A stretch of 64,000 nt of DNA from Aliikangiella marina (GTDB lineage Bacteria; Pseudomonadota; Gammaproteobacteria; Enterobacterales; Kangiellaceae). The DNA lies in NCBI RefSeq assembly GCF_007004765.1, contig NZ_VIKR01000002.1, positions 62,001 to 126,000 on the forward strand. Reading direction: 5' to 3'. Below are positions 1 to 64,000 of this stretch, piece by piece. Made by a program: the position numbers and the translations under genes. The notes below the pieces were generated by a model, which ran no database searches, was not told the DNA's origin, and was given only the letters and a program-made list of their open reading frames with translations. Position 1 is the stretch's first letter. Every line of letters starts with the position of its first letter.

Positions 1-13
1 GCTTTGAGAAAGG

Positions 14-550
14 CTAGGCATCAATCGATTGCGACTTAGTATTAGATTTTACTTTCGCGGGAATACCAACAGCAGTATGGTTTTCAGGTACATTTTCTAA
101 GACAACAGACAAAGCACCAATCTTTGCATTGTTACCGACAGTAACATCGCCTAGAACCTGTGCATAAGCACCTAACTCTACATTGTCACCTAATGTTGGC
201 GCAAACTCGTCATTGTACCGATTCCCGAGAGTAACACCTTGTCTCAAAGTGCAATTTGCACCAATCACGGTGTTTTGGTGAATGAAAACATTACCAAAAT
301 GGTAAATTCTTAGACCACCACCTATTTTTATTGATTTGGCAATGCTAATGCCAGTTGCGAGAGTAACAAAGTGAAAGATTATCCAGTAAAAAGACATCGC
401 AATTTTTTTAAAGAAACCATCTTTCATTAAGTCGATAGACTCGCCTTTTCTATGCCAATAGACAGCCCAAATGGACGGCTCTCTCAGCCACGGCTTTTTA
501 GGGTAACGGCTTAAATCGTCTTTCCATTTTATTTTTATATCTTTATGCAT
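14..550 (-). CDS. Serine acetyltransferase-like hexapeptide O-acyltransferase
   Basis: The 178-residue protein is a left-handed beta-helix acyltransferase. Hexapeptide repeats run from about residue 90 to 160, and the end (AVGIPAKV) is typical of CysE/LacA-like enzymes. It lacks the long N-terminal helical domain of true CysE (about 270 residues), so it looks like the short serine-acetyltransferase-like enzymes found in exopolysaccharide loci, which acetylate sugars or amino sugars with acetyl-CoA. It is divergent from the peptide synthetase at 798 across 247 bases in which I see no convincing promoter or operator. The real substrate cannot be read from sequence. Cysteine biosynthesis is possible but less likely given the length and the neighbours. 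Confidence 0.75.
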   Translation of the reverse strand: MHKDIKIKWKDDLSRYPKKPWLREPSIWAVYWHRKGESIDLMKDGFFKKIAMSFYWIIFHFVTLATGISIAKSIKIGGGLRIYHFGNVFIHQNTVIGANCTLRQGVTLGNRYNDEFAPTLGDNVELGAYAQVLGDVTVGNNAKIGALSVVLENVPENHTAVGIPAKVKSNTKSQSIDA

Positions 551-797
551 TTAACTTGATAACTAGTAAATTTAAGAATGGTCCAGAAACAAAGCGACGA
601 GTTTATATCACTGTAATCTAACAACTATGTTACGAGAAAGCGGATTATATCAAAGAAAAATTAAGAACGCTCGATTTGATGGAATTATAAGTGATAAGAG
701 CAAGATTTATTTTAGCCAGTAGATTTATTCTGTAAGGGAATTTAAGTATCATGAGAACATATAAAATTAACTATCGTACTAGACTGATAAAGTAAAC

Positions 798-3700
798 ATG
801 GATGTATTTAAATCTCAGCCTACTGATAATGCGTATATCGGCTTAGACGAGCTGGAAAAACCAGCTTGGTACGTCGTAGAAGGTAGTGAGTGTAAGAAGC
901 TTTTATTCGATGAAAATAATCTAAATTCTCCATTTACGCGACATTCAATAGAATATGAACCTTTTAGAAACGGCAAGTTTCAAAAAGGATATCCCCTACT
1001 TCAAAATCAATCAGAAATTTGGCTTGCATGTAAACTTGGAGGTATAGCGGCTTCCAAAGCATTCAATATCGCTTGTTCGATTACAATTAATCAACCTTTA
1101 GATATTGAAAAATTTAGTCAAGCGTTTGAACGAGCACTGCATGAAACAGAAGCATTTAAAACGGTGTTTAGTAAGACTGGTCGATACCGACTGATTCAGT
1201 GTGACCCAGTTCACGATTTTGCGTATTACGATGCTGCCAGTGATGGAGCTAATGAAGCTAGCGCAAAGATTAAAGTGAAAATTCGAAACTTTGCGAATCA
1301 AGCATTTTCATTAGAAGCGGGCGGTTTGCTGCGGATCTTATTAATCAAACTAGAAGCCAATAAATATCAACTTGTTATTACAACCCATCATGCGGTCTGT
1401 GACCGAAGAGGACTGTTACTCTATATTGATCACTGTATTGCCAAGTATCATAAATTGGTCACTCAAAGCAGTGATGGAGTGAAAAAAGACATCACTAAAC
1501 GTCTCGCTATAAACGAAGCTACGCCCTTTAATTTGGATCAAGTTAAGAAGTCTCAGGATTATTGGCGCGAAAAAATGACGGTCGAGCATGAATATACCGA
1601 ATTTCCGTTAGACTTTGTTCGAGGTGCCGATAGGCAATATCGATGTGATGTTTATGCTGGCCATTTGGAGGATAGGTTATCCGAAAAACTATTAGCCTAT
1701 GCACGTTCTATTTCAGTAAAACCTAAGATTATTTTATTAACTGCTTATACACTACTTTTGGCTCGCCTAAATCAACAACCAAAAGTCGGTTTTGGATTAT
1801 CTACATCCTTACGAGATAATATATTAGAAAGCCAGTATTTAGGAAACGCCGTTTGTCTGATTCCGCTATTTGCTGATATTTCTTCAATAGAGAATACGAG
1901 GGATTTAATCACGCAGGTTGACCAAACAACCAAGGATATATATCAGTATAACCAGACGAGCTATGGCGAAATAATCGGTTACTCTTCTAGACAACGGTCA
2001 GTTAATAAACCACCGCTTTTTTCATCGACAGTGTCATTTTCCGATTCTCGGGCTGAGCGATTAAGTTATCCGATTTTTTCTGATTCAGCAGTAGAATGGA
2101 TATCAAGGAGTTCCGAATTATTTGATAATTCGGTAAATTTTCAATTTGATGCCGAAAGGATTTATTTTGAATGTTATTTTAATTCAGCGCTATTTAAACC
2201 GGAGATAATCGAAGAACGATTTTTAGAGTTTCAATTGATTTTAAGCGCAATATTAGAAGAAGTTGAAGTATCTCACCTTAACTTACTTTCAAATAAAGGG
2301 AGACAAAATTATCTCAAAATAAATAATACGAAAACGCCTGTACCGAATATGTTATTGCATCAGTTTTTTGAGCAACAGGTAGTACTCTCTCCGACTCAAA
2401 TTGCGGTAATTGATATCGATAGAGAAATTTCATACCAAGCTCTCAACGTTAAGGCGGAAGTTTTAGCACTATCGATTCATTCAAGAGGCTTACCTCAAGG
2501 TAGTGTCATCGGTTTGTGTTTAGACAGAAACATAGATTATTTGGTTGCTATGCTCGCGACACTCAAATGTGGCATGACTTTTCTTCCTATTGATCCAAGT
2601 TTACCTTTGAGCAGAATACGCCACATAGTGACTGATTCTTCGGCACAACTCATTCTGTGTAAAAGCAGCTTTTCAGAGCTGTTTTCGGAAATGTCGGTAG
2701 AATTGTATGACCCATCATCCGCTATTAGCAAATTACCGGCCGAGAAAACTATTTTAGAAGGCATTGAGACTAACCTCGAACAACCTGCCTATTTAATCTA
2801 TACCTCGGGCTCAACAGGGGTGCCCAAAGGGGTAAGAATTTCGCATCGAGCGATAGCGAACTTTCTGTCAGCCATGCAGTCTCTTTTTCCGCTGAGTGCT
2901 AGTGATAATTTTTTAGCTCTCACCACATTTTCATTTGATATATCTTTGTTAGAGCTACTTTTACCCCTCTCTTGCGGTGCAAAAGTAACTATTGCAACGA
3001 GAGAGCAGCGATTAGAGCCTGATGCGCTTGCCAGTTTAATCGACTCTAACGAAATTACTCATATTCAAACAACACCAACAACTTGGCGGTTATTACTCAA
3101 GACAAACTCACAAAGATTGTCAAGCGTTGTCGCTTTGTGCGGCGGTGAAGCTTTAAGTTTGGACTTAAAGAACCAGCTGTTTGAGCGAGTAAAGTGCTTG
3201 TGGAACATGTATGGTCCGACTGAAACAACCATTTGGTCGTCTTGCCATCAAGTTATCTCTGTTGATGAAGACATTTTTATTGGACAACCGATCGATAATA
3301 CTCAGTTTTATATTTTAGGTCAGAACGATGATGTACTTCCCCGAGGTGTGATCGGTGAGCTGTATATTGGTGGTAATGGATTGTTTAGCGGCTATCAAAA
3401 TGCCGAAGCGTTAACGCATGAAAGGTTTATCTCAAAGAATGTTTTAGGTGAAGGGACTGTACAGTTATATAGGACGGGTGATTTAGTCAAATTAACCTAT
3501 GAAAATAAGTTCCAGTTCATATCTCGAGCCGATCGACAAGTAAAAGTCAGAGGGCATCGCATAGAATTGGCAGAAATTGAACATGTCCTCAGTCAACATG
3601 AATCGATCGATGCGTGTCTATCTCGTTTAGTCGAAGTGCCAGGAAATGATAACAAGATTGCCGTGTATGTGAAGTACCGTAACAATTTAAGTGAGACGAC

Positions 3701-4187
3701 GACAGGCTTGCGGAGATTCATGCGAGAGTTTTTACCTGACTATATGCTGCCTCAATTTATTGTACAAATAGATGAGTTGCCGCTAACCCAAAATAAGAAG
3801 GTTGACTATAATGCGTTGCCCAACGTATATAAAACTGAACATCAGCAACACACTCGTGACTTACCGAAAAGCGATATCGAACGGCAGTTTGTTGATATTT
3901 GCGCGGAGATACTAAGCATCGACACTAGTCAAATAAGCTTATCAGATAACTTTTTTGAAATCGGCGGAAACTCGCTCAGCTCATTAAGGGTCATTGAAAA
4001 AGTGAGAGTTTTGACAGGGAAAAGGTTAAGTCCGAGACTTTTTATCCTTGAATCGCTTCGCAATATTGTCAATGAACTAGACCATGAACATTTAAAAAAC
4101 ACAGTCTCGTATTTAGCCAGCAATGAAATCAAAGCTACCAACAAAAGCTGGTTTGATAAACTAAGAAGTAGGCTGTTTCGTCACTAA
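798..4187 (+). CDS. Single-module NRPS (C-A-PCP), predicted glycine-activating
   Basis: This 1129-residue peptide synthetase has one module. A condensation domain covers about 60-500, with HHAVCD at 197-202. An adenylation domain covers about 525-1020, with the P-loop TSGSTGVPKG at 669-678, YGPTETT at 805-811, YRTGDL, and the A10 lysine in LTQNKK. A carrier domain follows, with the phosphopantetheine serine S1059 in GGNS. There is no thioesterase, reductase or epimerase domain. Aligned by eye to PheA, the pocket residues are D714, I715, L718, Q757, L780, G782, M804, I812, W813 and K, the pattern known for glycine. The condensation motif has Arg203 where Gly is usual. The product is unknown. 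The domains are certain and the substrate is inferred. ATG start with no strong ribosome-binding site. Confidence 0.93.
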   Translation: MDVFKSQPTDNAYIGLDELEKPAWYVVEGSECKKLLFDENNLNSPFTRHSIEYEPFRNGKFQKGYPLLQNQSEIWLACKLGGIAASKAFNIACSITINQPLDIEKFSQAFERALHETEAFKTVFSKTGRYRLIQCDPVHDFAYYDAASDGANEASAKIKVKIRNFANQAFSLEAGGLLRILLIKLEANKYQLVITTHHAVCDRRGLLLYIDHCIAKYHKLVTQSSDGVKKDITKRLAINEATPFNLDQVKKSQDYWREKMTVEHEYTEFPLDFVRGADRQYRCDVYAGHLEDRLSEKLLAYARSISVKPKIILLTAYTLLLARLNQQPKVGFGLSTSLRDNILESQYLGNAVCLIPLFADISSIENTRDLITQVDQTTKDIYQYNQTSYGEIIGYSSRQRSVNKPPLFSSTVSFSDSRAERLSYPIFSDSAVEWISRSSELFDNSVNFQFDAERIYFECYFNSALFKPEIIEERFLEFQLILSAILEEVEVSHLNLLSNKGRQNYLKINNTKTPVPNMLLHQFFEQQVVLSPTQIAVIDIDREISYQALNVKAEVLALSIHSRGLPQGSVIGLCLDRNIDYLVAMLATLKCGMTFLPIDPSLPLSRIRHIVTDSSAQLILCKSSFSELFSEMSVELYDPSSAISKLPAEKTILEGIETNLEQPAYLIYTSGSTGVPKGVRISHRAIANFLSAMQSLFPLSASDNFLALTTFSFDISLLELLLPLSCGAKVTIATREQRLEPDALASLIDSNEITHIQTTPTTWRLLLKTNSQRLSSVVALCGGEALSLDLKNQLFERVKCLWNMYGPTETTIWSSCHQVISVDEDIFIGQPIDNTQFYILGQNDDVLPRGVIGELYIGGNGLFSGYQNAEALTHERFISKNVLGEGTVQLYRTGDLVKLTYENKFQFISRADRQVKVRGHRIELAEIEHVLSQHESIDACLSRLVEVPGNDNKIAVYVKYRNNLSETTTGLRRFMREFLPDYMLPQFIVQIDELPLTQNKKVDYNALPNVYKTEHQQHTRDLPKSDIERQFVDICAEILSIDTSQISLSDNFFEIGGNSLSSLRVIEKVRVLTGKRLSPRLFILESLRNIVNELDHEHLKNTVSYLASNEIKATNKSWFDKLRSRLFRH

Positions 4188-4376
4188 AACGCCAGTGATA
4201 GTGATTATTTAATTCGCCTTATTATCAATAATAACGTGGCTGGAAGTCTCGTTGCAAGAATGGCTATTGTAGGAGTTGCTATCTTAGAAATAGTTATCGC
4301 TTTAATTGCGTCCGATCAAAGTTCAAGGTCGTTATACTTGGTTACTTCAAAGAAACCTAATTACATCAAAGGCGCT

Positions 4377-5222
4377 TCAAGAGAAGTGCTCATTCAACCA
4401 TAAAATAATTCGCTCAAAGAGTAATTTTCGATGCGCTAAGATCAAGTATGTATGGTCGGCGGTTTCAAAGTAGGTAACCTCAACGTTTTTAGAAAAATCA
4501 TAGTGACCAAATACGTCGTCAAATTGTTTTTCATAAGAGTAATAACCTCTCACCGCGCCGGTAAAAATAAGGAGTTGATGAAGTCCCTTTTTATACATCG
4601 ATTGCATGTCTTCAATGTAAGAGCTTTTGGCTGGTAGCTTCCAAGTAAAGTCTTGCTCCATTCGCGATTCATACTTTGCTTGTTTGGAGCTAAATAGCCT
4701 GCGTAACTTTCTTGATATTGCTTGGGTAAGTCGCCGTGGTCGAGTGACTATCGGTACGAATCTTTGCATATGGGCGTTAAAGTTTTTATACCCGTAGCCA
4801 TCGAGAGAAACATAACCGATGATTTTCTCGTAAAGAACGCTCGCTTGATGTGCAAGGTCGGCACCGTTACACAAACCCAGGACAATAAACTTATTGGTAG
4901 AAAGTTTTGACTCTATTGCGTCCAATGCATGGCCAATGTCATTGAGATATTGCTGGTTAATATTTTTGGCGTCATTAATTTGTAAATTACTATCGCCTAT
5001 TCCAGATAAATCGAAGCGAAATGCATGAAATCCTTGTTTAGCCAATTCTCGAGCGAGCTCAGTACTCATTCTGAAAGGGCCGGCGCGATTGACTAAGCCT
5101 GCGTTCAAAATCACAACGACGGGCCTTTCGCAGGTAAAATTATCCGAGTCGCCTGGTGCTTCTGCCGGCGTTAGAATACCGACAAGATTATGACTTTCGC
5201 CAAAGGTAATGACGTTTTCCAC
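4377..5222 (-). CDS. Alpha/beta-hydrolase, exosortase-A-associated hydrolase 1 type
   Basis: The 281-residue alpha/beta-hydrolase fold protein opens with a substrate-lid region and the stretch LNAGLVNRAGP, then FRFDLSGIGDS near residues 68-78. The nucleophile elbow reads GLCNGA, so Cys sits where Ser is usual. This combination matches, from memory, the family TIGR03100 (exosortase A system-associated hydrolase 1). The start is GTG, preceded by GGGGAG, which lies in the end of the upstream gene; the two coding regions are only 3 bases apart, so they are co-transcribed. Its biochemical role is not established. Proposed roles are release or editing of acyl or aminoacyl carrier-bound intermediates, which would suit the carrier domain of the convergent synthetase. 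Confidence 0.8.
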   Translation of the reverse strand: MENVITFGESHNLVGILTPAEAPGDSDNFTCERPVVVILNAGLVNRAGPFRMSTELARELAKQGFHAFRFDLSGIGDSNLQINDAKNINQQYLNDIGHALDAIESKLSTNKFIVLGLCNGADLAHQASVLYEKIIGYVSLDGYGYKNFNAHMQRFVPIVTRPRRLTQAISRKLRRLFSSKQAKYESRMEQDFTWKLPAKSSYIEDMQSMYKKGLHQLLIFTGAVRGYYSYEKQFDDVFGHYDFSKNVEVTYFETADHTYLILAHRKLLFERIILWLNEHFS

Positions 5223-5225
5223 GCT

Positions 5226-6011
5226 TTACTCTCCCCTCAAACATTGGCGAATCAATGAAAAGGATTGAGTCGCGGTAAACATTCTTCCTAGTTGCCTACT
5301 ATCGCGCCAATTAGTTAATTGCTGAGATATTACAAGCGGCGAAGAAATCAATCGATTGAGTTGCTCGATTAATTCTAAGTTTTGAGGTTCAGAAGTTACT
5401 GCGAATCTGTTTTTGACTGAATAGCGGTCAACCGACCTGAAAGATAGTGCTTGGAGCTGGCTTTGCAGCTCTGGGCTGTAGTAATGACCAAGATACTCGT
5501 TTTGCGTCTCTGAGACGCTTTCTTCTGTTAAGTAAAAGCGTTCCGGATCCGATATAGCAAATTGATGCATTTCTTTGATTTGTTCCAGAAAGGTTGCTCC
5601 GGAAATAATGGGTTCCCACATAATGAGTTTACTAACTGTTAATGACCGGGTTGCTTCGAGAGCCAGCAGGGAACCAAGTCTTAGTCCTAATAATGAGACT
5701 TTTTGACAGCCAGACTGCTCTTTACACTCTTCCACTGCCGATTGGATATCTTTTATCCAACGAATGACCGAACCTTTATGGCTCTCTCCAGAGGAGTCTC
5801 CGGTTGCATAATAACTAAACCGCAATACTGAAAAACCGTCATTTGCTAAGTAATCACTGAGCAGTTTGAGGGTTTTATGAGTTCGCGCAAATTCGTGGCC
5901 GATAGGAGGACAGATGACCAAGGACTCTCCTCGATCAAACGCTTGATTGGCTAATTGATGAATGCCGAACAGCGGAGCCGATTTTTCGCCGAAGAAAAAT
6001 GCGTTAATCAT
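5226..6011 (-). CDS. Alpha/beta-hydrolase, exosortase-A-associated hydrolase 2 type
   Basis: The 261-residue hydrolase-fold protein has the features of the exosortase A system-associated hydrolase 2 family (TIGR03101, from memory): an early ICPPIGHE segment, RFSYYATGDS, and the elbow GLRLGS, where the usual catalytic Ser is Arg. It is therefore probably not a classical serine hydrolase. It is the first gene of a two-gene minus-strand operon with the hydrolase-1-type gene. I chose the ATG at 6011; a TTG codon lies immediately upstream. The gene lies convergent to the peptide synthetase and divergent from phoB. Confidence 0.8.
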   Translation of the reverse strand: MINAFFFGEKSAPLFGIHQLANQAFDRGESLVICPPIGHEFARTHKTLKLLSDYLANDGFSVLRFSYYATGDSSGESHKGSVIRWIKDIQSAVEECKEQSGCQKVSLLGLRLGSLLALEATRSLTVSKLIMWEPIISGATFLEQIKEMHQFAISDPERFYLTEESVSETQNEYLGHYYSPELQSQLQALSFRSVDRYSVKNRFAVTSEPQNLELIEQLNRLISSPLVISQQLTNWRDSRQLGRMFTATQSFSLIRQCLRGE

Positions 6012-6504
6012 CAATTAAAAGCCTGCAACTAGAGAAGGAGGAAACAATTGTATTTTTGTGATGTATAAACATTTTGAGGTACAACAATAATCCCCAAAAG
6101 TACAAGAGATACTTTTTACTAATGCCCTATACTTATTCTTAGTTAAACAATTGATTTTTATCAACCTTGATGAAAAAATTCCTGTTTTGAGATAGTAACT
6201 GAATAGTCATTAAAATTGAATGTCTCAGTCTGATTTAAAACGGTCCGGTAGTATTTTAAAGTTAAGTCCTTTATTTTTTCGATTGTCGATTTCTTGGATT
6301 GTGAGTTCCTATAACGTTAAATGACAGGGCTCCCATCCTGAAAAACACTTGGTTTATACTAAGCCCAGATATAATCGTCTATGCTATGATTGTTCATAAA
6401 ACTTTCAAAAATGTCACATTAATGTCATTTATCTGCCGGAGAATGCTTACGTTTTTTAAATAACCCCTAGATTTGGGGGCTTTGAGTCAAGTGAGGCCTT
6501 GTAA
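6012..6504. other. Intergenic region upstream of phoB
   Basis: This 493-base AT-rich gap separates the hydrolase operon (leftward) from phoB (rightward). The only strong signal is the Pho box and -10 candidate close to phoB, listed separately. I see no small coding region with a ribosome-binding site, no tRNA and no Rho-independent terminator. Confidence 0.6.
6411..6444 (+). promoter_or_regulatory. Pho box and -10 element of phoB
   Basis: Two 7-base repeats, ATGTCAC (6411-6417) and ATGTCAT (6422-6428), are separated by the AT-rich spacer ATTA, the classical PhoB-binding layout of an 11-base period. A -10 candidate GAGAAT lies at 6439-6444, ten bases after the box. This predicts autoregulation of phoBR under phosphate starvation. 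Confidence 0.8.
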
Positions 6505-7200
6505 ATGGCGAAGAAGATCTTATTAGTTGAAGATGAACAACCCATCAGGGAAATGCTTCGTTATGCATTAGAAAGAGAAAGCTTTGAGATTGAAGAGGCC
6601 GATAATGCTGCTTCTGCACGAGAAAAGCTAACTAAGAAGCGACCCGATCTCCTCATCGTCGATTGGATGATGCCTGGTGAAACGGGTGTCGATTTTATCA
6701 AACGCATTAGAAAAGACGAGGTTTTACAAGACTTACCGGTTATAATGCTGACAGCAAGAGTGGAAGAGTCCGATAAAGTTAAAGGCTTGGACTGTGGCGC
6801 AGATGATTATGTGACCAAGCCAGTTGGAATTAAAGAGCTTGTTGCGAGAGTGAAAGCGCTATTAAGGCGAACTTCACAAGCTGATGAAGACGATGTTTTG
6901 GAGTCAGAAGGACTAAAGCTAAATTTAGCGACTAATCAACTTGATATCGAAGGGGATGACGTCCATATAGGGCAAACAGAGTTTTCCTTATTACGCTTTT
7001 TCATTGAGCATAAGAATCGCGTATATTCGCGCACCCAATTACTCGATTTTGTCTGGGGACAAGCCGTTTACATCGAAGAAAGAACAGTTGATGTACATGT
7101 CTTGAGACTGCGTAAGATCCTTAAACCATTCGGTAAGGACAAACTAATTAAAACCGTTCGAGGCATGGGCTACATGTTTAGCCAAAAAAAGCCTGCTTAG
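6505..7200 (+). CDS. phoB: Phosphate regulon response regulator PhoB
   Basis: The 231-residue OmpR/PhoB-class regulator has a receiver domain (1-120) with the acidic pair E9/D10, phospho-acceptor D53, T83 and K105. Its C-terminal winged helix (about 130-228) contains VDVHVLRLRKIL and the wing sequence TVRGMGY. PhoB is activated by PhoR when external phosphate is low and binds Pho boxes. Two such sites are visible in this window, in front of phoB itself and in front of pstS. The downstream phoR starts 21 bases later, so the two form an operon. Confidence 0.97.
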   Translation: MAKKILLVEDEQPIREMLRYALERESFEIEEADNAASAREKLTKKRPDLLIVDWMMPGETGVDFIKRIRKDEVLQDLPVIMLTARVEESDKVKGLDCGADDYVTKPVGIKELVARVKALLRRTSQADEDDVLESEGLKLNLATNQLDIEGDDVHIGQTEFSLLRFFIEHKNRVYSRTQLLDFVWGQAVYIEERTVDVHVLRLRKILKPFGKDKLIKTVRGMGYMFSQKKPA

Positions 7201-7221
7201 CGGCAAGAGAATTGAACACCC

Positions 7222-8586
7222 ATGAATAACGCTTGGACTATAGAATTTACACGGATCGTAGTAGTTGTCGCGATAGCGATTTTATTCGGTCTGGTCTCAG
7301 GCTATTGGATGTTGGCAATTCTTGTTCCGTTTTCAGTTTATGTTGGTTGGATGCTGACTCAAATCAGAGTGCTAGAGCGCTGGATTCGACTAGGTGCTAA
7401 AAATAGCCTGGCTCCAGATTCTAACGGAATATGGCAGTTGATAGTGCAGCATATTGTTCATGCACAGCGTAAAAATACTGAGCGTAAAGTTCGTTTATCA
7501 CAAATGGCTAACCGGTTTGAGGCGATTATCGCTGCGTTACCCGAAGCGACAGTGGTGATTAATGCAAACAGAGAGATCGAGTTGACTAATCAAGCGTCGT
7601 TTACCTTGTTAGGTATCGATAAACAGCGCGATCTTGGCCAAAAAATCGATAATCTAATCCGAGACCCAGCTTTTCACGCGTTGATTGAGTCACCAGAACA
7701 GAATACTCAAGTTGAAATCGAGTCGCCAATCGATAATTTAAAAACCCTGTCCATGAATTGTGTTGATTTTGGTTCCGATCAGAAGCTTATTACAGCACGC
7801 GATGTCAGCCAAAGAATTGCAGTTCAAAAATTGCGCAAAGCGTTTATTGCAAATGCCTCTCACGAACTTAGAACACCGCTAACAGTTATCGCAGGTTACT
7901 TAGAGCTACTCGAGTCAGAAGTTGATATTCCCGAGCATATCCGCCGCCAGATTACTAATGCGAGTCATCAAGCAAGCAGAATGCAGAAGATCCTGGATGA
8001 CTTATTGATGCTCTCCAAGCTCGAAGAGAAAGGCTACAATAAGCGTTCGGGTGTTGTCGTGGATATGGCAAGCTTAGTTGAGAAGCTAGTCGCTGATTTC
8101 CGTAAAACTCGCGCCAAGGGCACGCATGAAATTATCATGAATGTCGACCATAGCTTGCAGGTTAAGGCAGTAGAGAGCGAGTTATACAGTCTATGTCAGA
8201 ACCTACTCAGTAATGCGGTTAAATATTCGCCGAAGGGCTCGGTAATCCATGTCAAATGGGAAAAAGCACCCGAAGGGAGTCCCGTATTTACAGTCACAGA
8301 TAACGGTGAAGGGATCGCGCCTGAATATATCTCGCGGTTGACTGAAAGGTTCTTTAGAGTCAATGTTAATCGCTCTCGTCAGATTGGTGGGACCGGCTTA
8401 GGATTATCGATTGTTAAGCATATTTTAGAAAACTTAGGCGGGTATCTGAATGTTGAGAGCGAATTAGGGCGAGGTTCTGAGTTCTCGGCCTATTTCCCGC
8501 GTTATCGCGCAATTGACGAATCTCAGGTTGCCCAAAATGTCCAAGTCTTAAAACCACAAGAAGAGGGTTTTAGAGAGATTTCGTAA
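7222..8586 (+). CDS. phoR: Phosphate regulon sensor histidine kinase PhoR
   Basis: The 454-residue membrane histidine kinase has two hydrophobic helices at about 8-45, a short linker and a PAS-like domain at about 95-195. The dimerisation helix carries H214 in SHELRTPL. The ATPase domain has NLLSNAVKYS (N box), DNGEGI (G1) and GTGLGLSIV (G2). As in E. coli PhoR it has almost no periplasmic sensor, in keeping with phosphate sensing through the PstSCAB/PhoU complex encoded just downstream. About 35 residues follow the kinase core. Confidence 0.96.
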   Translation: MNNAWTIEFTRIVVVVAIAILFGLVSGYWMLAILVPFSVYVGWMLTQIRVLERWIRLGAKNSLAPDSNGIWQLIVQHIVHAQRKNTERKVRLSQMANRFEAIIAALPEATVVINANREIELTNQASFTLLGIDKQRDLGQKIDNLIRDPAFHALIESPEQNTQVEIESPIDNLKTLSMNCVDFGSDQKLITARDVSQRIAVQKLRKAFIANASHELRTPLTVIAGYLELLESEVDIPEHIRRQITNASHQASRMQKILDDLLMLSKLEEKGYNKRSGVVVDMASLVEKLVADFRKTRAKGTHEIIMNVDHSLQVKAVESELYSLCQNLLSNAVKYSPKGSVIHVKWEKAPEGSPVFTVTDNGEGIAPEYISRLTERFFRVNVNRSRQIGGTGLGLSIVKHILENLGGYLNVESELGRGSEFSAYFPRYRAIDESQVAQNVQVLKPQEEGFREIS

Positions 8587-8848
8587 TTTGAAAGCAAAAT
8601 TGCCGTTGATTTACTCGTCATTTAGATGATAGTCTCAAGCGGTCTAAATTTGACCTCGCTTAGTAAGTCTTAAGAGTCACTCCGTAGAAAGTTCTCTCCG
8701 CTGTTTCTATCGCAGCGGTCTCAATGAATTTATCAACAAGCGTCTGTATCGGCTTGAGTGGTGTCAAACTGATAAATATAAATAATTTAGCAAAGCTTAA
8801 ACCTGGCGTAGTGAGTTTGCTCAAAAGGTTATTCAGGTGGAGAATTAA

Positions 8849-9550
8849 ATGGAACCGAAAATCGAACAATTAAATAGTAACCAGCACAAGAACATTAAGC
8901 TGGTAGTCAATCAAGACTTTTCCCATGTCGCTAACCATCATGTTGCGCCGGTAATTGCACAAGAAATTCCAAGTCTATCCTCAGATTTACCCGTAGCTTT
9001 CATCAAAAACTCTTCAACCGGGCAGTACCTCTGTGTCGCAATCCTGGGCTTTAAAGAAGAAGAGAATTTATTAGTTAAAGATGGCAAGTGGACTGGTCCG
9101 CTAGTGCCTGCAGGTTATACCCATCACCCATTATCATTGATCCCGCTTCCAGAAGATAAGAAGCAATACACCCTAACCATCGATTTGGCGAGCAAGGCCA
9201 TTACTGATGAAGGTGAAGCCTTGTTTACAGAGAATGGCGAGCCGACCGAATACTTAGAGAAGCGTCGTAAGTCATTGGAGACATACTACGCTTATGCAAT
9301 GGCCACAGATGATTTTACTAAGACGTTAGTGGAAATGGAGCTGCTTGAAGAAAAACAATTCTCCTTCCAAGTCGGTGAAGATAAACGAAGTGTTAATGGC
9401 TTGTTCGTAATCAATGAAGATAAGTTTAATCAGCTTTCAGACGAGAAATTTATTGAGTTAAGAAAGAAAGGTTACTTGGCTCCGATGTATGCACACATGT
9501 TGTCTTTGGCTCAAATACCAAGACTGGTGAAGCGAATTTCGGAAAAATAA
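8849..9550 (+). CDS. SapC-family protein
   Basis: The 233-residue soluble protein resembles the SapC family (PF07277): an N-terminal NHHVAPV segment, the central LPVAFIKN segment, then FTENGEPTEYLEKRR and a C-terminal helix. No signal peptide or membrane segment is visible. Molecular function is unknown; the family is often found near TonB receptors and flavin halogenases in marine gammaproteobacteria. Here it sits between phoR and pstS, has its own strong terminator, and starts 262 bases after phoR, so it is probably a separate transcript. The ATG is preceded by CAGGTGGAG, a good ribosome-binding site. Confidence 0.75.
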   Translation: MEPKIEQLNSNQHKNIKLVVNQDFSHVANHHVAPVIAQEIPSLSSDLPVAFIKNSSTGQYLCVAILGFKEEENLLVKDGKWTGPLVPAGYTHHPLSLIPLPEDKKQYTLTIDLASKAITDEGEALFTENGEPTEYLEKRRKSLETYYAYAMATDDFTKTLVEMELLEEKQFSFQVGEDKRSVNGLFVINEDKFNQLSDEKFIELRKKGYLAPMYAHMLSLAQIPRLVKRISEK

Positions 9551-9571
9551 GGCGAAATAACATCAAAAGTT

Positions 9572-9599
9572 AAAAAAGCCGCAATTTTGCGGCTTTTTT
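9572..9599 (+). terminator. Rho-independent terminator after the SapC-family gene
   Basis: A perfect stem GCCGCAA/TTGCGGC with a two-base loop is flanked by A6 on the left and T6 on the right, so it can work in both directions. It isolates the SapC-family gene from pstS. Confidence 0.9.
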
Positions 9600-9707
9600 G
9601 TTGTATCTCAACTAGTTAGCGTAGCAAAATTGGCGCTCTGTCATATTAAGCCCTTAATTTACAAGGGATTGAGCGAATATTACAGATTTGTTAAGAAATC
9701 TGAATTC

Positions 9708-9763
9708 TTGTAACATATCTGTCATATTTCCTTCATATACTCGTCACACTTCGTAAATATGAT
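9708..9763 (+). promoter_or_regulatory. Extended Pho box and promoter of pstS
   Basis: Four 7-base repeats are spaced at 11 bases: TTGTAAC (9708), CTGTCAT (9719), CCTTCAT (9730) and TCGTCAC (9741), with spacers ATAT, ATTT and ATAC. The -10 TATGAT lies at 9758-9763, ten bases after the last repeat, as at phoB. This predicts two tandem PhoB dimers and strong starvation induction of the pst operon. Confidence 0.88.
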
Positions 9764-9807
9764 AGCCAAGCCTATTATTTTACTTAATTAAGGTTTCGGA
9801 GAAATCA

Positions 9808-10842
9808 ATGAAAAAATTATTAGTCGCATTATCAATGTGTGCAGTTTCAGCGAATGTGATGGCTGCGGGTAGAGATGCAATCAATGTAGTCGGTTCATCA
9901 ACCGTATTCCCTTTTTCAACTGTTGTTGCAGAGCGCTTTGGTAAAAGCACTGACTTCAAAACGCCTAAGATCGAGTCAACTGGTACTGGCGGTGGTATGA
10001 AGCTTTTCTGCGCAGGCACTGGAGTTAACACGCCAGACATGTCAAACGCTTCACGTCGTATGAAGAAAACTGAATTTGAAATGTGCCAAAAGAATGGTGT
10101 TACTTCAATCACTGAAGTTTTAGTCGGTTACGACGGCATTGTTATTTCTAACTCTAAAGAAGCAAGCCAGATGTCTGTGACTCGTAAAGAATTGTACTTG
10201 GCTTTAGCCAAAGAAGTTCCAGCAAAAGATGGCAGCGAATCGTTAATCCCTAACCCTTACAAAACTTGGAAAGATGTAAGCCCTGCACTTCCAGCGAATA
10301 AAATCGAAGTATTAGGGCCTCCACCTACTTCTGGTACTCGTGATGCTTTTGTTGAGCTTGTAATGGAAAGTGGTTGTAACTCTTTCGGTTGGATTAAAGC
10401 GATGAAAAAGAAAGACAAGAATAAGTATAAAGCTATCTGTCATTCTGTTCGTGAAGATCAGGCTTACATCGAAACTGGAGAGAATGATAACCTAATCGTT
10501 CAAAAATTAAGCTCTAACCCAAAAGCACTTGGAATTTTCGGTTTCAGCTTCCTAGATCAAAACTCAGACAAGCTTCAAGGTTCTAAAGTTGACGGTAAAG
10601 AGCCTACTTTCGAAGCGATTGCTGATGGTTCTTACCCTGTTTCTCGTCCATTATACTTCTACGTGAAAAATGCTCACGTTGGACAAGTTCCGGGTATCAA
10701 AGAGTTTTTAGATGAATTTACGAGTAATGCGTCTATGGGTGATGAAGGTTACCTGACAGACAAAGGTTTGATTCCTCTTAACAAAGATAAGAGAGAAAAA
10801 GTAAGAGCAGATGTTTTAGCTCTTAAGCCTTTACAGTTATAA
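9808..10842 (+). CDS. pstS: Periplasmic phosphate-binding protein PstS
   Basis: The 344-residue protein has a Sec signal peptide (MKKLLVALSMCAVSANVMAA, cleavage about 20) and no lipobox, so it should be soluble in the periplasm. INVVGSSTVFPF, the glycine-rich STGTGGG segment and PPTSGTRDAF are the phosphate-binding loops of PstS. It delivers phosphate to PstCAB. The ATG is preceded by GGTTTCGGAG. A strong hairpin directly after the gene should make pstS more abundant than the permease genes. Confidence 0.96.
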   Translation: MKKLLVALSMCAVSANVMAAGRDAINVVGSSTVFPFSTVVAERFGKSTDFKTPKIESTGTGGGMKLFCAGTGVNTPDMSNASRRMKKTEFEMCQKNGVTSITEVLVGYDGIVISNSKEASQMSVTRKELYLALAKEVPAKDGSESLIPNPYKTWKDVSPALPANKIEVLGPPPTSGTRDAFVELVMESGCNSFGWIKAMKKKDKNKYKAICHSVREDQAYIETGENDNLIVQKLSSNPKALGIFGFSFLDQNSDKLQGSKVDGKEPTFEAIADGSYPVSRPLYFYVKNAHVGQVPGIKEFLDEFTSNASMGDEGYLTDKGLIPLNKDKREKVRADVLALKPLQL

Positions 10843-10868
10843 TACTCGGTAGTTAGTAAACTTTATGG

Positions 10869-10903
10869 ATTTGAGGCAGCTTTATGAGCTGCCTCAAATT
10901 TTT
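10869..10903 (+). terminator. Intra-operon attenuator between pstS and pstC
   Basis: A 13-base-pair perfect inverted repeat (arms 10869-10881 and 10887-10899, loop TTATG) is followed by a short T-rich run. It lies within the 76 bases between pstS and pstC. It probably stops part of the transcripts or protects the pstS message 3' end. Confidence 0.8.
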
Positions 10904-10918
10904 ATGTGAGAAAGATAA

Positions 10919-12310
10919 ATGACTTCGTCAACCCTGATTTTCGTTGTTTTGTTCCTGGCATTGTTCAGTTATTGGTATGGAATCCAACGTTCAATCAAAG
11001 TAGCCGGTGGTGCTACCCAAGTTAAAAAGCTGGTATCTTTACCGCGTCAATTTGGTCTTCTCACAGCTATGTGGTGCGGGCTTCCAGCTCTAATCTTCCT
11101 GCTAGTATGGACGTTTTTCGAGTCCACCGTAATTGAAGCCTTACTGGTACAATCGTTGTCTGTTGAAGTTCAGCAACTTGATCAGTCTGCTTTGGGCTTA
11201 TACCTAAATGATGTTCGTCTTCTTAGCGATAGTAGCGCCGAAGTTCTCCAAAAAGCAGATCCAGACAAGGTCTTTGCAGCAGAAAAGCTGCTAGAGATAA
11301 ACCGAGATGCTGCTTGGTTAAAGTCTGGCTTGGTGTTAATTCTGTGTTTGTCTTGTGTTGCTTTTATTATTAGCCGGTTTGCGGTTGATTTTAGAGCAAG
11401 AGTTTATCTTGAAAAAATTATTATGCGAGTCTTGCTCGCTTGCTCAATCATAGCAATCCTCACAACGGTCGGTATTGTTATGTCGGTATTGTTCGAGTCA
11501 ATCCAGTTTTTTAGTTCGGTGCCGCCTTGGGAATTTTTGTTTGGCCTCGAGTGGAGTCCGCAAATGGCCCTTCGAGCCGACCAAGTAGGGTCATCGGGTG
11601 CATTTGGCGCGGTACCGCTGTTCGCCGGAACCATTTTAATCACCATTATTGCAATGTGCATGGCCGTCCCTGTTGGTTTAATGACCGCAATTTATCTATC
11701 ACAATATGCGTCTGAGAGACTTCGCTCGTATGCGAAGCCTATGCTTGAAGTGTTAGCAGGTATTCCTACGGTTGTCTACGGGTTCTTCGCCGCATTAACT
11801 GTTGCACCCTTCATACGTGACACGGGTGAAGCGCTCGGTTTGAGTGTTGCTTCGGAAAGTGCGCTTGCCGCTGGTTTAGTGATGGGCGTGATGATCATTC
11901 CGTTTGTATCATCACTTTCGGACGATGCGATAAACGCTGTACCTACCGCGTTGAAAGAGGGGTCTCTGGGAATGGGAGCCACTCAATCGGAAACGATTAA
12001 ACAAGTTTTATTGCCAGCAGCACTGCCTGGTATTGTTGGTGCCTTTTTACTCGCAGTCTCTCGTGCTGTCGGCGAGACAATGATTGTCGTTATGGCTGCC
12101 GGTATGGCAGCGAACTTAACGGCAAACCCGTTGGATTCTGTTACAACGGTAACTGTGCAAATCGTAAAACTGCTTACCGGTGACCAAGAATTTAATACGC
12201 CAAAAACATTAGCGGCCTTTGCGCTGGGGCTAATGTTGTTTGTTACTACGCTGGCACTTAATGTTGCGGCATTAAAAGTCGTTCGCAAGTATCGCGAACA
12301 ATATGACTAA
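10919..12310 (+). CDS. pstC: Phosphate ABC transporter permease PstC, long form
   Basis: The 463-residue inner-membrane permease has the ABC permease core in the C-terminal 290 residues, with the coupling-helix region EGSLGMGATQSETIKQVLLP. The first 170 residues hold three predicted hydrophobic helices and a short extracytoplasmic loop absent from E. coli PstC (319 residues). Long PstC proteins are known in Pseudomonas and marine relatives. It forms the membrane channel with PstA. Confidence 0.93.
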   Translation: MTSSTLIFVVLFLALFSYWYGIQRSIKVAGGATQVKKLVSLPRQFGLLTAMWCGLPALIFLLVWTFFESTVIEALLVQSLSVEVQQLDQSALGLYLNDVRLLSDSSAEVLQKADPDKVFAAEKLLEINRDAAWLKSGLVLILCLSCVAFIISRFAVDFRARVYLEKIIMRVLLACSIIAILTTVGIVMSVLFESIQFFSSVPPWEFLFGLEWSPQMALRADQVGSSGAFGAVPLFAGTILITIIAMCMAVPVGLMTAIYLSQYASERLRSYAKPMLEVLAGIPTVVYGFFAALTVAPFIRDTGEALGLSVASESALAAGLVMGVMIIPFVSSLSDDAINAVPTALKEGSLGMGATQSETIKQVLLPAALPGIVGAFLLAVSRAVGETMIVVMAAGMAANLTANPLDSVTTVTVQIVKLLTGDQEFNTPKTLAAFALGLMLFVTTLALNVAALKVVRKYREQYD

Positions 12311-12337
12311 ACCAATTAATCGAACTGAGACGTTAAA

Positions 12338-13606
12338 ATGTCAGATAGTACTCAAAAAGTAATCAATAGCCTGAAGAAGCGGCATCGTAAAGAAAAAGTC
12401 TTTCGTGCAGCAGGAGCCACCGCAATTGGCTTCGGTTTCTTGCTCGTGTTTCTTTTAATCACGGACATTATTACCAAGGCGACGCCGGCTTTTAAACAAA
12501 ACTGGATTGCTATTGAAGTTGATTTTCAGCCGGATTTGTTGGGAATCGACGGATTGGATTTAACCCGGTTACCTAAGGGCGATTACAGAACGGTCTTACG
12601 AAGCGCTATTTTTGAAATGATGCCGGAAGTGTCCGGCCGAAGAGATAAGCGAAGCTTATTTGGATTAATCAGTAGTAGTGCAGAGTTCGAGATTAGAAAC
12701 CATCTTGTCGCTAATCCTGCTGACTTAGGCAAGAAAGTGACTGTCTGGGTAAAAGTTGATGACGATGTTGATAGCTATTTAAAAGATGATGTGGTTGTCG
12801 GTGAGCCAGGGATCAGAATCAGTGAAAAACAAGCGACTTGGATTAAAAAGTGGGTCGATAGTGAACTCATCGAGAGTCGCTGGAATTCCGAGTTTTTCTC
12901 CTTAGGCGACTCTCGAGAACCTGAGTCTGCTGGTGTTAAAGGGGCACTAACCGGTACTTTTTATACGATGCTGGTAACGCTTGTATTGTCATTCCCGCTT
13001 GGAGTTGCCGCTGCCCTCTATCTTGAAGAGTTCGCACCAAAAAATCGCTGGACAGACTTTATTGAAGTCAATATTAATAATCTAGCAGCAGTGCCATCCA
13101 TCGTATTTGGTCTATTAGGCCTTGCAGTAATTATTAATATCTTCGGGCTACCACGATCGACGCCGCTTGTCGGTGGTATAGTGTTAACTTTGATGACACT
13201 GCCAACCATTATTATCGCCAGTAGAGCGTCGATTAAAGCCGTTCCGCCGTCGATTAGAGAGGCGGCGATGGGACTCGGTGCATCACGGATGCAGGTGGCA
13301 TTTTCGCACGTTTTGCCACTCGCTATGCCCGGTATTATTACTGGTACCATCATAGGAATGGCGCAAGCACTCGGTGAAACAGCACCACTATTAATGATTG
13401 GTATGGTAGCCTTTATTGTTGATGTTCCTGGCGGCATCACCGATCCAGCAACCGTAATGCCTGTACAAATTTATTTATGGGCAGATAGTCCGGAGAGGGC
13501 ATTTGTTGCAAAAACATCTGCTGCAATTTTAGTATTACTTGGATTCTTGTTAATCATGAATTCATTCGCCGCATTTATGCGCAAGAAATTTGAGAAGCGT
13601 TGGTAG
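12338..13606 (+). CDS. pstA: Phosphate ABC transporter permease PstA, long form
   Basis: The 422-residue permease has one N-terminal membrane helix (about 24-45) and an extracytoplasmic insert of about 150 residues. The ABC permease core follows from about 200, with the coupling motif [21 protein letters not shown]. coli PstA has 296 residues and lacks this insert. The gene starts 27 bases after pstC. It pairs with PstC, which is also enlarged, so the inserts may have co-evolved. Confidence 0.93.
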
Positions 13607-13614
13607 GATTAGCT

Positions 13615-14451
13615 ATGAGTGATCTTTCTATAACAGAAGCATTGACTTCAGATGACATTGTCATTGAAGGTACAGTAGGAACAACAACCGCAGAAGATGC
13701 AAAGATGTCGATGCGTAATGTCAATGTATTCTATGGTGATAAGCAAGCCATCAAAAATGTAAGCCTCGACTTGGCACGAAACCAAGTGACTGCACTTATT
13801 GGGCCTTCCGGTTGCGGTAAGTCGACCTTTTTGCGCTGCCTCAATAGAATGAATGACACGATTCCGATTTGTCGCGTGGAAGGTGAGCTGAAGTTAGAGG
13901 AACAAGATATCTATGCAAAGAAGCTTGATCCGGTTTTGTTGCGAGCCAGAGTTGGAATGGTATTCCAGAAACCTAACCCGTTTCCAAAATCAATCTACGA
14001 TAATGTCGCTTATGGTCCAAGAATCCATGGCTTAGCCGCCAACCGAGCGGAGCTTGATGAGATAGTGGTGTCTAGTTTGCAAAAAGCCGGTCTGTTTGGC
14101 GAAGTAAAAGATCGCTTAGATGCTCCTGGAACGGGGTTATCGGGTGGTCAACAGCAAAGATTATGTATCGCCAGAACGATTGCGGTAAGTCCAGAAGTGA
14201 TTTTAATGGATGAACCAGCTTCAGCTTTGGACCCGATTGCAACTGCAGTTATTGAAGAGCTGATTGATGAGCTTAAAGAAAAGTATACGATTGCCATTGT
14301 TACTCACTCAATGCAACAAGCAGCGCGTGTTTCTCAAGCAACAGCATATTTCCATATGGGACACTTGGTTGAGATGGGTAAAACAGAGCAGATATTTACT
14401 AACCCAACTCATGAATTGACAGAAAACTACATTACTGGTCGATTTGGATAG
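13615..14451 (+). CDS. pstB: Phosphate ABC transporter ATPase PstB
   Basis: The 278-residue ABC ATPase has Walker [11 protein letters not shown]-loop [11 protein letters not shown], signature LSGGQQQR, Walker [10 protein letters not shown] and the H-loop histidine in VTHSM. PNPFPKS is characteristic of PstB. I chose the ATG at 13615, preceded by AGGA; a TTG at 13600 overlaps pstA and is less likely. The N-terminal 30 residues before the ATPase core are longer than in E. coli. Confidence 0.96.
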
Positions 14452-14461
14452 GGAGATAAAA

Positions 14462-15178
14462 ATGGAAAATGATTTACATTTAGGTCAACACATTTCAAAG
14501 CGTTTTAACGAAGAGCTAGAAGAAGTTCGTAACTTAGTAATGAAAATGGGCGGCTTAGTCGAGCAGCAGGTGCGAAGCGGTCTAAAAGCTTTGTTAGCTG
14601 CTGATCAAGAATTAGCGAAAAAAATCGTTGAGGAAGATGATGCGGTCAATGCTTTGGAAATTCAAATTGACGAAACTTGTACCCAAATATTAGCTCGGCG
14701 ACAGCCTGCAGCGAGTGATTTGAGATTAATGGTGAGCATCATCAAAACCATTACTGATCTAGAAAGAATTGGCGATGAAGCGGTTAAGCTTGGCAAAAAT
14801 GCGGCTAAATTATCGGACGATGGAAAAAGCGCTCGTCAATTTGTTGAATTAAGACATTTAGGTGAGCATGTTAATGAAACGCTCAATAAAGCATTAACTG
14901 CTTACGCGCGTCTTGATGCAGAAACGGCCTTTGAAATCATTAAAAATGACAAAGTGATTGATGAAGAGTTTGATAATATCTCGCGCCTATTGATTACTAA
15001 AATGATGGAAGATCCGAGAGAAATTAAAAACGCATTAAGGATCTCTTGGTGTGCTCGAGCATTAGAAAGAATTGGTGATCACACGAAAAATATTTGTGAG
15101 TACATCCTTTATCTAGTCAAAGGCGAAGATGTTCGTCATAACACGGTAGAAGAAATTAGAAATAAGATTGCTGATTGA
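14462..15178 (+). CDS. phoU: Phosphate uptake regulator PhoU
   Basis: The 238-residue all-helical protein has two PhoU repeats. The first contains ASDLRLMVSIIKTITDLERIGD and the second ISWCARALERIGDH, the metal-cluster motifs of the family. PhoU links the Pst transporter to PhoR and holds the regulon off when phosphate is plentiful. The ATG at 14462 has AGGGAG eight bases upstream. It is the last gene of the pst operon and is followed by a strong terminator. Confidence 0.96.
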   Translation: MENDLHLGQHISKRFNEELEEVRNLVMKMGGLVEQQVRSGLKALLAADQELAKKIVEEDDAVNALEIQIDETCTQILARRQPAASDLRLMVSIIKTITDLERIGDEAVKLGKNAAKLSDDGKSARQFVELRHLGEHVNETLNKALTAYARLDAETAFEIIKNDKVIDEEFDNISRLLITKMMEDPREIKNALRISWCARALERIGDHTKNICEYILYLVKGEDVRHNTVEEIRNKIAD

Positions 15179-15187
15179 AAAAACAAT

Positions 15188-15214
15188 AAAAAAGGCGCAA
15201 AGAGCGCCTTTTTT
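15188..15214. terminator. Bidirectional terminator between phoU and the OsmC-family gene
   Basis: The stem GGCGC/GCGCC has loop AAAGA and is flanked by A6 on the left and T6 on the right. It ends the pst-phoU transcript and, read leftward, the OsmC-family transcript. Confidence 0.9.
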
Positions 15215-15235
15215 ATTGGGGCGATTTTTAATCGG

Positions 15236-15637
15236 TTAGTCGGCCTCTATAATTTCAAAACTATGCGTGATTTCGACAGCTTTTTTGAGCATCAAAGAAG
15301 CAGAGCAATATTTCTCCATAGATAAGTCACAAGCTCTCTTAACTTGAGACGCTTTTAAGTTTTTGCCGGTGACTTTGTAGTGAGCATGCATTTTAGTAAA
15401 CACTCGTGGTGCATCCTCTGCTCTGTCTGCATCTACCTCACAAGTACAATCAGTAATCTCTTGCCGAGCTTTCTTTAGAATCATAACAACATCAATTGAT
15501 GAACAGCCAGCAACACCCATAGCAATTAAATGCATCGGTGATGGGGCTTTTCCGTCACCGTCTATGGTAATCGATTGACCTGCTTCGTTAGAGGCCACAA
15601 ATGTGAGGTCTTGTTGCCATTTGGTGGTGATTTTCAT
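15236..15637 (-). CDS. OsmC-family protein, YhfA type
   Basis: The 133-residue OsmC/Ohr-fold protein has the two conserved cysteines expected for thiol peroxidase-like activity, in GVAGCSSIDV and EKYCSASLML. In E. coli the relative yhfA also lies beside crp, divergently, as here. The role is probably peroxide or organic hydroperoxide handling, but YhfA itself has no assigned substrate. I chose the ATG at 15637, preceded by GGGAG; a longer TTG-initiated reading has no ribosome-binding site. Confidence 0.88.
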   Translation of the reverse strand: MKITTKWQQDLTFVASNEAGQSITIDGDGKAPSPMHLIAMGVAGCSSIDVVMILKKARQEITDCTCEVDADRAEDAPRVFTKMHAHYKVTGKNLKASQVKRACDLSMEKYCSASLMLKKAVEITHSFEIIEAD

Positions 15638-15955
15638 TAAATTCTCCCGCAGAGATAAAGGATACAATTTTTTCGCAAGGTTACTCGTTCTCGTACGAAA
15701 ATGCAGTAATATTCACGCAAATAATTTAAAAAAAACTGATATAAGCTAAGATACTGATTTAAATATAGTAAATTCAACTACAAGCGAGTAAAAAAGCAGG
15801 TTGAATGCCTCTCTTGACAGAGGTATTATCGCTTTAGGAGAATTCCTGATTGGCGTTAAATAAAAATAAGTAGCCGAAACATTCTTAAAAGCTGCTAATA
15901 TTAAGATTGCGCTGTTGCTGAAGTGAGCGTCTTCAAGTACAAACCGGAAATCAAA
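15638..15955. other. Divergent regulatory region between the OsmC-family gene and crp
   Basis: This 318-base AT-rich gap should hold the promoters of both genes. I see an inverted repeat CCTCT/AGAGG around a TTGACA at 15814-15819, but no -10 at the right distance. I could not find a convincing CRP palindrome, so crp autoregulation is not supported by eye. Confidence 0.4.
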
Positions 15956-16612
15956 ATGGCATTGATTAAAGAGCCCCTTGCACTACCTCATAATATAAAA
16001 AGCGATCCGACTTTGGATTGGTTTGTTGCACAGTGTCACAAGCGTCGCTATGCACCCAAGACTACGATCATTTTCGCTGGTGATAAACCGGAGACCTTGT
16101 ACTTTTTAATCAAAGGTTCTGTCAGCGTGTTGATAGAAGATGATGATGGCCGCGAACTTGTTTTGGCCTATCTCAATTCTGGTGACTTTTTTGGAGAAAT
16201 GGGTTTATTCGATAGTTTGAGTGATCGAAGCGCTTGGGTAAGAGCAAAAACGGAAACCGATGTCGCAGAAATCAGTTATGCGCGTTTTCAAGCCCTGGTT
16301 AAAGAGCAACCAGACATTATGTTTAAACTTGCCGAGCAAATGGCTTTAAGGCTAAGAAAAACCAGTCGCAAAGTGGGAGACTTAGCTTTTATGGATGTTA
16401 CAGGAAGAGTAGCGCGGGCATTGCTTGATTTAGCGAAAGAGCCCGATGCGATGACACACCCTGATGGCATGCAAATCAAAGTCACCCGCCAAGAGTTGGG
16501 CCGAATTGTTGGCTGCTCTAGAGAAATGGTCGGTCGAGTACTTAAGGTGCTCGAAGAACAAGAACACATCTCTGTGAAAGGGAAAACAATGGTTATTTAC
16601 GGTACTCGCTAA
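15956..16612 (+). CDS. crp: cAMP receptor protein Crp
   Basis: The 218-residue protein aligns nearly end to end with E. coli Crp. The cyclic-nucleotide domain includes [13 protein letters not shown] and [10 protein letters not shown]. The C-terminal winged helix contains [13 protein letters not shown], with R189, E190 and R194 equivalent to the residues that read TGTGA sites. It is a global regulator of carbon use. I chose the ATG at 15956 by alignment; a GTG at 15923 would add 11 residues with no counterpart in the family. Confidence 0.96.
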
Positions 16613-16626
16613 TATTAACGAGTACC
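16601..16626. other. Hairpin spanning the crp stop codon
   Basis: The arms GGTACTCG and CGAGTACC enclose a ten-base loop. It lies between convergent crp and mrcA but has no T tract, so it may stabilise message ends rather than terminate. Confidence 0.35.
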
Positions 16627-16699
16627 CAATTATCTCTAGTCAGGTCGAAATTAAAGTTGGACCGACCCTCATTGATAGACGTCGCTCGCTAGGTTGAAG

Positions 16700-19300
16700 C
16701 TAAAATATTTCTTCGTCTTCAACCGTTTCTTTGTCATTATTGAAAATATCTTGGATCGGCTTTTCTGCGTATTCCGTTGGCACAAACTCTTCTCTAAATA
16801 GTTCGAATATCGGATTTTGTGTGAGACTAGTAGCGAGCTTACCATTTGACGGATCAATTCTTGCGGTGATAATACCTTCAGGTCGTTGGAAATTGTTTTG
16901 CGGGTGACCTTTTACTGCTGACTCCATAAATCGTTGCCAAATTGGTAAAGCAGCAATCCCGCCAAATTCTCTAACACCCAGTTTTTTAGAGTGATCATCA
17001 AATCCAACCCAAGCAGTGGCGACATGACTGAGATTGTAACCACTGAACCAGGCATCTTTCGCGTCATTTGTCGTGCCGGTTTTTCCTGCAAGATCATTGC
17101 GTTTGAGTAGCGGGCTTTTATTTCGAGTGAGCGTACGGGTCGCTGTGCCACGATGAATCACATCCTTTAAGATATTATCCACTAAGTAATGATTGCGCTT
17201 CTCAATCACTCTCGGCGCAACCTGGTTTTCGGGGAAAGGCATCAGTGGTAACCCAGAAAACTCATTCAATATTTCATCGGTATTTGTTTCTGTTTCTTGG
17301 TCTGCCATTTGTGATGAATCAGCCACAAGCTCAAAGGACTGGGCTTGGTTTTCACTTTTCAGAGAAGCATCGACAATGAGATCTTGTAAATTGGCCTCTT
17401 TTTTCGCTTTTTGTTCTGCGATAACTGCCTCACAGACTTGGCAGACTGTTAAGGGTTGATGCTGAAAGATGATTCTCCCTTCCGATGACTCGATTCTTTC
17501 AACAAACCATGGCTCTACTTTATAACCTCCATTGGCGAGGGTTGCATAGCCTTTGACGACTTCAAGCGGTGTGAAGTTTGGAGACCCCAGTGCGAGTGAC
17601 AGATAAGGCTGCATATGTTCACCAGGGAAACCTAAGTTTTCTAAATAGCGTTTAGTATAGCGTGGGCCTATTTCTCTGATCAGGCGAACAGAAACGGTGT
17701 TTTTTGAGCGCCGAAGTGCGGTGCGGAGACTGGTGGGCCCGGCATAATTATCGCTATCGTTTTTTGGACGCCAGAAGTTTTCAGCCGTAATATCAGCTTC
17801 AACGATAGGCATGTCATTAATCATTGAAGCGGGCGTATATTCTTTGTCAAATGCCGCCGCATATACAAAGGGTTTAATATTACTACCGGGTTGGCGACGC
17901 GCCTGAGTGACCATATTATATTGATTGAGAGAAAAGTCATAACCGCCAACTAACACCTCGATAGCGCCATTGTCTGGCTTAAGCGATACAAAGCCACCAC
18001 TCACATCAGGTATTTGCGCTAGCTCATAGCTATCCACGAGATCTGAACGACTTTGTTGGCGTACCCTAATTACATCACCCGGCGTTAAAACTTGGGTAAC
18101 CTCGGTGACCTTCTTTCCTAAATGGTTTTCATCGACATATTTTCTCGCCCATTTGACTGCGTCTAAATCTAATTGACTGGTGACGTCATTTTTTAAGAGG
18201 ATAGTTGCAACTTCAGCATTAACTTCAAGAACAAGGGCCGGTAGTAACTTACCAATAACTGGCAAGTCATTGACGATATCATTAAGTTCTTCTCGTGGGG
18301 TATTCGGTGCGAGGCTAATTTGTTGTTCTGGCCCGCGGTAGCCGTGGCGACGATCATATTCTTCGAGGCCGAGCACCAGCGCATCACTGGCAAACTGTTG
18401 AAGTTTTGGGTCGAGTGTCGTGTAGATCTTGAGACCATCATTATAAGCACTTTCCCGACCATATTTGTCGATAACATATTGGCGAACCATCTCGGCTAAG
18501 TAAGGTGCTTCGACGGTTTTACTTGCACCATGCTTACTCGTTTCAATGGGCTCTGCCATTGATTGCTCGTATTGAGCTTGGTCAATGTGGTTTTCTGCAA
18601 GCATACGCCCGAGCACATGACTGCGACGAGACAAAGCTCGCTCTGGATAAGAAATTGGGTTATAGACGGATTGACCTTTCGGGATACCAGCGAGGGTTGC
18701 CAACTGTGCGATCGACAAGTTGTCCAGCGTAGTGCCGTAATAGACTTGGGAAGCAGCGCCAAGACCGTAAGCTCTGTGACCGAAAGGAATTTTATTAAGA
18801 AACAGTTCTAATATTTCATTTTTCGACAGTTCAGATTCAATTTTCCAGGCTAAGAACATTTCGGTGAATTTTCGAGAGAAACGTTTTTCCCGAGATAGAT
18901 AGTAGTTTCTGGCAACGAGCATAGTGATAGTACTGGCCCCCTGGCTTTTGGTTTGGGTAACCGCCAGATTGAGAAATGCGCGCATCACGCCGAGTAGGTC
19001 AACGCCAGAGTGCTCGTAGAATCGCTGGTCTTCAGTGGCAAGCAAGGCATTTATGAAATCTTTAGGAACTTGGTCTAAAGTAATAGGTATGCGACGTCGA
19101 TCGCCAAACTCATCGATAAGTTGACCATCTTTTGCGTAGATACTCATCGGCGTTTGTAATCTTATTTGACGGATAGAGTCGACTTCTGGAAGTCCCGGTC
19201 CCACCGCTAAATAGAGTGCAACAAACCCCATCGATGAGGTAACTGTGAACAAAGTCGCAAAATAGAGAAATTTCGGAGTGATTGCAGAGAGAAACTTCAT
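16700..19300 (-). CDS. mrcA: Penicillin-binding protein 1A
   Basis: This 866-residue class A bifunctional peptidoglycan synthase has one N-terminal membrane anchor (about 10-33). The GT51 glycosyltransferase domain has catalytic E90 in EDQRFYEHSGVD. The transpeptidase domain has S473-N-I-K476, the SKN motif in RRSKNTVSV, and K740-T-G-T. An acidic insert before the KTGT motif and a CxxC pair are shared with E. coli PBP1A. It polymerises and cross-links cell-wall glycan in the periplasm. Its divergent placement next to pilM is conserved in gammaproteobacteria. Confidence 0.96.
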   Translation of the reverse strand: MKFLSAITPKFLYFATLFTVTSSMGFVALYLAVGPGLPEVDSIRQIRLQTPMSIYAKDGQLIDEFGDRRRIPITLDQVPKDFINALLATEDQRFYEHSGVDLLGVMRAFLNLAVTQTKSQGASTITMLVARNYYLSREKRFSRKFTEMFLAWKIESELSKNEILELFLNKIPFGHRAYGLGAASQVYYGTTLDNLSIAQLATLAGIPKGQSVYNPISYPERALSRRSHVLGRMLAENHIDQAQYEQSMAEPIETSKHGASKTVEAPYLAEMVRQYVIDKYGRESAYNDGLKIYTTLDPKLQQFASDALVLGLEEYDRRHGYRGPEQQISLAPNTPREELNDIVNDLPVIGKLLPALVLEVNAEVATILLKNDVTSQLDLDAVKWARKYVDENHLGKKVTEVTQVLTPGDVIRVRQQSRSDLVDSYELAQIPDVSGGFVSLKPDNGAIEVLVGGYDFSLNQYNMVTQARRQPGSNIKPFVYAAAFDKEYTPASMINDMPIVEADITAENFWRPKNDSDNYAGPTSLRTALRRSKNTVSVRLIREIGPRYTKRYLENLGFPGEHMQPYLSLALGSPNFTPLEVVKGYATLANGGYKVEPWFVERIESSEGRIIFQHQPLTVCQVCEAVIAEQKAKKEANLQDLIVDASLKSENQAQSFELVADSSQMADQETETNTDEILNEFSGLPLMPFPENQVAPRVIEKRNHYLVDNILKDVIHRGTATRTLTRNKSPLLKRNDLAGKTGTTNDAKDAWFSGYNLSHVATAWVGFDDHSKKLGVREFGGIAALPIWQRFMESAVKGHPQNNFQRPEGIITARIDPSNGKLATSLTQNPIFELFREEFVPTEYAEKPIQDIFNNDKETVEDEEIF

Positions 19301-20720
<1,420 letters not shown>

Positions 20721-20721
<1 letters not shown>

Positions 20722-21287
20722 TGGCTAATATCAACTTACTGCCTTGGCGCGAGGAACTCCGCCAAGAAAAGCAAAGACAGTTTCTCAGCGTATTAGGCTT
20801 GGTCGCGATACTCGGTGTTGTGGTTTCTTGGACTATTTATACGTACTACGATAGCGAGCTTGATAACCAAAGAGCGAGAAACAAATTCCTCCAATCAGAG
20901 ATCCAAAAGCTGGATTCAAAGATAAAAGAAATCGAAACTTTAGAGAACGAGCGACAACAACTCGTTGAACGAATGAACCTTATTCAGGATTTGCAAAAAA
21001 GCCGACCGCAAATTGTTCATGTTTTTGATGAAATTGTCATGAATATGCCTGAGGGCGTCAATCTCGCGTCGGTAGAGAGAAAAGGCGATGATTTGATATT
21101 TAATGGTGTTGCGGAGTCAAGCCCGAGAATTTCGAAATTCATGCGTAATATATCGACTTCTAAGTGGCTTCGTTTGGGGCCTCTAGAGACCATCAGTGGT
21201 GACAAGGATTCTGGTGCGAATAGAAAGAATTTCTTACTGCGTACTAAAATCAGCTCACCAACAGTGGAAGGTGAGGTACAAGAATAA
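20721..21287 (+). CDS. pilN: Type IV pilus inner-membrane protein PilN
   Basis: This 188-residue bitopic protein has the short cytoplasmic N-terminus INLLPWRE that docks into PilM. A membrane helix at about 22-43 and a coiled coil at about 48-90 follow, then a small ferredoxin-like periplasmic domain. It forms a heterodimer with PilO. The start and stop overlap its neighbours by one base each, so translation is coupled. Confidence 0.94.
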
Positions 21288-21907
21288 TGGATTTAAATGA
21301 TTTAAATAACCTCGATATAAGTGACATTGATTTTAACAACATGGGATCGTGGCCAAATGCTGCGAAAGGTGCTGTTGCGGCGCTCGTTTTCTCACTGGTT
21401 GTGGGGCTAGCCTATTACTTATTCATTGGTTCGCAAACTGATCTTCTGGTTAGCATTGAAAGAAAAGAATTCGATTTAAAGAAAGAGTTTGAAACTAAAC
21501 AGTCTAAGGCAGTTAATCTTGATGCTTATAAGCGTCAAATGAAAACCATCCAAGACAGTTTTACCACTTTATTGCAGCAGTTACCCAAATCAGACGAGTT
21601 ACCCGCGTTGGTCGACGAGTTTTCCTACGCAGCGACGGGTGCCGGGTGTGAACTTGAAGATGTCAGCTTTTTAGATGAACAAGATTCAGAGTTTTATTCA
21701 GAAAAGCCAATGAAGTTGACAGTGCGCGGTGGTTACCATCAGCTCGCGGATTTTATCAGTAGAGTGTCTCGCTCGCCTCGGATCGTCACCCTACATGATT
21801 TTGTAATCACTATCGGCGATGGCGAAGTACCGAGTTCTCCTGGAGAGAAAATGTTGGTAATGGAAGTGACTGCGAAGACTTATCGTTCGGATTCAGGAGA
21901 GGAATAA
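21287..21907 (+). CDS. pilO: Type IV pilus inner-membrane protein PilO
   Basis: The 206-residue protein has a membrane helix at about 27-47, a coiled coil and a periplasmic ferredoxin-like domain (about 100-200). It begins with an Asp/Asn-rich cytoplasmic segment. PilO pairs with PilN and links the inner-membrane platform to the lipoprotein PilP. Confidence 0.94.
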   Translation: MDLNDLNNLDISDIDFNNMGSWPNAAKGAVAALVFSLVVGLAYYLFIGSQTDLLVSIERKEFDLKKEFETKQSKAVNLDAYKRQMKTIQDSFTTLLQQLPKSDELPALVDEFSYAATGAGCELEDVSFLDEQDSEFYSEKPMKLTVRGGYHQLADFISRVSRSPRIVTLHDFVITIGDGEVPSSPGEKMLVMEVTAKTYRSDSGEE

Positions 21908-21908
21908 T

Positions 21909-22478
21909 ATGTTATTAAAAAATCCTAGATCTCGTTCGTTTTTCCTGCGCTGTGCCATAGTAGCGCTTGGCGTAGCAGGATTGAGTGCTTGTGGCGGGAA
22001 TACCAATGATCTGCGGGCATGGGTCGATACAATTAAGGCAAAACCGCCCGGTCGAATCAAGCCAATGCCGGAAGTAAAAGAGTACAAGCCGCATGATTAT
22101 CAATCGGCGCATTTGAAAAGTCCTTTTTCAGAATTAGAGCCAGAATTAGAGTCGCAATTGCAAGCTTTGGTTGACGGTTGTGATGAATCCATCCGTCCTG
22201 ATACATCTCGTAGAAAAGAGGACTTAGAAAGGTACTCGCTAGATTCGATGGAAATGGTTGGTATCGTTAATAACAACCAGAAGCAATGGGGACTGGTCAG
22301 AATGACCGCTGGTCCTGCGAAAGACAATGTTTTTCACGTTACAGTTGGTAACTATCTGGGTATCAATCACGGCCAGATCATGAAAATTGAAGAGCAACAA
22401 ATTGAAATTACGACCTTAGTACCGGATAGCAAAGGTTGTTGGGAACAACGCACGGTATACATGGCGCTGGCCCAATAA
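21909..22478 (+). CDS. pilP: Type IV pilus lipoprotein PilP
   Basis: The 189-residue lipoprotein has a lipobox LSAC with the lipidated Cys at about residue 28. A proline-rich linker and a C-terminal beta-domain follow (about 105-187), with the family sequence VGNYLGINHGQI. PilP connects PilNO to the secretin PilQ across the periplasm. It starts one base after the pilO stop. Confidence 0.94.
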   Translation: MLLKNPRSRSFFLRCAIVALGVAGLSACGGNTNDLRAWVDTIKAKPPGRIKPMPEVKEYKPHDYQSAHLKSPFSELEPELESQLQALVDGCDESIRPDTSRRKEDLERYSLDSMEMVGIVNNNQKQWGLVRMTAGPAKDNVFHVTVGNYLGINHGQIMKIEEQQIEITTLVPDSKGCWEQRTVYMALAQ

Positions 22479-22498
22479 GGCGAGCTTTAGGAGTTAAT

Positions 22499-24622
22499 AT
22501 GAGTTATCCAAGCAAGATTAAAAATAAACAAATTCGAGGGGCAGGAGCTATGTTTATTCGCCATTTAAGAAAACTTCTCGTGCTTGTAGCTGTGCTATTC
22601 CCAATGGCGTCCAGTGCAGTCGAGATTCAAGACATTGACTTCAACGTTATGCCTGGTGACCGAGTGATGATTCGGGTAAAAATGGATGCACCTCCACCGG
22701 CCTATAAAGAAATCACCACAGAGAACCCGGCTCGAATCTGGATGGATTTCGATGGAGTATCGAGTGCATTAAAACGCAAGACCCACAGCATCGGTATCGG
22801 CGTTACAAGAAGTGTAACGGCAGTGGAAGCAGGCGGCAGAACTCGTTTGGTGGTTAATTTGGTTGAAATGGTACCTTACTCGACTCGAGTAGAAGGGAAT
22901 GATCTTGTTATGACCGTTGGTTACACGGATCAATCGGTTGCTAATACCGGATTTAACAGTTCTCAAGCAGTGGCAGATAATTCAGGCGAAGCCGCCTCTG
23001 CGTCAGCAGCAAGCGCTCAGCGCAGCGCCGAAGACATTAGCGGAATAGATTTCAGACGCGGCGAACAAGGTGAAGGCCGAATAGTTGTTGGCTTAAACAA
23101 TTCCAATATTGGAATAGATTTAAGACAAGAGGGTAGAACAATACTGGCCGACTTTATCAACGCCGATATATCCAGCGACTTTATTCGTAAACTTGATGTA
23201 ATTGATTTTGCGACGCCAGCCAAGCTCATCTCAACCAGTCGAGTAGGTAATAATGTTCGAATCGCGGTAGAGACTTCGGATGAATTTGAATATTTAGCTT
23301 ACCAGGCTGACAACACTTATGTTATTGAACTCAAGCCGCTAACCCCGGAAGAAGTTGAGCGCAAGAAATTAGAAGAGCCTCAGTTTACTGGAGAGAGATT
23401 GTCTTTGAATTTCCAAGACATCCCCGTTCGCGCTGTATTGGCAATCATTGCTGAATTTTCTGAACTAAACTTGGTAACCAGTGATACCGTATCGGGCTCA
23501 ATTACTTTGAGGTTACAGACCGTTCCTTGGGATCAAGCGCTTGATATCGTATTGAAAACCAAAGGTCTGGCTAAACGCACAAACGGTAATGTAATGCTCG
23601 TTGCCCCTGCGGAAGAGATTGCAGCAAGAGAAACCTTAGAGTTACAAACGAATAAGCAAATCGAACAACTTGCACCGCTTCGATCAGAATTTATTCAAGT
23701 CAATTACGCAAAAGCAGAGTCACTTGCGGAACTGATTATGACCAAAGGAGCGAATTATCTTTCAGCGAGAGGTAGTGTTGCGGTTGACGAAAGAACCAAT
23801 CATTTGCTTATCCAAGATACAGCCAAGAAATTAGATCAAATTATAGCCATGGTAAGACGCTTGGACGTACCAGTTAGACAAGTACTTATCGAATCTCGTG
23901 TTGTCGTAGCGGACAACGGCTTTGAAGAAGAGCTGGGTGTTAGAGTTGGTATCACTGACAGAGGAAGTGATGGCGCATTAAGTGGCTCGGCAGCTGGTTC
24001 TGACGGCGTGTATTTCAACAATAACCCAGCCAATAGAACCTTTGCTGTGGATCTTCCTGTTTCGAACCCAGCCGGTAGCATCGGTATGACCGTAGCTAGG
24101 TTGGCAGAAGGTACCATTCTTGACTTAGAATTATCCGCGTTAGAGAGCGAAAACCGAGGGGAAGTAATTGCTTCGCCGAGAGTTATTACCGCCAATCAAA
24201 AAGAAGCCTATATCGAATCTGGTGAAGAAATACCCTATTTGACGGCAAGTAGCGCTGGTAATACGACCGTTACATGGAGAAAAGCGGTATTAAGTCTCAA
24301 GGTGACTCCACAAATCACTCCAGATGATCGTATAATCCTAGATCTGACAGTTAACCAAGATACTCGAGGTGAAAATATCCTTGATATCGGACCTGCTATC
24401 AATACCCGTGAAGTTGGTACTCAGGTATTAGTAGAAAATGGTGAAACTGTCGTGCTTGGTGGTGTTTATCAACAGCGAACCAATAGAGACGTTTCGAAAG
24501 TACCTTTCCTCGGTGATTTACCAGGAGTTGGTGCCCTTTTCCGCTCTACGCTTGAAACCTCCGCCAAACAAGAACTCTTGATGTTCGTTACACCAAAGAT
24601 TGTCAAAGAATCAATCAATTAG
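22499..24622 (+). CDS. pilQ: Type IV pilus secretin PilQ
   Basis: The 707-residue outer-membrane secretin has two N-terminal AMIN domains, an STN domain (about 300-360, LSLNFQDIPVRAVL), a secretin N1 domain and the C-terminal secretin core. The core ends with VPFLGDLPGVGALFRS. It forms the pore through which the pilus passes. I chose the ATG at 22499 because of TAGGAG at the right distance. A second ATG at 22550 just before the signal sequence also has GGAG and may be the real start. Confidence 0.94.
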   Translation: MSYPSKIKNKQIRGAGAMFIRHLRKLLVLVAVLFPMASSAVEIQDIDFNVMPGDRVMIRVKMDAPPPAYKEITTENPARIWMDFDGVSSALKRKTHSIGIGVTRSVTAVEAGGRTRLVVNLVEMVPYSTRVEGNDLVMTVGYTDQSVANTGFNSSQAVADNSGEAASASAASAQRSAEDISGIDFRRGEQGEGRIVVGLNNSNIGIDLRQEGRTILADFINADISSDFIRKLDVIDFATPAKLISTSRVGNNVRIAVETSDEFEYLAYQADNTYVIELKPLTPEEVERKKLEEPQFTGERLSLNFQDIPVRAVLAIIAEFSELNLVTSDTVSGSITLRLQTVPWDQALDIVLKTKGLAKRTNGNVMLVAPAEEIAARETLELQTNKQIEQLAPLRSEFIQVNYAKAESLAELIMTKGANYLSARGSVAVDERTNHLLIQDTAKKLDQIIAMVRRLDVPVRQVLIESRVVVADNGFEEELGVRVGITDRGSDGALSGSAAGSDGVYFNNNPANRTFAVDLPVSNPAGSIGMTVARLAEGTILDLELSALESENRGEVIASPRVITANQKEAYIESGEEIPYLTASSAGNTTVTWRKAVLSLKVTPQITPDDRIILDLTVNQDTRGENILDIGPAINTREVGTQVLVENGETVVLGGVYQQRTNRDVSKVPFLGDLPGVGALFRSTLETSAKQELLMFVTPKIVKESIN

Positions 24623-24649
24623 TGACGAAATCATCTTAAATAAAGTGGC

Positions 24650-24671
24650 AAGACCCGCTTCAAGGCGGGTT
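24650..24671 (+). terminator. Possible terminator between pilQ and aroK
   Basis: An imperfect hairpin (AAGACCCGC against GCGGGTTCTT, one bulged base) is followed by a poor T run. It probably attenuates rather than ends transcription into aroK. Confidence 0.45.
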
Positions 24672-24709
24672 CTTGCGTTTCTCCATGGGGAAATTATTAG
24701 TATTTAATT

Positions 24710-25231
24710 ATGATGAAAGGTAAAAGAAACGTTTTCCTTGTTGGGCCGATGGGCGCCGGAAAAACAACTATTGGTAAGCAACTAGCTCAGACTTTGCACC
24801 TAGAATTTATCGATTCCGATCAAGAAATTGAAGCACGTACCGGTGCGCCAATTGATTGGATATTCGATATAGAAGGTGAAGAAGGCTTTCGAAAACGTGA
24901 AAAGAGCGTTATCGAAGAGCTCACCCAAAAACAAGGTATTGTACTTGCGACAGGCGGAGGTGCGATCACCGAGCCTGAAAATAGAACTTTTTTAGCGGGT
25001 AGGGGAATAGTTGTTTATTTGGAGACTTCGATTGAGCAACAGGTTGAGAGAACGCGACGAGATAAACGCAGACCGCTCCTACAAAACGAAGATCCTGAAG
25101 CGACTTTAATTGCACTCAACGAGAAACGAGATCAGTTGTATCGGGAGATTGCTGATGTCGTTGTCGCAACGAATGAGAACTCTATTAAGTCGGTAGCCAA
25201 TAAAATTATATCGCAGATCCAAGAAGGCTAA
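24710..25231 (+). CDS. aroK: Shikimate kinase AroK
   Basis: The 173-residue P-loop kinase has Walker [10 protein letters not shown], the shikimate-binding DSDQEIE segment, GGG at LATGGGA, and the lid arginines in RRDKRRPLL. It phosphorylates shikimate in aromatic amino-acid synthesis. Two consecutive ATG codons open the gene and the first is given. It is followed eight bases later by aroB, the usual aroKB pair downstream of the pil operon. Confidence 0.96.
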
Positions 25232-25239
25232 CGAGCTGA

Positions 25240-26316
25240 ATGCGCACCCTTGAATTAGATCTCGCCGAGCGCAGCTACAATATTTACATTAATGAAGGAC
25301 TTTTAACCAACCGCGACTTATTGAGTCAATATTGTCGCGGTGACAAAGTCCTCATACTATCAAATCAAACTGTCGCGCCAATTTATCTCGCAATGCTTAG
25401 TGAGTCACTTAAGCATTTGAAAGTTTACTCTTTGGCTTTACCCGACGGAGAAATATACAAAAACCTAGAGAGCTATCAAAAAGTTTTGGACTTTTTGATT
25501 GAAAATCAGTTTCGCCGCAATGATACCTTGATAACGCTTGGTGGCGGTGTAATCGGTGATCTTGGAGGGTTTGTTGCTGCTAGCTATCAGCGAGGGATGG
25601 GTTTTATCCAGGTACCAACGAGTTTGTTAGCTCAAGTCGATTCGTCCGTTGGTGGAAAGACCGGAGTCAACCACCCACTTGGTAAGAATATGATAGGCGC
25701 TTTTTACCAGCCCAAAGCGGTAATAATTGATACCGCGACATTGGATACGCTTCCGGATCGAGAATATTATTCTGGATTTGCAGAAGTGCTGAAATACGCC
25801 ATGTTGGGTTCCAAAGAAATTCTTTCGAGTCTACAAGATGATATTTCCGCTATTTTGGCAAGAGATAAAAACGTTCTTAGTGACATTGTTTATTACAGCT
25901 GTTTAATGAAAGCGGAAGTTGTTGCAGCCGATGAAAGAGAACAAGGACAACGAGCCTTACTTAATCTTGGACATACTTTTGGGCACGCGGTCGAAAAAGT
26001 AACCGAATATAAGCAATACCTTCATGGTGAAGCAGTTGCAATCGGTATCGCAATGGCGTTAAATTTATCTGCGGACAGAGGGCTCGTATCAGAAGAACGT
26101 CGAGCGCTTTATCTTCAATTAATTGAAAAGTTAAAGTTACCCAGTAAGACCTCTTTACCACTGAGTGTCGACGAACTAATTAATGCTATGCGCCTTGATA
26201 AGAAAAATTTGTCAGACAGTTTCAGGTTGGTTTTACCAAAAGATAACCACTGCATCATTTCAGAGGAAAAGGATTCTAAGCCAGTAGCGTTGGCAATTAG
26301 CAAACAGCTTGATTAA
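25240..26316 (+). CDS. aroB: 3-dehydroquinate synthase AroB
   Basis: The 358-residue enzyme has the NAD-binding stretch GGGVIGDLGGFVAA, the substrate and zinc motifs QVPTSLLAQVDSSVGGKTG, and NLGHTFGHAVE, whose histidine co-ordinates zinc. It converts DAHP to 3-dehydroquinate, the second step of the shikimate pathway. It is the middle gene of aroK-aroB-damX. Confidence 0.97.
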   Translation: MRTLELDLAERSYNIYINEGLLTNRDLLSQYCRGDKVLILSNQTVAPIYLAMLSESLKHLKVYSLALPDGEIYKNLESYQKVLDFLIENQFRRNDTLITLGGGVIGDLGGFVAASYQRGMGFIQVPTSLLAQVDSSVGGKTGVNHPLGKNMIGAFYQPKAVIIDTATLDTLPDREYYSGFAEVLKYAMLGSKEILSSLQDDISAILARDKNVLSDIVYYSCLMKAEVVAADEREQGQRALLNLGHTFGHAVEKVTEYKQYLHGEAVAIGIAMALNLSADRGLVSEERRALYLQLIEKLKLPSKTSLPLSVDELINAMRLDKKNLSDSFRLVLPKDNHCIISEEKDSKPVALAISKQLD

Positions 26317-26341
26317 ATAAGATCAAAAAAGGTAGACGACA

Positions 26342-27919
26342 TTGAGCTATGTAAGTTTACACAAGAGTCAGCTGTTAGACTCACTTGAAAATCAGGTGCT
26401 ATATGCGGACCTTTGCACAGTTGTTATTGGTGAAGAGGGTACAGGGAAAAGCTTCTTTCTTGAGCAGTTGAATCAGCGAATGCAAGGGCAAACCGAGGTC
26501 TCTCAGATTGAAGCTGCTGACGAGATGAGCGTTGCTCAACTCGAAAAGTCGATTGGCTTACAGTTAGACTTAAGCTGGAACGAAGCCGATAACCTTATCG
26601 ACAGAGTTGCAAACCGTTTTGATCGTCGTGTTCTTTTGACTGTCGATAATGCTCAGCTTCTACCCAATACTTGCCTCGAATTTTTAATGATGTTGGTTGC
26701 CGAGCAGTTGAGCTCAAAAGCGGTTAAAATTTTCGTGGTGCTTGCGGGTGATGCTCGGCTGGCGAAAAAGCTCAACGAAACGAGTACGCTCGTCAACAAC
26801 CCGAATATTTGTGTTGTATTCGAATTAGAGCCGATCAAAAAAAACGAGACTAAAGCGCTGATTGCTGACTTCCAGTCTATCGACGAAGGGACCGTTGATG
26901 CACTGTATGACGAGCAGAAGCTTGATTACTTATGGCAACTCAGTAAAGGCAATCCTGGCGATCTTAATTATCAGTTAAACCGCTGGCTAGCAGAAACCAA
27001 TAAACCCGCACCAAAACTGGAAGAAAATACGGTATCTAAAAAATACTTGATGGGAGTAACCTATTTAATGCTAGCGCTTTTGTTGGCCGGCGTTTTAATT
27101 TATCAAGATGACATCAACGAGTTCATCGCTCCTCAAGAAAATACAATATCAGATCCTCGCTCTCAAGAAGTGCTCTCACTCCCTGAAAACCGCTCGGACT
27201 TAACCCAGGTCTCTGACTCGACTAGTGGAAATACTGGAGAATCATTAAATTCAAACCAGTCCTCTCGTATGAATCAGGAAAGTGAAAATCAGGAAAGTGA
27301 AAATCAAGAAAATGAGAATCAAGGAAATGAAGCGCAAAATGAAACCGCAACCACGACATTAGAAGCGAAAAAAGAACCGCAAATCGATAAGGTTAGTTCT
27401 CAAACTAAAAATAGAGTGGAGGAGAGCCTTGATAAAAACGATACAACGGATATTAGGGTAGCAGAGAGCCAGCAAGAAACAGATAGCAAGAATGAGCCAT
27501 CTAAATCTCAAACTCGAGAATCGTCAGAGCCGCCTAGGACTGAGACTAATGAGATAGAAAGTCCAGCGGACAATATCAATTCTAATCAAAGTAGTGAGAC
27601 TGGGAAGGCACAGCTAACAGCTGATGAACGAAAGCTACTGACCTATCTGGACTCTCAGCATACATTGCAATGGGTTGGCGTGAGCAACCTGCAAGCCGCA
27701 GAGCAGTTCAGGGACTCACATCCATTGGCATCACAGATGCTGATTTTTAGACGGCTGCAAGGTGGCAAGTATTTATTTTTGGTTGTCTCGGGCCAATTTA
27801 ATAGTCGAACCGACGCAGATAACGCGCGAGTAATCTATGGCCAAAGAAACTATCCTGGAAAGCCCTGGATTAAGTCAATAAACGCGATAAAACAAGAAAT
27901 CAACACCATTCCTCAGTAA
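26342..27919 (+). CDS. damX: DamX-like ATPase-SPOR membrane protein
   Basis: The 525-residue protein has an N-terminal AAA/ExeA-like ATPase domain with Walker A GEEGTGKS at 30-37 and a Walker B-like LLTVDNAQ. A membrane helix lies at about 234-253, followed by a long low-complexity Ser/Glu/Asn/Gln linker and a C-terminal SPOR domain (about 440-520). In E. coli DamX follows aroB and binds septal peptidoglycan during division; the same position supports the name. TTG is the only start that keeps the P-loop domain, with AAGGT about ten bases upstream. The linker contains a 15-base tandem repeat. Confidence 0.85.
   Translation: MSYVSLHKSQLLDSLENQVLYADLCTVVIGEEGTGKSFFLEQLNQRMQGQTEVSQIEAADEMSVAQLEKSIGLQLDLSWNEADNLIDRVANRFDRRVLLTVDNAQLLPNTCLEFLMMLVAEQLSSKAVKIFVVLAGDARLAKKLNETSTLVNNPNICVVFELEPIKKNETKALIADFQSIDEGTVDALYDEQKLDYLWQLSKGNPGDLNYQLNRWLAETNKPAPKLEENTVSKKYLMGVTYLMLALLLAGVLIYQDDINEFIAPQENTISDPRSQEVLSLPENRSDLTQVSDSTSGNTGESLNSNQSSRMNQESENQESENQENENQGNEAQNETATTTLEAKKEPQIDKVSSQTKNRVEESLDKNDTTDIRVAESQQETDSKNEPSKSQTRESSEPPRTETNEIESPADNINSNQSSETGKAQLTADERKLLTYLDSQHTLQWVGVSNLQAAEQFRDSHPLASQMLIFRRLQGGKYLFLVVSGQFNSRTDADNARVIYGQRNYPGKPWIKSINAIKQEINTIPQ
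27271..27330 (+). repeat. Four 15-base tandem repeats inside damX
   Basis: Four near-identical 15-base units encode NQESE, NQESE, NQENE and NQGNE in the linker between the membrane helix and the SPOR domain. Such in-frame repeats can vary in copy number between strains by slippage. Confidence 0.85.
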
Positions 27920-27996
27920 AGCCTTTGCGACCGATCATTTTAATCTAGCGGTGACTAGGTTAAAATTGCGCGCGTTAATTCTATGAAGGCTTTCTT

Positions 27997-29055
27997 ATGT
28001 TAAAAAATGACCGATATATCAGAGCGGCTCTTTCCCAGCCGGTTGATAAAACTCCTGTTTGGATGATGCGCCAAGCGGGTCGATATTTACCTGAATATCG
28101 AGAAATTCGTGCTCAAGCTGGAAGCTTTATGGCTTTGTGCACCAACCCCGAATTAGCGTGTGAAGTGACATTGCAGCCGTTAAGACGTTATGCATTGGAT
28201 GCTGCGATTCTATTCTCTGATATTCTGACAATCCCCGATGCAATGGGATTAGGCCTTCATTTTAAGACGGGTGAAGGTCCAGCCTTCGAAAAAGTCATTG
28301 CGACGAAAGCCGATGTTGATAATCTGTTTGTACCCGATACTTTCGATAAGCTGAAATATGTGACTGATGCTGTCAGTACCATCCGAAAAGCGCTTAATGG
28401 TGACGTTCCTCTGATTGGTTTTTCAGGCAGCCCATGGACCTTAGCGACCTATATGGTTGAGGGGGGGTCAACCAAGAATTTTGGCAAAGTAAAAGGAATG
28501 CTTTTTGAGCAGCCACAAGTTATGCATCAATTACTTGATACCCTAGCGAAGTCTGTGACCGAATATTTAAATGCGCAGATCGAATCTGGTGCACAAGCGG
28601 TGATGGTTTTTGACACTTGGGGTGGGGTACTTTCAACTCAAAACTACCAAGACTTCTCGCTAAATTACATGCAACAAATTATCGATGGGTTACATCGCGA
28701 ATATGAAGGGACGAAAATTCCGGTTACGATTTTTACCAAAGGCGGTGCGGGTTGGTTAGAAAAAATGGCGGCGACTGGCGCTGATTGTGTTGGATTGGAT
28801 TGGACGATCGATATCGACGAGGCGAAACGTCGTATTGGTGATAAAGTTGCGCTTCAAGGCAATATGGATCCATGCGTTCTTTACTCAAACCCTGAAAGAG
28901 TCAGAGCAGAAGTCGGAGATATTTTAGAAAAGTTTGGTAAAGGTAGCGGTCATGTCTTCAATCTAGGTCATGGAATCCACCCAACAATTGACCCTGCCAA
29001 TGTTGAGGCTTATGTAAATGCTGTGCATGAGTTGAGCGAGCAGTATCATAGGTAG
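27997..29055 (+). CDS. hemE: Uroporphyrinogen decarboxylase HemE
   Basis: The 352-residue haem-pathway enzyme has the signature [16 protein letters not shown] near the N-terminus, [14 protein letters not shown] with the catalytic Asp, and [12 protein letters not shown]. The C-terminal histidine is in NLGHGI. It removes four carboxyl groups to make coproporphyrinogen III. It is a separate unit ended by a strong terminator. Confidence 0.97.
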
Positions 29056-29078
29056 GGCGTATTAAAACCGACTCTATT

Positions 29079-29106
29079 AAAAAAGGCCGCTTAATGCGGC
29101 CTTTTT
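29079..29106. terminator. Bidirectional terminator between hemE and the Ig-like lipoprotein gene
   Basis: The stem GGCCGC/GCGGCC has loop TTAAT with A6 on the left and T5 on the right. It serves convergent hemE and the lipoprotein gene. Confidence 0.9.
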
Positions 29107-29120
29107 CATGAGTAGCGACT

Positions 29121-31262
29121 CTAATTGTTAATGATACTGATTGCAGAGTTAGTTGTTACCAGTCCCCCTGGTGTTTCTACCTCAATAATCAAAGTACCAT
29201 TTCCAGGTTGCTGACTACCTTTCACTGTAACAGAGAAAGCTCTTCCGCCATTGTTATTGTCATTTGGCCATGTAAATACGCTTGACCCTTGAACAGAACC
29301 TTGAGTAGCAGTAAAAGTCACGGTTGTGCCTGCTGGCATTGGTTGATTATGCAGGTCAGCGATTGTCACAGTGACTGTGCCAGAGTTTTGCCCATCAATG
29401 ACAAGTGAAAGATCGTTGGGATCATCGGATGCAGCATCTGCAGTCGCGTCATTTGTGCTATTAATTGTGAAGTTGGCATTGCTTCCTGACATGATCAGCA
29501 CAATCGAAGCGCGAACATTAAGTGATTGGTTTGACGAACAGCCTGCATGCGCGGGGATTGAGCACAGCACACCATTGTATAAACCATCAGCGACGGTAAA
29601 TGAACTGTCATTATTGAAGTCGCTAAAAGTTTCCAGCTCTCCACCGGTTTCTCCACCCGCTTGCGCAGGGTTGTACAACCCATCTTCGTTATGATCGACG
29701 AAAGCTTCATCTAAATCGTAAGGCTCGCCACTAATATTGGTTCCGGCAAAAGCAGTTACTTCAGAAGCGTCAAAGCGTCCATTACCGTTAGTATCTGGGA
29801 ATGACTCTTCTCCAATTGCTGTGGCAACGATTGTTGCACGCCCACCGAATTTTTGCCCCATGCCATTAATAACCGTTGGCGTGATGCCATTTTCTGCGAG
29901 TGTTTGTCCTTCAGGTCTTGGGTTTTGGCTGGTCCATGTAACCGAGCAAGCACCATTTTGAGTAGTACAAGAGGGTTGTATAGAACCACCTTCTGTGGTG
30001 AATGAAACCGCTGTGCCATCTGGTACTGGGTTATTGAATGCGTCTGAAAGCCTGGCTGTAACGGTCGTGGTGTTACCATCAATATTCCAACCTTCAACAT
30101 TAATTGTACTCGCTGATAAGCTGAAGCTGTCTTGGTCTGGAATACCGGTAGAAACAACCAAGTTGCTTGATTGAGTCGAGATTAGCGGGTCGCTTTGGTC
30201 GATCGACGCTGTGACTCTGACCGTAGTTGCTACAGAACCCGAATTGATGACTGTTTGCACCAAGCCCTCAGAATTAGTTGTTGCTGAAGTCGGATTAATA
30301 GCGATGCCACCAACATTTGTGTTAAGAGAATAATTCACAAGCTGACCGTTGACAGGGTTGCCATTGGTATCTCTGACTCTAAACACTACAGTAGAACTTT
30401 CGGAACCACCTAATCCGCCGGCACCTAGGATTGCAATATTTTCTGGCGTGGCAGATACGAACTCAATCGAACCGACATCAGCTGATAAGACGTTAACCGT
30501 GCCCGATGCAGAGAGGTTGATCCCGCCTGCATTTGCGGTTACGTTGATTGGATCATCACCGACACAACCTTGGGCTAAATAGGTACTTGACGCTACGCCG
30601 TTAACAGTTGTTATCGGAGAACTTAATGTTGCTGTCGCTGGTTGAGAGCTAGTACATGCGGAAGAGAAGTTAACATCAACAGGATCGGTAAACGGTTGCC
30701 CCGTTTCATCAACGATAGTGACGCTGACCGTTGTTGTACCACCCGCAGAAATTTGTGTATTGCCAACATTCGCGACGCCCTCTTGAAAGGGTGAACCGCT
30801 ACCCATTTGCAAATTCGTTGCGCCAACGGCATAAACCAATGATGCGTTCTCGCCTGTGTCTACAGTAGCGATAACGGTGCCTGCACCTAGTGAGCTACCG
30901 GCCAGGATATCAACCGTCGCTTGATTGCTTCCATCGGTGATCGCTGTAGGGATTGGAATTGCAGCCACATCCGTAGAAAAAGTCACGATCACTGGCTGGG
31001 TGATCCCCGTTACGGTGGCGACCACTCTTCCAGGGTTAGACGAGGTGATTGTTTGAGTTGGCTGGCCGGATGCTGCAGAAACAAGACTCAAACTGATAGT
31101 AATGGTCGGCTCTTGAGAACCTCCAGTACCGCTATCGCCGGTAGGTCCGGTATCCTCATCAAACCCACCACTACCGCATGCTGTTAGCATTGCAAACATT
31201 ACAAGGGTGGCTGTGAGATAAAGCTGTTTAATCGGTGTGGATGCTTTTCGTAACCAATCCAT
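29121..31262 (-). CDS. Large Ig-like (Big_1) repeat lipoprotein with calcium-loop segments
   Basis: The 713-residue lipoprotein has a membrane-directed N-terminus and lipobox LTAC followed by Gly/Asp/Thr-rich sequence. Several bacterial Ig-like domains of the invasin/intimin Big_1 type follow, recognisable by repeated segments such as RDTNGNPVNGQLVNYS and LSDAFNNPVPDGTAVSFT. Three EF-hand-like Asp/Asn-rich loops lie between domains (from residues 490, 523 and about 548). It is probably anchored in the outer membrane and exposed or periplasmic; its ligand is unknown. I chose the ATG at 31262 for its AGGAGA ribosome-binding site; a GTG 36 bases upstream lacks one. Confidence 0.8.
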   Translation of the reverse strand: MDWLRKASTPIKQLYLTATLVMFAMLTACGSGGFDEDTGPTGDSGTGGSQEPTITISLSLVSAASGQPTQTITSSNPGRVVATVTGITQPVIVTFSTDVAAIPIPTAITDGSNQATVDILAGSSLGAGTVIATVDTGENASLVYAVGATNLQMGSGSPFQEGVANVGNTQISAGGTTTVSVTIVDETGQPFTDPVDVNFSSACTSSQPATATLSSPITTVNGVASSTYLAQGCVGDDPINVTANAGGINLSASGTVNVLSADVGSIEFVSATPENIAILGAGGLGGSESSTVVFRVRDTNGNPVNGQLVNYSLNTNVGGIAINPTSATTNSEGLVQTVINSGSVATTVRVTASIDQSDPLISTQSSNLVVSTGIPDQDSFSLSASTINVEGWNIDGNTTTVTARLSDAFNNPVPDGTAVSFTTEGGSIQPSCTTQNGACSVTWTSQNPRPEGQTLAENGITPTVINGMGQKFGGRATIVATAIGEESFPDTNGNGRFDASEVTAFAGTNISGEPYDLDEAFVDHNEDGLYNPAQAGGETGGELETFSDFNNDSSFTVADGLYNGVLCSIPAHAGCSSNQSLNVRASIVLIMSGSNANFTINSTNDATADAASDDPNDLSLVIDGQNSGTVTVTIADLHNQPMPAGTTVTFTATQGSVQGSSVFTWPNDNNNGGRAFSVTVKGSQQPGNGTLIIEVETPGGLVTTNSAISIINN

Positions 31263-31620
31263 CACAAGGTCTCCTATTACCTGACAAGCAGGAATCACTG
31301 CGTTTTTATTGACGATTATTAGATTAATATCTAGGTATTGTAAAAGAGACTACCCAATCGTAGCTCAATTTACAATCAAAATTTAAATAAAAACTCACTA
31401 AAAACAATAAGTTCTCTAACAAAGTTAGTCTAAATTCTAGCAATTGCCAAGTAACTGGTTCTCAAATCTTTCGTCGATGAACGCTCAATGAGATAAAATC
31501 AGAGAAAAATGACAACTTGCAAAGATTTTAGACGCCTATCTTGCTCTTATCGGAAATATTTTGACGAACAAGAGCATAATTTGATAAACGGTAATCTTTT
31601 CACAGCCAGAGATGTTTTGA
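31263..31620. other. Divergent intergenic region
   Basis: This 358-base AT-rich gap lies between the lipoprotein gene (leftward) and the YheT-like gene (rightward). It has a good leftward promoter (listed separately) and a weaker rightward one: TTGACG at 31561 with GATAAA 16 bases downstream. No RNA gene or small coding region is evident. Confidence 0.45.
31315..31344 (-). promoter_or_regulatory. Sigma-70-like promoter of the lipoprotein gene
   Basis: On the minus strand a -35 TTTACA (31339-31344) and a -10 AATAAT (31315-31320) are 18 bases apart, each matching five of six consensus bases. They lie 53 bases before the chosen start codon. Confidence 0.45.
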
Positions 31621-32586
31621 GTGTTAACTGAATCACAATTTAAGCCAGCGTGGTGGGCAAAAAATAGGCATGTACAGACGATTTGGGGCGCGCTTTTCCG
31701 GTTAGTCCCCAAAAAACCGTCGATGCGACGTATTCGCCTCGATCTTGCTGATGGGGATTTCATTGATGTTGACTTTTATGCGATAGCAAACGCTCCGACA
31801 GTATTACTGCTCCATGGCTTAGAGGGATCGGTTGACTCTCATTACATGCGCGGCATTGTAAATAGTTTGATTGGCCAAGGTAAACAAGTCGCGGTTATGC
31901 ATTTTAGAGGTTGTAGCGGCGAAAGTAACCGCTTACTTAGAAGCTATCACAGCGGCGTGAGTGATGATCTCCAAAATGTTCTACTGTTGCTCGAAAATGA
32001 GTCGATCACGGTTGATTATTTAGTCGGTTTTTCTCTCGGCGGAAATGTTCTGCTCAAGTGGCTCGGCGAAAATCATCCAAACAACCAAGTAAAAGCGGCT
32101 GTAGCGGTCTCTGTTCCTCTGCTTTTGGATGAGTGCGCGACAGCGATCGACGAGGGGTTTTCTCGCCTTTATTCAGGGCGCTTACTCAAAACGCTGAAAA
32201 TTAAAGCGCTTTACAAGAAAATGGAGTATCAAGATGCGATCGCGCTGAGCCCAGAGGAAATCAAAAGACTGAACAACTTTTGGGCTTTTGACGATCAAAT
32301 CACCGCACCCTTGCACGGTTTCGGGAGTGCTGAAGAGTATTATCAAAAAGCGTCCAGCCAACCCTTTCTCAAGTCTATCAAGATCCCAACCTTAGTGATT
32401 CACGCCAAAGATGATCCATTTATGAATACAAATGTTATACCTCGAGAAGAGCACTTATCTGACAAAGTCGACTTTGAATTGGCCGAATACGGTGGCCATG
32501 TTGGTTTTGTGGGAGGTAACTGGCCTTGGCGAGCTGAATATTATCTTGAAAAAAGAATACCGCAATTCCTGGCGCAATTTGAATAA
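31621..32586 (+). CDS. YheT-family alpha/beta-hydrolase
   Basis: The 321-residue hydrolase has the YheT-type N-terminus FKPAWWAKNRHVQTIWG, the oxyanion region LLHGLEGSVDSHY, nucleophile Ser in VGFSLGGNVLLKWLGE, the acid in HAKDDPF and the histidine in YGGHVGF. All triad residues are present, so it is probably an active esterase; the physiological substrate of this family is not known. GTG start. In E. coli yheT lies near crp, here some 15 kb away. Confidence 0.88.
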   Translation: MLTESQFKPAWWAKNRHVQTIWGALFRLVPKKPSMRRIRLDLADGDFIDVDFYAIANAPTVLLLHGLEGSVDSHYMRGIVNSLIGQGKQVAVMHFRGCSGESNRLLRSYHSGVSDDLQNVLLLLENESITVDYLVGFSLGGNVLLKWLGENHPNNQVKAAVAVSVPLLLDECATAIDEGFSRLYSGRLLKTLKIKALYKKMEYQDAIALSPEEIKRLNNFWAFDDQITAPLHGFGSAEEYYQKASSQPFLKSIKIPTLVIHAKDDPFMNTNVIPREEHLSDKVDFELAEYGGHVGFVGGNWPWRAEYYLEKRIPQFLAQFE

Positions 32587-32665
32587 ATGTTTTAATCTGA
32601 GATGTTTCTGGTCCTACCAGCATGAACAAGTCGCAACATAAGTATATTGCCCTGAGACATCGAGT

Positions 32666-33172
32666 TTGAAAAGAAGACACTTTATAAGAAACACGCTTGC
32701 AGCGAGTGTTGCTGCATTGGGCGGGGTTGCTGCCCTGCAAATGTATCAGCAAAACCAACTGGATTACTCGGAGACAGAAAATTTGGGATTCCTGTCTAAG
32801 GATGATCAAGTGCTTCTGTCGGTACTGATCCCTGTGTTCACTAGTGGTATTCCCCAGCAGCCAAGCGTTGCCATAACGATTGCAAACATAGATAAGGCGA
32901 TCATGTTACTCCCTCTGAGAACACAGGACGAATTAAGGCAATTGCTAGATGGTTTGAGCAACTCGTTTGGGCGACTAATACTTGCTCAAGTTTGGGTTAA
33001 TTGGCAGGCGGCAGATGTTAGTCAAGTTAATCAGTTTCTAGACTCAATTCGGGAGCATTCTATCGGACTCCTGCAAGATGCCTACGTTGGATTACACAAA
33101 ACGATCCTAGGGGCAGTCTATGCTGAAGCGGACGCATGGCCGACAATTGATTACCCAGGGCCACCTTTTTGA
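32666..33172 (+). CDS. Tat-exported small subunit for GMC oxidoreductase
   Basis: The 168-residue protein begins KRRHFIRN followed by an Ala/Gly-rich hydrophobic stretch, a twin-arginine signal. The mature part (about 35-168) resembles the gluconate 2-dehydrogenase subunit 3 family. In such systems the small Tat-bearing protein carries the FAD-containing large subunit across the membrane; the large subunit gene follows 60 bases downstream. TTG start, and no ATG in frame precedes the Tat motif. The cognate Tat translocase is encoded at 51739-53182. Confidence 0.75.
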   Translation: MKRRHFIRNTLAASVAALGGVAALQMYQQNQLDYSETENLGFLSKDDQVLLSVLIPVFTSGIPQQPSVAITIANIDKAIMLLPLRTQDELRQLLDGLSNSFGRLILAQVWVNWQAADVSQVNQFLDSIREHSIGLLQDAYVGLHKTILGAVYAEADAWPTIDYPGPPF

Positions 33173-33232
33173 TGGACGACAGCTTTAATATCAGCCTATT
33201 CGTAATCGAGTAAATTATTTTTTGGTGCAAAA

Positions 33233-35348
<2,116 letters not shown>

Positions 35349-35408
35349 CGCATGAGGTTTAAATAGCATGCAGATCGTTGGTGATCTGATAATGCTGGTG
35401 TACAATAG

Positions 35409-35699
<291 letters not shown>

Positions 35700-35906
35700 A
35701 CTATTTGGCCTGAAATAAGTCTAAACCAAGCTAGACTTATTCCAGACCACTGGTTATAGTTAGCCTAAATTTCTATAGCCGCCTCAAAATAACAGTGCTA
35801 ATGGCTTGAGAACGATATATAAGGCACTGAAATATAAAGAAAACCAAATAAAGTTAAAGAACTATAAGTTAGAGGCGAAGCCTCGACGAAGCAAACAGGA
35901 CTTATA

Positions 35907-36317
35907 ATGCGTAGACAGAGAAAACAATTCGATGACGAAACAGAAGTCGACATGACACCGATGCTAGACATCGTGTTTATAATGCTGATCTTCTTTATCG
36001 TAACGACCTCATTCGTGAAAGAAGATGGAATTGAAATCGGTCGTCCACCGATGAACCCGCCGCCAGATGCGCCGCCTAATCCACAGCGCCCTATCTTGAT
36101 ATCAATCGATGGAAATAGCGATATCACTATGGATGGACGTTTAATTGATGTTGAAGCAATTCAACCTAACGTAGAAACTGCACGAGCGAAACGACCGAAA
36201 GCTTCAGTTGTCGTTATGGCTGATGAATCAGCAAAAAGCGGAATCGTGGTTAGAGCTGTTGACGCAGCCACGCTTGCCGGTGCCGGACAGGTAACGGTTG
36301 TTAAACCGGTTAAGTAA
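35907..36317 (+). CDS. exbD: ExbD/TolR-family protein (first copy)
   Basis: The 136-residue protein has one membrane helix with the proton-path Asp D21 in DMTPMLDIVFIML and a proline-rich linker (about 52-68). A small periplasmic domain ends TLAGAGQVTVVKPV. ExbD works with ExbB to couple proton flow to TonB, but no exbB or tonB gene is in the window. It is followed by a strong terminator, so it forms its own unit. A second copy lies at 36845. Confidence 0.9.
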   Translation: MRRQRKQFDDETEVDMTPMLDIVFIMLIFFIVTTSFVKEDGIEIGRPPMNPPPDAPPNPQRPILISIDGNSDITMDGRLIDVEAIQPNVETARAKRPKASVVVMADESAKSGIVVRAVDAATLAGAGQVTVVKPVK

Positions 36318-36333
36318 GTTTATATCGTAATCT

Positions 36334-36363
36334 AAAAAGGCGACTCTAGCAGTCGCCTTTTTT
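36334..36363 (+). terminator. Rho-independent terminator after the first exbD
   Basis: The stem AGGCGACT/AGTCGCCT has loop CTAGC, with five A on the left and six T on the right. Confidence 0.9.
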
Positions 36364-36394
36364 GTCTCTGGAAATTCTTATTGAAAGATCCGCA

Positions 36395-36703
36395 ATGAGC
36401 AAAGTCATTACTTTAATTATCCTTGGCGTGCTAGCGTATTATTGGTGGGTAACTCAGCAACTAAAAGCAACCGCATTGCGAGCTGCTAGACAGAGATGCC
36501 AGCAAGCTGGAGTCCAATTGCTCGACCATACCGTTGTGCAAAGTAAACTGCGATTAATCAAAGACAGTCGCAATCGCTGGCGAATAGAAAGACGCTATAA
36601 CTTCGATTTTACTTCAACTGGCGAGCACCGTTACCATGGAACTGTCTCCTTGTTAGGCGGATATGTCGCTAGCATTGAACTGGAACCGTTTTCGATAAAC
36701 TAA
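36395..36703 (+). CDS. DUF3301-like small membrane protein
   Basis: The 102-residue protein has one N-terminal membrane helix ending YYWWV (about 5-22), then a basic segment (ARQRCQQAGVQLLD). A short domain with RWRIERRYNFDF and HRYHGTVSLLGG follows, which I recognise as the DUF3301 type. Function is unknown. I chose the ATG at 36395; a longer TTG reading would start inside the preceding terminator. It sits between two exbD genes. Confidence 0.65.
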   Translation: MSKVITLIILGVLAYYWWVTQQLKATALRAARQRCQQAGVQLLDHTVVQSKLRLIKDSRNRWRIERRYNFDFTSTGEHRYHGTVSLLGGYVASIELEPFSIN

Positions 36704-36844
36704 GCCATTAGTGGTTAAATTTGTTTTCGTCATCTATATACGTCAAACCCAGCAATATAAACAGTAACCCCTTTTTAAAGGTCTTCTCCGTTGTAATTAA
36801 CTGAGGTCTTTATTATTCAGTGGAGATAACTGGAGGGGAAATAA

Positions 36845-37237
36845 ATGCGTTATCGAAAACAAGCCGAGCCGTTCGAGTCACCGGATATGACACCGATGCT
36901 GGATATTGTCTTTATCATGCTAATATTTTTTATTGTAGCGACTTCTTTTGTCAAAGAAGAAGCGATTGATTGGCGGGCAACGGAGCAAAATACGACCCAA
37001 CCCAGCGAGCAAAAAACTTTATCCGTCGTTATCGATGAGTTTGGAATGATTCAAATCGGTGGTCGCCAAACCGATGTGAACAGGGTACAAGCGAATGTTG
37101 AATCGGAGCTGATAAACTCCAATTATGCCGGAGCCATCGTTCAAGCTGATGAAGTTGCGAGTTCAGGGATACTCGTGTCGACAGTTGATCAAATAAAGCT
37201 AGCAGGACTCAACCAAGTTCAAGTGATTAAAAAGTAA
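36845..37237 (+). CDS. exbD: ExbD/TolR-family protein (second copy)
   Basis: The 130-residue paralogue of the protein at 35907 shares DMTPMLDIVFIML, with the membrane Asp at D20, but has a different linker (Gln/Thr/Ser-rich, not proline-rich). The ribosome-binding site GGAGGGG is very strong. The copies differ enough that this is not a recent duplication. Again no ExbB partner is adjacent. Confidence 0.9.
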   Translation: MRYRKQAEPFESPDMTPMLDIVFIMLIFFIVATSFVKEEAIDWRATEQNTTQPSEQKTLSVVIDEFGMIQIGGRQTDVNRVQANVESELINSNYAGAIVQADEVASSGILVSTVDQIKLAGLNQVQVIKK

Positions 37238-37369
37238 TCTAAACGCTCCGAAATTAAATCGTTTATTCGTTAATTTGTGCCTAGGTTGCAAATTGAAAGT
37301 TGATGGTTGCTGAACATCGACGGACACTTTGGTATATTAAGTTCATCGATCAAACGAGAAGTTGTTTGT

Positions 37370-38302
37370 ATGCAACCAAAAAACTCCGTTGAGTGTTTAT
37401 CTGTCAGCGAATTAGTTTTCAGGGAAAAAAATAAATTAATCATTGATAACCTTTCAATGACCGTAGACCGTGGTCAAAAAGTTGCTTTAGTAGGTCTCAA
37501 TGGTGCCGGAAAATCGACCTTAATTGCAATTTTGACTGGGCTCATAAAGCCGCAAGACGGGCGAGTGGCGATAAACGGCAGAAGCGCTCAAGATTTAGAC
37601 TTCAAAAGAAATCTCGGGGTGCAGTATGCGAATACTCAAGCAATAACTAACCTCAGTGCTAGCGAATACCTCTACCTTTGTGCGCAAACAAAATTTGCAG
37701 AGAATAAGTCGGTAGATAATGCAATTGAAAATGTTGTTTCTCTTTGGCGTCTAGAGAATATTCTACATCGACCTATGTCGGCGCTTTCTCAAGGTAATCT
37801 ACAAAAACTCATTATCAGTCAAGCCTTTTTGGGCGCCCCAGAATTTTTGGTTTTAGACGAACCAACGCAGGCACTTGATCCTGTTGAGCAGCAAAGGTTC
37901 ATCGACAATATTAAACGACTGAGTGACAGTCAAACCTGTATCTTTTCTTCGCATCATATTAATGAAACCGTTGAAGCCGCCGATCGAGTATTGATGTTGC
38001 ATAATGGACAATTAGTTGCCGATATCGATTTATTTGAAACGGATGAATGTTGGTTAATGACCAAAGAATCTGTTCAAGAGTTGGAGGCCTTTTTCAGTGA
38101 AAGTGAGCAACAAGAAATGCGTTTTGTCGCCTGCTATTCTGGGCAGCGTAGTCAACTATATAAAGTGACAACTGCAGATGCTCAGTCGATGCAAGACCTA
38201 AAAAATTACTGTGATAAAAATACGGCAGTTGTTCGGTTTTGTGCGTCGCCGAAAGAATCTTTGTTACCTATTTTTAGTGCGTTAGCAAACGGGGACTTGT
38301 AG
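37370..38302 (+). CDS. ABC transporter ATPase (GldA/NosF-like)
   Basis: The 310-residue ATPase has Walker A GLNGAGKST, a signature-like ALSQGNLQKLIIS (LSQGN instead of LSGGQ), Walker B FLVLDEPTQALDP and the H-loop in SSHH. A C-terminal extension of about 90 residues resembles those of ABC-2 type exporters. It lies four bases before the permease gene, so they form one transporter. I chose the ATG at 37370; an upstream TTG adds 21 residues without similarity. Confidence 0.85.
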   Translation: MQPKNSVECLSVSELVFREKNKLIIDNLSMTVDRGQKVALVGLNGAGKSTLIAILTGLIKPQDGRVAINGRSAQDLDFKRNLGVQYANTQAITNLSASEYLYLCAQTKFAENKSVDNAIENVVSLWRLENILHRPMSALSQGNLQKLIISQAFLGAPEFLVLDEPTQALDPVEQQRFIDNIKRLSDSQTCIFSSHHINETVEAADRVLMLHNGQLVADIDLFETDECWLMTKESVQELEAFFSESEQQEMRFVACYSGQRSQLYKVTTADAQSMQDLKNYCDKNTAVVRFCASPKESLLPIFSALANGDL

Positions 38303-38306
38303 GTTA

Positions 38307-40331
38307 ATGAAAACCTTAATGGCAAATCTTACTCGGCTATTGTGGCGAAGTCCAAGCGTAATAATAACCTTGGTCGCGGTGCTAGTTGCAATGGGTTTTT
38401 TTACTCGTTTAAGCTATCAGCAGTTTCTATTTTTGCAAGCGCAAAACTTAAGTAGTTTATCGGTTTTCAATGAAGTCATTATGCCATTAGCGGGTTTGAC
38501 GCTGATTAGCCAGTTGCTGGTAGGGATAATTGCTTCAGTCCAATTGATGCCCCGGCTAGTCCAGTTGGGGCAAAGCTTCCTTATCTATCAAGCCGGCATA
38601 CCACCTCTGCAAAGCTACTTAATTTTGGTCTTCCCAATAATCATTATTAGTTTCATTCCTTGGTTGTTTTTTTTATTAATATCGATTCATATTGACTTTG
38701 CAAGCCAACTCGACACGCTTCGATTGTTGGTTGCAGCTATCGGCTTGATATCGGTCGGATTAGTCGGGGTAATGGTCGTTGTATGTTGTAACTTTGTCGC
38801 ATCTCGGGTTTTAACGGGGTTGTTATTAAGCACTATTTTGGTCGCTACTTTATTGTCGTTCGACAGCATGAACGCTTTGTTATGGTCGCAAAGTTATTGG
38901 CGAGGTTTGCTCAGTCCTTTCTATCGATTTAGAGAAGGCATTGTCGTTGTAGCGGATTTGATCGCCTTATCTGGTTGGCTAGTATTTTTATTCTCATTGG
39001 GGTTTTTACTCCTCCATAGGCGCTTGACTTGCAACAAAAATAAACCTTTATCGATACTCTTTATTGGCGTGTTTTTAGTCGCGACCGCAGGGCTTTATCA
39101 AGGACAATGGGATCTTACCAACGACAAGCGAAACTCGTTAGATTCAATTTTATTAACTAAACTGGAACAGCAAGATCAGCCTCTTGTAATCACCGCGGTC
39201 ATCAATGAAGAAACTAATCGCGATGAAATTTTACGTGGCTTTGATGTAGTTAAACGATTTTATGACAAAAGCGAGATCAGTTTCCGAGCAAGACAATCTC
39301 TCGGACCTGAATTCCAATATCAAGGTGAGTATATTCAGTTTCAACTTGGCGAAATGTATCAAGCCATTGCTTACCCGCTTGAATACAACGTGAAAGCTTC
39401 TTTTGAAATGGCGATTAGTCAAATGCTGCGTCGTAAGTCTCAATGGATAACTTTTGTTGAGGGGCACGGGGAAGCTAGTCCAATTGCTAAGAATACATCC
39501 GATCTTGGAGAGCTGCACAACACCATTAAAATGATGGGTTGGCCAGTGGCTGCTCAAAACTTAACAACTACGCCTGTAATAAGCGACAATACTGGCTTGT
39601 TAGTGATTGCTTCAAGTAAGCAAAGTTGGCAAAAACAAGAAGAAGATTTAGTTTTAGACTACTTAAAAAATGGCGGCAACCTGCTATTAATGGTCGACCC
39701 AGATAGTGTCATGCCTCCTCGTTTGGAGGAGACGATCGGCATAAGCAGAATTCCTGGTACTTTAGTCGATTGGAGTGGTTATCAAGGAGGGACTCCACAT
39801 CCAGCGATTGTGATTGTTAACCAGTTAACTGACCATCCAACGGTTAATAAGCTCAATAATCTTTTGGCGTTCCCTTGGGCTAGTGCGCTCGAAGTTGTCG
39901 AATTAAAAGTGAACCCCAACGTTGAATACACTTCTATCTTACGAACGCCACAAGGTGTTTGGACAGAGTTTAACGTCGAATCCGAGCAGCTCGCATTCAA
40001 CCAGGAACAAGGCGAACTTCAGGGGAGTTTTGATATAGCACTTGCACGCGTTGATCAATCGAATCAACAGAAAGTTGTCGTTGTTGGTGATAGTCATTTT
40101 GCGTCTGATTCTGCGGTTAATAACTATGCGAATAAACAGTTTGCGCTGAACCTTATCAGCTGGTTGACTAACCTTCCGATTGACGAGCAACAAGTAGCAC
40201 AAAATCGAGATTCGAGTTTGCGGCCTTCGCGACTAGGACACTTTGTGTTTAATTGGGGGTATGGATTGCTACTTCCTTCCTTACTGTTGCTCCTTTGGTT
40301 TTGGCGCAAGCGTCGGAGGTTTAATGCCTAG
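38307..40331 (+). CDS. Fused ABC-2 permease and GldG-like protein
   Basis: In this 674-residue membrane protein the first 275 residues hold about seven hydrophobic helices like GldF/ABC-2 permeases. A large extracytoplasmic region follows (about 280-645), with VEGHGEASP and KNGGNLLLMVDPDS, typical of the GldG/ABC_transp_aux family, and then a final membrane helix and a basic tail. In Bacteroidetes GldF and GldG are separate gliding proteins; here they are one chain. Function in proteobacteria is unknown. Its 3' end overlaps the next gene. Confidence 0.8.
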   Translation: MKTLMANLTRLLWRSPSVIITLVAVLVAMGFFTRLSYQQFLFLQAQNLSSLSVFNEVIMPLAGLTLISQLLVGIIASVQLMPRLVQLGQSFLIYQAGIPPLQSYLILVFPIIIISFIPWLFFLLISIHIDFASQLDTLRLLVAAIGLISVGLVGVMVVVCCNFVASRVLTGLLLSTILVATLLSFDSMNALLWSQSYWRGLLSPFYRFREGIVVVADLIALSGWLVFLFSLGFLLLHRRLTCNKNKPLSILFIGVFLVATAGLYQGQWDLTNDKRNSLDSILLTKLEQQDQPLVITAVINEETNRDEILRGFDVVKRFYDKSEISFRARQSLGPEFQYQGEYIQFQLGEMYQAIAYPLEYNVKASFEMAISQMLRRKSQWITFVEGHGEASPIAKNTSDLGELHNTIKMMGWPVAAQNLTTTPVISDNTGLLVIASSKQSWQKQEEDLVLDYLKNGGNLLLMVDPDSVMPPRLEETIGISRIPGTLVDWSGYQGGTPHPAIVIVNQLTDHPTVNKLNNLLAFPWASALEVVELKVNPNVEYTSILRTPQGVWTEFNVESEQLAFNQEQGELQGSFDIALARVDQSNQQKVVVVGDSHFASDSAVNNYANKQFALNLISWLTNLPIDEQQVAQNRDSSLRPSRLGHFVFNWGYGLLLPSLLLLLWFWRKRRRFNA

Positions 40332-40788
40332 AAAAGGCCTTGGTTATACCCAACAGCAATGGACAAACCTGATCATATTTGTGATTAGTGCTTTGGTTTT
40401 GTTGTTTTTGTTTATCGGTAAAATTATGGAAAAGAATATCGATGAACAAACTGATCGTGTCGTAGAGCTGGTGCGTATAGATTTTGGTGGCCTCGAAATA
40501 TGGCGCGAGCAACAAAATTGGTTATCGAGTAGCGCTCAGTTGCAGGCCGTTGAAATTCAAGCCATAGCTGATCGTTGGCAGAGTTTAGTGAATAAACCTG
40601 GTGAGACCTATCAATCATTACCGTCCGGCGGAAGAACTGTCTTGTTATATTTTTCGACAGTCGCTCAGCCAGTGGTATGCAAAGTGATTAATCGTAAAGG
40701 TTCACTGTTAATCGCGTTTATCACCACCCAACAATTAATAGAATTACCTTCAGCTGAGCGAAGTTTATATTTTCCAGAAGTCAGTTAA
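40324..40788 (+). CDS. Small single-pass membrane protein of the ABC/GldG-like operon
   Basis: This 154-residue protein has a membrane helix at about 14-33 (LIIFVISALVLLFLFIG) and a mixed alpha/beta extracytoplasmic region. I do not recognise its family; DUF4340-like proteins occupy this place in related clusters, but this one is much shorter. The start ATG overlaps the permease stop and is preceded by CGGAGG, so translation is coupled. It ends two bases before mutM. Confidence 0.65.
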   Translation: MPRKGLGYTQQQWTNLIIFVISALVLLFLFIGKIMEKNIDEQTDRVVELVRIDFGGLEIWREQQNWLSSSAQLQAVEIQAIADRWQSLVNKPGETYQSLPSGGRTVLLYFSTVAQPVVCKVINRKGSLLIAFITTQQLIELPSAERSLYFPEVS

Positions 40789-40789
40789 T

Positions 40790-41602
40790 ATGCCAGAGTT
40801 ACCAGAAGTCGAAACAAGTGGACGCGGAATCGCACCACACTGTATTAATCAACAAATCAGTCAATTAATCATCCGTGAGAAAAAGCTTCGATGGCCGGTT
40901 GAATCATCGATGGCGCGAAAAGTGAATGGACAGACTATTCATAACATCTCTCGTCGCGGAAAGTATTTATTGTTGGAGATTGATATTGGGTATTTGATGA
41001 TTCATTTGGGAATGTCAGGTAGCTTGCGAGTTGTTGACGATAACCGCCCGGTTGAAAAACACGATCATATTGATATTTGTTTAGCTAATCAGAAAATCAT
41101 TCGTTATAACGATCCAAGACGGTTCGGAAGTTTTATTCTCAACAAACAAGGCTTAACGCATCCATTATTAGCAAAGTTAGGAGTTGAGCCGCTAACCGAC
41201 GATTTTGATGCGAATTATTTATTTTCGATATGTAAGAGTCGCAAGGTTGCGATCAAGCCGCTAATTATGAACAGCCATGTTGTCGTTGGCGTTGGAAACA
41301 TCTATGCGCAAGAATCTTTATTTCGCGCGGGAATTCATCCAAAAAGACCGGCGAATAAAGTATCAAAGGCTCGAATCGAGCGTCTTGTCGAAGAAATTAA
41401 GTTGGTGTTGGCTGAGGCGATCGAAGCAGGCGGTAGCAGCCTAAAGGATTTTACTGCAGCCGATGGAAAACCAGGATATTTTCAACACAATTTTCTTGTT
41501 TATGGCAGAGAGGGTGAACCTTGTCCTAGCTGTCAAAAGCCGCTGAAACAAAAGCAAATTGGACAAAGAACAACGGTGTATTGTGGAACCTGTCAACGCT
41601 AA
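40790..41602 (+). CDS. mutM: Formamidopyrimidine-DNA glycosylase MutM
   Basis: The 270-residue repair enzyme begins PELPEVE, with catalytic Pro2 and Glu3. It has the beta-hairpin lysine region (HLGMSGSLRV), the helix-two-turn-helix GVGNIYAQESLF, and the C-terminal zinc finger with CPSC and CGTC. It removes 8-oxoguanine and makes beta-delta elimination cuts. Confidence 0.97.
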   Translation: MPELPEVETSGRGIAPHCINQQISQLIIREKKLRWPVESSMARKVNGQTIHNISRRGKYLLLEIDIGYLMIHLGMSGSLRVVDDNRPVEKHDHIDICLANQKIIRYNDPRRFGSFILNKQGLTHPLLAKLGVEPLTDDFDANYLFSICKSRKVAIKPLIMNSHVVVGVGNIYAQESLFRAGIHPKRPANKVSKARIERLVEEIKLVLAEAIEAGGSSLKDFTAADGKPGYFQHNFLVYGREGEPCPSCQKPLKQKQIGQRTTVYCGTCQR

Positions 41603-42326
41603 CCAGTCTCCCAGTATCGTCATTTGCGGTCAGGGAAGAATTGGCGGCAGCTTGATCGATATTTTGCAATCGCAAAATATCGATTATCTAAGCGCGCGAC
41701 TTGATGTTGCTAGCGGCCTGTGTACCCGTCAACAAAATGATCCGCAACTTCCTCATGAAATCGACTTACTAGTGGTGTGTATTTCGGCGAGACATCGCGG
41801 CGGAGGAAAGTCGAGTTGGCAATGGAATAACATTTTTAATGGGCTTATCAAACAGATCGATGCTGGCGAGATTAGCGTTACCAGTCTAGTGATGGTGTCT
41901 TCTACCAGGGTCTATGAGGGTTATGATTGTGGTTTAATAAAGGCAAGTTCCGAAACACGTGCTTTGTCAGCTCAGGGGGAAGGCCTTGTTGCTGCGGAAT
42001 CCGCATTGATAAATTCTCCCATAAATACCTTGATTCTGCGCTGTTCTGGACTTTACGGCGCGCTATATCCCGTTTATCAGCCAATATTATTAAGTGGAAA
42101 AGATAAGCCTCGATTTGGCGTCGACGCTGACAAGGTTGTTGAACGATTGTTCCTTGTTGTGAAACAAGTTTTAACTCACCAATTTAAGCCAGGTATTGAG
42201 TTAATGACCAATGGAAACTTGTACTTTAAAGGCGAAGTCTTGACATGGCCAAGAGACAAAAAGCACATCGAAAATTTGGCTAGAACGCATCGGGTGCTGA
42301 TTAATTCATCAACGGTTGGGAAATAG
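41583..42326 (+). CDS. NAD(P)-binding epimerase-like protein (YeeZ type)
   Basis: The 247-residue Rossmann-fold protein has the nucleotide motif GQGRIGGSL near the start, a strand-end MVSSTRVYEG and LRCSGLYG, as in the extended SDR proteins related to E. coli YeeZ. Substrate is unknown. The start is uncertain: GTG at 41583 overlaps mutM by 20 bases, and TTG at 41559 is also open. It forms a unit with mutM and is followed by a strong terminator. Confidence 0.75.
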   Translation: MEPVNANQSPSIVICGQGRIGGSLIDILQSQNIDYLSARLDVASGLCTRQQNDPQLPHEIDLLVVCISARHRGGGKSSWQWNNIFNGLIKQIDAGEISVTSLVMVSSTRVYEGYDCGLIKASSETRALSAQGEGLVAAESALINSPINTLILRCSGLYGALYPVYQPILLSGKDKPRFGVDADKVVERLFLVVKQVLTHQFKPGIELMTNGNLYFKGEVLTWPRDKKHIENLARTHRVLINSSTVGK

Positions 42327-42368
42327 ACTCGGTATCAATGAGTTCAATGGTTACTCTTGGTATAAAAT

Positions 42369-42397
42369 AAAAAACCCAGCGATTGCTGGGTTTTTTT
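42369..42397. terminator. Bidirectional terminator between the epimerase-like gene and rpmG
   Basis: The stem CCCAGC/GCTGGG has loop GATT, six A on the left and seven T on the right. It ends both convergent transcripts. Confidence 0.92.
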
Positions 42398-42429
42398 AGG
42401 CTACTCGGTACACGAGCTAAAAAATCAAT

Positions 42430-42585
42430 CTATTTGATTTTTGCTTCTTTGTACATCACGTGCTTGCGTACAACTGGGTCGTACTTTTTGAATTCAAGCT
42501 TGTGAGGAGTGTTCTTTTTGTTTTTGTCTGTGGTGTAGAAATGTCCAGTACCAGCAGATGAAACTAATTTGATTTTATCGCGCAT
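42430..42585 (-). CDS. rpmG: 50S ribosomal protein L33
   Basis: This short gene encodes 51 residues starting [14 protein letters not shown] and ending YKEAKIK, an almost standard gammaproteobacterial L33. It has no zinc-binding cysteines. AGGAGA precedes the ATG. It lies 11 bases after rpmB and shares its transcript. Confidence 0.95.
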
Positions 42586-42596
42586 GATGAGTCTCC

Positions 42597-42833
42597 TTAA
42601 ACCTTAACGCCATTTTGACGAATAGTTGCTAAAACTGCATCAATACCTTTTTTATCGATGATGCGCATACCTTTTGCAGAAACGCGAAGTTTTACAAAAC
42701 GGTTCTCACTCTCAACCCAAAAACGGTGAGTGTGAAGATTTGGCAAAAAACGGCGACGAGTGCGGTTTTTCGCGTGTGATACATTGTTTCCTGTTGCAGG
42801 TCTTTTACCTGTAACCTGACATACTCGTGACAT
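42597..42833 (-). CDS. rpmB: 50S ribosomal protein L28
   Basis: The 78-residue protein begins [12 protein letters not shown] and contains [12 protein letters not shown], the conserved core of L28. It is the zinc-independent form without CxxC pairs. First gene of rpmB-rpmG. Confidence 0.97.
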
Positions 42834-42922
42834 GGTATTAGCCTCTTAAAATACTCTTTAAAAACGGCAAAATATTGCTTAGAGAATCGCTCTATTGCCT
42901 TCCTGCCGCGGAAAGGGCGCAC

Positions 42923-42951
42923 TTTATACCAAATACCCGACCAGAATACAA
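42923..42951 (-). promoter_or_regulatory. Sigma-70-like promoter of rpmBG
   Basis: On the minus strand TTGTAT (42946-42951) and TATAAA (42923-42928) are 17 bases apart, about 90 bases before rpmB. Confidence 0.5.
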
Positions 42952-43006
42952 CTTTTTGCACAGAAAATTACCAATTCCTCGGCAATTTATCCCGAACACG
43001 GCAAAA

Positions 43007-43690
43007 TCAAAGATTCCCACGTTCAGCTAATGAGATAACTCGGTTTCCTGCAACGATTAAATGGTCGAGTAGCCTGACATCAATTAGTTTGAGCGCTTGT
43101 TTTATTGTTTGGGTGATTTCGATATCGCAAACCGATGGCTCAGCTACTCCCGAAGGGTGGTTGTGGGCAACTATCATTGCTGACGCGTTATGCGTGAGCG
43201 CTTGTTGTACAAGGACTCTGGGATGAACACTTGAAGCATTGACTGTCCCAAAAAATAGTTCATCGTAGTGGATTACTTGGTGTTGATTATCAAGGAATAA
43301 GGCGACAAACACCTCATTTACGCGGCCACATATCTTGGCCTGTAGATAGGTTTTTACTTGTCTTGGGTTGTCGATGACGTCTCCGGCAGTGACTTGCTCA
43401 TGCAAATATCGCTGGCCAAGCTCTAAACAAGCTTGAACCTGCAGATATTTAGCCTCTCCGATTCCCTTAAGCCTGCAGAAGCTGTTTAAATCAGCATTGA
43501 ATAGCTTTCTTAAACTGCCAAATTCATTTAACAAGTCTCTTGCCATCTCGATGGCGTTTTTACCTTGGATTCCAGATCTTAGAATTACCGCTAATAACTC
43601 CGAGTCAGAGAGCGATTTTGCACCGCGCAGTAAAAGCTTTTCTCTTGGTCTATCTTGCTCAGGGAGATGATTTATTGTTCCGGTGTTCAT
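43007..43690 (-). CDS. radC: RadC/YicR-family JAMM-domain protein
   Basis: The 227-residue protein has an N-terminal helix-hairpin-helix region (REKLLLRGAKSLSDSELLAVIL) and a C-terminal JAMM metalloprotease-like domain with HNHPSG and a downstream Asp. Despite the name, its role in DNA repair is doubtful. Position between rpmB and coaBC is the same as in E. coli. Divergent from coaBC across 291 bases with no clear promoter by eye. Confidence 0.95.
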   Translation of the reverse strand: MNTGTINHLPEQDRPREKLLLRGAKSLSDSELLAVILRSGIQGKNAIEMARDLLNEFGSLRKLFNADLNSFCRLKGIGEAKYLQVQACLELGQRYLHEQVTAGDVIDNPRQVKTYLQAKICGRVNEVFVALFLDNQHQVIHYDELFFGTVNASSVHPRVLVQQALTHNASAMIVAHNHPSGVAEPSVCDIEITQTIKQALKLIDVRLLDHLIVAGNRVISLAERGNL

Positions 43691-43981
43691 ATATTTTGAT
43701 GTTTCTCATTTTTTACGGCGCATTTTGGGTTAGATCTAGGTGATGGATGAGTGCGCAGATCATTTGTGGGTATTTGAATGAATTTTGGGTGAATAATTGA
43801 AGCCTGTCTGTAGGAGTTTCAATGAAAAAAGATTGAGAAATCACTCAAAAGGTCTGCTATCATTGCGTAAGTGAGTATTCACGCCGGTACTAAAATAATT
43901 AAACCACTTCAATCGTTTAAATTTACGACTAAAAATAAGATATTTAACATTAAGAGTTAAGATATAGGGTTTTCTATAGCT

Positions 43982-45190
43982 ATGCCTGCCGCTGTAAAAA
44001 AGAAGCTTGTTTTAGGAATAACTGGAGGTATCGCTGCCTACAAGTGCGCTGATTTAGTCCGCCGCTTGACTGAGCGAAATTTTGAAGTGCGTGTCGTTAT
44101 GACAAGCAGCGCCAAAGAATTTATTACCCCAATGACCCTGCAAGCTGTATCCGGTCATCCTGTTCACGATGATTTATTTGATCCTCAAATGGAAGCTGCA
44201 ATGGGTCATATAGAGCTTGCTAAATGGGCAGATTATATTCTGGTCGCACCTGCGACCGCCAATACCCTGGCGAAAATAGTACATGGAGATGCAGACAATT
44301 TATTACTCACGGTAATTTTAGCCTCGAGTGCGCCGCTGTTAATTGCACCAGCGATGAATCAACAAATGTGGGCCAATCAAACGACTCAGGATAATTTAAA
44401 GGCGCTTGAAAAGTCCGGTGCGACGATTCTTGGACCAGGAGAAGGAGAACAAGCCTGTGGTGATGTTGGCGCAGGGAGAATGCTGGAACCTCTTGATATC
44501 GCCCAACGCTTATACGCTTTAGCTGAGTGTGAAAAAAAACTGCAAAATAAAGTGGTTATGATTACTGCAGGGCCAACAGTAGAGGCAATCGATCCGGTTC
44601 GTTACATTTCAAATCATAGTTCTGGAAAAATGGGGTACGCGTTAGCTCGAGCTGCACAGTTGGAAGGTGCCGAAGTGAGATTAGTATCAGGGCCTGTCAG
44701 TTTGCGCGACCCGCACGGTGTGACTACTGTCCGAGTGACCAGCGCAAAACAGATGTTTGACTATGTTAAGTCCAATATTGCAGATGTTGATGTTTTTATC
44801 GGGTGTGCCGCGGTTGCCGACTACACACCTGTAGAAGTCGCGTCACAAAAAATCAAAAAGAATGATGATGAGATGACGCTGAAGCTAAAGCGAAATCCAG
44901 ATATCCTGGCTTGGGTTGGAGAACAACAAGCGACAAGATTTGTTGTTGGGTTTGCTGCAGAAAGCCAATCCCTCAAAGAGTTTGCATTAAAAAAGCTGCA
45001 AAAAAAGAAGCTTGATTTAATTTGCGCTAATGATATTAGCCAACAAGGGTTGGGGTTTAATAGTGATAACAACCAATTGTTGTTACTTTACCGCGATGGA
45101 CAAGAAAAATTATTAGATATTGCCACTAAAGATGCATTAGCCGCTGACATAATGCAGGAAATTGGCGAGCATCTTAAACAGCGTAGTTAG
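43982..45190 (+). CDS. coaBC: Bifunctional CoaBC (phosphopantothenoylcysteine synthetase/decarboxylase)
   Basis: The 402-residue flavoprotein has an N-terminal CoaC half with GITGGIAAYK, the catalytic-His segment MGHIELAKWAD and the PAMNQQMW motif. The CoaB half (about 190-400) has ITAGPTVEAIDPVRYISNHS and the lysine-rich KIKKNDDEMTLKLKRNPDIL. It performs two steps of coenzyme A synthesis. coaD, another CoA gene, lies 9 kb upstream. Confidence 0.97.
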   Translation: MPAAVKKKLVLGITGGIAAYKCADLVRRLTERNFEVRVVMTSSAKEFITPMTLQAVSGHPVHDDLFDPQMEAAMGHIELAKWADYILVAPATANTLAKIVHGDADNLLLTVILASSAPLLIAPAMNQQMWANQTTQDNLKALEKSGATILGPGEGEQACGDVGAGRMLEPLDIAQRLYALAECEKKLQNKVVMITAGPTVEAIDPVRYISNHSSGKMGYALARAAQLEGAEVRLVSGPVSLRDPHGVTTVRVTSAKQMFDYVKSNIADVDVFIGCAAVADYTPVEVASQKIKKNDDEMTLKLKRNPDILAWVGEQQATRFVVGFAAESQSLKEFALKKLQKKKLDLICANDISQQGLGFNSDNNQLLLLYRDGQEKLLDIATKDALAADIMQEIGEHLKQRS

Positions 45191-45319
45191 AACACGGTTT
45201 AGATTCAAATCGTTGAACCATTCGATTCGTTGTATTGATTTAAATTAATCGGTTGGCGGTCTGAATAAAACAGTCTTATTAGATCAAAAGACGGGAATAA
45301 ATAGGTTTGGAGACCAAAG

Positions 45320-47839
45320 GTGAAGATCAATAAAGATAAAGAAAAACAAAAGTTAAAAGCGAAAAAAAGTGCGCCAGTAAAAACGTTGCTAAGCTATTCA
45401 CTGCCTTACTTAGTTTTGTGCGTGCTAACGATCATTTTCGTCGCGATTATTCAATATTATTTGGTGGTAATTGCTCCGGCTGATGATAAAAACAGAACTT
45501 TTGTCAATGTGACTATGACTTCATATATGGAACTGGTTCTTAGCCGTCTGAATGGAATTAGTCTTACTGCTCAATCGGTTTTAAATGACCCTGCAACCAA
45601 ACATGTATTGAGAACTGGAACTCCCGAACAGTTTGCAGTTATTGAAGAAAATCTAAAAAGTCGACTCAATGATGTTGTTGGGGTAAGAATTCTTGATTCT
45701 GGTGTTCATGATGTTGATCCGAACTCTACGCCAGTGATCACCAATGTAACTTTGCAATTGATACGGCAGTTGAAGAATGCTGAAACGATTTTACCGGAGG
45801 CAATTAACTCTGGGGAAAAGAGTCAGCATGTTGCGGTAATTTTTAAAGTTGTTGGCACATCGAAAGTCGCCCTGATTGGTGTTGACTATGCCATTTTTGA
45901 GAAAGCATTGCCGCCAGAACGTCTGGTGCCAGGTTACTATGAATTTTTACAAAATTTCGCGAATCAAAACCGCTCGATAGTCTCAATTGGGAGCGCAACT
46001 TACAAAGTTGGTGAGCCCTTAGGCATTGCTAATGTCCCTAACACGCAATGGCGAATTGCTTACTGGCCAGCAGATCCTGATAAATTTAGCTCACGGGATG
46101 AGTTGTTGATCTTTTTTGGCGGTTTAACGCTTGTCATGTCGTTAGTGGGTATAGGCGGCTTTTTTGGACTGAGAAGTTTACAGACCAAAGTGAGAAGTGA
46201 TGCATCAAACCTTGTGAAATGGTTACTCGATAGTAAGAAAGAAAACAAACCTTTGGTGGTTAACGAGTACGATTTGCAGGTATTTCAAGATATGGCTCAA
46301 ACGTTGGTGAGAGAGGGCTTTTCATTGCAGTTAACAGCAACCGAAAGCACTGCTAGCAAAGGACCAGAAAAAGTCGCTGAAACCAAACCAGGCTCGTTAA
46401 TTGAAGCCTTGTCTTCAGGAAATGACGAAGCCTTAGAGCTGATTGACAATAGTTCTTCGCAGACATCTTCGATTTCACCGACGATATTTAGAGAATATGA
46501 CATTCGCGGCATAGTTGGGGATACTTTAAACGCTGAAGTTGTTAAAGATTTAGGTCGAGCTATCGGTAGTGAGGCTTTTGAGCGCGGTGAGCAAAGAGTT
46601 GTTATCGCCCGAGACGGGAGACTATCAGGTCCAGATTTGCTTGAAGCTTTAAAGCAAGGACTCGTAGAGTCTGGTCGCGACGTTATTGATATCGGTGAAG
46701 TGCCAACGCCATTATTGTATTTCGCAACAAATTACCTTGATGCAAGCAGTGGGGTAATGCTGACCGGTAGCCATAATCCGAAAGATTATAACGGACTTAA
46801 AATTGTTATCGCAGGACGTACCTTGTCAGGCGAAGAAATCCAAGCATTGAGAAAGCGTATTGAGACTGGAGACCTGGTAAAAGGTTCGGGAAGCAGTGAA
46901 TCGACTTCGGTAACTCAAGACTATATTAGTCAGGTAACTGGTGATGTTGCGCTAGCTCAACCGCTTAAAGTCGCTGTAGATTGTGGAAATGGCGTAGCAG
47001 GAAAAATTGCGCCGCAATTACTTCAAGCGCTCGGATGCGAAGTCATTGGATTGTATTGCAAGGTCGATGGTAATTTCCCTAACCATCACCCGGATCCCAG
47101 TAAACCAGAGAACCTCATCGAGTTAATCGAATTAGTGAAATCTGAGGAAGCCGATATCGGACTCGCTTTCGACGGAGACGGCGACCGCTTGGGCGTAATT
47201 GATTCAGAGGGCAATATCATTTGGCCTGATCGCCAGATGATGTTGTATTCGGTAGATGTATTGTCACGCAATCCAGGGGCCGACATTATTTATGATGTGA
47301 AGTGTTCTAAACATTTAGCGAAAGTCATTTCTGCCAATGGCGGCCACCCGATTATGTGGAAAACTGGACATTCGTTGGTAAAAGCAAAAATGCGAGAAAC
47401 CGGTGCGCTTCTCGCTGGAGAATGTAGTGGACATATATTCTTCAAAGAGCGTTGGTATGGATTTGACGATGCACTTTATACCGCCGCAAGATTGTTGGAA
47501 GTACTCGCTGCTGACACTCGTAAATCAGCCGAGATATTCAGAGCTTTCCCAATTAGCGAAGTAACGCCTGAAATCAATGTTCATATTGCAGACGAACGCA
47601 AGTTTGACTTTATCAAGCGATTATCAATGCAGGGTGCGTTTGGTGAAGGCAAGATGATTGATATCGACGGTGTTCGAGTGGAGTATGCTGATGGATGGGG
47701 GTTAGTGCGAGCGTCGAATACGACTCCCAATCTAGTTATTCGCTTCGAGGGAGACTCGCCACAAGTTATCGAGCGGATTAAGAAGATTTTTAAACAGCAG
47801 TTGATGATGGTTGATAGCAGCCTCAATTTAGACTTTTAG
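45320..47839 (+). CDS. algC: Phosphomannomutase/phosphoglucomutase AlgC with membrane N-terminus
   Basis: The 839-residue fusion-like protein has an N-terminal part (1-390) with two membrane helices (about 25-50 and 252-275) around an extracytoplasmic sensor-like domain. The phosphohexomutase (about 395-839) has the phosphoserine S484 in TGSHNP, the metal loop DGDGDR and the sugar-binding GECSGH. AlgC interconverts mannose or glucose 1- and 6-phosphates for LPS and exopolysaccharide. Long forms with this N-terminus are annotated in Pseudomonas. GTG start. No dut gene lies between coaBC and this gene. Confidence 0.92.
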   Translation: MKINKDKEKQKLKAKKSAPVKTLLSYSLPYLVLCVLTIIFVAIIQYYLVVIAPADDKNRTFVNVTMTSYMELVLSRLNGISLTAQSVLNDPATKHVLRTGTPEQFAVIEENLKSRLNDVVGVRILDSGVHDVDPNSTPVITNVTLQLIRQLKNAETILPEAINSGEKSQHVAVIFKVVGTSKVALIGVDYAIFEKALPPERLVPGYYEFLQNFANQNRSIVSIGSATYKVGEPLGIANVPNTQWRIAYWPADPDKFSSRDELLIFFGGLTLVMSLVGIGGFFGLRSLQTKVRSDASNLVKWLLDSKKENKPLVVNEYDLQVFQDMAQTLVREGFSLQLTATESTASKGPEKVAETKPGSLIEALSSGNDEALELIDNSSSQTSSISPTIFREYDIRGIVGDTLNAEVVKDLGRAIGSEAFERGEQRVVIARDGRLSGPDLLEALKQGLVESGRDVIDIGEVPTPLLYFATNYLDASSGVMLTGSHNPKDYNGLKIVIAGRTLSGEEIQALRKRIETGDLVKGSGSSESTSVTQDYISQVTGDVALAQPLKVAVDCGNGVAGKIAPQLLQALGCEVIGLYCKVDGNFPNHHPDPSKPENLIELIELVKSEEADIGLAFDGDGDRLGVIDSEGNIIWPDRQMMLYSVDVLSRNPGADIIYDVKCSKHLAKVISANGGHPIMWKTGHSLVKAKMRETGALLAGECSGHIFFKERWYGFDDALYTAARLLEVLAADTRKSAEIFRAFPISEVTPEINVHIADERKFDFIKRLSMQGAFGEGKMIDIDGVRVEYADGWGLVRASNTTPNLVIRFEGDSPQVIERIKKIFKQQLMMVDSSLNLDF

Positions 47840-47848
47840 GAGGCTGCC

Positions 47849-48439
47849 GTGGTCGACAAAAAAAACAGTAGAAAACAAGATATTTTGCAAAGTCTCGCTC
47901 ATATGTTAGAGACTGACTTATCCGCGAGAATAACAACAGCACGTCTAGCGAAAGAAGTTGGGGTTTCGGAAGCTGCTTTGTATCGTCACTTTCCAAGCAA
48001 AGCGAGAATGTATGAATCGTTACTAGATTTTTGTGAAGAAAGTATTTTTTCAAGAGTCAACAATATCAGTAGCAGCGATCAATCTAGCTTAGAAAAATGT
48101 AATTTGATTGCTTTGTTGGTGTTAAATTTTAGTCAGCGGAATGCGGGAATAAGTCGACTATTAACTGGAGAAGTTTTACTGGGTGAAACTGAACGCTTGA
48201 AGGATCGTGTTTCTCAACTGTTTGACCGCTTGGAGCTTCAGATTAAACAGGTGTTACGTAACCAAGCGGTTCAGGATGGGCAGTCAACAGTTGATTCGGC
48301 TGCAATGGCTAAACTGGTCACTTCGCTTATAGAAGGAAGAGTTCAGCAGTTTGTTCGCTCTAACTTTAAGATTGACCCGACTGCTAGTTGGGATACGCAA
48401 TGGCGAATTGTTAATCAAGGACTGGCTAGTTTAGTGTAA
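47849..48439 (+). CDS. slmA: Nucleoid occlusion factor SlmA
   Basis: The 196-residue TetR-fold protein has the helix-turn-helix TARLAKEVGVSEAALYRHFPSKARMYE at about 30-57. The FtsZ-contacting part resembles SlmA (LLVLNFSQRNAGISRLLTGE). It blocks FtsZ assembly over DNA. GTG start with a perfect AGGAGG seven bases upstream, nine bases after algC. Nearness to coaBC and pyrE matches E. coli. Confidence 0.93.
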   Translation: MVDKKNSRKQDILQSLAHMLETDLSARITTARLAKEVGVSEAALYRHFPSKARMYESLLDFCEESIFSRVNNISSSDQSSLEKCNLIALLVLNFSQRNAGISRLLTGEVLLGETERLKDRVSQLFDRLELQIKQVLRNQAVQDGQSTVDSAAMAKLVTSLIEGRVQQFVRSNFKIDPTASWDTQWRIVNQGLASLV

Positions 48440-48565
48440 TGATTCTAACCCGTTAGTGGTGCTGTTGAGTCGAGACACGAAATGAGTTAGTCGCGCCCAA
48501 TGGTTTGTTAATCGCACGAAACCATTGAATAGTAGGTTGGAATGCGCTCAGTGGAAGTGCGCCGG

Positions 48566-49534
48566 CTAGTCTAGCCGACGTTTCAAAAATGACAAATAGT
48601 TTTTGCGCAAGTTTTTGGCGACATCGCTGCGACATAAGTCGGCACCAATATCACTATCAGCACAGCTCACTTCTAGCACAATTTGGTTTTTGTTTTTAGG
48701 AGCCGGTATCCTTGAGAATGACAAAGCCACATCAGTATCTTTCTCTGGCTTGCTGGTCAGTATTAAGGTGTTGGTGATAATTTCTATCTGCCCTGATGCG
48801 TTATCTTTGGCATAAACTTGAGCAAGTTGCCATGCTTTTTGGCAGACGTTTAAGTCAGGACAGTCAAAGGTAATTGCTCGAGAGCCGTCATTATCGGCCT
48901 GTTCTTTTTTGAGCGTCATACGCAGTGACTCGAGCTCTTTGTATCTAACAATATCTCTTTCGTAGCGTTGCGCGACTTTAACTTTTTCTGCTTCTAGTAG
49001 CTGTGAGTTTTTGGTTGTACCGAGGATCTGCTCTTGAGTATCTTCGATGTCACGGCTGAGCACTTTTGGAATTTTTTGCCCCAAGCGTTCATGAGTCGCT
49101 GCTTGGCGTTGTTGATCTTCTAACTGTAATTTGAGCAAGTCTGACTTACTTCCTTGAATGCGAATTCGTTGCTCAAGCGCCAGTAGCTGGGCGTCACGAT
49201 TTCGAATGATGTCGCCCACTGAGCTAAATTGACGGAGTAGATCAGCGTCGGAGCGAATTTGTTGCTTCAAAGCATATTCTTCTTTTTTCTTTTCAAGCGC
49301 TTTGAGACGCTCTTCCTCTTCTTGCAACAAGGTTTTGCCAGGGCCGACCCGTTTTATAAGTTTGCCATTAGCATTAATGACATCATAACCAGAAGCGATC
49401 ATGTCGTTGGTGAGCTGATCTTTGACAACGACCCGTCCTTCCGCATTTTTAAATCGGTAAAATTGTTTCGCTTCTAACCCCGTTGCAACTAGGGAAATAA
49501 TAATTAAGATAATGATTTTATTGAATATTTTCAT
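48566..49534 (-). CDS. DUF4124 coiled-coil periplasmic protein
   Basis: The 322-residue exported protein has a signal peptide (cleavage about 22), then a DUF4124 segment (QFYRFKNAEGRVVVKDQL). A long Gln/Glu/Arg-rich coiled coil (about 70-210) and a C-terminal domain with four cysteines follow. Function is unknown. I chose the ATG at 49534; a GTG two codons upstream is also possible. It lies between slmA and pyrE, where E. coli has no gene. Confidence 0.75.
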   Translation of the reverse strand: MKIFNKIIILIIISLVATGLEAKQFYRFKNAEGRVVVKDQLTNDMIASGYDVINANGKLIKRVGPGKTLLQEEEERLKALEKKKEEYALKQQIRSDADLLRQFSSVGDIIRNRDAQLLALEQRIRIQGSKSDLLKLQLEDQQRQAATHERLGQKIPKVLSRDIEDTQEQILGTTKNSQLLEAEKVKVAQRYERDIVRYKELESLRMTLKKEQADNDGSRAITFDCPDLNVCQKAWQLAQVYAKDNASGQIEIITNTLILTSKPEKDTDVALSFSRIPAPKNKNQIVLEVSCADSDIGADLCRSDVAKNLRKNYLSFLKRRLD

Positions 49535-49593
49535 AGACACATCATAGCAAAAAATTGCTTAATAACCGAAATTATCGATAAATTAACCTGAAT

Positions 49594-50241
49594 TTAAGCT
49601 GAAATTCCATAACTTTGCCGGTAATCCGTCATAAGTTTGGAAAATTTTGATAGCGTTTTGTCTTCAGCAATATACTGCTGGAGGTCATTCAAAGTGATAA
49701 TAGCATAAACTGGTAATTTGTATTCTCTTTCGACTTCTTGGATAGCAGAGAGTTCACCTTGGCCTTTTTCTTGGCGGTCAAGCGCTATCAACACACCTGC
49801 TGGTGTAGCGCCTGCCTCTTGGATTATTTCAATTGATTCGCGGATTGCGGTCCCAGCAGTAATAACATCATCAACAATTAAAACTTTTCCTGCGAGTGGG
49901 GCGCCGACCAAATTCCCGCCTTCGCCGTGAGATTTGGCCTCTTTACGGTTGAAACAAAACCCCACATTGATTTGGTGATTGCTTGATAACGATGCTGCGG
50001 TGACCGTTGCCAATGGAATACCCTTGTACGCTGGACCAAAAACCATATCAAAGTCGGCCCCGGCGTCAACCAGTGTTTGAGCGTAGCAATCTCCGAGTGT
50101 TGCTAAATCGTTGCCCTGATTGAAATAGCCCGCGTTAAAGAAATAGGGACTGATGCGTCCTGATTTCAGGGTGAATTCACCAAATTGCAAGGCTTGCTTG
50201 TTGATTGCCATCTTGATGAAGGCATTTTTGATTTCGGACAT
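49594..50241 (-). CDS. pyrE: Orotate phosphoribosyltransferase PyrE
   Basis: The 215-residue enzyme has the PRPP-binding motif [14 protein letters not shown] and the catalytic flexible loop [23 protein letters not shown] at the start is the family signature. It makes OMP in pyrimidine synthesis. Confidence 0.97.
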
Positions 50242-50323
50242 GTTTATTGTTTCTTACTCTGTGGAATTATGCGAAGTTTAACGAAACTTTCGACTCACGC
50301 CAAATGCTGAAGCGTATGAATTC

Positions 50324-51109
50324 TTAGTAGCGGAGTTCGAGCCACAGTGAGACAAACATTTCGAAAAAGGCTTTGTTGCTTTGTGCGAGCGCATCCGCGC
50401 TCGGGAAATAGTCTCGCCAGTTATCGCTGAGGATCTGCCCACTTAGGAAGGCGGTTGGCGCCTCGACAACTTTCAACCCGTTTGACTCGAAAGCTTTGGA
50501 CGCTTTTGGCATATGCCAAGCGTGAGTGACTAATATAACTTCGTCGATATCGTTTTTCTTTAAAATATTTGCTGAGTATTCGGCGCTTTGTCCGGTATTT
50601 TTGCTTTCAGACTCTATCCAACGTGGTTGGTTGCCAAAGCTTGCCGCCATTAATTGATTCATTAGAACTGATTCGGCTGTTGCTTCATTAGAGCTGCTAC
50701 CACCTGATAATAATACAGGGAGTTGGGTTCGCTTTTGCAACCAACTCGCGAAGTGGATTCTTTGCAAAGTGGCAGGATTAACGATATCAATTTTGTCATA
50801 TTCGGGGGCCGCGGCAACTCGCCCGCCTGATAATACGACAATCGCTTTGTTACTGATATCCGATTGACTAATTTGTTTGATTTGTTGTGTTGTTAAAGCA
50901 CTGGTTGATTCGATGCGTTGGATTAGGCTGTCTGCAACTATTGGTAAGCTGAAAATATAAAGTGTGATTAGCGAAAGTGAAAACAATGACACGGCGGTTT
51001 TACGATAACGCTTTAAGAGTATCCAGCCGGTGAGTATCAGAATAAGGTTAATTCCGGGCGGCATAAAAAAGCTATTGAGAATCTCAGCGAATAATTGCTC
51101 CCAGCTCAT
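50324..51109 (-). CDS. YdcF/ElyC-family (DUF218) membrane protein
   Basis: The 261-residue protein has two N-terminal membrane helices (about 12-58) and a DUF218 domain with AIVVLSGGRV, LLSGGSSSNEATAES and VTHAWHMPKA. ElyC, the nearest studied relative by layout, acts in envelope polysaccharide metabolism. The ATG has AGGAG upstream. It follows the small exported protein by 16 bases at the end of the tat run. Confidence 0.85.
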   Translation of the reverse strand: MSWEQLFAEILNSFFMPPGINLILILTGWILLKRYRKTAVSLFSLSLITLYIFSLPIVADSLIQRIESTSALTTQQIKQISQSDISNKAIVVLSGGRVAAAPEYDKIDIVNPATLQRIHFASWLQKRTQLPVLLSGGSSSNEATAESVLMNQLMAASFGNQPRWIESESKNTGQSAEYSANILKKNDIDEVILVTHAWHMPKASKAFESNGLKVVEAPTAFLSGQILSDNWRDYFPSADALAQSNKAFFEMFVSLWLELRY

Positions 51110-51125
51110 ATGACCTGCTCCTGGA

Positions 51126-51725
51126 TTATTTTACCCGTTTGACTTTTGCCTGTGCATTTAGGCCTTCTGCTTTAATTTTGTAGTCGCCAAAGCCCCCTTT
51201 CTCGATTACGACTTTGGGGTTACTTAAATTGACGTAACCTCTGGAGTTACTGACAACTTTCCACTTTTGACCATTATCTAAGGTAATTATCGCGCCTTTT
51301 TTCCACCCTTTGAATTGACCAACAATAGTCGAACGAATCGTTCTCAACTGGTGGATTTCAGAAACGGTTTTTCCAAATAAATCTTCTTGGCTTGCGGTGA
51401 TTTGCTTTGTTGCCTCTTGAGACGGTTTAGGAGTGACTGAAGGGGCTGTTGGCGAATCACTCGTAGATACTGCGTTTACATTTTGAGGAGCTGCCGATAC
51501 ATTCGCCGTGTTTGGCGATTGTGAGACTGCTTCAGAAATCTTCTCGGTTAGAAGAATAACTGGTTCGCCTTGGTTGTCGGTGACTTGCGCTTTGGCGATC
51601 GCGTCGTAACATTCTAGGCGCGCGGTGTCTTCTTTTATGTTTAGACATTGGGTAAGTTGCTGATTGACATTAGCCATCGCCGGAGCAGTAAATGCTGTCA
51701 ATAATAGCATTGGTATCAGCTTCAT
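51126..51725 (-). CDS. Exported protein with RLxCYD motif
   Basis: The 199-residue protein has a signal peptide (MKLIPMLLLTAFTAPAMA) and the motif C-x(8)-ARLECYD, found in several periplasmic families including type VI secretion accessory proteins. A Ser/Pro/Gln-rich linker (about 60-115) and a C-terminal beta-domain with GQKWKVVSNSRGYV follow. Function is unrecognised. I chose the ATG at 51725 for AGAGGA and the signal peptide. It starts 13 bases after tatC. Confidence 0.65.
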   Translation of the reverse strand: MKLIPMLLLTAFTAPAMANVNQQLTQCLNIKEDTARLECYDAIAKAQVTDNQGEPVILLTEKISEAVSQSPNTANVSAAPQNVNAVSTSDSPTAPSVTPKPSQEATKQITASQEDLFGKTVSEIHQLRTIRSTIVGQFKGWKKGAIITLDNGQKWKVVSNSRGYVNLSNPKVVIEKGGFGDYKIKAEGLNAQAKVKRVK

Positions 51726-51738
51726 CAGTCGTGTCCTC

Positions 51739-52551
51739 TTAAGCTTGTTCGGTTTTCTTAGCATCTTTATTTTGAGTACTAAACTTGGCAAAAAATATTC
51801 CAAATTCAAACAATATCAACATTGGAATAGCGAGCAGTGTTTGTGAAATGACATCCGGTGGCGTCAACAGCATACCAATGACAAACGCGCCAACTACCAC
51901 ATAAGGGCGCTTTTCTCTCAGACTATCTACCGTAGTTAAGCCCGACCATACCAGCAATACTGTCGCGACAGGTATTTCGAATGCGAGGCCAAAGGCAAAA
52001 AACAGCTTTAATACAATGCTCAGATAACTGCTGATATCGGGCGACAGGTCGATTCCTTCTGGGCCGACTGCAGTTAAAAAATCCCAAGCGAGCGGGAACA
52101 CGACAAAGTAGGCGAACGCTAGCCCAGCATAAAAGAGTAGAATACTTGAGAAGAGTAAAGGGTAAGCAAACTTCTTTTCGTGGCGATAAAGCCCGGGAGA
52201 CACAAATGCCCATATTTGATGCAAGATATAAGGCATCGCGACGAAAACTGCGACATAAGCTGTGGTTTTAAAGGGTGTCAGAAAAGGAGCCACGATATCA
52301 ATAGCTACCATTGAAGCATTTTCTGGAAGGCGCTGTATCAATGGGTCAGCAATGAACAGATAGATATCATTGGCCCAATAGACCATAGCAACAAAGACGA
52401 TTAAGATTGAAAGCACTGAACGTAAAAGTCTATCCCGCAACTCTAACAGGTGAGACAGGAGTGGCATGTCTGCATGCGAATTGTTTTGATCAAGGCTTTC
52501 TTCTTGCTCAAAGCTATCATCGTGATCAAGATTATTGGGCGGTTGGGTCAT
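51739..52551 (-). CDS. tatC: Twin-arginine translocase subunit TatC
   Basis: The 270-residue protein with six membrane helices has the family signature LSHLLELRDRLLRS near residue 30, with the conserved Glu, and FAYFVVFPLAWDFL. It binds the twin-arginine motif of folded cargo. Its start overlaps tatB by 20 bases. The N-terminus is extended by about 25 acidic residues compared with E. coli. Confidence 0.96.
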   Translation of the reverse strand: MTQPPNNLDHDDSFEQEESLDQNNSHADMPLLSHLLELRDRLLRSVLSILIVFVAMVYWANDIYLFIADPLIQRLPENASMVAIDIVAPFLTPFKTTAYVAVFVAMPYILHQIWAFVSPGLYRHEKKFAYPLLFSSILLFYAGLAFAYFVVFPLAWDFLTAVGPEGIDLSPDISSYLSIVLKLFFAFGLAFEIPVATVLLVWSGLTTVDSLREKRPYVVVGAFVIGMLLTPPDVISQTLLAIPMLILFEFGIFFAKFSTQNKDAKKTEQA

Positions 52552-52915
52552 TGTCTTTATTGTTTGGTGTGTCTTTTAATGATTGCGCTGGTTCTTCGAT
52601 GGCGCCGATATTTTTCAAAGGGTTCGATAAGTTTTCGGAAACATTGTTAATACTTTGTTGTGAGTCATTAATGGTTTCTTTGATTTCATCAACACCTAGT
52701 TGACTCTCAAGGTTTTGTTTTTGTTCTTGGAGTTGCTGCTGTAACTCTTGAACTTTTAGTTCACGATCGATTTCATTTTTAATTGAGTTAAAACCTTGCT
52801 TGGCTTTACCAACCCAAAGTCCGACTGTACGCGCAGCCTTGGGGAGTCGCTCTGGCCCAAGCACGATCAAGGCGATAACGCCGACAACAAATAGTTCCCA
52901 GAAACTCATAATCAA
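52532..52915 (-). CDS. tatB: Twin-arginine translocase subunit TatB
   Basis: The 127-residue protein has a short membrane helix (FWELFVVGVIALIVLGPERLP) followed by an amphipathic and coiled-coil Gln/Glu-rich tail. It forms the substrate receptor with TatC. Confidence 0.94.
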   Translation of the reverse strand: MIMSFWELFVVGVIALIVLGPERLPKAARTVGLWVGKAKQGFNSIKNEIDRELKVQELQQQLQEQKQNLESQLGVDEIKETINDSQQSINNVSENLSNPLKNIGAIEEPAQSLKDTPNNKDNDPTAQ

Positions 52916-52942
52916 TCACTAAAGTCGATGCGGATAATCAGG

Positions 52943-53182
52943 CTATTCTGCTTTTGTTTTTTCTTTTTCTTTATCAGAAACCACTTCCCCTTCTATAACC
53001 GAGTCTTTTTCTTTATTTTCGATAGAGTCTTTAGTGCTTTCTTGACCATCATTGACCGCTTTTTTAAAGCCTTTAAAAGCTCCACCGAGGTCTGAGCCGA
53101 TGTTTTTTAAGCGCTTAGTACCGAACAACAAAATGACGATAACTAAAATTATAAGTAACTGCCAAATACTAATACCAGCCAT
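52943..53182 (-). CDS. tatA: Twin-arginine translocase subunit TatA
   Basis: The 79-residue protein has a membrane helix ([22 protein letters not shown]), the FGxK hinge and an amphipathic helix ([11 protein letters not shown]). A charged Lys/Glu tail follows. It forms the Tat pore. Confidence 0.94.
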
Positions 53183-53212
53183 AACTGTAATCTCTCTAAG
53201 TAAATTTTATCA

Positions 53213-53548
53213 TTATGCAAAAGGTAACGGGCCACCACCAAGTAGATGGAAGTGAATATGGAATATCTCCTGACCGCCGCCTTTCTCTGTGTTTATTATT
53301 GTCCTGAACCCAGCTGTTAAACCGTGCGCTTTCGCAAGTTTTGGCAACAATAGCATTATTCTGCCCATCAATGCCTCATCTTCTGGTAACAAATCATTTA
53401 AACTAGCGATATGTTTATGAGGAATCACCAGTAAGTGGACCGGGGCTTTTGGGGCGATATCACGGATCACAAAGACATCATCGTCCTCGTAAACCTTTTC
53501 TGAAGGAATTTCTCCCTTATCTATCTTACAAAATAAACAATCGTTCAT
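53213..53548 (-). CDS. hinT: HIT-family purine nucleoside phosphoramidase HinT
   Basis: The 111-residue HIT protein has the catalytic triad motif HIHFHLLGG and the CLFCKI zinc-like N-terminus. It hydrolyses AMP-lysine-type phosphoramidates. The chosen ATG (53548) matches the family; a longer reading overlaps ubiB and is spurious. Confidence 0.95.
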   Translation of the reverse strand: MNDCLFCKIDKGEIPSEKVYEDDDVFVIRDIAPKAPVHLLVIPHKHIASLNDLLPEDEALMGRIMLLLPKLAKAHGLTAGFRTIINTEKGGGQEIFHIHFHLLGGGPLPFA

Positions 53549-53577
53549 AGATTCTCTCTTCACACCGGATATCGGGT

Positions 53578-55215
53578 CTAGGCCCTGAAAGATACCACAA
53601 AACTTGCTAATGACAAGCTGAGCAAGATTTGCTTGATACCATCGCTCGCTAGCCAAATGGGCTGATCGAGCAAGCTGACTAAAACCAGGGCTAAGCCGAG
53701 CAGCGCCCATTTTAATCGGCCAGAGCTCTTGTTTTGTGAATCTTTTAAGACTTCTATCGATTTAACCAGCTCACTCTGTTTTTCTTCTTGTTGAATGGAA
53801 TGTTCTAGGAGAGTTGCAACTTTTTCTGGCATATCTGGCAGCTGCTCTAACCATTCCGGAAATTTGTTTTTAATTTTCTTAAAGATAGCCCGCGGGCCAT
53901 AAGTCATCGCCACCCATTCATTAAGGAAAGGTTGCGCGGTTTCCCACAAATCTAGTTGGGGATATAACTGTCTGCCGAGTCCCTCGATATATAAAAGTGT
54001 TTTTTGGAGTAAAACGAGTTGAGGCTGGACCTCCATTTCAAATCGACGTGCGGTCTGAAACAGTTGAATCATAAAGTGGCCGAAAGAAATTTCATCGAGG
54101 GATTTGCCAAATATGGGCTCACAGGCGGTACGAATCGCAGTTTCAAACTCTTCTGCAGAAAAATGCGGTGCTATCCAACCAGATTTTATATGAAGCTCAG
54201 CGACTCGACGATAATCTCGATTAAAAAAAGCGATAAAGTTTTCACCAAGATAGCGTTTGTCTGATTCATTCAGTGTACCCATGATGCCGCAATCAATACC
54301 GATATAGGTTGGATCGGCGGGGTTTGAAACATCAACAAAGATATTTCCCGGGTGCATATCCGCATGAAAGTAACTATGTTTGAATACTTGCGTAAAGAAA
54401 ATTTCTACGCCTCTGTGAGCGAGAAGCCGCATATCGACATTAGCTGCTTTGAGGGCTTCTACATCACCGATCGGAATACCATAGATTTTTTCTTGGACCA
54501 TGACGCGTTCACGGCACAAGTCCCAATATACGCTTGGCACATACAAAATCCGATTATTTTCAAAGTTATGACGAAGTTGGCTAGTGTTCGCCGCTTCGAT
54601 TCTAAGGTCTAATTCGTTAAAGAGCGTGGCTTCATAGTCTTTGATAACGGTTTTTGCGTGCAAACGTCTGCCGGTGCTTGAGTATTTTTCAAACCAACCG
54701 GCCAATAAGTGCAAAAGTTTTAAATCGGCCTTTATTTTGCGAGTGATGCCGGGGCGAATGATTTTAACGACGACTTCGTCGCCATTGAGCAGGGTCGCGC
54801 TATGCACTTGTGCGACCGACGCAGAAGCCATCGGAGTAGGGTCAAAATGGCTGAATATCTCGCCGATAGGGCACCCTAACTGCTTTTCGACGGTCGCAAC
54901 TGCGACTTCGGAAGTAAATGGCGTCACCTTATCTTGCAGTTTAGCTAGTTCGTCAGCAATATCTGGAGGCAACAAGTCGCGGCGAGTTGAGAGCATCTGA
55001 CCCAGCTTAACGAAAATAGGGCCAAGCTCAGTCAAAGCTTGGTTGAGCCTTTCACCCCGGTTTAGAGATTTATGGTTGTTGCTGGATAATGCAAATAGTT
55101 TTAGCAGCCGAGTGATTTTGGACAGTGGAGTCGGGGCTAAAAACTCTTCAAGGCCGTGCCTAACCAAAATTCGATTAATAACGAACGCGCGACGTAAAGT
55201 CAGTAAGCTAGTCAT
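53578..55215 (-). CDS. ubiB: Ubiquinone biosynthesis kinase-like protein UbiB
   Basis: The 545-residue ABC1/ADCK-family protein has [17 protein letters not shown] (the KxGQ motif), the Ala-rich loop [10 protein letters not shown], the metal-binding DCGIMG segment and two C-terminal membrane helices (about 500-540). It is an ATPase needed for coenzyme Q synthesis. It overlaps ubiJ by eight bases. Confidence 0.96.
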
Positions 55216-55831
55216 CAGTCTTTAACCTCTGTATGCGCGCTTCTAGTCGATCAGTCTGGCTTCTCAATGTATCAATGGACTCATAAAAATTATCAAGCTC
55301 TAACTTTGACGGGGTTACTTGGATTTCTTCTCTCAAATATTCCGGCACATCTTGTTTTAGGTTGCCGATAAATCCTTCAAGAAATCCACCGATATGTTTG
55401 ATACCTTGGCTTATGTTGTGGCCGACGACATCACCAAAAACTTGGCTGATAGGTTCTTGCCAGTCGATTTTTAAAGACTGTGTTAATGACTGAAATTGCC
55501 GTGCAACATTAATTTCACCGCTAAAGTGTAAGTCACCTTTGAATATCGAGTCGCCTGAGTTTTCTGCGTTGATTGAACCAATGAAGGCACTCATTTTGCC
55601 TTGAATTGATGCAGAGGGCTCGCGATCACTTTTTGGCAGCACAACAAGCGATCCACCTGGGAAAAGGAAATAATAATCGAGTTGGAAGTCTTCGATACGA
55701 ATATGGATGACTTTGTCAGCAAATGATTCGAGTTTAGATTGTGCTTCGGGATCAAGGCTCAGCAGACGGTTGCCTGCTTGCTCAATCGCAGCGCACGAGG
55801 TCTCTCGTATCAATCCTTCTAGTGCTTGCAT
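55208..55831 (-). CDS. ubiJ: Ubiquinone biosynthesis accessory factor UbiJ
   Basis: The 207-residue protein has an SCP2 lipid-binding domain in its first 110 residues ([20 protein letters not shown]) and a C-terminal coiled coil ([19 protein letters not shown]). It holds ubiquinone intermediates within the Ubi complex. It lies between ubiE and ubiB as in E. coli. Confidence 0.94.
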
Positions 55832-55857
55832 AATTGATCGCTGTGGTCCAGGTTGGG

Positions 55858-56622
55858 TTAATACTTAAAACCACGATGGAGGGCGACAATACCTCCAGTG
55901 AGATTATGATATTCGCAGTCTTCGAAACCGGCGGTATTGAACATATCCTTCAAGGTTTCTTGATCGGGGTGCATTCTGATTGACTCTGCAAGGTATTGGT
56001 AGCTATCGGCATCGCCCGTTACCCACTCGCCAAATTTGGGTAAAAGACTAAACGAATATTGATCATATATCTTGCTTAGCCAAGGAAATACGGGCTTTGA
56101 AAATTCTAGTACTAATAATCGGCCGCCGGGTTTAATTACTCTGAACATTGATTCAAGCGCTTTCTGTTTATCGGTTACATTGCGCAGACCAAATGCAATG
56201 GTGACGCAATCAAAGGTGTTGTTTGCAAAAGGGAGACTCTCAGCGTTTACTTGAGCATATTCGATATTATTAACTAAACCGCGGTCGATCATTCTATCGC
56301 GGCCGACTTTGAGCATCGATTCATTAATATCGGCCAAAAACACCTTTCCGGTCTTCCCCACCCGTTTTGAGAACATGGCCGTAAGATCCCCTGTGCCACC
56401 CGCGAGGTCGAGGATTGTATGGCCGGCTCTGGCACCGCTCATGTCGATGGTATAGCGCTTCCACAAGCGGTGAATTCCGCCGGACATGATATCGTTCATA
56501 ATGTCGTATTTTTGGGCAACCGAATGGAATACATCTGCCACTCGTTTTTGTTTGTCGGCGACAGGGACATTTTGGTAGCCAAAATGAGTGGTTGTTTCGT
56601 TTTCCGGGGTAGACTCTGACAT
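55858..56622 (-). CDS. ubiE: Ubiquinone/menaquinone C-methyltransferase UbiE
   Basis: The 254-residue SAM-dependent methyltransferase has the signature [23 protein letters not shown] motif [10 protein letters not shown] and a downstream [10 protein letters not shown]. It is the first gene of the minus-strand run to tatC and beyond, with gaps under 31 bases from here to the YdcF-type gene. Confidence 0.97.
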
Positions 56623-56845
56623 GTCTATTTTTTCAACTGAGTAACTGCAATTAGAAGCAAGTATATCAAGACTTTAAAGGTCGGTCAGTAAGTTAACGCT
56701 AGTGCTTGGCTGTTGCATGATCAGGATCGCTATTCAAGCAATAAACGGTGTTACCTCTGGCATTATTTTGACATAATTAGGCGGTAACGTGATCAAGCAG
56801 TGACCCGCTTGATAAAAAAGACAAAAACAACAAAGAACCGCTATT

Positions 56846-57667
56846 TTGTTTAAAACTCACTCGATTTATAACGCTGAAATTCCGTTAATCATGGGGATAT
56901 TAAATGTGACCCCGGATTCGTTTTCAGATGGTGCTAAGTACAACCAGTTCGATAAGGCATTGGCGCATGCTGAATATATGTTAGCCGAAGGCGCTGATAT
57001 CATTGATATTGGTGGCGAATCAACCCGGCCTGGAGCGGCTGAGGTGGCTGTTGCAGAAGAAATTGAGCGAGTCGTCCCGCTGATTGAGAGGGTCAAGTCC
57101 TTAGGCGCTCGGGTTTCAGTCGATACCAGTAAGCCGGAAGTTATGCTGGCTGCAGCTGATGCTGGGGTGGATATGATTAATGATGTCAGGGCATTACAAT
57201 CGCCCGGCGCTCTCGCGGCGGCTGCTGCCTGCCAACTTCCAGTGTGTTTAATGCACATGCAGGGACAACCCAGAACCATGCAGGCTAACCCCCAATATGC
57301 AGACGTGGTTGAAGAGGTTAGGCATTTTTTAATTGAACGTATTCATGCTTGCGAAAAAGCGGGGATTGCGAGCCGTTTATTAAGTATTGACCCCGGGTTT
57401 GGTTTTGGTAAAACCCTGACGCATAATATAGCGCTACTTAATCATTTATCGGCATTTAGCCAGCTTGGCGTGCCAGTTCTAGCTGGTATGTCTCGAAAAT
57501 CCATGTTGGGTCAAATTACCGGCAGAGAAGTTCATGATAGAATGCCGGCAAGTCTCGCGGTGGCTTTAATGGCGATGCAACAGGGGGCTAAGATTATTCG
57601 AGTTCACGATGTCGCCGAAACCGCCGATGTTAGAAAAGTTTTTATCGCGTGTCGGAAAGAACAATAA
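56846..57667 (+). CDS. folP: Dihydropteroate synthase FolP
   Basis: The 273-residue TIM-barrel enzyme has both family signatures, IMGILNVTPDSFSDG and DIGGESTRPGA, and SIDPGFGFGK. It joins p-aminobenzoate to the pterin in folate synthesis and is the sulfonamide target. TTG appears to be the start, as no in-frame ATG or GTG precedes it. A stem (ATCAAGC/GCTTGAT, arms 56792-56798 and 56807-56813) lies 33 bases upstream. Confidence 0.95.
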   Translation: MFKTHSIYNAEIPLIMGILNVTPDSFSDGAKYNQFDKALAHAEYMLAEGADIIDIGGESTRPGAAEVAVAEEIERVVPLIERVKSLGARVSVDTSKPEVMLAAADAGVDMINDVRALQSPGALAAAAACQLPVCLMHMQGQPRTMQANPQYADVVEEVRHFLIERIHACEKAGIASRLLSIDPGFGFGKTLTHNIALLNHLSAFSQLGVPVLAGMSRKSMLGQITGREVHDRMPASLAVALMAMQQGAKIIRVHDVAETADVRKVFIACRKEQ

Positions 57668-57743
57668 CTGCGCAGGTTAAACCGCTTTTTTACTACAAGT
57701 CAGTAAGAAATTATAAAACGATAGAAGTATTTAGGAGACATAG

Positions 57744-59081
57744 ATGTCGAAAAGAAAATATTTTGGTACCGATGGAATTCGCGGACAAGTTGGCCATCAT
57801 CCCATCACGCCAGAATTTGTCCTTAAACTAGGATGGGCAGTCGGTAAAGTATTAGGGAAGAATGAAGGCGACCGAATTGTTATTGGCAAGGATACTCGGA
57901 TTTCGGGGTATATGTTTGAATCGGCGCTAGAGTCAGGAATTATTGCCGCCGGTATGAACGTGCAAATTCTCGGTCCAATGCCTACCCCTGGCATCGCTTA
58001 TCTCACCAGAACTTTTCGCGCAGCAGCCGGCATTGTGATATCGGCTTCTCACAATTCTTATCTCGATAATGGTATTAAGTTTTTTTCACCAGAAGGGTTA
58101 AAGCTGCCAGATGAAATCGAGCTAGAGATTGAAGCAATGCTCGACCAGCCGATGGAAACCGTGTCTGCCGAACGGCTAGGGAAAGCAAAGATGGTGAAAA
58201 CGGCAGCGGGCCGTTATATCGAGTTTTGTAAAGCGAGTGTGCCAACAAGCTTGTCCCTTAACGGCCTAAAGGTTGTTATTGACTGTGCCAATGGCGCAGC
58301 ATACTCGATCGCGCCAAAAGTATTCCGAGAGCTTGGTGCGGATGTTCATCCAATTTTTAATGAGCCAGATGGTCTTAACATCAACAAGGAATGTGGAGCT
58401 ACTAGTCTCAAGGCAATAGCAAAAGCGGTTAAGGAAAATGAGGCTGATATTGGACTCGCTTTTGATGGTGATGCTGACCGAATTATGATGGTGGATCATA
58501 ATGGCGATATCGTCGATGGTGACGAGCTATTATTCATCATTACGAAAGATGCAAAACAGCGTGGCGCATTAAAAGGGGGCGCAGTCGGCACCTTGATGAC
58601 CAACTTTGGTATCGAAAAAGCCTTTGAAGCGGAAGGTATCCCATTTAAGCGGGCGAAAGTCGGGGATCGTTACGTGATGGAAATGTTGTTAGAAAATAAT
58701 TGGCAGTTTGGTGGTGAATCCTCGGGGCACATTATTTGTTTAGAGAAAAACACCACCGGTGATGGGATTATTTCTGCTCTACAAGTTCTTGCTGTTATGG
58801 CTCATGAAAATAAATCTTTAGCGGAACTGAAACAAGGCATGACCAAAATGCCACAAACAATGGTTAACGTAAAAATATCTCAGAAAACCGATCCTTTGAG
58901 TAATCTGGCGGTGGCGGATGCAGTCAAAGACGCTGAATCAAAACTCGCCAATCGTGGACGAATTTTGCTCAGGGCGTCTGGAACAGAACCTCTGATCAGA
59001 GTTATGGTCGAAGGTGAAGACGAATCAGAGGTAAAATCTTTGGCGAATCAATTAGCGGATATCGTGAGAGATAACCTATAA
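57744..59081 (+). CDS. glmM: Phosphoglucosamine mutase GlmM
   Basis: The 445-residue phosphohexomutase has the N-terminal [10 protein letters not shown], phosphoserine S102 in ISASHNS, the metal loop DGDADR and GESSGH. S102 matches the known E. coli position. It makes glucosamine 1-phosphate for peptidoglycan and LPS. TAGGAG precedes the start. The folP-glmM pair is conserved. Confidence 0.97.
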
Positions 59082-59115
59082 TAAAATCGATAATGACAAA
59101 AACTAAGGAGTTTGT

Positions 59116-59529
59116 ATGCTCAATTCTGTAACAGTTAAAGATTATATGACCTCTGCGATGATCACGATGAAGCCAGAAGTTGACATCGTTGAAGCAGCAC
59201 AGACCTTACTTGAATACCGACTCTCGGGAGCGCCTGTGGTCGATGAGCATAATCGCGTCATAGGCTTCTTATCCGAGAAAGATTGCCTACATACGGTTCT
59301 CAGTGCCGTCTACAACAAAGACTATGGTGACTTGGTTTCTGACCGCATGACTAAAGGCATTAAATCTGTGCATCCCTCAGAGAATATTACCGATGTTGCA
59401 GAACGCTTTCTTAAAGATGGAGTGAGAATGTATCCGGTTGTTGAGAAAGAAGTGCTCGTTGGAATGATTTCTCGGCAAAGTGTTTTAAATGCTTTTGTTC
59501 GGATTGCGGCGAATAGTCCTGGTCAATAA
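59116..59529 (+). CDS. CBS-domain pair protein
   Basis: The 137-residue protein consists almost only of two CBS domains (TVKDYMTSAMITMKPE and SDRMTKGIKSVHPSE mark the two starts). Such proteins usually bind adenine nucleotides as energy sensors; the partner is unknown. AAGGAG precedes the ATG. It starts 34 bases after glmM and is likely co-transcribed. Confidence 0.85.
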   Translation: MLNSVTVKDYMTSAMITMKPEVDIVEAAQTLLEYRLSGAPVVDEHNRVIGFLSEKDCLHTVLSAVYNKDYGDLVSDRMTKGIKSVHPSENITDVAERFLKDGVRMYPVVEKEVLVGMISRQSVLNAFVRIAANSPGQ

Positions 59530-59679
59530 TCTGGTCAAAGTTAATGAAGTCCTATTGAGAACCAAATAGTCTCGGTAAAATGCCAATTCAGCTACCGGTA
59601 GTCCTGTCCTGGTAGTTGAAATATTTTTTTAAATCCCACTCAGTGATATTCGATACTCCTAGCGGTTGGTTGTTTGAAA

Positions 59680-60540
59680 CTACAATCGGTCAACCAGCGC
59701 GTAAATATATTCGCAAAAACTGCCCCCCACTCTTGGGTTGATCTCAAGGATCATCGGCTCACCATTCTCAATTTTATAGTTAATACAACAAATTCCTTCG
59801 TACTCTATAGCGGCCAAAATTTTACTAAACAAGGTTAAAAAACGGCTCCGACAGACTGTTCGTGTCAGCGCCTTGTCTTGACCCTTGATCGGTAGCGCTT
59901 TGTCGAATAGATATTCAATATTTAAAGAATATTGAATTTTTCCTCGGTGAAAATAAATATGCGTTGCATATTCTCGATTCCCTAAAACGAGAGCTTGGGT
60001 AAAAAAGTCTGGATCTGCTATCTGTTGAGCAAACTTAGTACGATCCGCTTCCGTTTGAACAAGATGTGAGTTATGGCCAAACACATCAATTCGTTTTTTT
60101 ACGATAAAAGGGAGATGAGGGGCACAGTCTAAAGCTGGAATGTAGCGCGAAAAACCATTATCTAACATAAACGCATTAAACCGAATTTTGTCATCGCATA
60201 AAGCGATCGATTCACTCGAAGCAACAGGAATGAGGTTGTTTTGGATGTAGTCACTATGCTGATTCAAAAAATAACTGTCGTCCAAATTGAGCGGAATAAC
60301 CAGATCGAAGTTGCCAATATTATCAACACTAAACTCTGCATAAGTGACTTTATGTTGAGTATTGGCAAAGCCCGTCTGAAGCGACTTTTGCCAGCCTTTT
60401 TGTTTAGAAACGAGTATTTCAAGTGGTGGCTTAGCAGCTATCTTGCTTTTGTACTTCAGGTACCGACGAAATAGAAAATTGATGATTTTTAAATAAACCA
60501 AATAGGCTTTGCGTGTGATAGCTATATTTTTCGATTCCAT
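59680..60540 (-). CDS. Orphan ATP-grasp protein
   Basis: The 286-residue protein has an ATP-grasp fold: CDDKIRFNAFM with the first Lys, PFIVKKRIDVFGHNS (ATP-binding Lys), REYATHIYFHRGKIQ and the metal-binding Glu/Asn pair in ILEINPRVGGSF. The first 30 residues are hydrophobic and basic. Enzymes of this fold ligate carboxylates to amines, often amino acids or sugars; the substrate is not readable here. No carrier or partner gene is adjacent, and no close family is recognised. Confidence 0.75.
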   Translation of the reverse strand: MESKNIAITRKAYLVYLKIINFLFRRYLKYKSKIAAKPPLEILVSKQKGWQKSLQTGFANTQHKVTYAEFSVDNIGNFDLVIPLNLDDSYFLNQHSDYIQNNLIPVASSESIALCDDKIRFNAFMLDNGFSRYIPALDCAPHLPFIVKKRIDVFGHNSHLVQTEADRTKFAQQIADPDFFTQALVLGNREYATHIYFHRGKIQYSLNIEYLFDKALPIKGQDKALTRTVCRSRFLTLFSKILAAIEYEGICCINYKIENGEPMILEINPRVGGSFCEYIYALVDRL

Positions 60541-60849
60541 TCGTATACTGCTTTGTTTTGGATTTTATGGATAACGTTTCGATGTTGTTGGCTTTTTAAT
60601 TGCAAACTGATAACGAAGGAGGTGACAACAGGCCTTTGGTATATCGGCTTACCAGAAAGATTGAATTGCATATAATGTCAAATTGAGTCTTTTCGTAGTT
60701 GGCGTTTAAAAACCAACAACCCGAAATAGGCGATTGTCACTGGTTGCCAATTGAGTTAAAGCAGAACAAAATTTCTATGGGTAGTTTAGTCTCTGATAGT
60801 TCAACAAGCAATTGCTTACTATCTCATTAGCCAAAGAATATTTATTCTA
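60541..60849. other. Intergenic region with an orphan Shine-Dalgarno sequence
   Basis: This 309-base gap lies between two minus-strand genes. It holds a perfect anti-SD complement at 60616-60625 on the plus strand with only 16-17 codon readings after it. A TATAAT occurs at 60671-60676. No terminator or recognised RNA is visible. Confidence 0.4.
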
Positions 60850-61719
60850 TCAGCGATAGTTTAACCGACCGACCAAATGTTGGGTTTGTTTGTCAAGTGA
60901 CTCCATTAGGAAGTATCTTTGTGAATTTTTTTGCGCATATTTAAATAAGATGTCAGATGCTGTTTTAACCGGCTTTTTAAAATTAACCTCGACTGATTGA
61001 ATGTGTTCATCAGCAATGTTTAATTGACCAATTGCAGCAGCTTTTAACCACATGCCATGTGCAATAGTTTGTTTAAAACCAAATAGCCTTGCAGTGAGAT
61101 TTGACAGATGAATCGGATTAAAATCTCCGGAAATTCTAGCATATTGTTTGCCGATATCAGCGGCGACTGAAAAATGCTCGGATCGCCAATTGATATCCTC
61201 AGGTAGCTCAATAAACTCCGGCTTGGCTTCAACTTGTTGTGCAGATAATGTGGTCAAGTAAAGATAAAATGAGCGACTTTGCCACATTAATTCGTTATCA
61301 ACTTTAACTTCGGTAAGAAGTTCGGTTTGAATGCCTTTTGGCATGTTCTGTGATTTTCCTAAATAGCAATTGATCTCCAAGCAGCTCTCAACTGGTATTG
61401 GCTTTAAACTACAAATAATATTTCGTGTGTGCACAAGACCAATAACAGGTAGCGTGAACGCTTCACTGACTAAAAGTGATAATTGCGCATTAAAGGATAA
61501 AACATGCGGATAGGTGATTGGTAAATAAGCGTCTGAATGAAGCTGACATAGTTTTTGGTAAGATATAAGTCGAAGCGAATCTGTGGGAGTTTTATCAAAA
61601 AACACTAATTGCCGAGACTTTTTTTCGACTGGTCTGCCTGGTTTCGCGAGTGTCAGTATCGCGCGTAAATATAGGCTTAATTTAGACTGGCTAGCAGGTA
61701 ACACTGTTTTTGTTGTCAT
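60850..61719 (-). CDS. MaoC-type hot-dog dehydratase
   Basis: The 289-residue protein has two hot-dog-like halves. The C-terminal one carries the MaoC hydratase signature YARISGDFNPIHLSN followed by IAHGMWLKA, with the catalytic Asp and His. It probably hydrates or dehydrates an acyl-thioester in fatty-acid-type metabolism. It stands alone here, 309 bases from the ATP-grasp gene, with an AT-rich palindromic region upstream. Confidence 0.82.
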   Translation of the reverse strand: MTTKTVLPASQSKLSLYLRAILTLAKPGRPVEKKSRQLVFFDKTPTDSLRLISYQKLCQLHSDAYLPITYPHVLSFNAQLSLLVSEAFTLPVIGLVHTRNIICSLKPIPVESCLEINCYLGKSQNMPKGIQTELLTEVKVDNELMWQSRSFYLYLTTLSAQQVEAKPEFIELPEDINWRSEHFSVAADIGKQYARISGDFNPIHLSNLTARLFGFKQTIAHGMWLKAAAIGQLNIADEHIQSVEVNFKKPVKTASDILFKYAQKNSQRYFLMESLDKQTQHLVGRLNYR

Positions 61720-61745
61720 TTTCTGTCGGTCGTTCGAGTATTAAC

Positions 61746-61797
61746 TTGCAAGTGCAATAAAATAATTGTTTTTTCAAGCGTAAATTAAATTTTACGC
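61746..61797. promoter_or_regulatory. Two inverted repeats upstream of the MaoC-type gene
   Basis: TTGCA/TGCAA at 61746-61757 and GCGTAAA/TTTACGC at 61778-61797 lie in the AT-rich divergent region. They are candidate operators for an unidentified repressor; no regulator is encoded nearby. Confidence 0.3.
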
Positions 61798-61984
61798 GTT
61801 TATAATTATATAAATATTTTTTCTCAGGTATATTTAGCTTAAACAAGTATGACATTGCGCGAAAACTACTTGAAATTGCTATTTGAGATAAGGCAAACTG
61901 AGTATCGTGCGACGACGAGTCGCCAACCTCACTCCTTTTTCTGAGGGATATGATTGCTAGGGACATATGAATTGGGAGGCAATA

Positions 61985-62422
61985 ATGTCAGGAGACAAAG
62001 AACTGATGGATGATAGTTTATCCAATCAGGCAAAAGACTATGATGTCCAGATGAAGTTTGATGGTAATTTGTTACGCTACTTTGTTACCGGCGAACGATC
62101 ATTTACCGCGTCATATCGGCTTTGGGAGCGTATCTATAGCGACTGCGAAAAATACGACACCAATAATGTTCACGCAACGGTTATTCTCTCAGGAGTCCTC
62201 GAGAGAATGGAGATCCCGTTGATCATTCAAAAGCTCATTTCCTTAAATAACAAGCGCCCGATTAATTGCGCGTGGGTTGATCACAATCATGCCAGTTATC
62301 TCGATAATGTCATCGGTGAGAGAATTCCTAGACCTGATTCAATGAATATCCAAATATTCAATAACGATGAAGATGCCATAGAGTGGCTAAGCGCAGTGAT
62401 TACTGAACCTTCCTCTTGTTAA
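61985..62422 (+). CDS. Possible STAS/SpoIIAA-like small protein
   Basis: The 145-residue cytoplasmic protein has a mixed alpha/beta pattern (VQMKFDGNLLRYFVTGERS, HATVILSGVLERME) and an ending like SpoIIAA-type proteins (NNDEDAIEWLSAVI). The resemblance is weak and by eye. I chose ATG 61985 because GGGAGG lies six bases upstream; ATG 61967 would add six residues. It is convergent to the GGDEF gene and divergent from the MaoC-type gene. Confidence 0.55.
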   Translation: MSGDKELMDDSLSNQAKDYDVQMKFDGNLLRYFVTGERSFTASYRLWERIYSDCEKYDTNNVHATVILSGVLERMEIPLIIQKLISLNNKRPINCAWVDHNHASYLDNVIGERIPRPDSMNIQIFNNDEDAIEWLSAVITEPSSC

Positions 62423-62435
62423 GCTCTGTCGTGTC

Positions 62436-64000
62436 TTAGGCAATTTGAATTTGATTTCTGCCAGCTTGTTTGGCCTGGTATAGCGCATTGTCGACTTTTT
62501 GTAAGAAAGTCTCTAAATCATACTGGTGATCAAACAATCCCAGGCCTGCAGAAAAAGAAGGGACTAACTCGTCCAAGTTTAACGAAGCGATTGGCTGGTT
62601 AACGAGCTTTCTCAGTTTATTGATGACAAGTTTGGCTCCGTTTAAATCAGTGCCCGGTAAAACAATCAGAAATTCTTCGCCACCAATTCGACCGATGATG
62701 TCGGTTTTCCTTAGGTTAGTTCGGCTTAATTGAGCAAAGTGTTTTAGCACTTCATCGCCGACTCCATGACCGTATTTATCATTGATAGATTTAAAATGGT
62801 CAAGGTCAAGAATTGCCACGCATAACGCTGTTTCTAAACGTCTTCCGAGCGCAATTTGTTCTTCAAGTAACTCGATGGTTCGGCGACGATTACAAAGCTC
62901 AGTCAAGCTATCGGTAGAGGCAAGCTTCTCTAAATGCGCTTTGTGCTTTCTGTCTCGATAGACCATCACTAAAACGAGTAGCACAACAAAACCAAGTGAC
63001 ACTATCGTTATAGTTAAAAATTGATTTTGTTTGCGACTACTTTGAATGGTCACTTGTTGCAGCTGATTGGCTTTCTCCAGTAATTGATTTTCTCCCTCAA
63101 TAACATCAAGTTCGTACTGAGTACGAAGTCGATGGAGTTGTTGGCTACTTTGTTTTTCAAGGAGCTCTGCTTTAGCTTGCTCAGATCGGAGCAAGAGTTG
63201 GTAGGCTTTTTCATGCTCGCCGGTCTTCGACAGTATTTGAGACTCTAATATATCGAGACTGAGTTTCTGAAAGGGCATTGAATCGGCATTTAAATGTTCT
63301 CTAGCTGATTTTAGGTGTTTGAATGCTAGATCTAATTGTTGCCGCTTAAGCGCAATAATTGATAAGTGGCGAGCGCTATCTAACAGCATATACGCGTTAT
63401 TTGCGGCTAAGAAAATTTCTCGTGCTCTTAGGTTTAGTGATTCAGCAACTTCAAGATTATTGTCTTTTATTTCGATTGAGGCGAGCGCTCTCAGTGCATA
63501 GGCAACGCCTTGAATATCGTCCAACTTTTCCGATAGTTTGAGCGCTTCTTGAAGTTGCGCTTTGCCTTCTTTTTTATTGCCTAATCCGACATTTGCCTTG
63601 CCCAGTCCGTAAAGCGAAATGCTAAGTTGTAATTCATCGCCTATATTGCGACAGTGTTGAACTGACTCTTCATAAAAAGGTGCTGCAAGATCATCTTCGT
63701 TTCTATACTCATAAAGTAGCGCTAAACTATTCGCGACATCACCTTTGGTCAAATCTCGACGATATTTTGTTTGATATTCCTTTGGTGCTAAGCGATAAGC
63801 TTGCTGTAAATCCTGCATTGCACCTAAATAATCGACAAGGCTGGTTCTAATCACGCCACGACTAAATAGTGCGCTAACTTCTAATCGCTCGTCGTTGAGT
63901 TCTCTTGCCCAAATTAACGCATTAGTGGCTCTAGACTCGGCAGTTTCTAAATTACCTTGGATATCTAAAGCCATGGCCAGAGTGAGTTGTATCTTGTGGA
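62436..64000 (-). CDS. TPR-membrane-GGDEF diguanylate cyclase (5' end outside the window)
   Basis: The protein has tetratricopeptide repeats over about 300 residues, a coiled coil and one membrane helix (about 62950-63030 in the DNA). The C-terminal GGDEF domain has GGEEF at 62670-62684 and the inhibitory-site motif RKTD five residues before it. It should make cyclic di-GMP, with product inhibition. The frame stays open to base 64000 with no stop or start beyond the ATG at 63974, and the TPR sequence continues, so the N-terminus lies outside. An exported TPR domain is likely. Confidence 0.9.
   Translation of the reverse strand, partial: HKIQLTLAMALDIQGNLETAESRATNALIWARELNDERLEVSALFSRGVIRTSLVDYLGAMQDLQQAYRLAPKEYQTKYRRDLTKGDVANSLALLYEYRNEDDLAAPFYEESVQHCRNIGDELQLSISLYGLGKANVGLGNKKEGKAQLQEALKLSEKLDDIQGVAYALRALASIEIKDNNLEVAESLNLRAREIFLAANNAYMLLDSARHLSIIALKRQQLDLAFKHLKSAREHLNADSMPFQKLSLDILESQILSKTGEHEKAYQLLLRSEQAKAELLEKQSSQQLHRLRTQYELDVIEGENQLLEKANQLQQVTIQSSRKQNQFLTITIVSLGFVVLLVLVMVYRDRKHKAHLEKLASTDSLTELCNRRRTIELLEEQIALGRRLETALCVAILDLDHFKSINDKYGHGVGDEVLKHFAQLSRTNLRKTDIIGRIGGEEFLIVLPGTDLNGAKLVINKLRKLVNQPIASLNLDELVPSFSAGLGLFDHQYDLETFLQKVDNALYQAKQAGRNQIQIA

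Follow-up and report, generated by a model that had tools for sequence, protein, structure and literature searches.

A glycine-coded single-module NRPS and a Cys/Arg pair of hydrolase-like proteins beside an exopolysaccharide locus of Aliikangiella marina, with a possible role in two-chain off-loading

Results

Gene content and surroundings of the locus

In this work, the left end of a 64,000-nucleotide stretch of DNA (the window) from Aliikangiella marina (Kangiellaceae) was analyzed, and all four ORFs found there were confirmed as real against the ORF list (Table 1). The gene set reported in the initial annotation, namely a C-A-PCP synthetase with no release domain, two hydrolases convergent to it, and a hexapeptide acyltransferase, was therefore retained. 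The two hydrolase genes, h2 and h1, share a strand, with h2 ending 3 bases ahead of h1; they are convergent with the NRPS gene in the window, whereas in most relatives the NRPS is in line with h2-h1. The four genes form the right edge of a long exopolysaccharide (EPS) locus, which was read leftward over 38 kb, and the genes from position 6505 onward, to the right of h2, look by eye like phoB, phoR, and pst; every neighboring gene without a family call was likewise named by eye. The earlier description of the four genes as set in a surrounding core to which they do not belong was corrected: they are no core-genome island, and the EPS locus lies to their left. The acetyltransferase is probably a gene of that locus, and its assignment to the NRPS unit found no support, since no such gene was noticed beside the relatives.

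Table 1. Genes and NRPS domains at the left end of the window.
Feature	Position	Strand	Description
Hexapeptide acetyltransferase	14..550	-	178 aa; CysE/EpsC/WcaB-like, below NCBIfam cut-offs; Pfam Hexapep
NRPS, single-module C-A-PCP	798..4187	+	1129 aa; Pfam and NCBIfam
Condensation (C) domain	981..2306	+	aa 62-503; PF00668, 160.8 bits
Adenylation (A) domain	2349..3824	+	aa 518-1009; code DILQLGMIWK
Peptidyl carrier domain (PCP)	3885..4073	+	aa 1030-1092; GGNSL, Ser1059
h1 ("hydrolase 1"), TIGR03100-like	4377..5222	-	281 aa; Pfam alpha/beta hydrolase
h2 ("hydrolase 2"), TIGR03101-like	5226..6014	-	262 aa; in-frame ATG at 6011, the end given in the initial annotation; Pfam alpha/beta hydrolase

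Domains and predicted specificity of the NRPS

The NRPS contains an A domain (TIGR01733, 377.1 bits with a cut-off of 317.4) and a PCP with the phosphopantetheine Ser. Chain release from an NRPS is normally carried out by a thioesterase, a reductase, or a terminal condensation domain, and Pfam found no further domain, whether thioesterase or reductase, after the PCP. The C-domain motif at aa 197 reads HHAVCDR, so that Arg replaces the Gly of HHxxxDG. The substrate pocket was re-derived by alignment as DILQLGMIW plus the conserved Lys, and the nearest solved pockets are those of AB3403 (4zxh) and the 5u89 A domain, both of which we take to activate glycine. The resulting code is an exact match to a published glycine signature (PMC12283262), which, in the available part of that source, belongs to four domains that bear a MOX insert; no such insert was seen in the window NRPS by Pfam or alignment. 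Activation of glycine by the window A domain is thus predicted from sequence. The pocket had been read as a glycine pattern before, with the prediction of another amino acid named in advance as evidence against it; the code stayed that of glycine, and no other amino acid was predicted.

The hydrolase pair and its relation to exosortase-A loci

The nucleophile elbow of h1 is GLCNG, with Cys118 (codon 4869-4871) at the nucleophile position and a conserved His257, while the elbow of h2 is GLRLG, with Arg112 in the same place (codon 5679-5681, numbering from the TTG at 6014). The GxSxG motif of Ser hydrolases and thioesterases is absent from both. Cys occupies the nucleophile position in 59 of 59 distinct h1 proteins (55/55, and 4/4 added later) and Arg in 53 of 53 distinct h2 proteins (50/50, and 3/3 added later). 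Among the fused h2-h1 proteins of at least 480 aa (n=59, 58 distinct; shorter ones were left out), the C-terminal half carries Cys in all 59; at the N-terminal half, 49 have Arg and the other 10 have Gly. The h2/h1 superfamily is defined here by adjacency, Cys in h1, and Arg in h2, and the window pair shows all three. Because Arg replaces the nucleophile in all 53 distinct h2 proteins, h2 looks like a pseudoenzyme; h1 looks like the working enzyme. The model of a fused homologue shows two alpha/beta domains (pLDDT 84.6, pTM 0.86). The closest folds are Ser lipases, esterases, and thioesterases, including curacin thioesterase and a LuxD-type myristoyl-ACP thioesterase.

Both proteins had been described as exosortase-A-type, which does not hold in the strict sense. 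The best NCBIfam matches, TIGR03100 for h1 (70.3 bits, cut-off 168.45) and TIGR03101 for h2 (95.4 bits, cut-off 202.75), are at less than half of the cut-offs, and in a quick tree the window h1 falls outside the clade of over-cut-off TIGR03100 members. Furthermore, exosortase (PF09721) had no match in the window genome and was present in all four canonical genomes tested. What the window shares with TIGR03100/TIGR03101 of exosortase-A loci is the h2-h1 order and the Cys (h1)/Arg (h2) pattern; in the canonical loci h2-h1 adjoin a carrier protein. For Bcam1334, a TIGR03100-type protein of a Burkholderia EPS cluster, the available part of one paper suggests AlgL-like polysaccharide quality control and not acyl transfer (PMC3584217).

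Association of NRPS genes with the pair in relatives

NRPS genes adjoin relatives of the h1/h2 pair at 16 further loci, or 17 with the window. In a search of 394 genomes of the same order, eight of the ten other separate h1 genes adjoin an NRPS. A class search found an NRPS beside h1 in 5 of the 13 loci that remained once over-cut-off and cassette types were removed, a phylum search of 398 genomes did so in two of four fetched loci, and L043 is one more such locus. The link between NRPS and h2/h1 that had been proposed from the window is therefore well supported, and a lack of such linkage in related genomes, named in advance as evidence against the proposal, was not what was seen, with the qualification that the loci were found by query-based thresholds and that our own HMMs were built in part from proteins they later scored. 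A 43% partial match in genome G006 (L041) came from a fragment of a multi-domain NRPS, on a contig of 3.3 kb, and was left out of the counts. Two h1 genes are orphans (L181, L184), and ten have no directly adjoining NRPS (L222, L224, L225, L226, L228, L231, L232, L233, L245, L246); a stand-alone ligase lies further off in L222, L225, and L232, and an NRPS lies two ORFs from h1 in L246. A plasmid search with the window NRPS gave, among the matches listed, only NRPSs at about 30% identity.

At 9 of the 17 loci, with the window counted, h2 is fused to the C-terminus of A-PCP, which is the usual position of a thioesterase. The terminal A domain beside the pair is of the Gly type in 10 of 16 coded cases, compared with none of four coded non-terminal domains; two of the six terminal domains that are not of the Gly type presumably carry a Ser code. 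The C domain is absent or incomplete in L180, L185 (which begins at a contig end), L186, and L230. The window h1 clusters with the h1 proteins of L042 and L043, both of which are NRPS-linked (SH-aLRT 93, quick tree). L042, from the same-genus genome G003, keeps the set at about 41% identity for h1, 34% for h2, and 38-39% for the A domain, and its C domain has lost the second His of HHxxxDG. EPS genes flank the unit in the window, L042, L179, and L182 (the last two by eye), and none were seen by eye at the NRPS-h2/h1 loci L043, L180, L186, L187, L227, L229, and L234. Given these loci without visible EPS genes, a glycan would not be the acceptor throughout.

A neighboring carrier-protein cassette

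The last gene of a carrier-protein cassette ends about 5 kb to the left of the window. Such cassettes consist of a carrier protein (CP), an acyl-CoA dehydrogenase, an amino acid-[carrier protein] ligase (aaCPL, solved as Bradyrhizobium Bll0957 by its PDB name), DUF1839, GH2, and often a fused h2-h1. A DUF1839 gene on a Rhizobium plasmid (L051) stands alone, without the cassette. The cassette near the window, whose carrier protein is 79 aa long, has no aaCPL, which 74 of 80 relatives possess (matches below 45 bits were kept for the cp, h1, and h2 groups only), and the aaCPL family (NF005479) had no match in the window genome. This genome encodes an A-type ligase that stands alone (G000:C4:547466-548995) and shares 60% identity with one in other aaCPL-less genomes (G427-G430); none of the 57 aaCPL-bearing genomes searched had such a ligase at that level. 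This distribution suggests that the ligase fills the adenylation gap, apparently in place of the usual tRNA-synthetase-like enzyme.

Discussion

We lean, with moderate confidence, toward a two-chain, Cys-based off-loading system that replaces the thioesterase and passes a glycyl or acyl-glycyl group to an acceptor. The NRPS would activate glycine, as its code predicts, and keep it thioester-bound to its own PCP. In place of the missing cis thioesterase, h2 and h1 would act as a two-chain off-loading module. The catalytically dead h2 would dock at the carrier domain, the site being suggested by relatives whose h2 is joined covalently to this very domain, and h1 would accept the acyl group on Cys118 of its Cys-His-type active site as a covalent intermediate. 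The glycyl group (acyl-glycyl, given an active C domain) may then be transferred to a hydroxyl or amine of the glycan or of its lipid-linked precursor, although the identity of the acceptor is a guess. A Cys nucleophile in a polysaccharide-making locus makes transfer seem likelier than plain hydrolysis, yet the nearest folds fit hydrolysis equally well. The HHxxxDR motif of the window C domain, the second His lost in L042, the convergent NRPS, the h1 genes with no NRPS beside them, the 6 of 16 non-Gly terminal domains, and the quality-control role suggested for Bcam1334 speak against the transfer model. The EPS locus lends plausibility to the addition of glycine to an extracellular polymer, as first proposed from the window, but this is an inference, because many NRPS-hydrolase loci show no EPS genes.

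A less probable explanation, but one with some weight, is a small-molecule route in which glycine is acylated by the C domain and h2/h1 serve as a trans thioesterase, releasing by plain hydrolysis a secreted N-acyl-glycine or another small metabolite that has nothing to do with the polysaccharide. The window C motif keeps HH and D, and the curacin and LuxD-type enzymes are among the fold neighbors. Other NRPS-h2/h1 systems lie among PKS/NRPS genes: L187 has genes read by eye as a thioesterase and a PPTase, and L227 has a protein read by eye as a PKS. One paper reportedly connects N-acyl amino acid synthases with exosortase loci. However, the C domain is missing, incomplete, or altered at the five relatives named above, hydrolysis alone needs neither a Cys nucleophile nor a pseudoenzyme partner, and the unit stands in an EPS setting.

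It is improbable that h1 is a Dieckmann-cyclase-like enzyme releasing a tetramic acid, as proposed for NcmC. The layout is the same in nocamycin biosynthesis, where a Gly-coded C-A-PCP enzyme of 1119 aa (NcmB, also called NcmD) with a DILQLG pocket works with the free-standing 272-aa Cys-Asp-His off-loader NcmC, although the comparison with h1 extends to layout and triad only (PMC5466765). The PKS-like protein of L227 also lies directly upstream. On the other hand, the nocamycin system is PKS-fed, its account mentions no h2-like pseudoenzyme partner in the part available, and neither a PKS nor another beta-ketoacyl source was recognized by eye near the window genes. Very improbably, the NRPS could be the adenylating enzyme missing from the neighboring cassette, with h1/h2 as spare copies of the fused hydrolase; the lack of aaCPL in cassette and genome would fit, but the stand-alone ligase seems to fill that gap, NRPS, h2, and h1 recur without the cassette within the stretches read, and this idea was set aside once the dedicated ligase was found. 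That the unit is an inactive remnant of a larger cluster, as the odd C motif and convergent order might hint, is very improbable given three intact frames, the retained code, PCP Ser, Cys118, and His257, and the conservation of the set in G003.

The proposed off-loading system can be compared with known ones. C-A-PCP-TE synthetases such as AB3403 (4zxh) and EntF share their first three domains with the window NRPS, but have a cis thioesterase where the window has a separate two-chain module. In the Dlt system, DltA and DltC, an adenylation enzyme and a carrier, supply a surface polymer with an amino acid; the likeness is one of working principle only, because the transfer proteins differ and Dlt has no C domain. 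The aaCPL cassettes likewise combine an adenylating enzyme with a carrier protein and usually end in an h2/h1 protein, but they use a separate CP and a class II tRNA-synthetase-like ligase instead of an NRPS module, and carry additional dehydrogenase, DUF1839, and GH2 genes.

It is possible, though less likely than not, that h2/h1 is a general two-chain device which moves aminoacyl groups off carriers and aminoacylates, mostly glycylates, extracellular glycans, and which is common to Gly-ended NRPSs, aaCPL/DUF1839 cassettes, and exosortase-A loci. If true, it would explain three gene sets at once. A trans pair that keeps recurring, with one half fused in nine loci where a thioesterase would stand, would represent a new route for unloading carrier domains. 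Off-loading, if true, would also mean that the two "hydrolases" of exosortase-A loci, and likewise the end of the aaCPL cassettes, gain a function that can be tested for the first time, and that NRPS chemistry is tied to polysaccharide decoration.

Results

All four open reading frames proposed in the initial annotation are present: an acetyltransferase, a non-ribosomal peptide synthetase (NRPS), hydrolase 1 and hydrolase 2. The Pfam domains of the NRPS are C-A-PCP, with no others, and the acetyltransferase is similar to serine O-acetyltransferases, EpsC and WcaB, with scores below cut-off for all 25 NCBIfam matches listed. The hydrolases had been assigned to the exosortase-A types TIGR03100 and TIGR03101; these models are indeed the best matches of hydrolases 1 and 2, respectively, but both proteins fall far under the curated cut-offs (70.3 bits vs 168.45, and 95.4 bits vs 202.75). 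Sequence to the left of base 1, to which the annotation had pointed, was read over 38 kb and holds an exopolysaccharide (EPS) locus. In this locus, sulfotransferases, a polysaccharide deacetylase, an acyltransferase-3 and one glycosyltransferase score above their Pfam cut-offs. NCBIfam gives weaker matches for a second glycosyltransferase and a Wzx-like flippase, and the nucleotide-sugar and chain-length genes were identified by eye. Two PKD/beta-helix-like secreted proteins, alike in sequence, stand in tandem within it (by eye). The window occupies G000:C2:62001-126000, and its genome (G000) also contains a very large NRPS gene run of ~190 kb, with open frames up to ~9000 aa.

Coordinates of the features discussed
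Feature	Coordinates	Strand	Remarks
Acetyltransferase	window 14..550	-	
NRPS	window 798..4187	+	
Hydrolase 1	window 4377..5222	-	
Hydrolase 2	window 5226..6011	-	
Cassette	L009:6833-13810		79-aa carrier protein, acyl-CoA dehydrogenase, DUF1839, GH2-like protein, fused hydrolase 2-hydrolase 1
Stand-alone A-type ligase	G000:C4:547466-548995 (L188:10457-11995)	-	code DNFFIAMVDK; also L076, L066, L189, L190
Orphan hydrolase 1 genes	L181:9499-10323; L184:115-939		
NRPS-linked locus L230	L230:9062-13844		
Lone DUF1839 gene	L051:7962-8948		
Tandem secreted proteins	L010:10874-15741		
Large NRPS gene run	G000:C1:1201954-1388866		

The hydrolases had been expected to be linked to NRPS genes in related genomes, and the gene-neighbourhood search placed relatives of the pair beside NRPS genes at 17 loci, including the window. 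Hydrolase 1, searched against 394 genomes of the order, matched 15 times in 9 of them: the window, four in long fused-type open frames (596-662 aa; those of G000 and its same-genus relative G001 alone were read) and 10 other separate hydrolase 1 genes. An A-PCP NRPS directly adjoins eight of these ten (L042, L179, L180, L182, L183, L185, L186, L187); the remaining two, L181 and L184, are orphans. In the stretch read around each orphan, from two Kangiellaceae-family genomes, there is no NRPS or hydrolase 2; the neighbours are an Lrp-like regulator and a gamma-lyase-like gene (by eye). L043 (genome G021), reached via the NRPS search, has an NRPS, hydrolase 2 and hydrolase 1, a 308-aa open frame separating the NRPS from hydrolase 2. 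Across the class, TIGR03100 was searched in 369 genomes, of which 44 had matches at 1e-20 and 28 had one above the cut-off; the over-cut-off loci and four genomes with the carrier-protein cassette (G000, G131, G262, G404) were set aside and the 13 remaining loci were read. In five (L223, L227, L229, L230, L234) the pair has an NRPS immediately upstream or is fused to one, and no such NRPS was found in eight (L222, L224, L225, L226, L228, L231, L232, L233). The phylum search, with an alignment of NRPS-linked hydrolase 1 against 398 genomes, gave 12 genomes with a match at 1e-30; among the four new matches read, all outside frames of 575 to 632 aa, a glycine-coded NRPS is directly upstream in L247, from another class, and L248, and not in L245 or L246.

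Hydrolase 2 forms the C-terminal domain of the NRPS, immediately behind the PCP, at 9 of the 17 NRPS-linked loci and is a separate gene at seven; none was detected at L248. The nucleophile elbow of hydrolase 1 carries Cys in 59/59 distinct proteins (55, plus 4 from the phylum search), and the same position of hydrolase 2 carries Arg in 53/53 (50 plus 3), in alignment sets that mix NRPS-linked, orphan and canonical exosortase-A (over-cut-off) members, with class-search rows picked by an HMM score >60 bits. All 59 fused hydrolase 2-hydrolase 1 proteins of 480 aa or more (58 distinct) carry Cys at this position of the C-half; in the N-half the residue is Arg in 49 of them and Gly in the other 10. 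The His corresponding to His257 of the window hydrolase 1 is kept in 61 of 64 aligned rows, nine loci being entered twice. Because of this Cys versus Arg pattern, a covalent thioester is possible on hydrolase 1, and hydrolase 2 has no nucleophile in the customary position. Modelled with AlphaFold2, the fused homologue L093 reached pLDDT 84.6 and pTM 0.86; the window hydrolase 1 gave a weaker model (76.9, 0.76). Ser lipases and feruloyl esterases make up most of the fold matches, and the curacin thioesterase and a myristoyl-ACP thioesterase rank lower.

The pocket code of the window A domain, read from alignments with solved A domains and relatives, is DILQLGMIWK. Over the pocket region the closest solved chains are 4zxh (AB3403) and 5u89, whose A domains we take to be glycine-activating. 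This code is the exact signature common to four Gly-activating domains, each with a MOX domain (PMC12283262), an insert that Pfam did not reveal in the window NRPS; for nocamycin, DILQLGVI is given as predicted glycine (PMC5466765). Identity with the former signature agrees with the glycine specificity predicted initially. Another predicted amino acid, or hydrolases unlinked to NRPS genes, had been named as observations against the annotation, and neither was made. Among the 16 terminal A domains coded (truncated L183 was left out), 10 are Gly-type, with DILQLG or DILQIG (window, L042, L043, L187, L223, L227, L229, L234, L247, L248); the other six are L179 and L182 (DVWHFSLVDK), L180, L185, L186 and L230. 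None of the four non-terminal A domains coded is Gly-type (L043 second protein, L223, L234, L247; those of L187 were left uncoded). This bias of the terminal domains suggests that the pair tends, not always, to meet a glycyl end. L230 encodes an A-PCP-hydrolase 2 protein and hydrolase 1, with the unusual code DIEHVTAVTK; a diaminobutyrate-aminotransferase-like gene is adjacent and a flippase-like gene lies further on (by eye).

A second hydrolase system, the cassette, ends 5.2 kb left of the window. By record title, the conserved set, whether or not it includes the amino acid-[carrier protein] ligase (aaCPL), also occurs in planctomycetes, acidobacteria, Chloroflexi and Verrucomicrobia. PMC10318531 describes DUF1839 as a papain-like domain that, judged by its genome context, may process glycans; a lone DUF1839 gene on a Rhizobium plasmid (L051) adjoins a ParB-domain gene, without the cassette. 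The aaCPL is present at 74 of the best 80 of 552 DUF1839 loci. It is absent from the whole G000 genome and also missing at L056, L066, L071, L076 and L088, L093 being truncated; when the six genomes with these loci, several being incomplete MAGs, were searched in full, no aaCPL turned up, and each of 8 controls had one. A stand-alone adenylation protein occurs in G000 and G427-G430, being that of L076 itself or 58-61% identical to it, and is absent from G431 and G432. It is found in five of six aaCPL-less genomes with the cassette intact at the aaCPL site, and 7 + 50 aaCPL-bearing genomes gave no match >39% identity at the thresholds used. The three such ligases tested all exceed the amino-acid adenylation cut-off of TIGR01733. 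From these distributions, it looks as if a class I adenylation enzyme replaced the class II, tRNA-synthetase-like ligase in the cassette.

Discussion

Exosortase (PF09721) was found neither in G000 nor in 8 of the 12 NRPS-hydrolase genomes tested (all of the 14 except G1105 and G425); the 4 canonical genomes tested, out of 28, each have one. In the hydrolase 1 tree (quick method), a single group with full support contains 16 over-cut-off members, and the window protein groups with L042 and L043 (SH-aLRT 93); NRPS-linked rows are not a single clade, and some branches are long. The EPS link of hydrolase 1 is supported by Bcam1334, which PMC3584217 lists as a TIGR03100 hydrolase in a Burkholderia exopolysaccharide cluster. 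The authors of that paper suggest polysaccharide quality control, as for AlgL, a role that differs from the off-loading proposed here.

The literature search of open-licence papers found no description of such an NRPS-hydrolase unit. The C-domain motif of the window NRPS is HHAVCDR; in L042, HN replaces HH, and a full C domain is absent in L180, L185, L186 and L230, L185 being cut by the contig end. The conserved core of these systems is A-PCP with hydrolases 2 and 1, which favours direct aminoacyl off-loading as the predicted outcome. We propose that hydrolases 2 and 1 would act together as a two-chain trans off-loader, and an acyl-glycyl product is possible in the window system.
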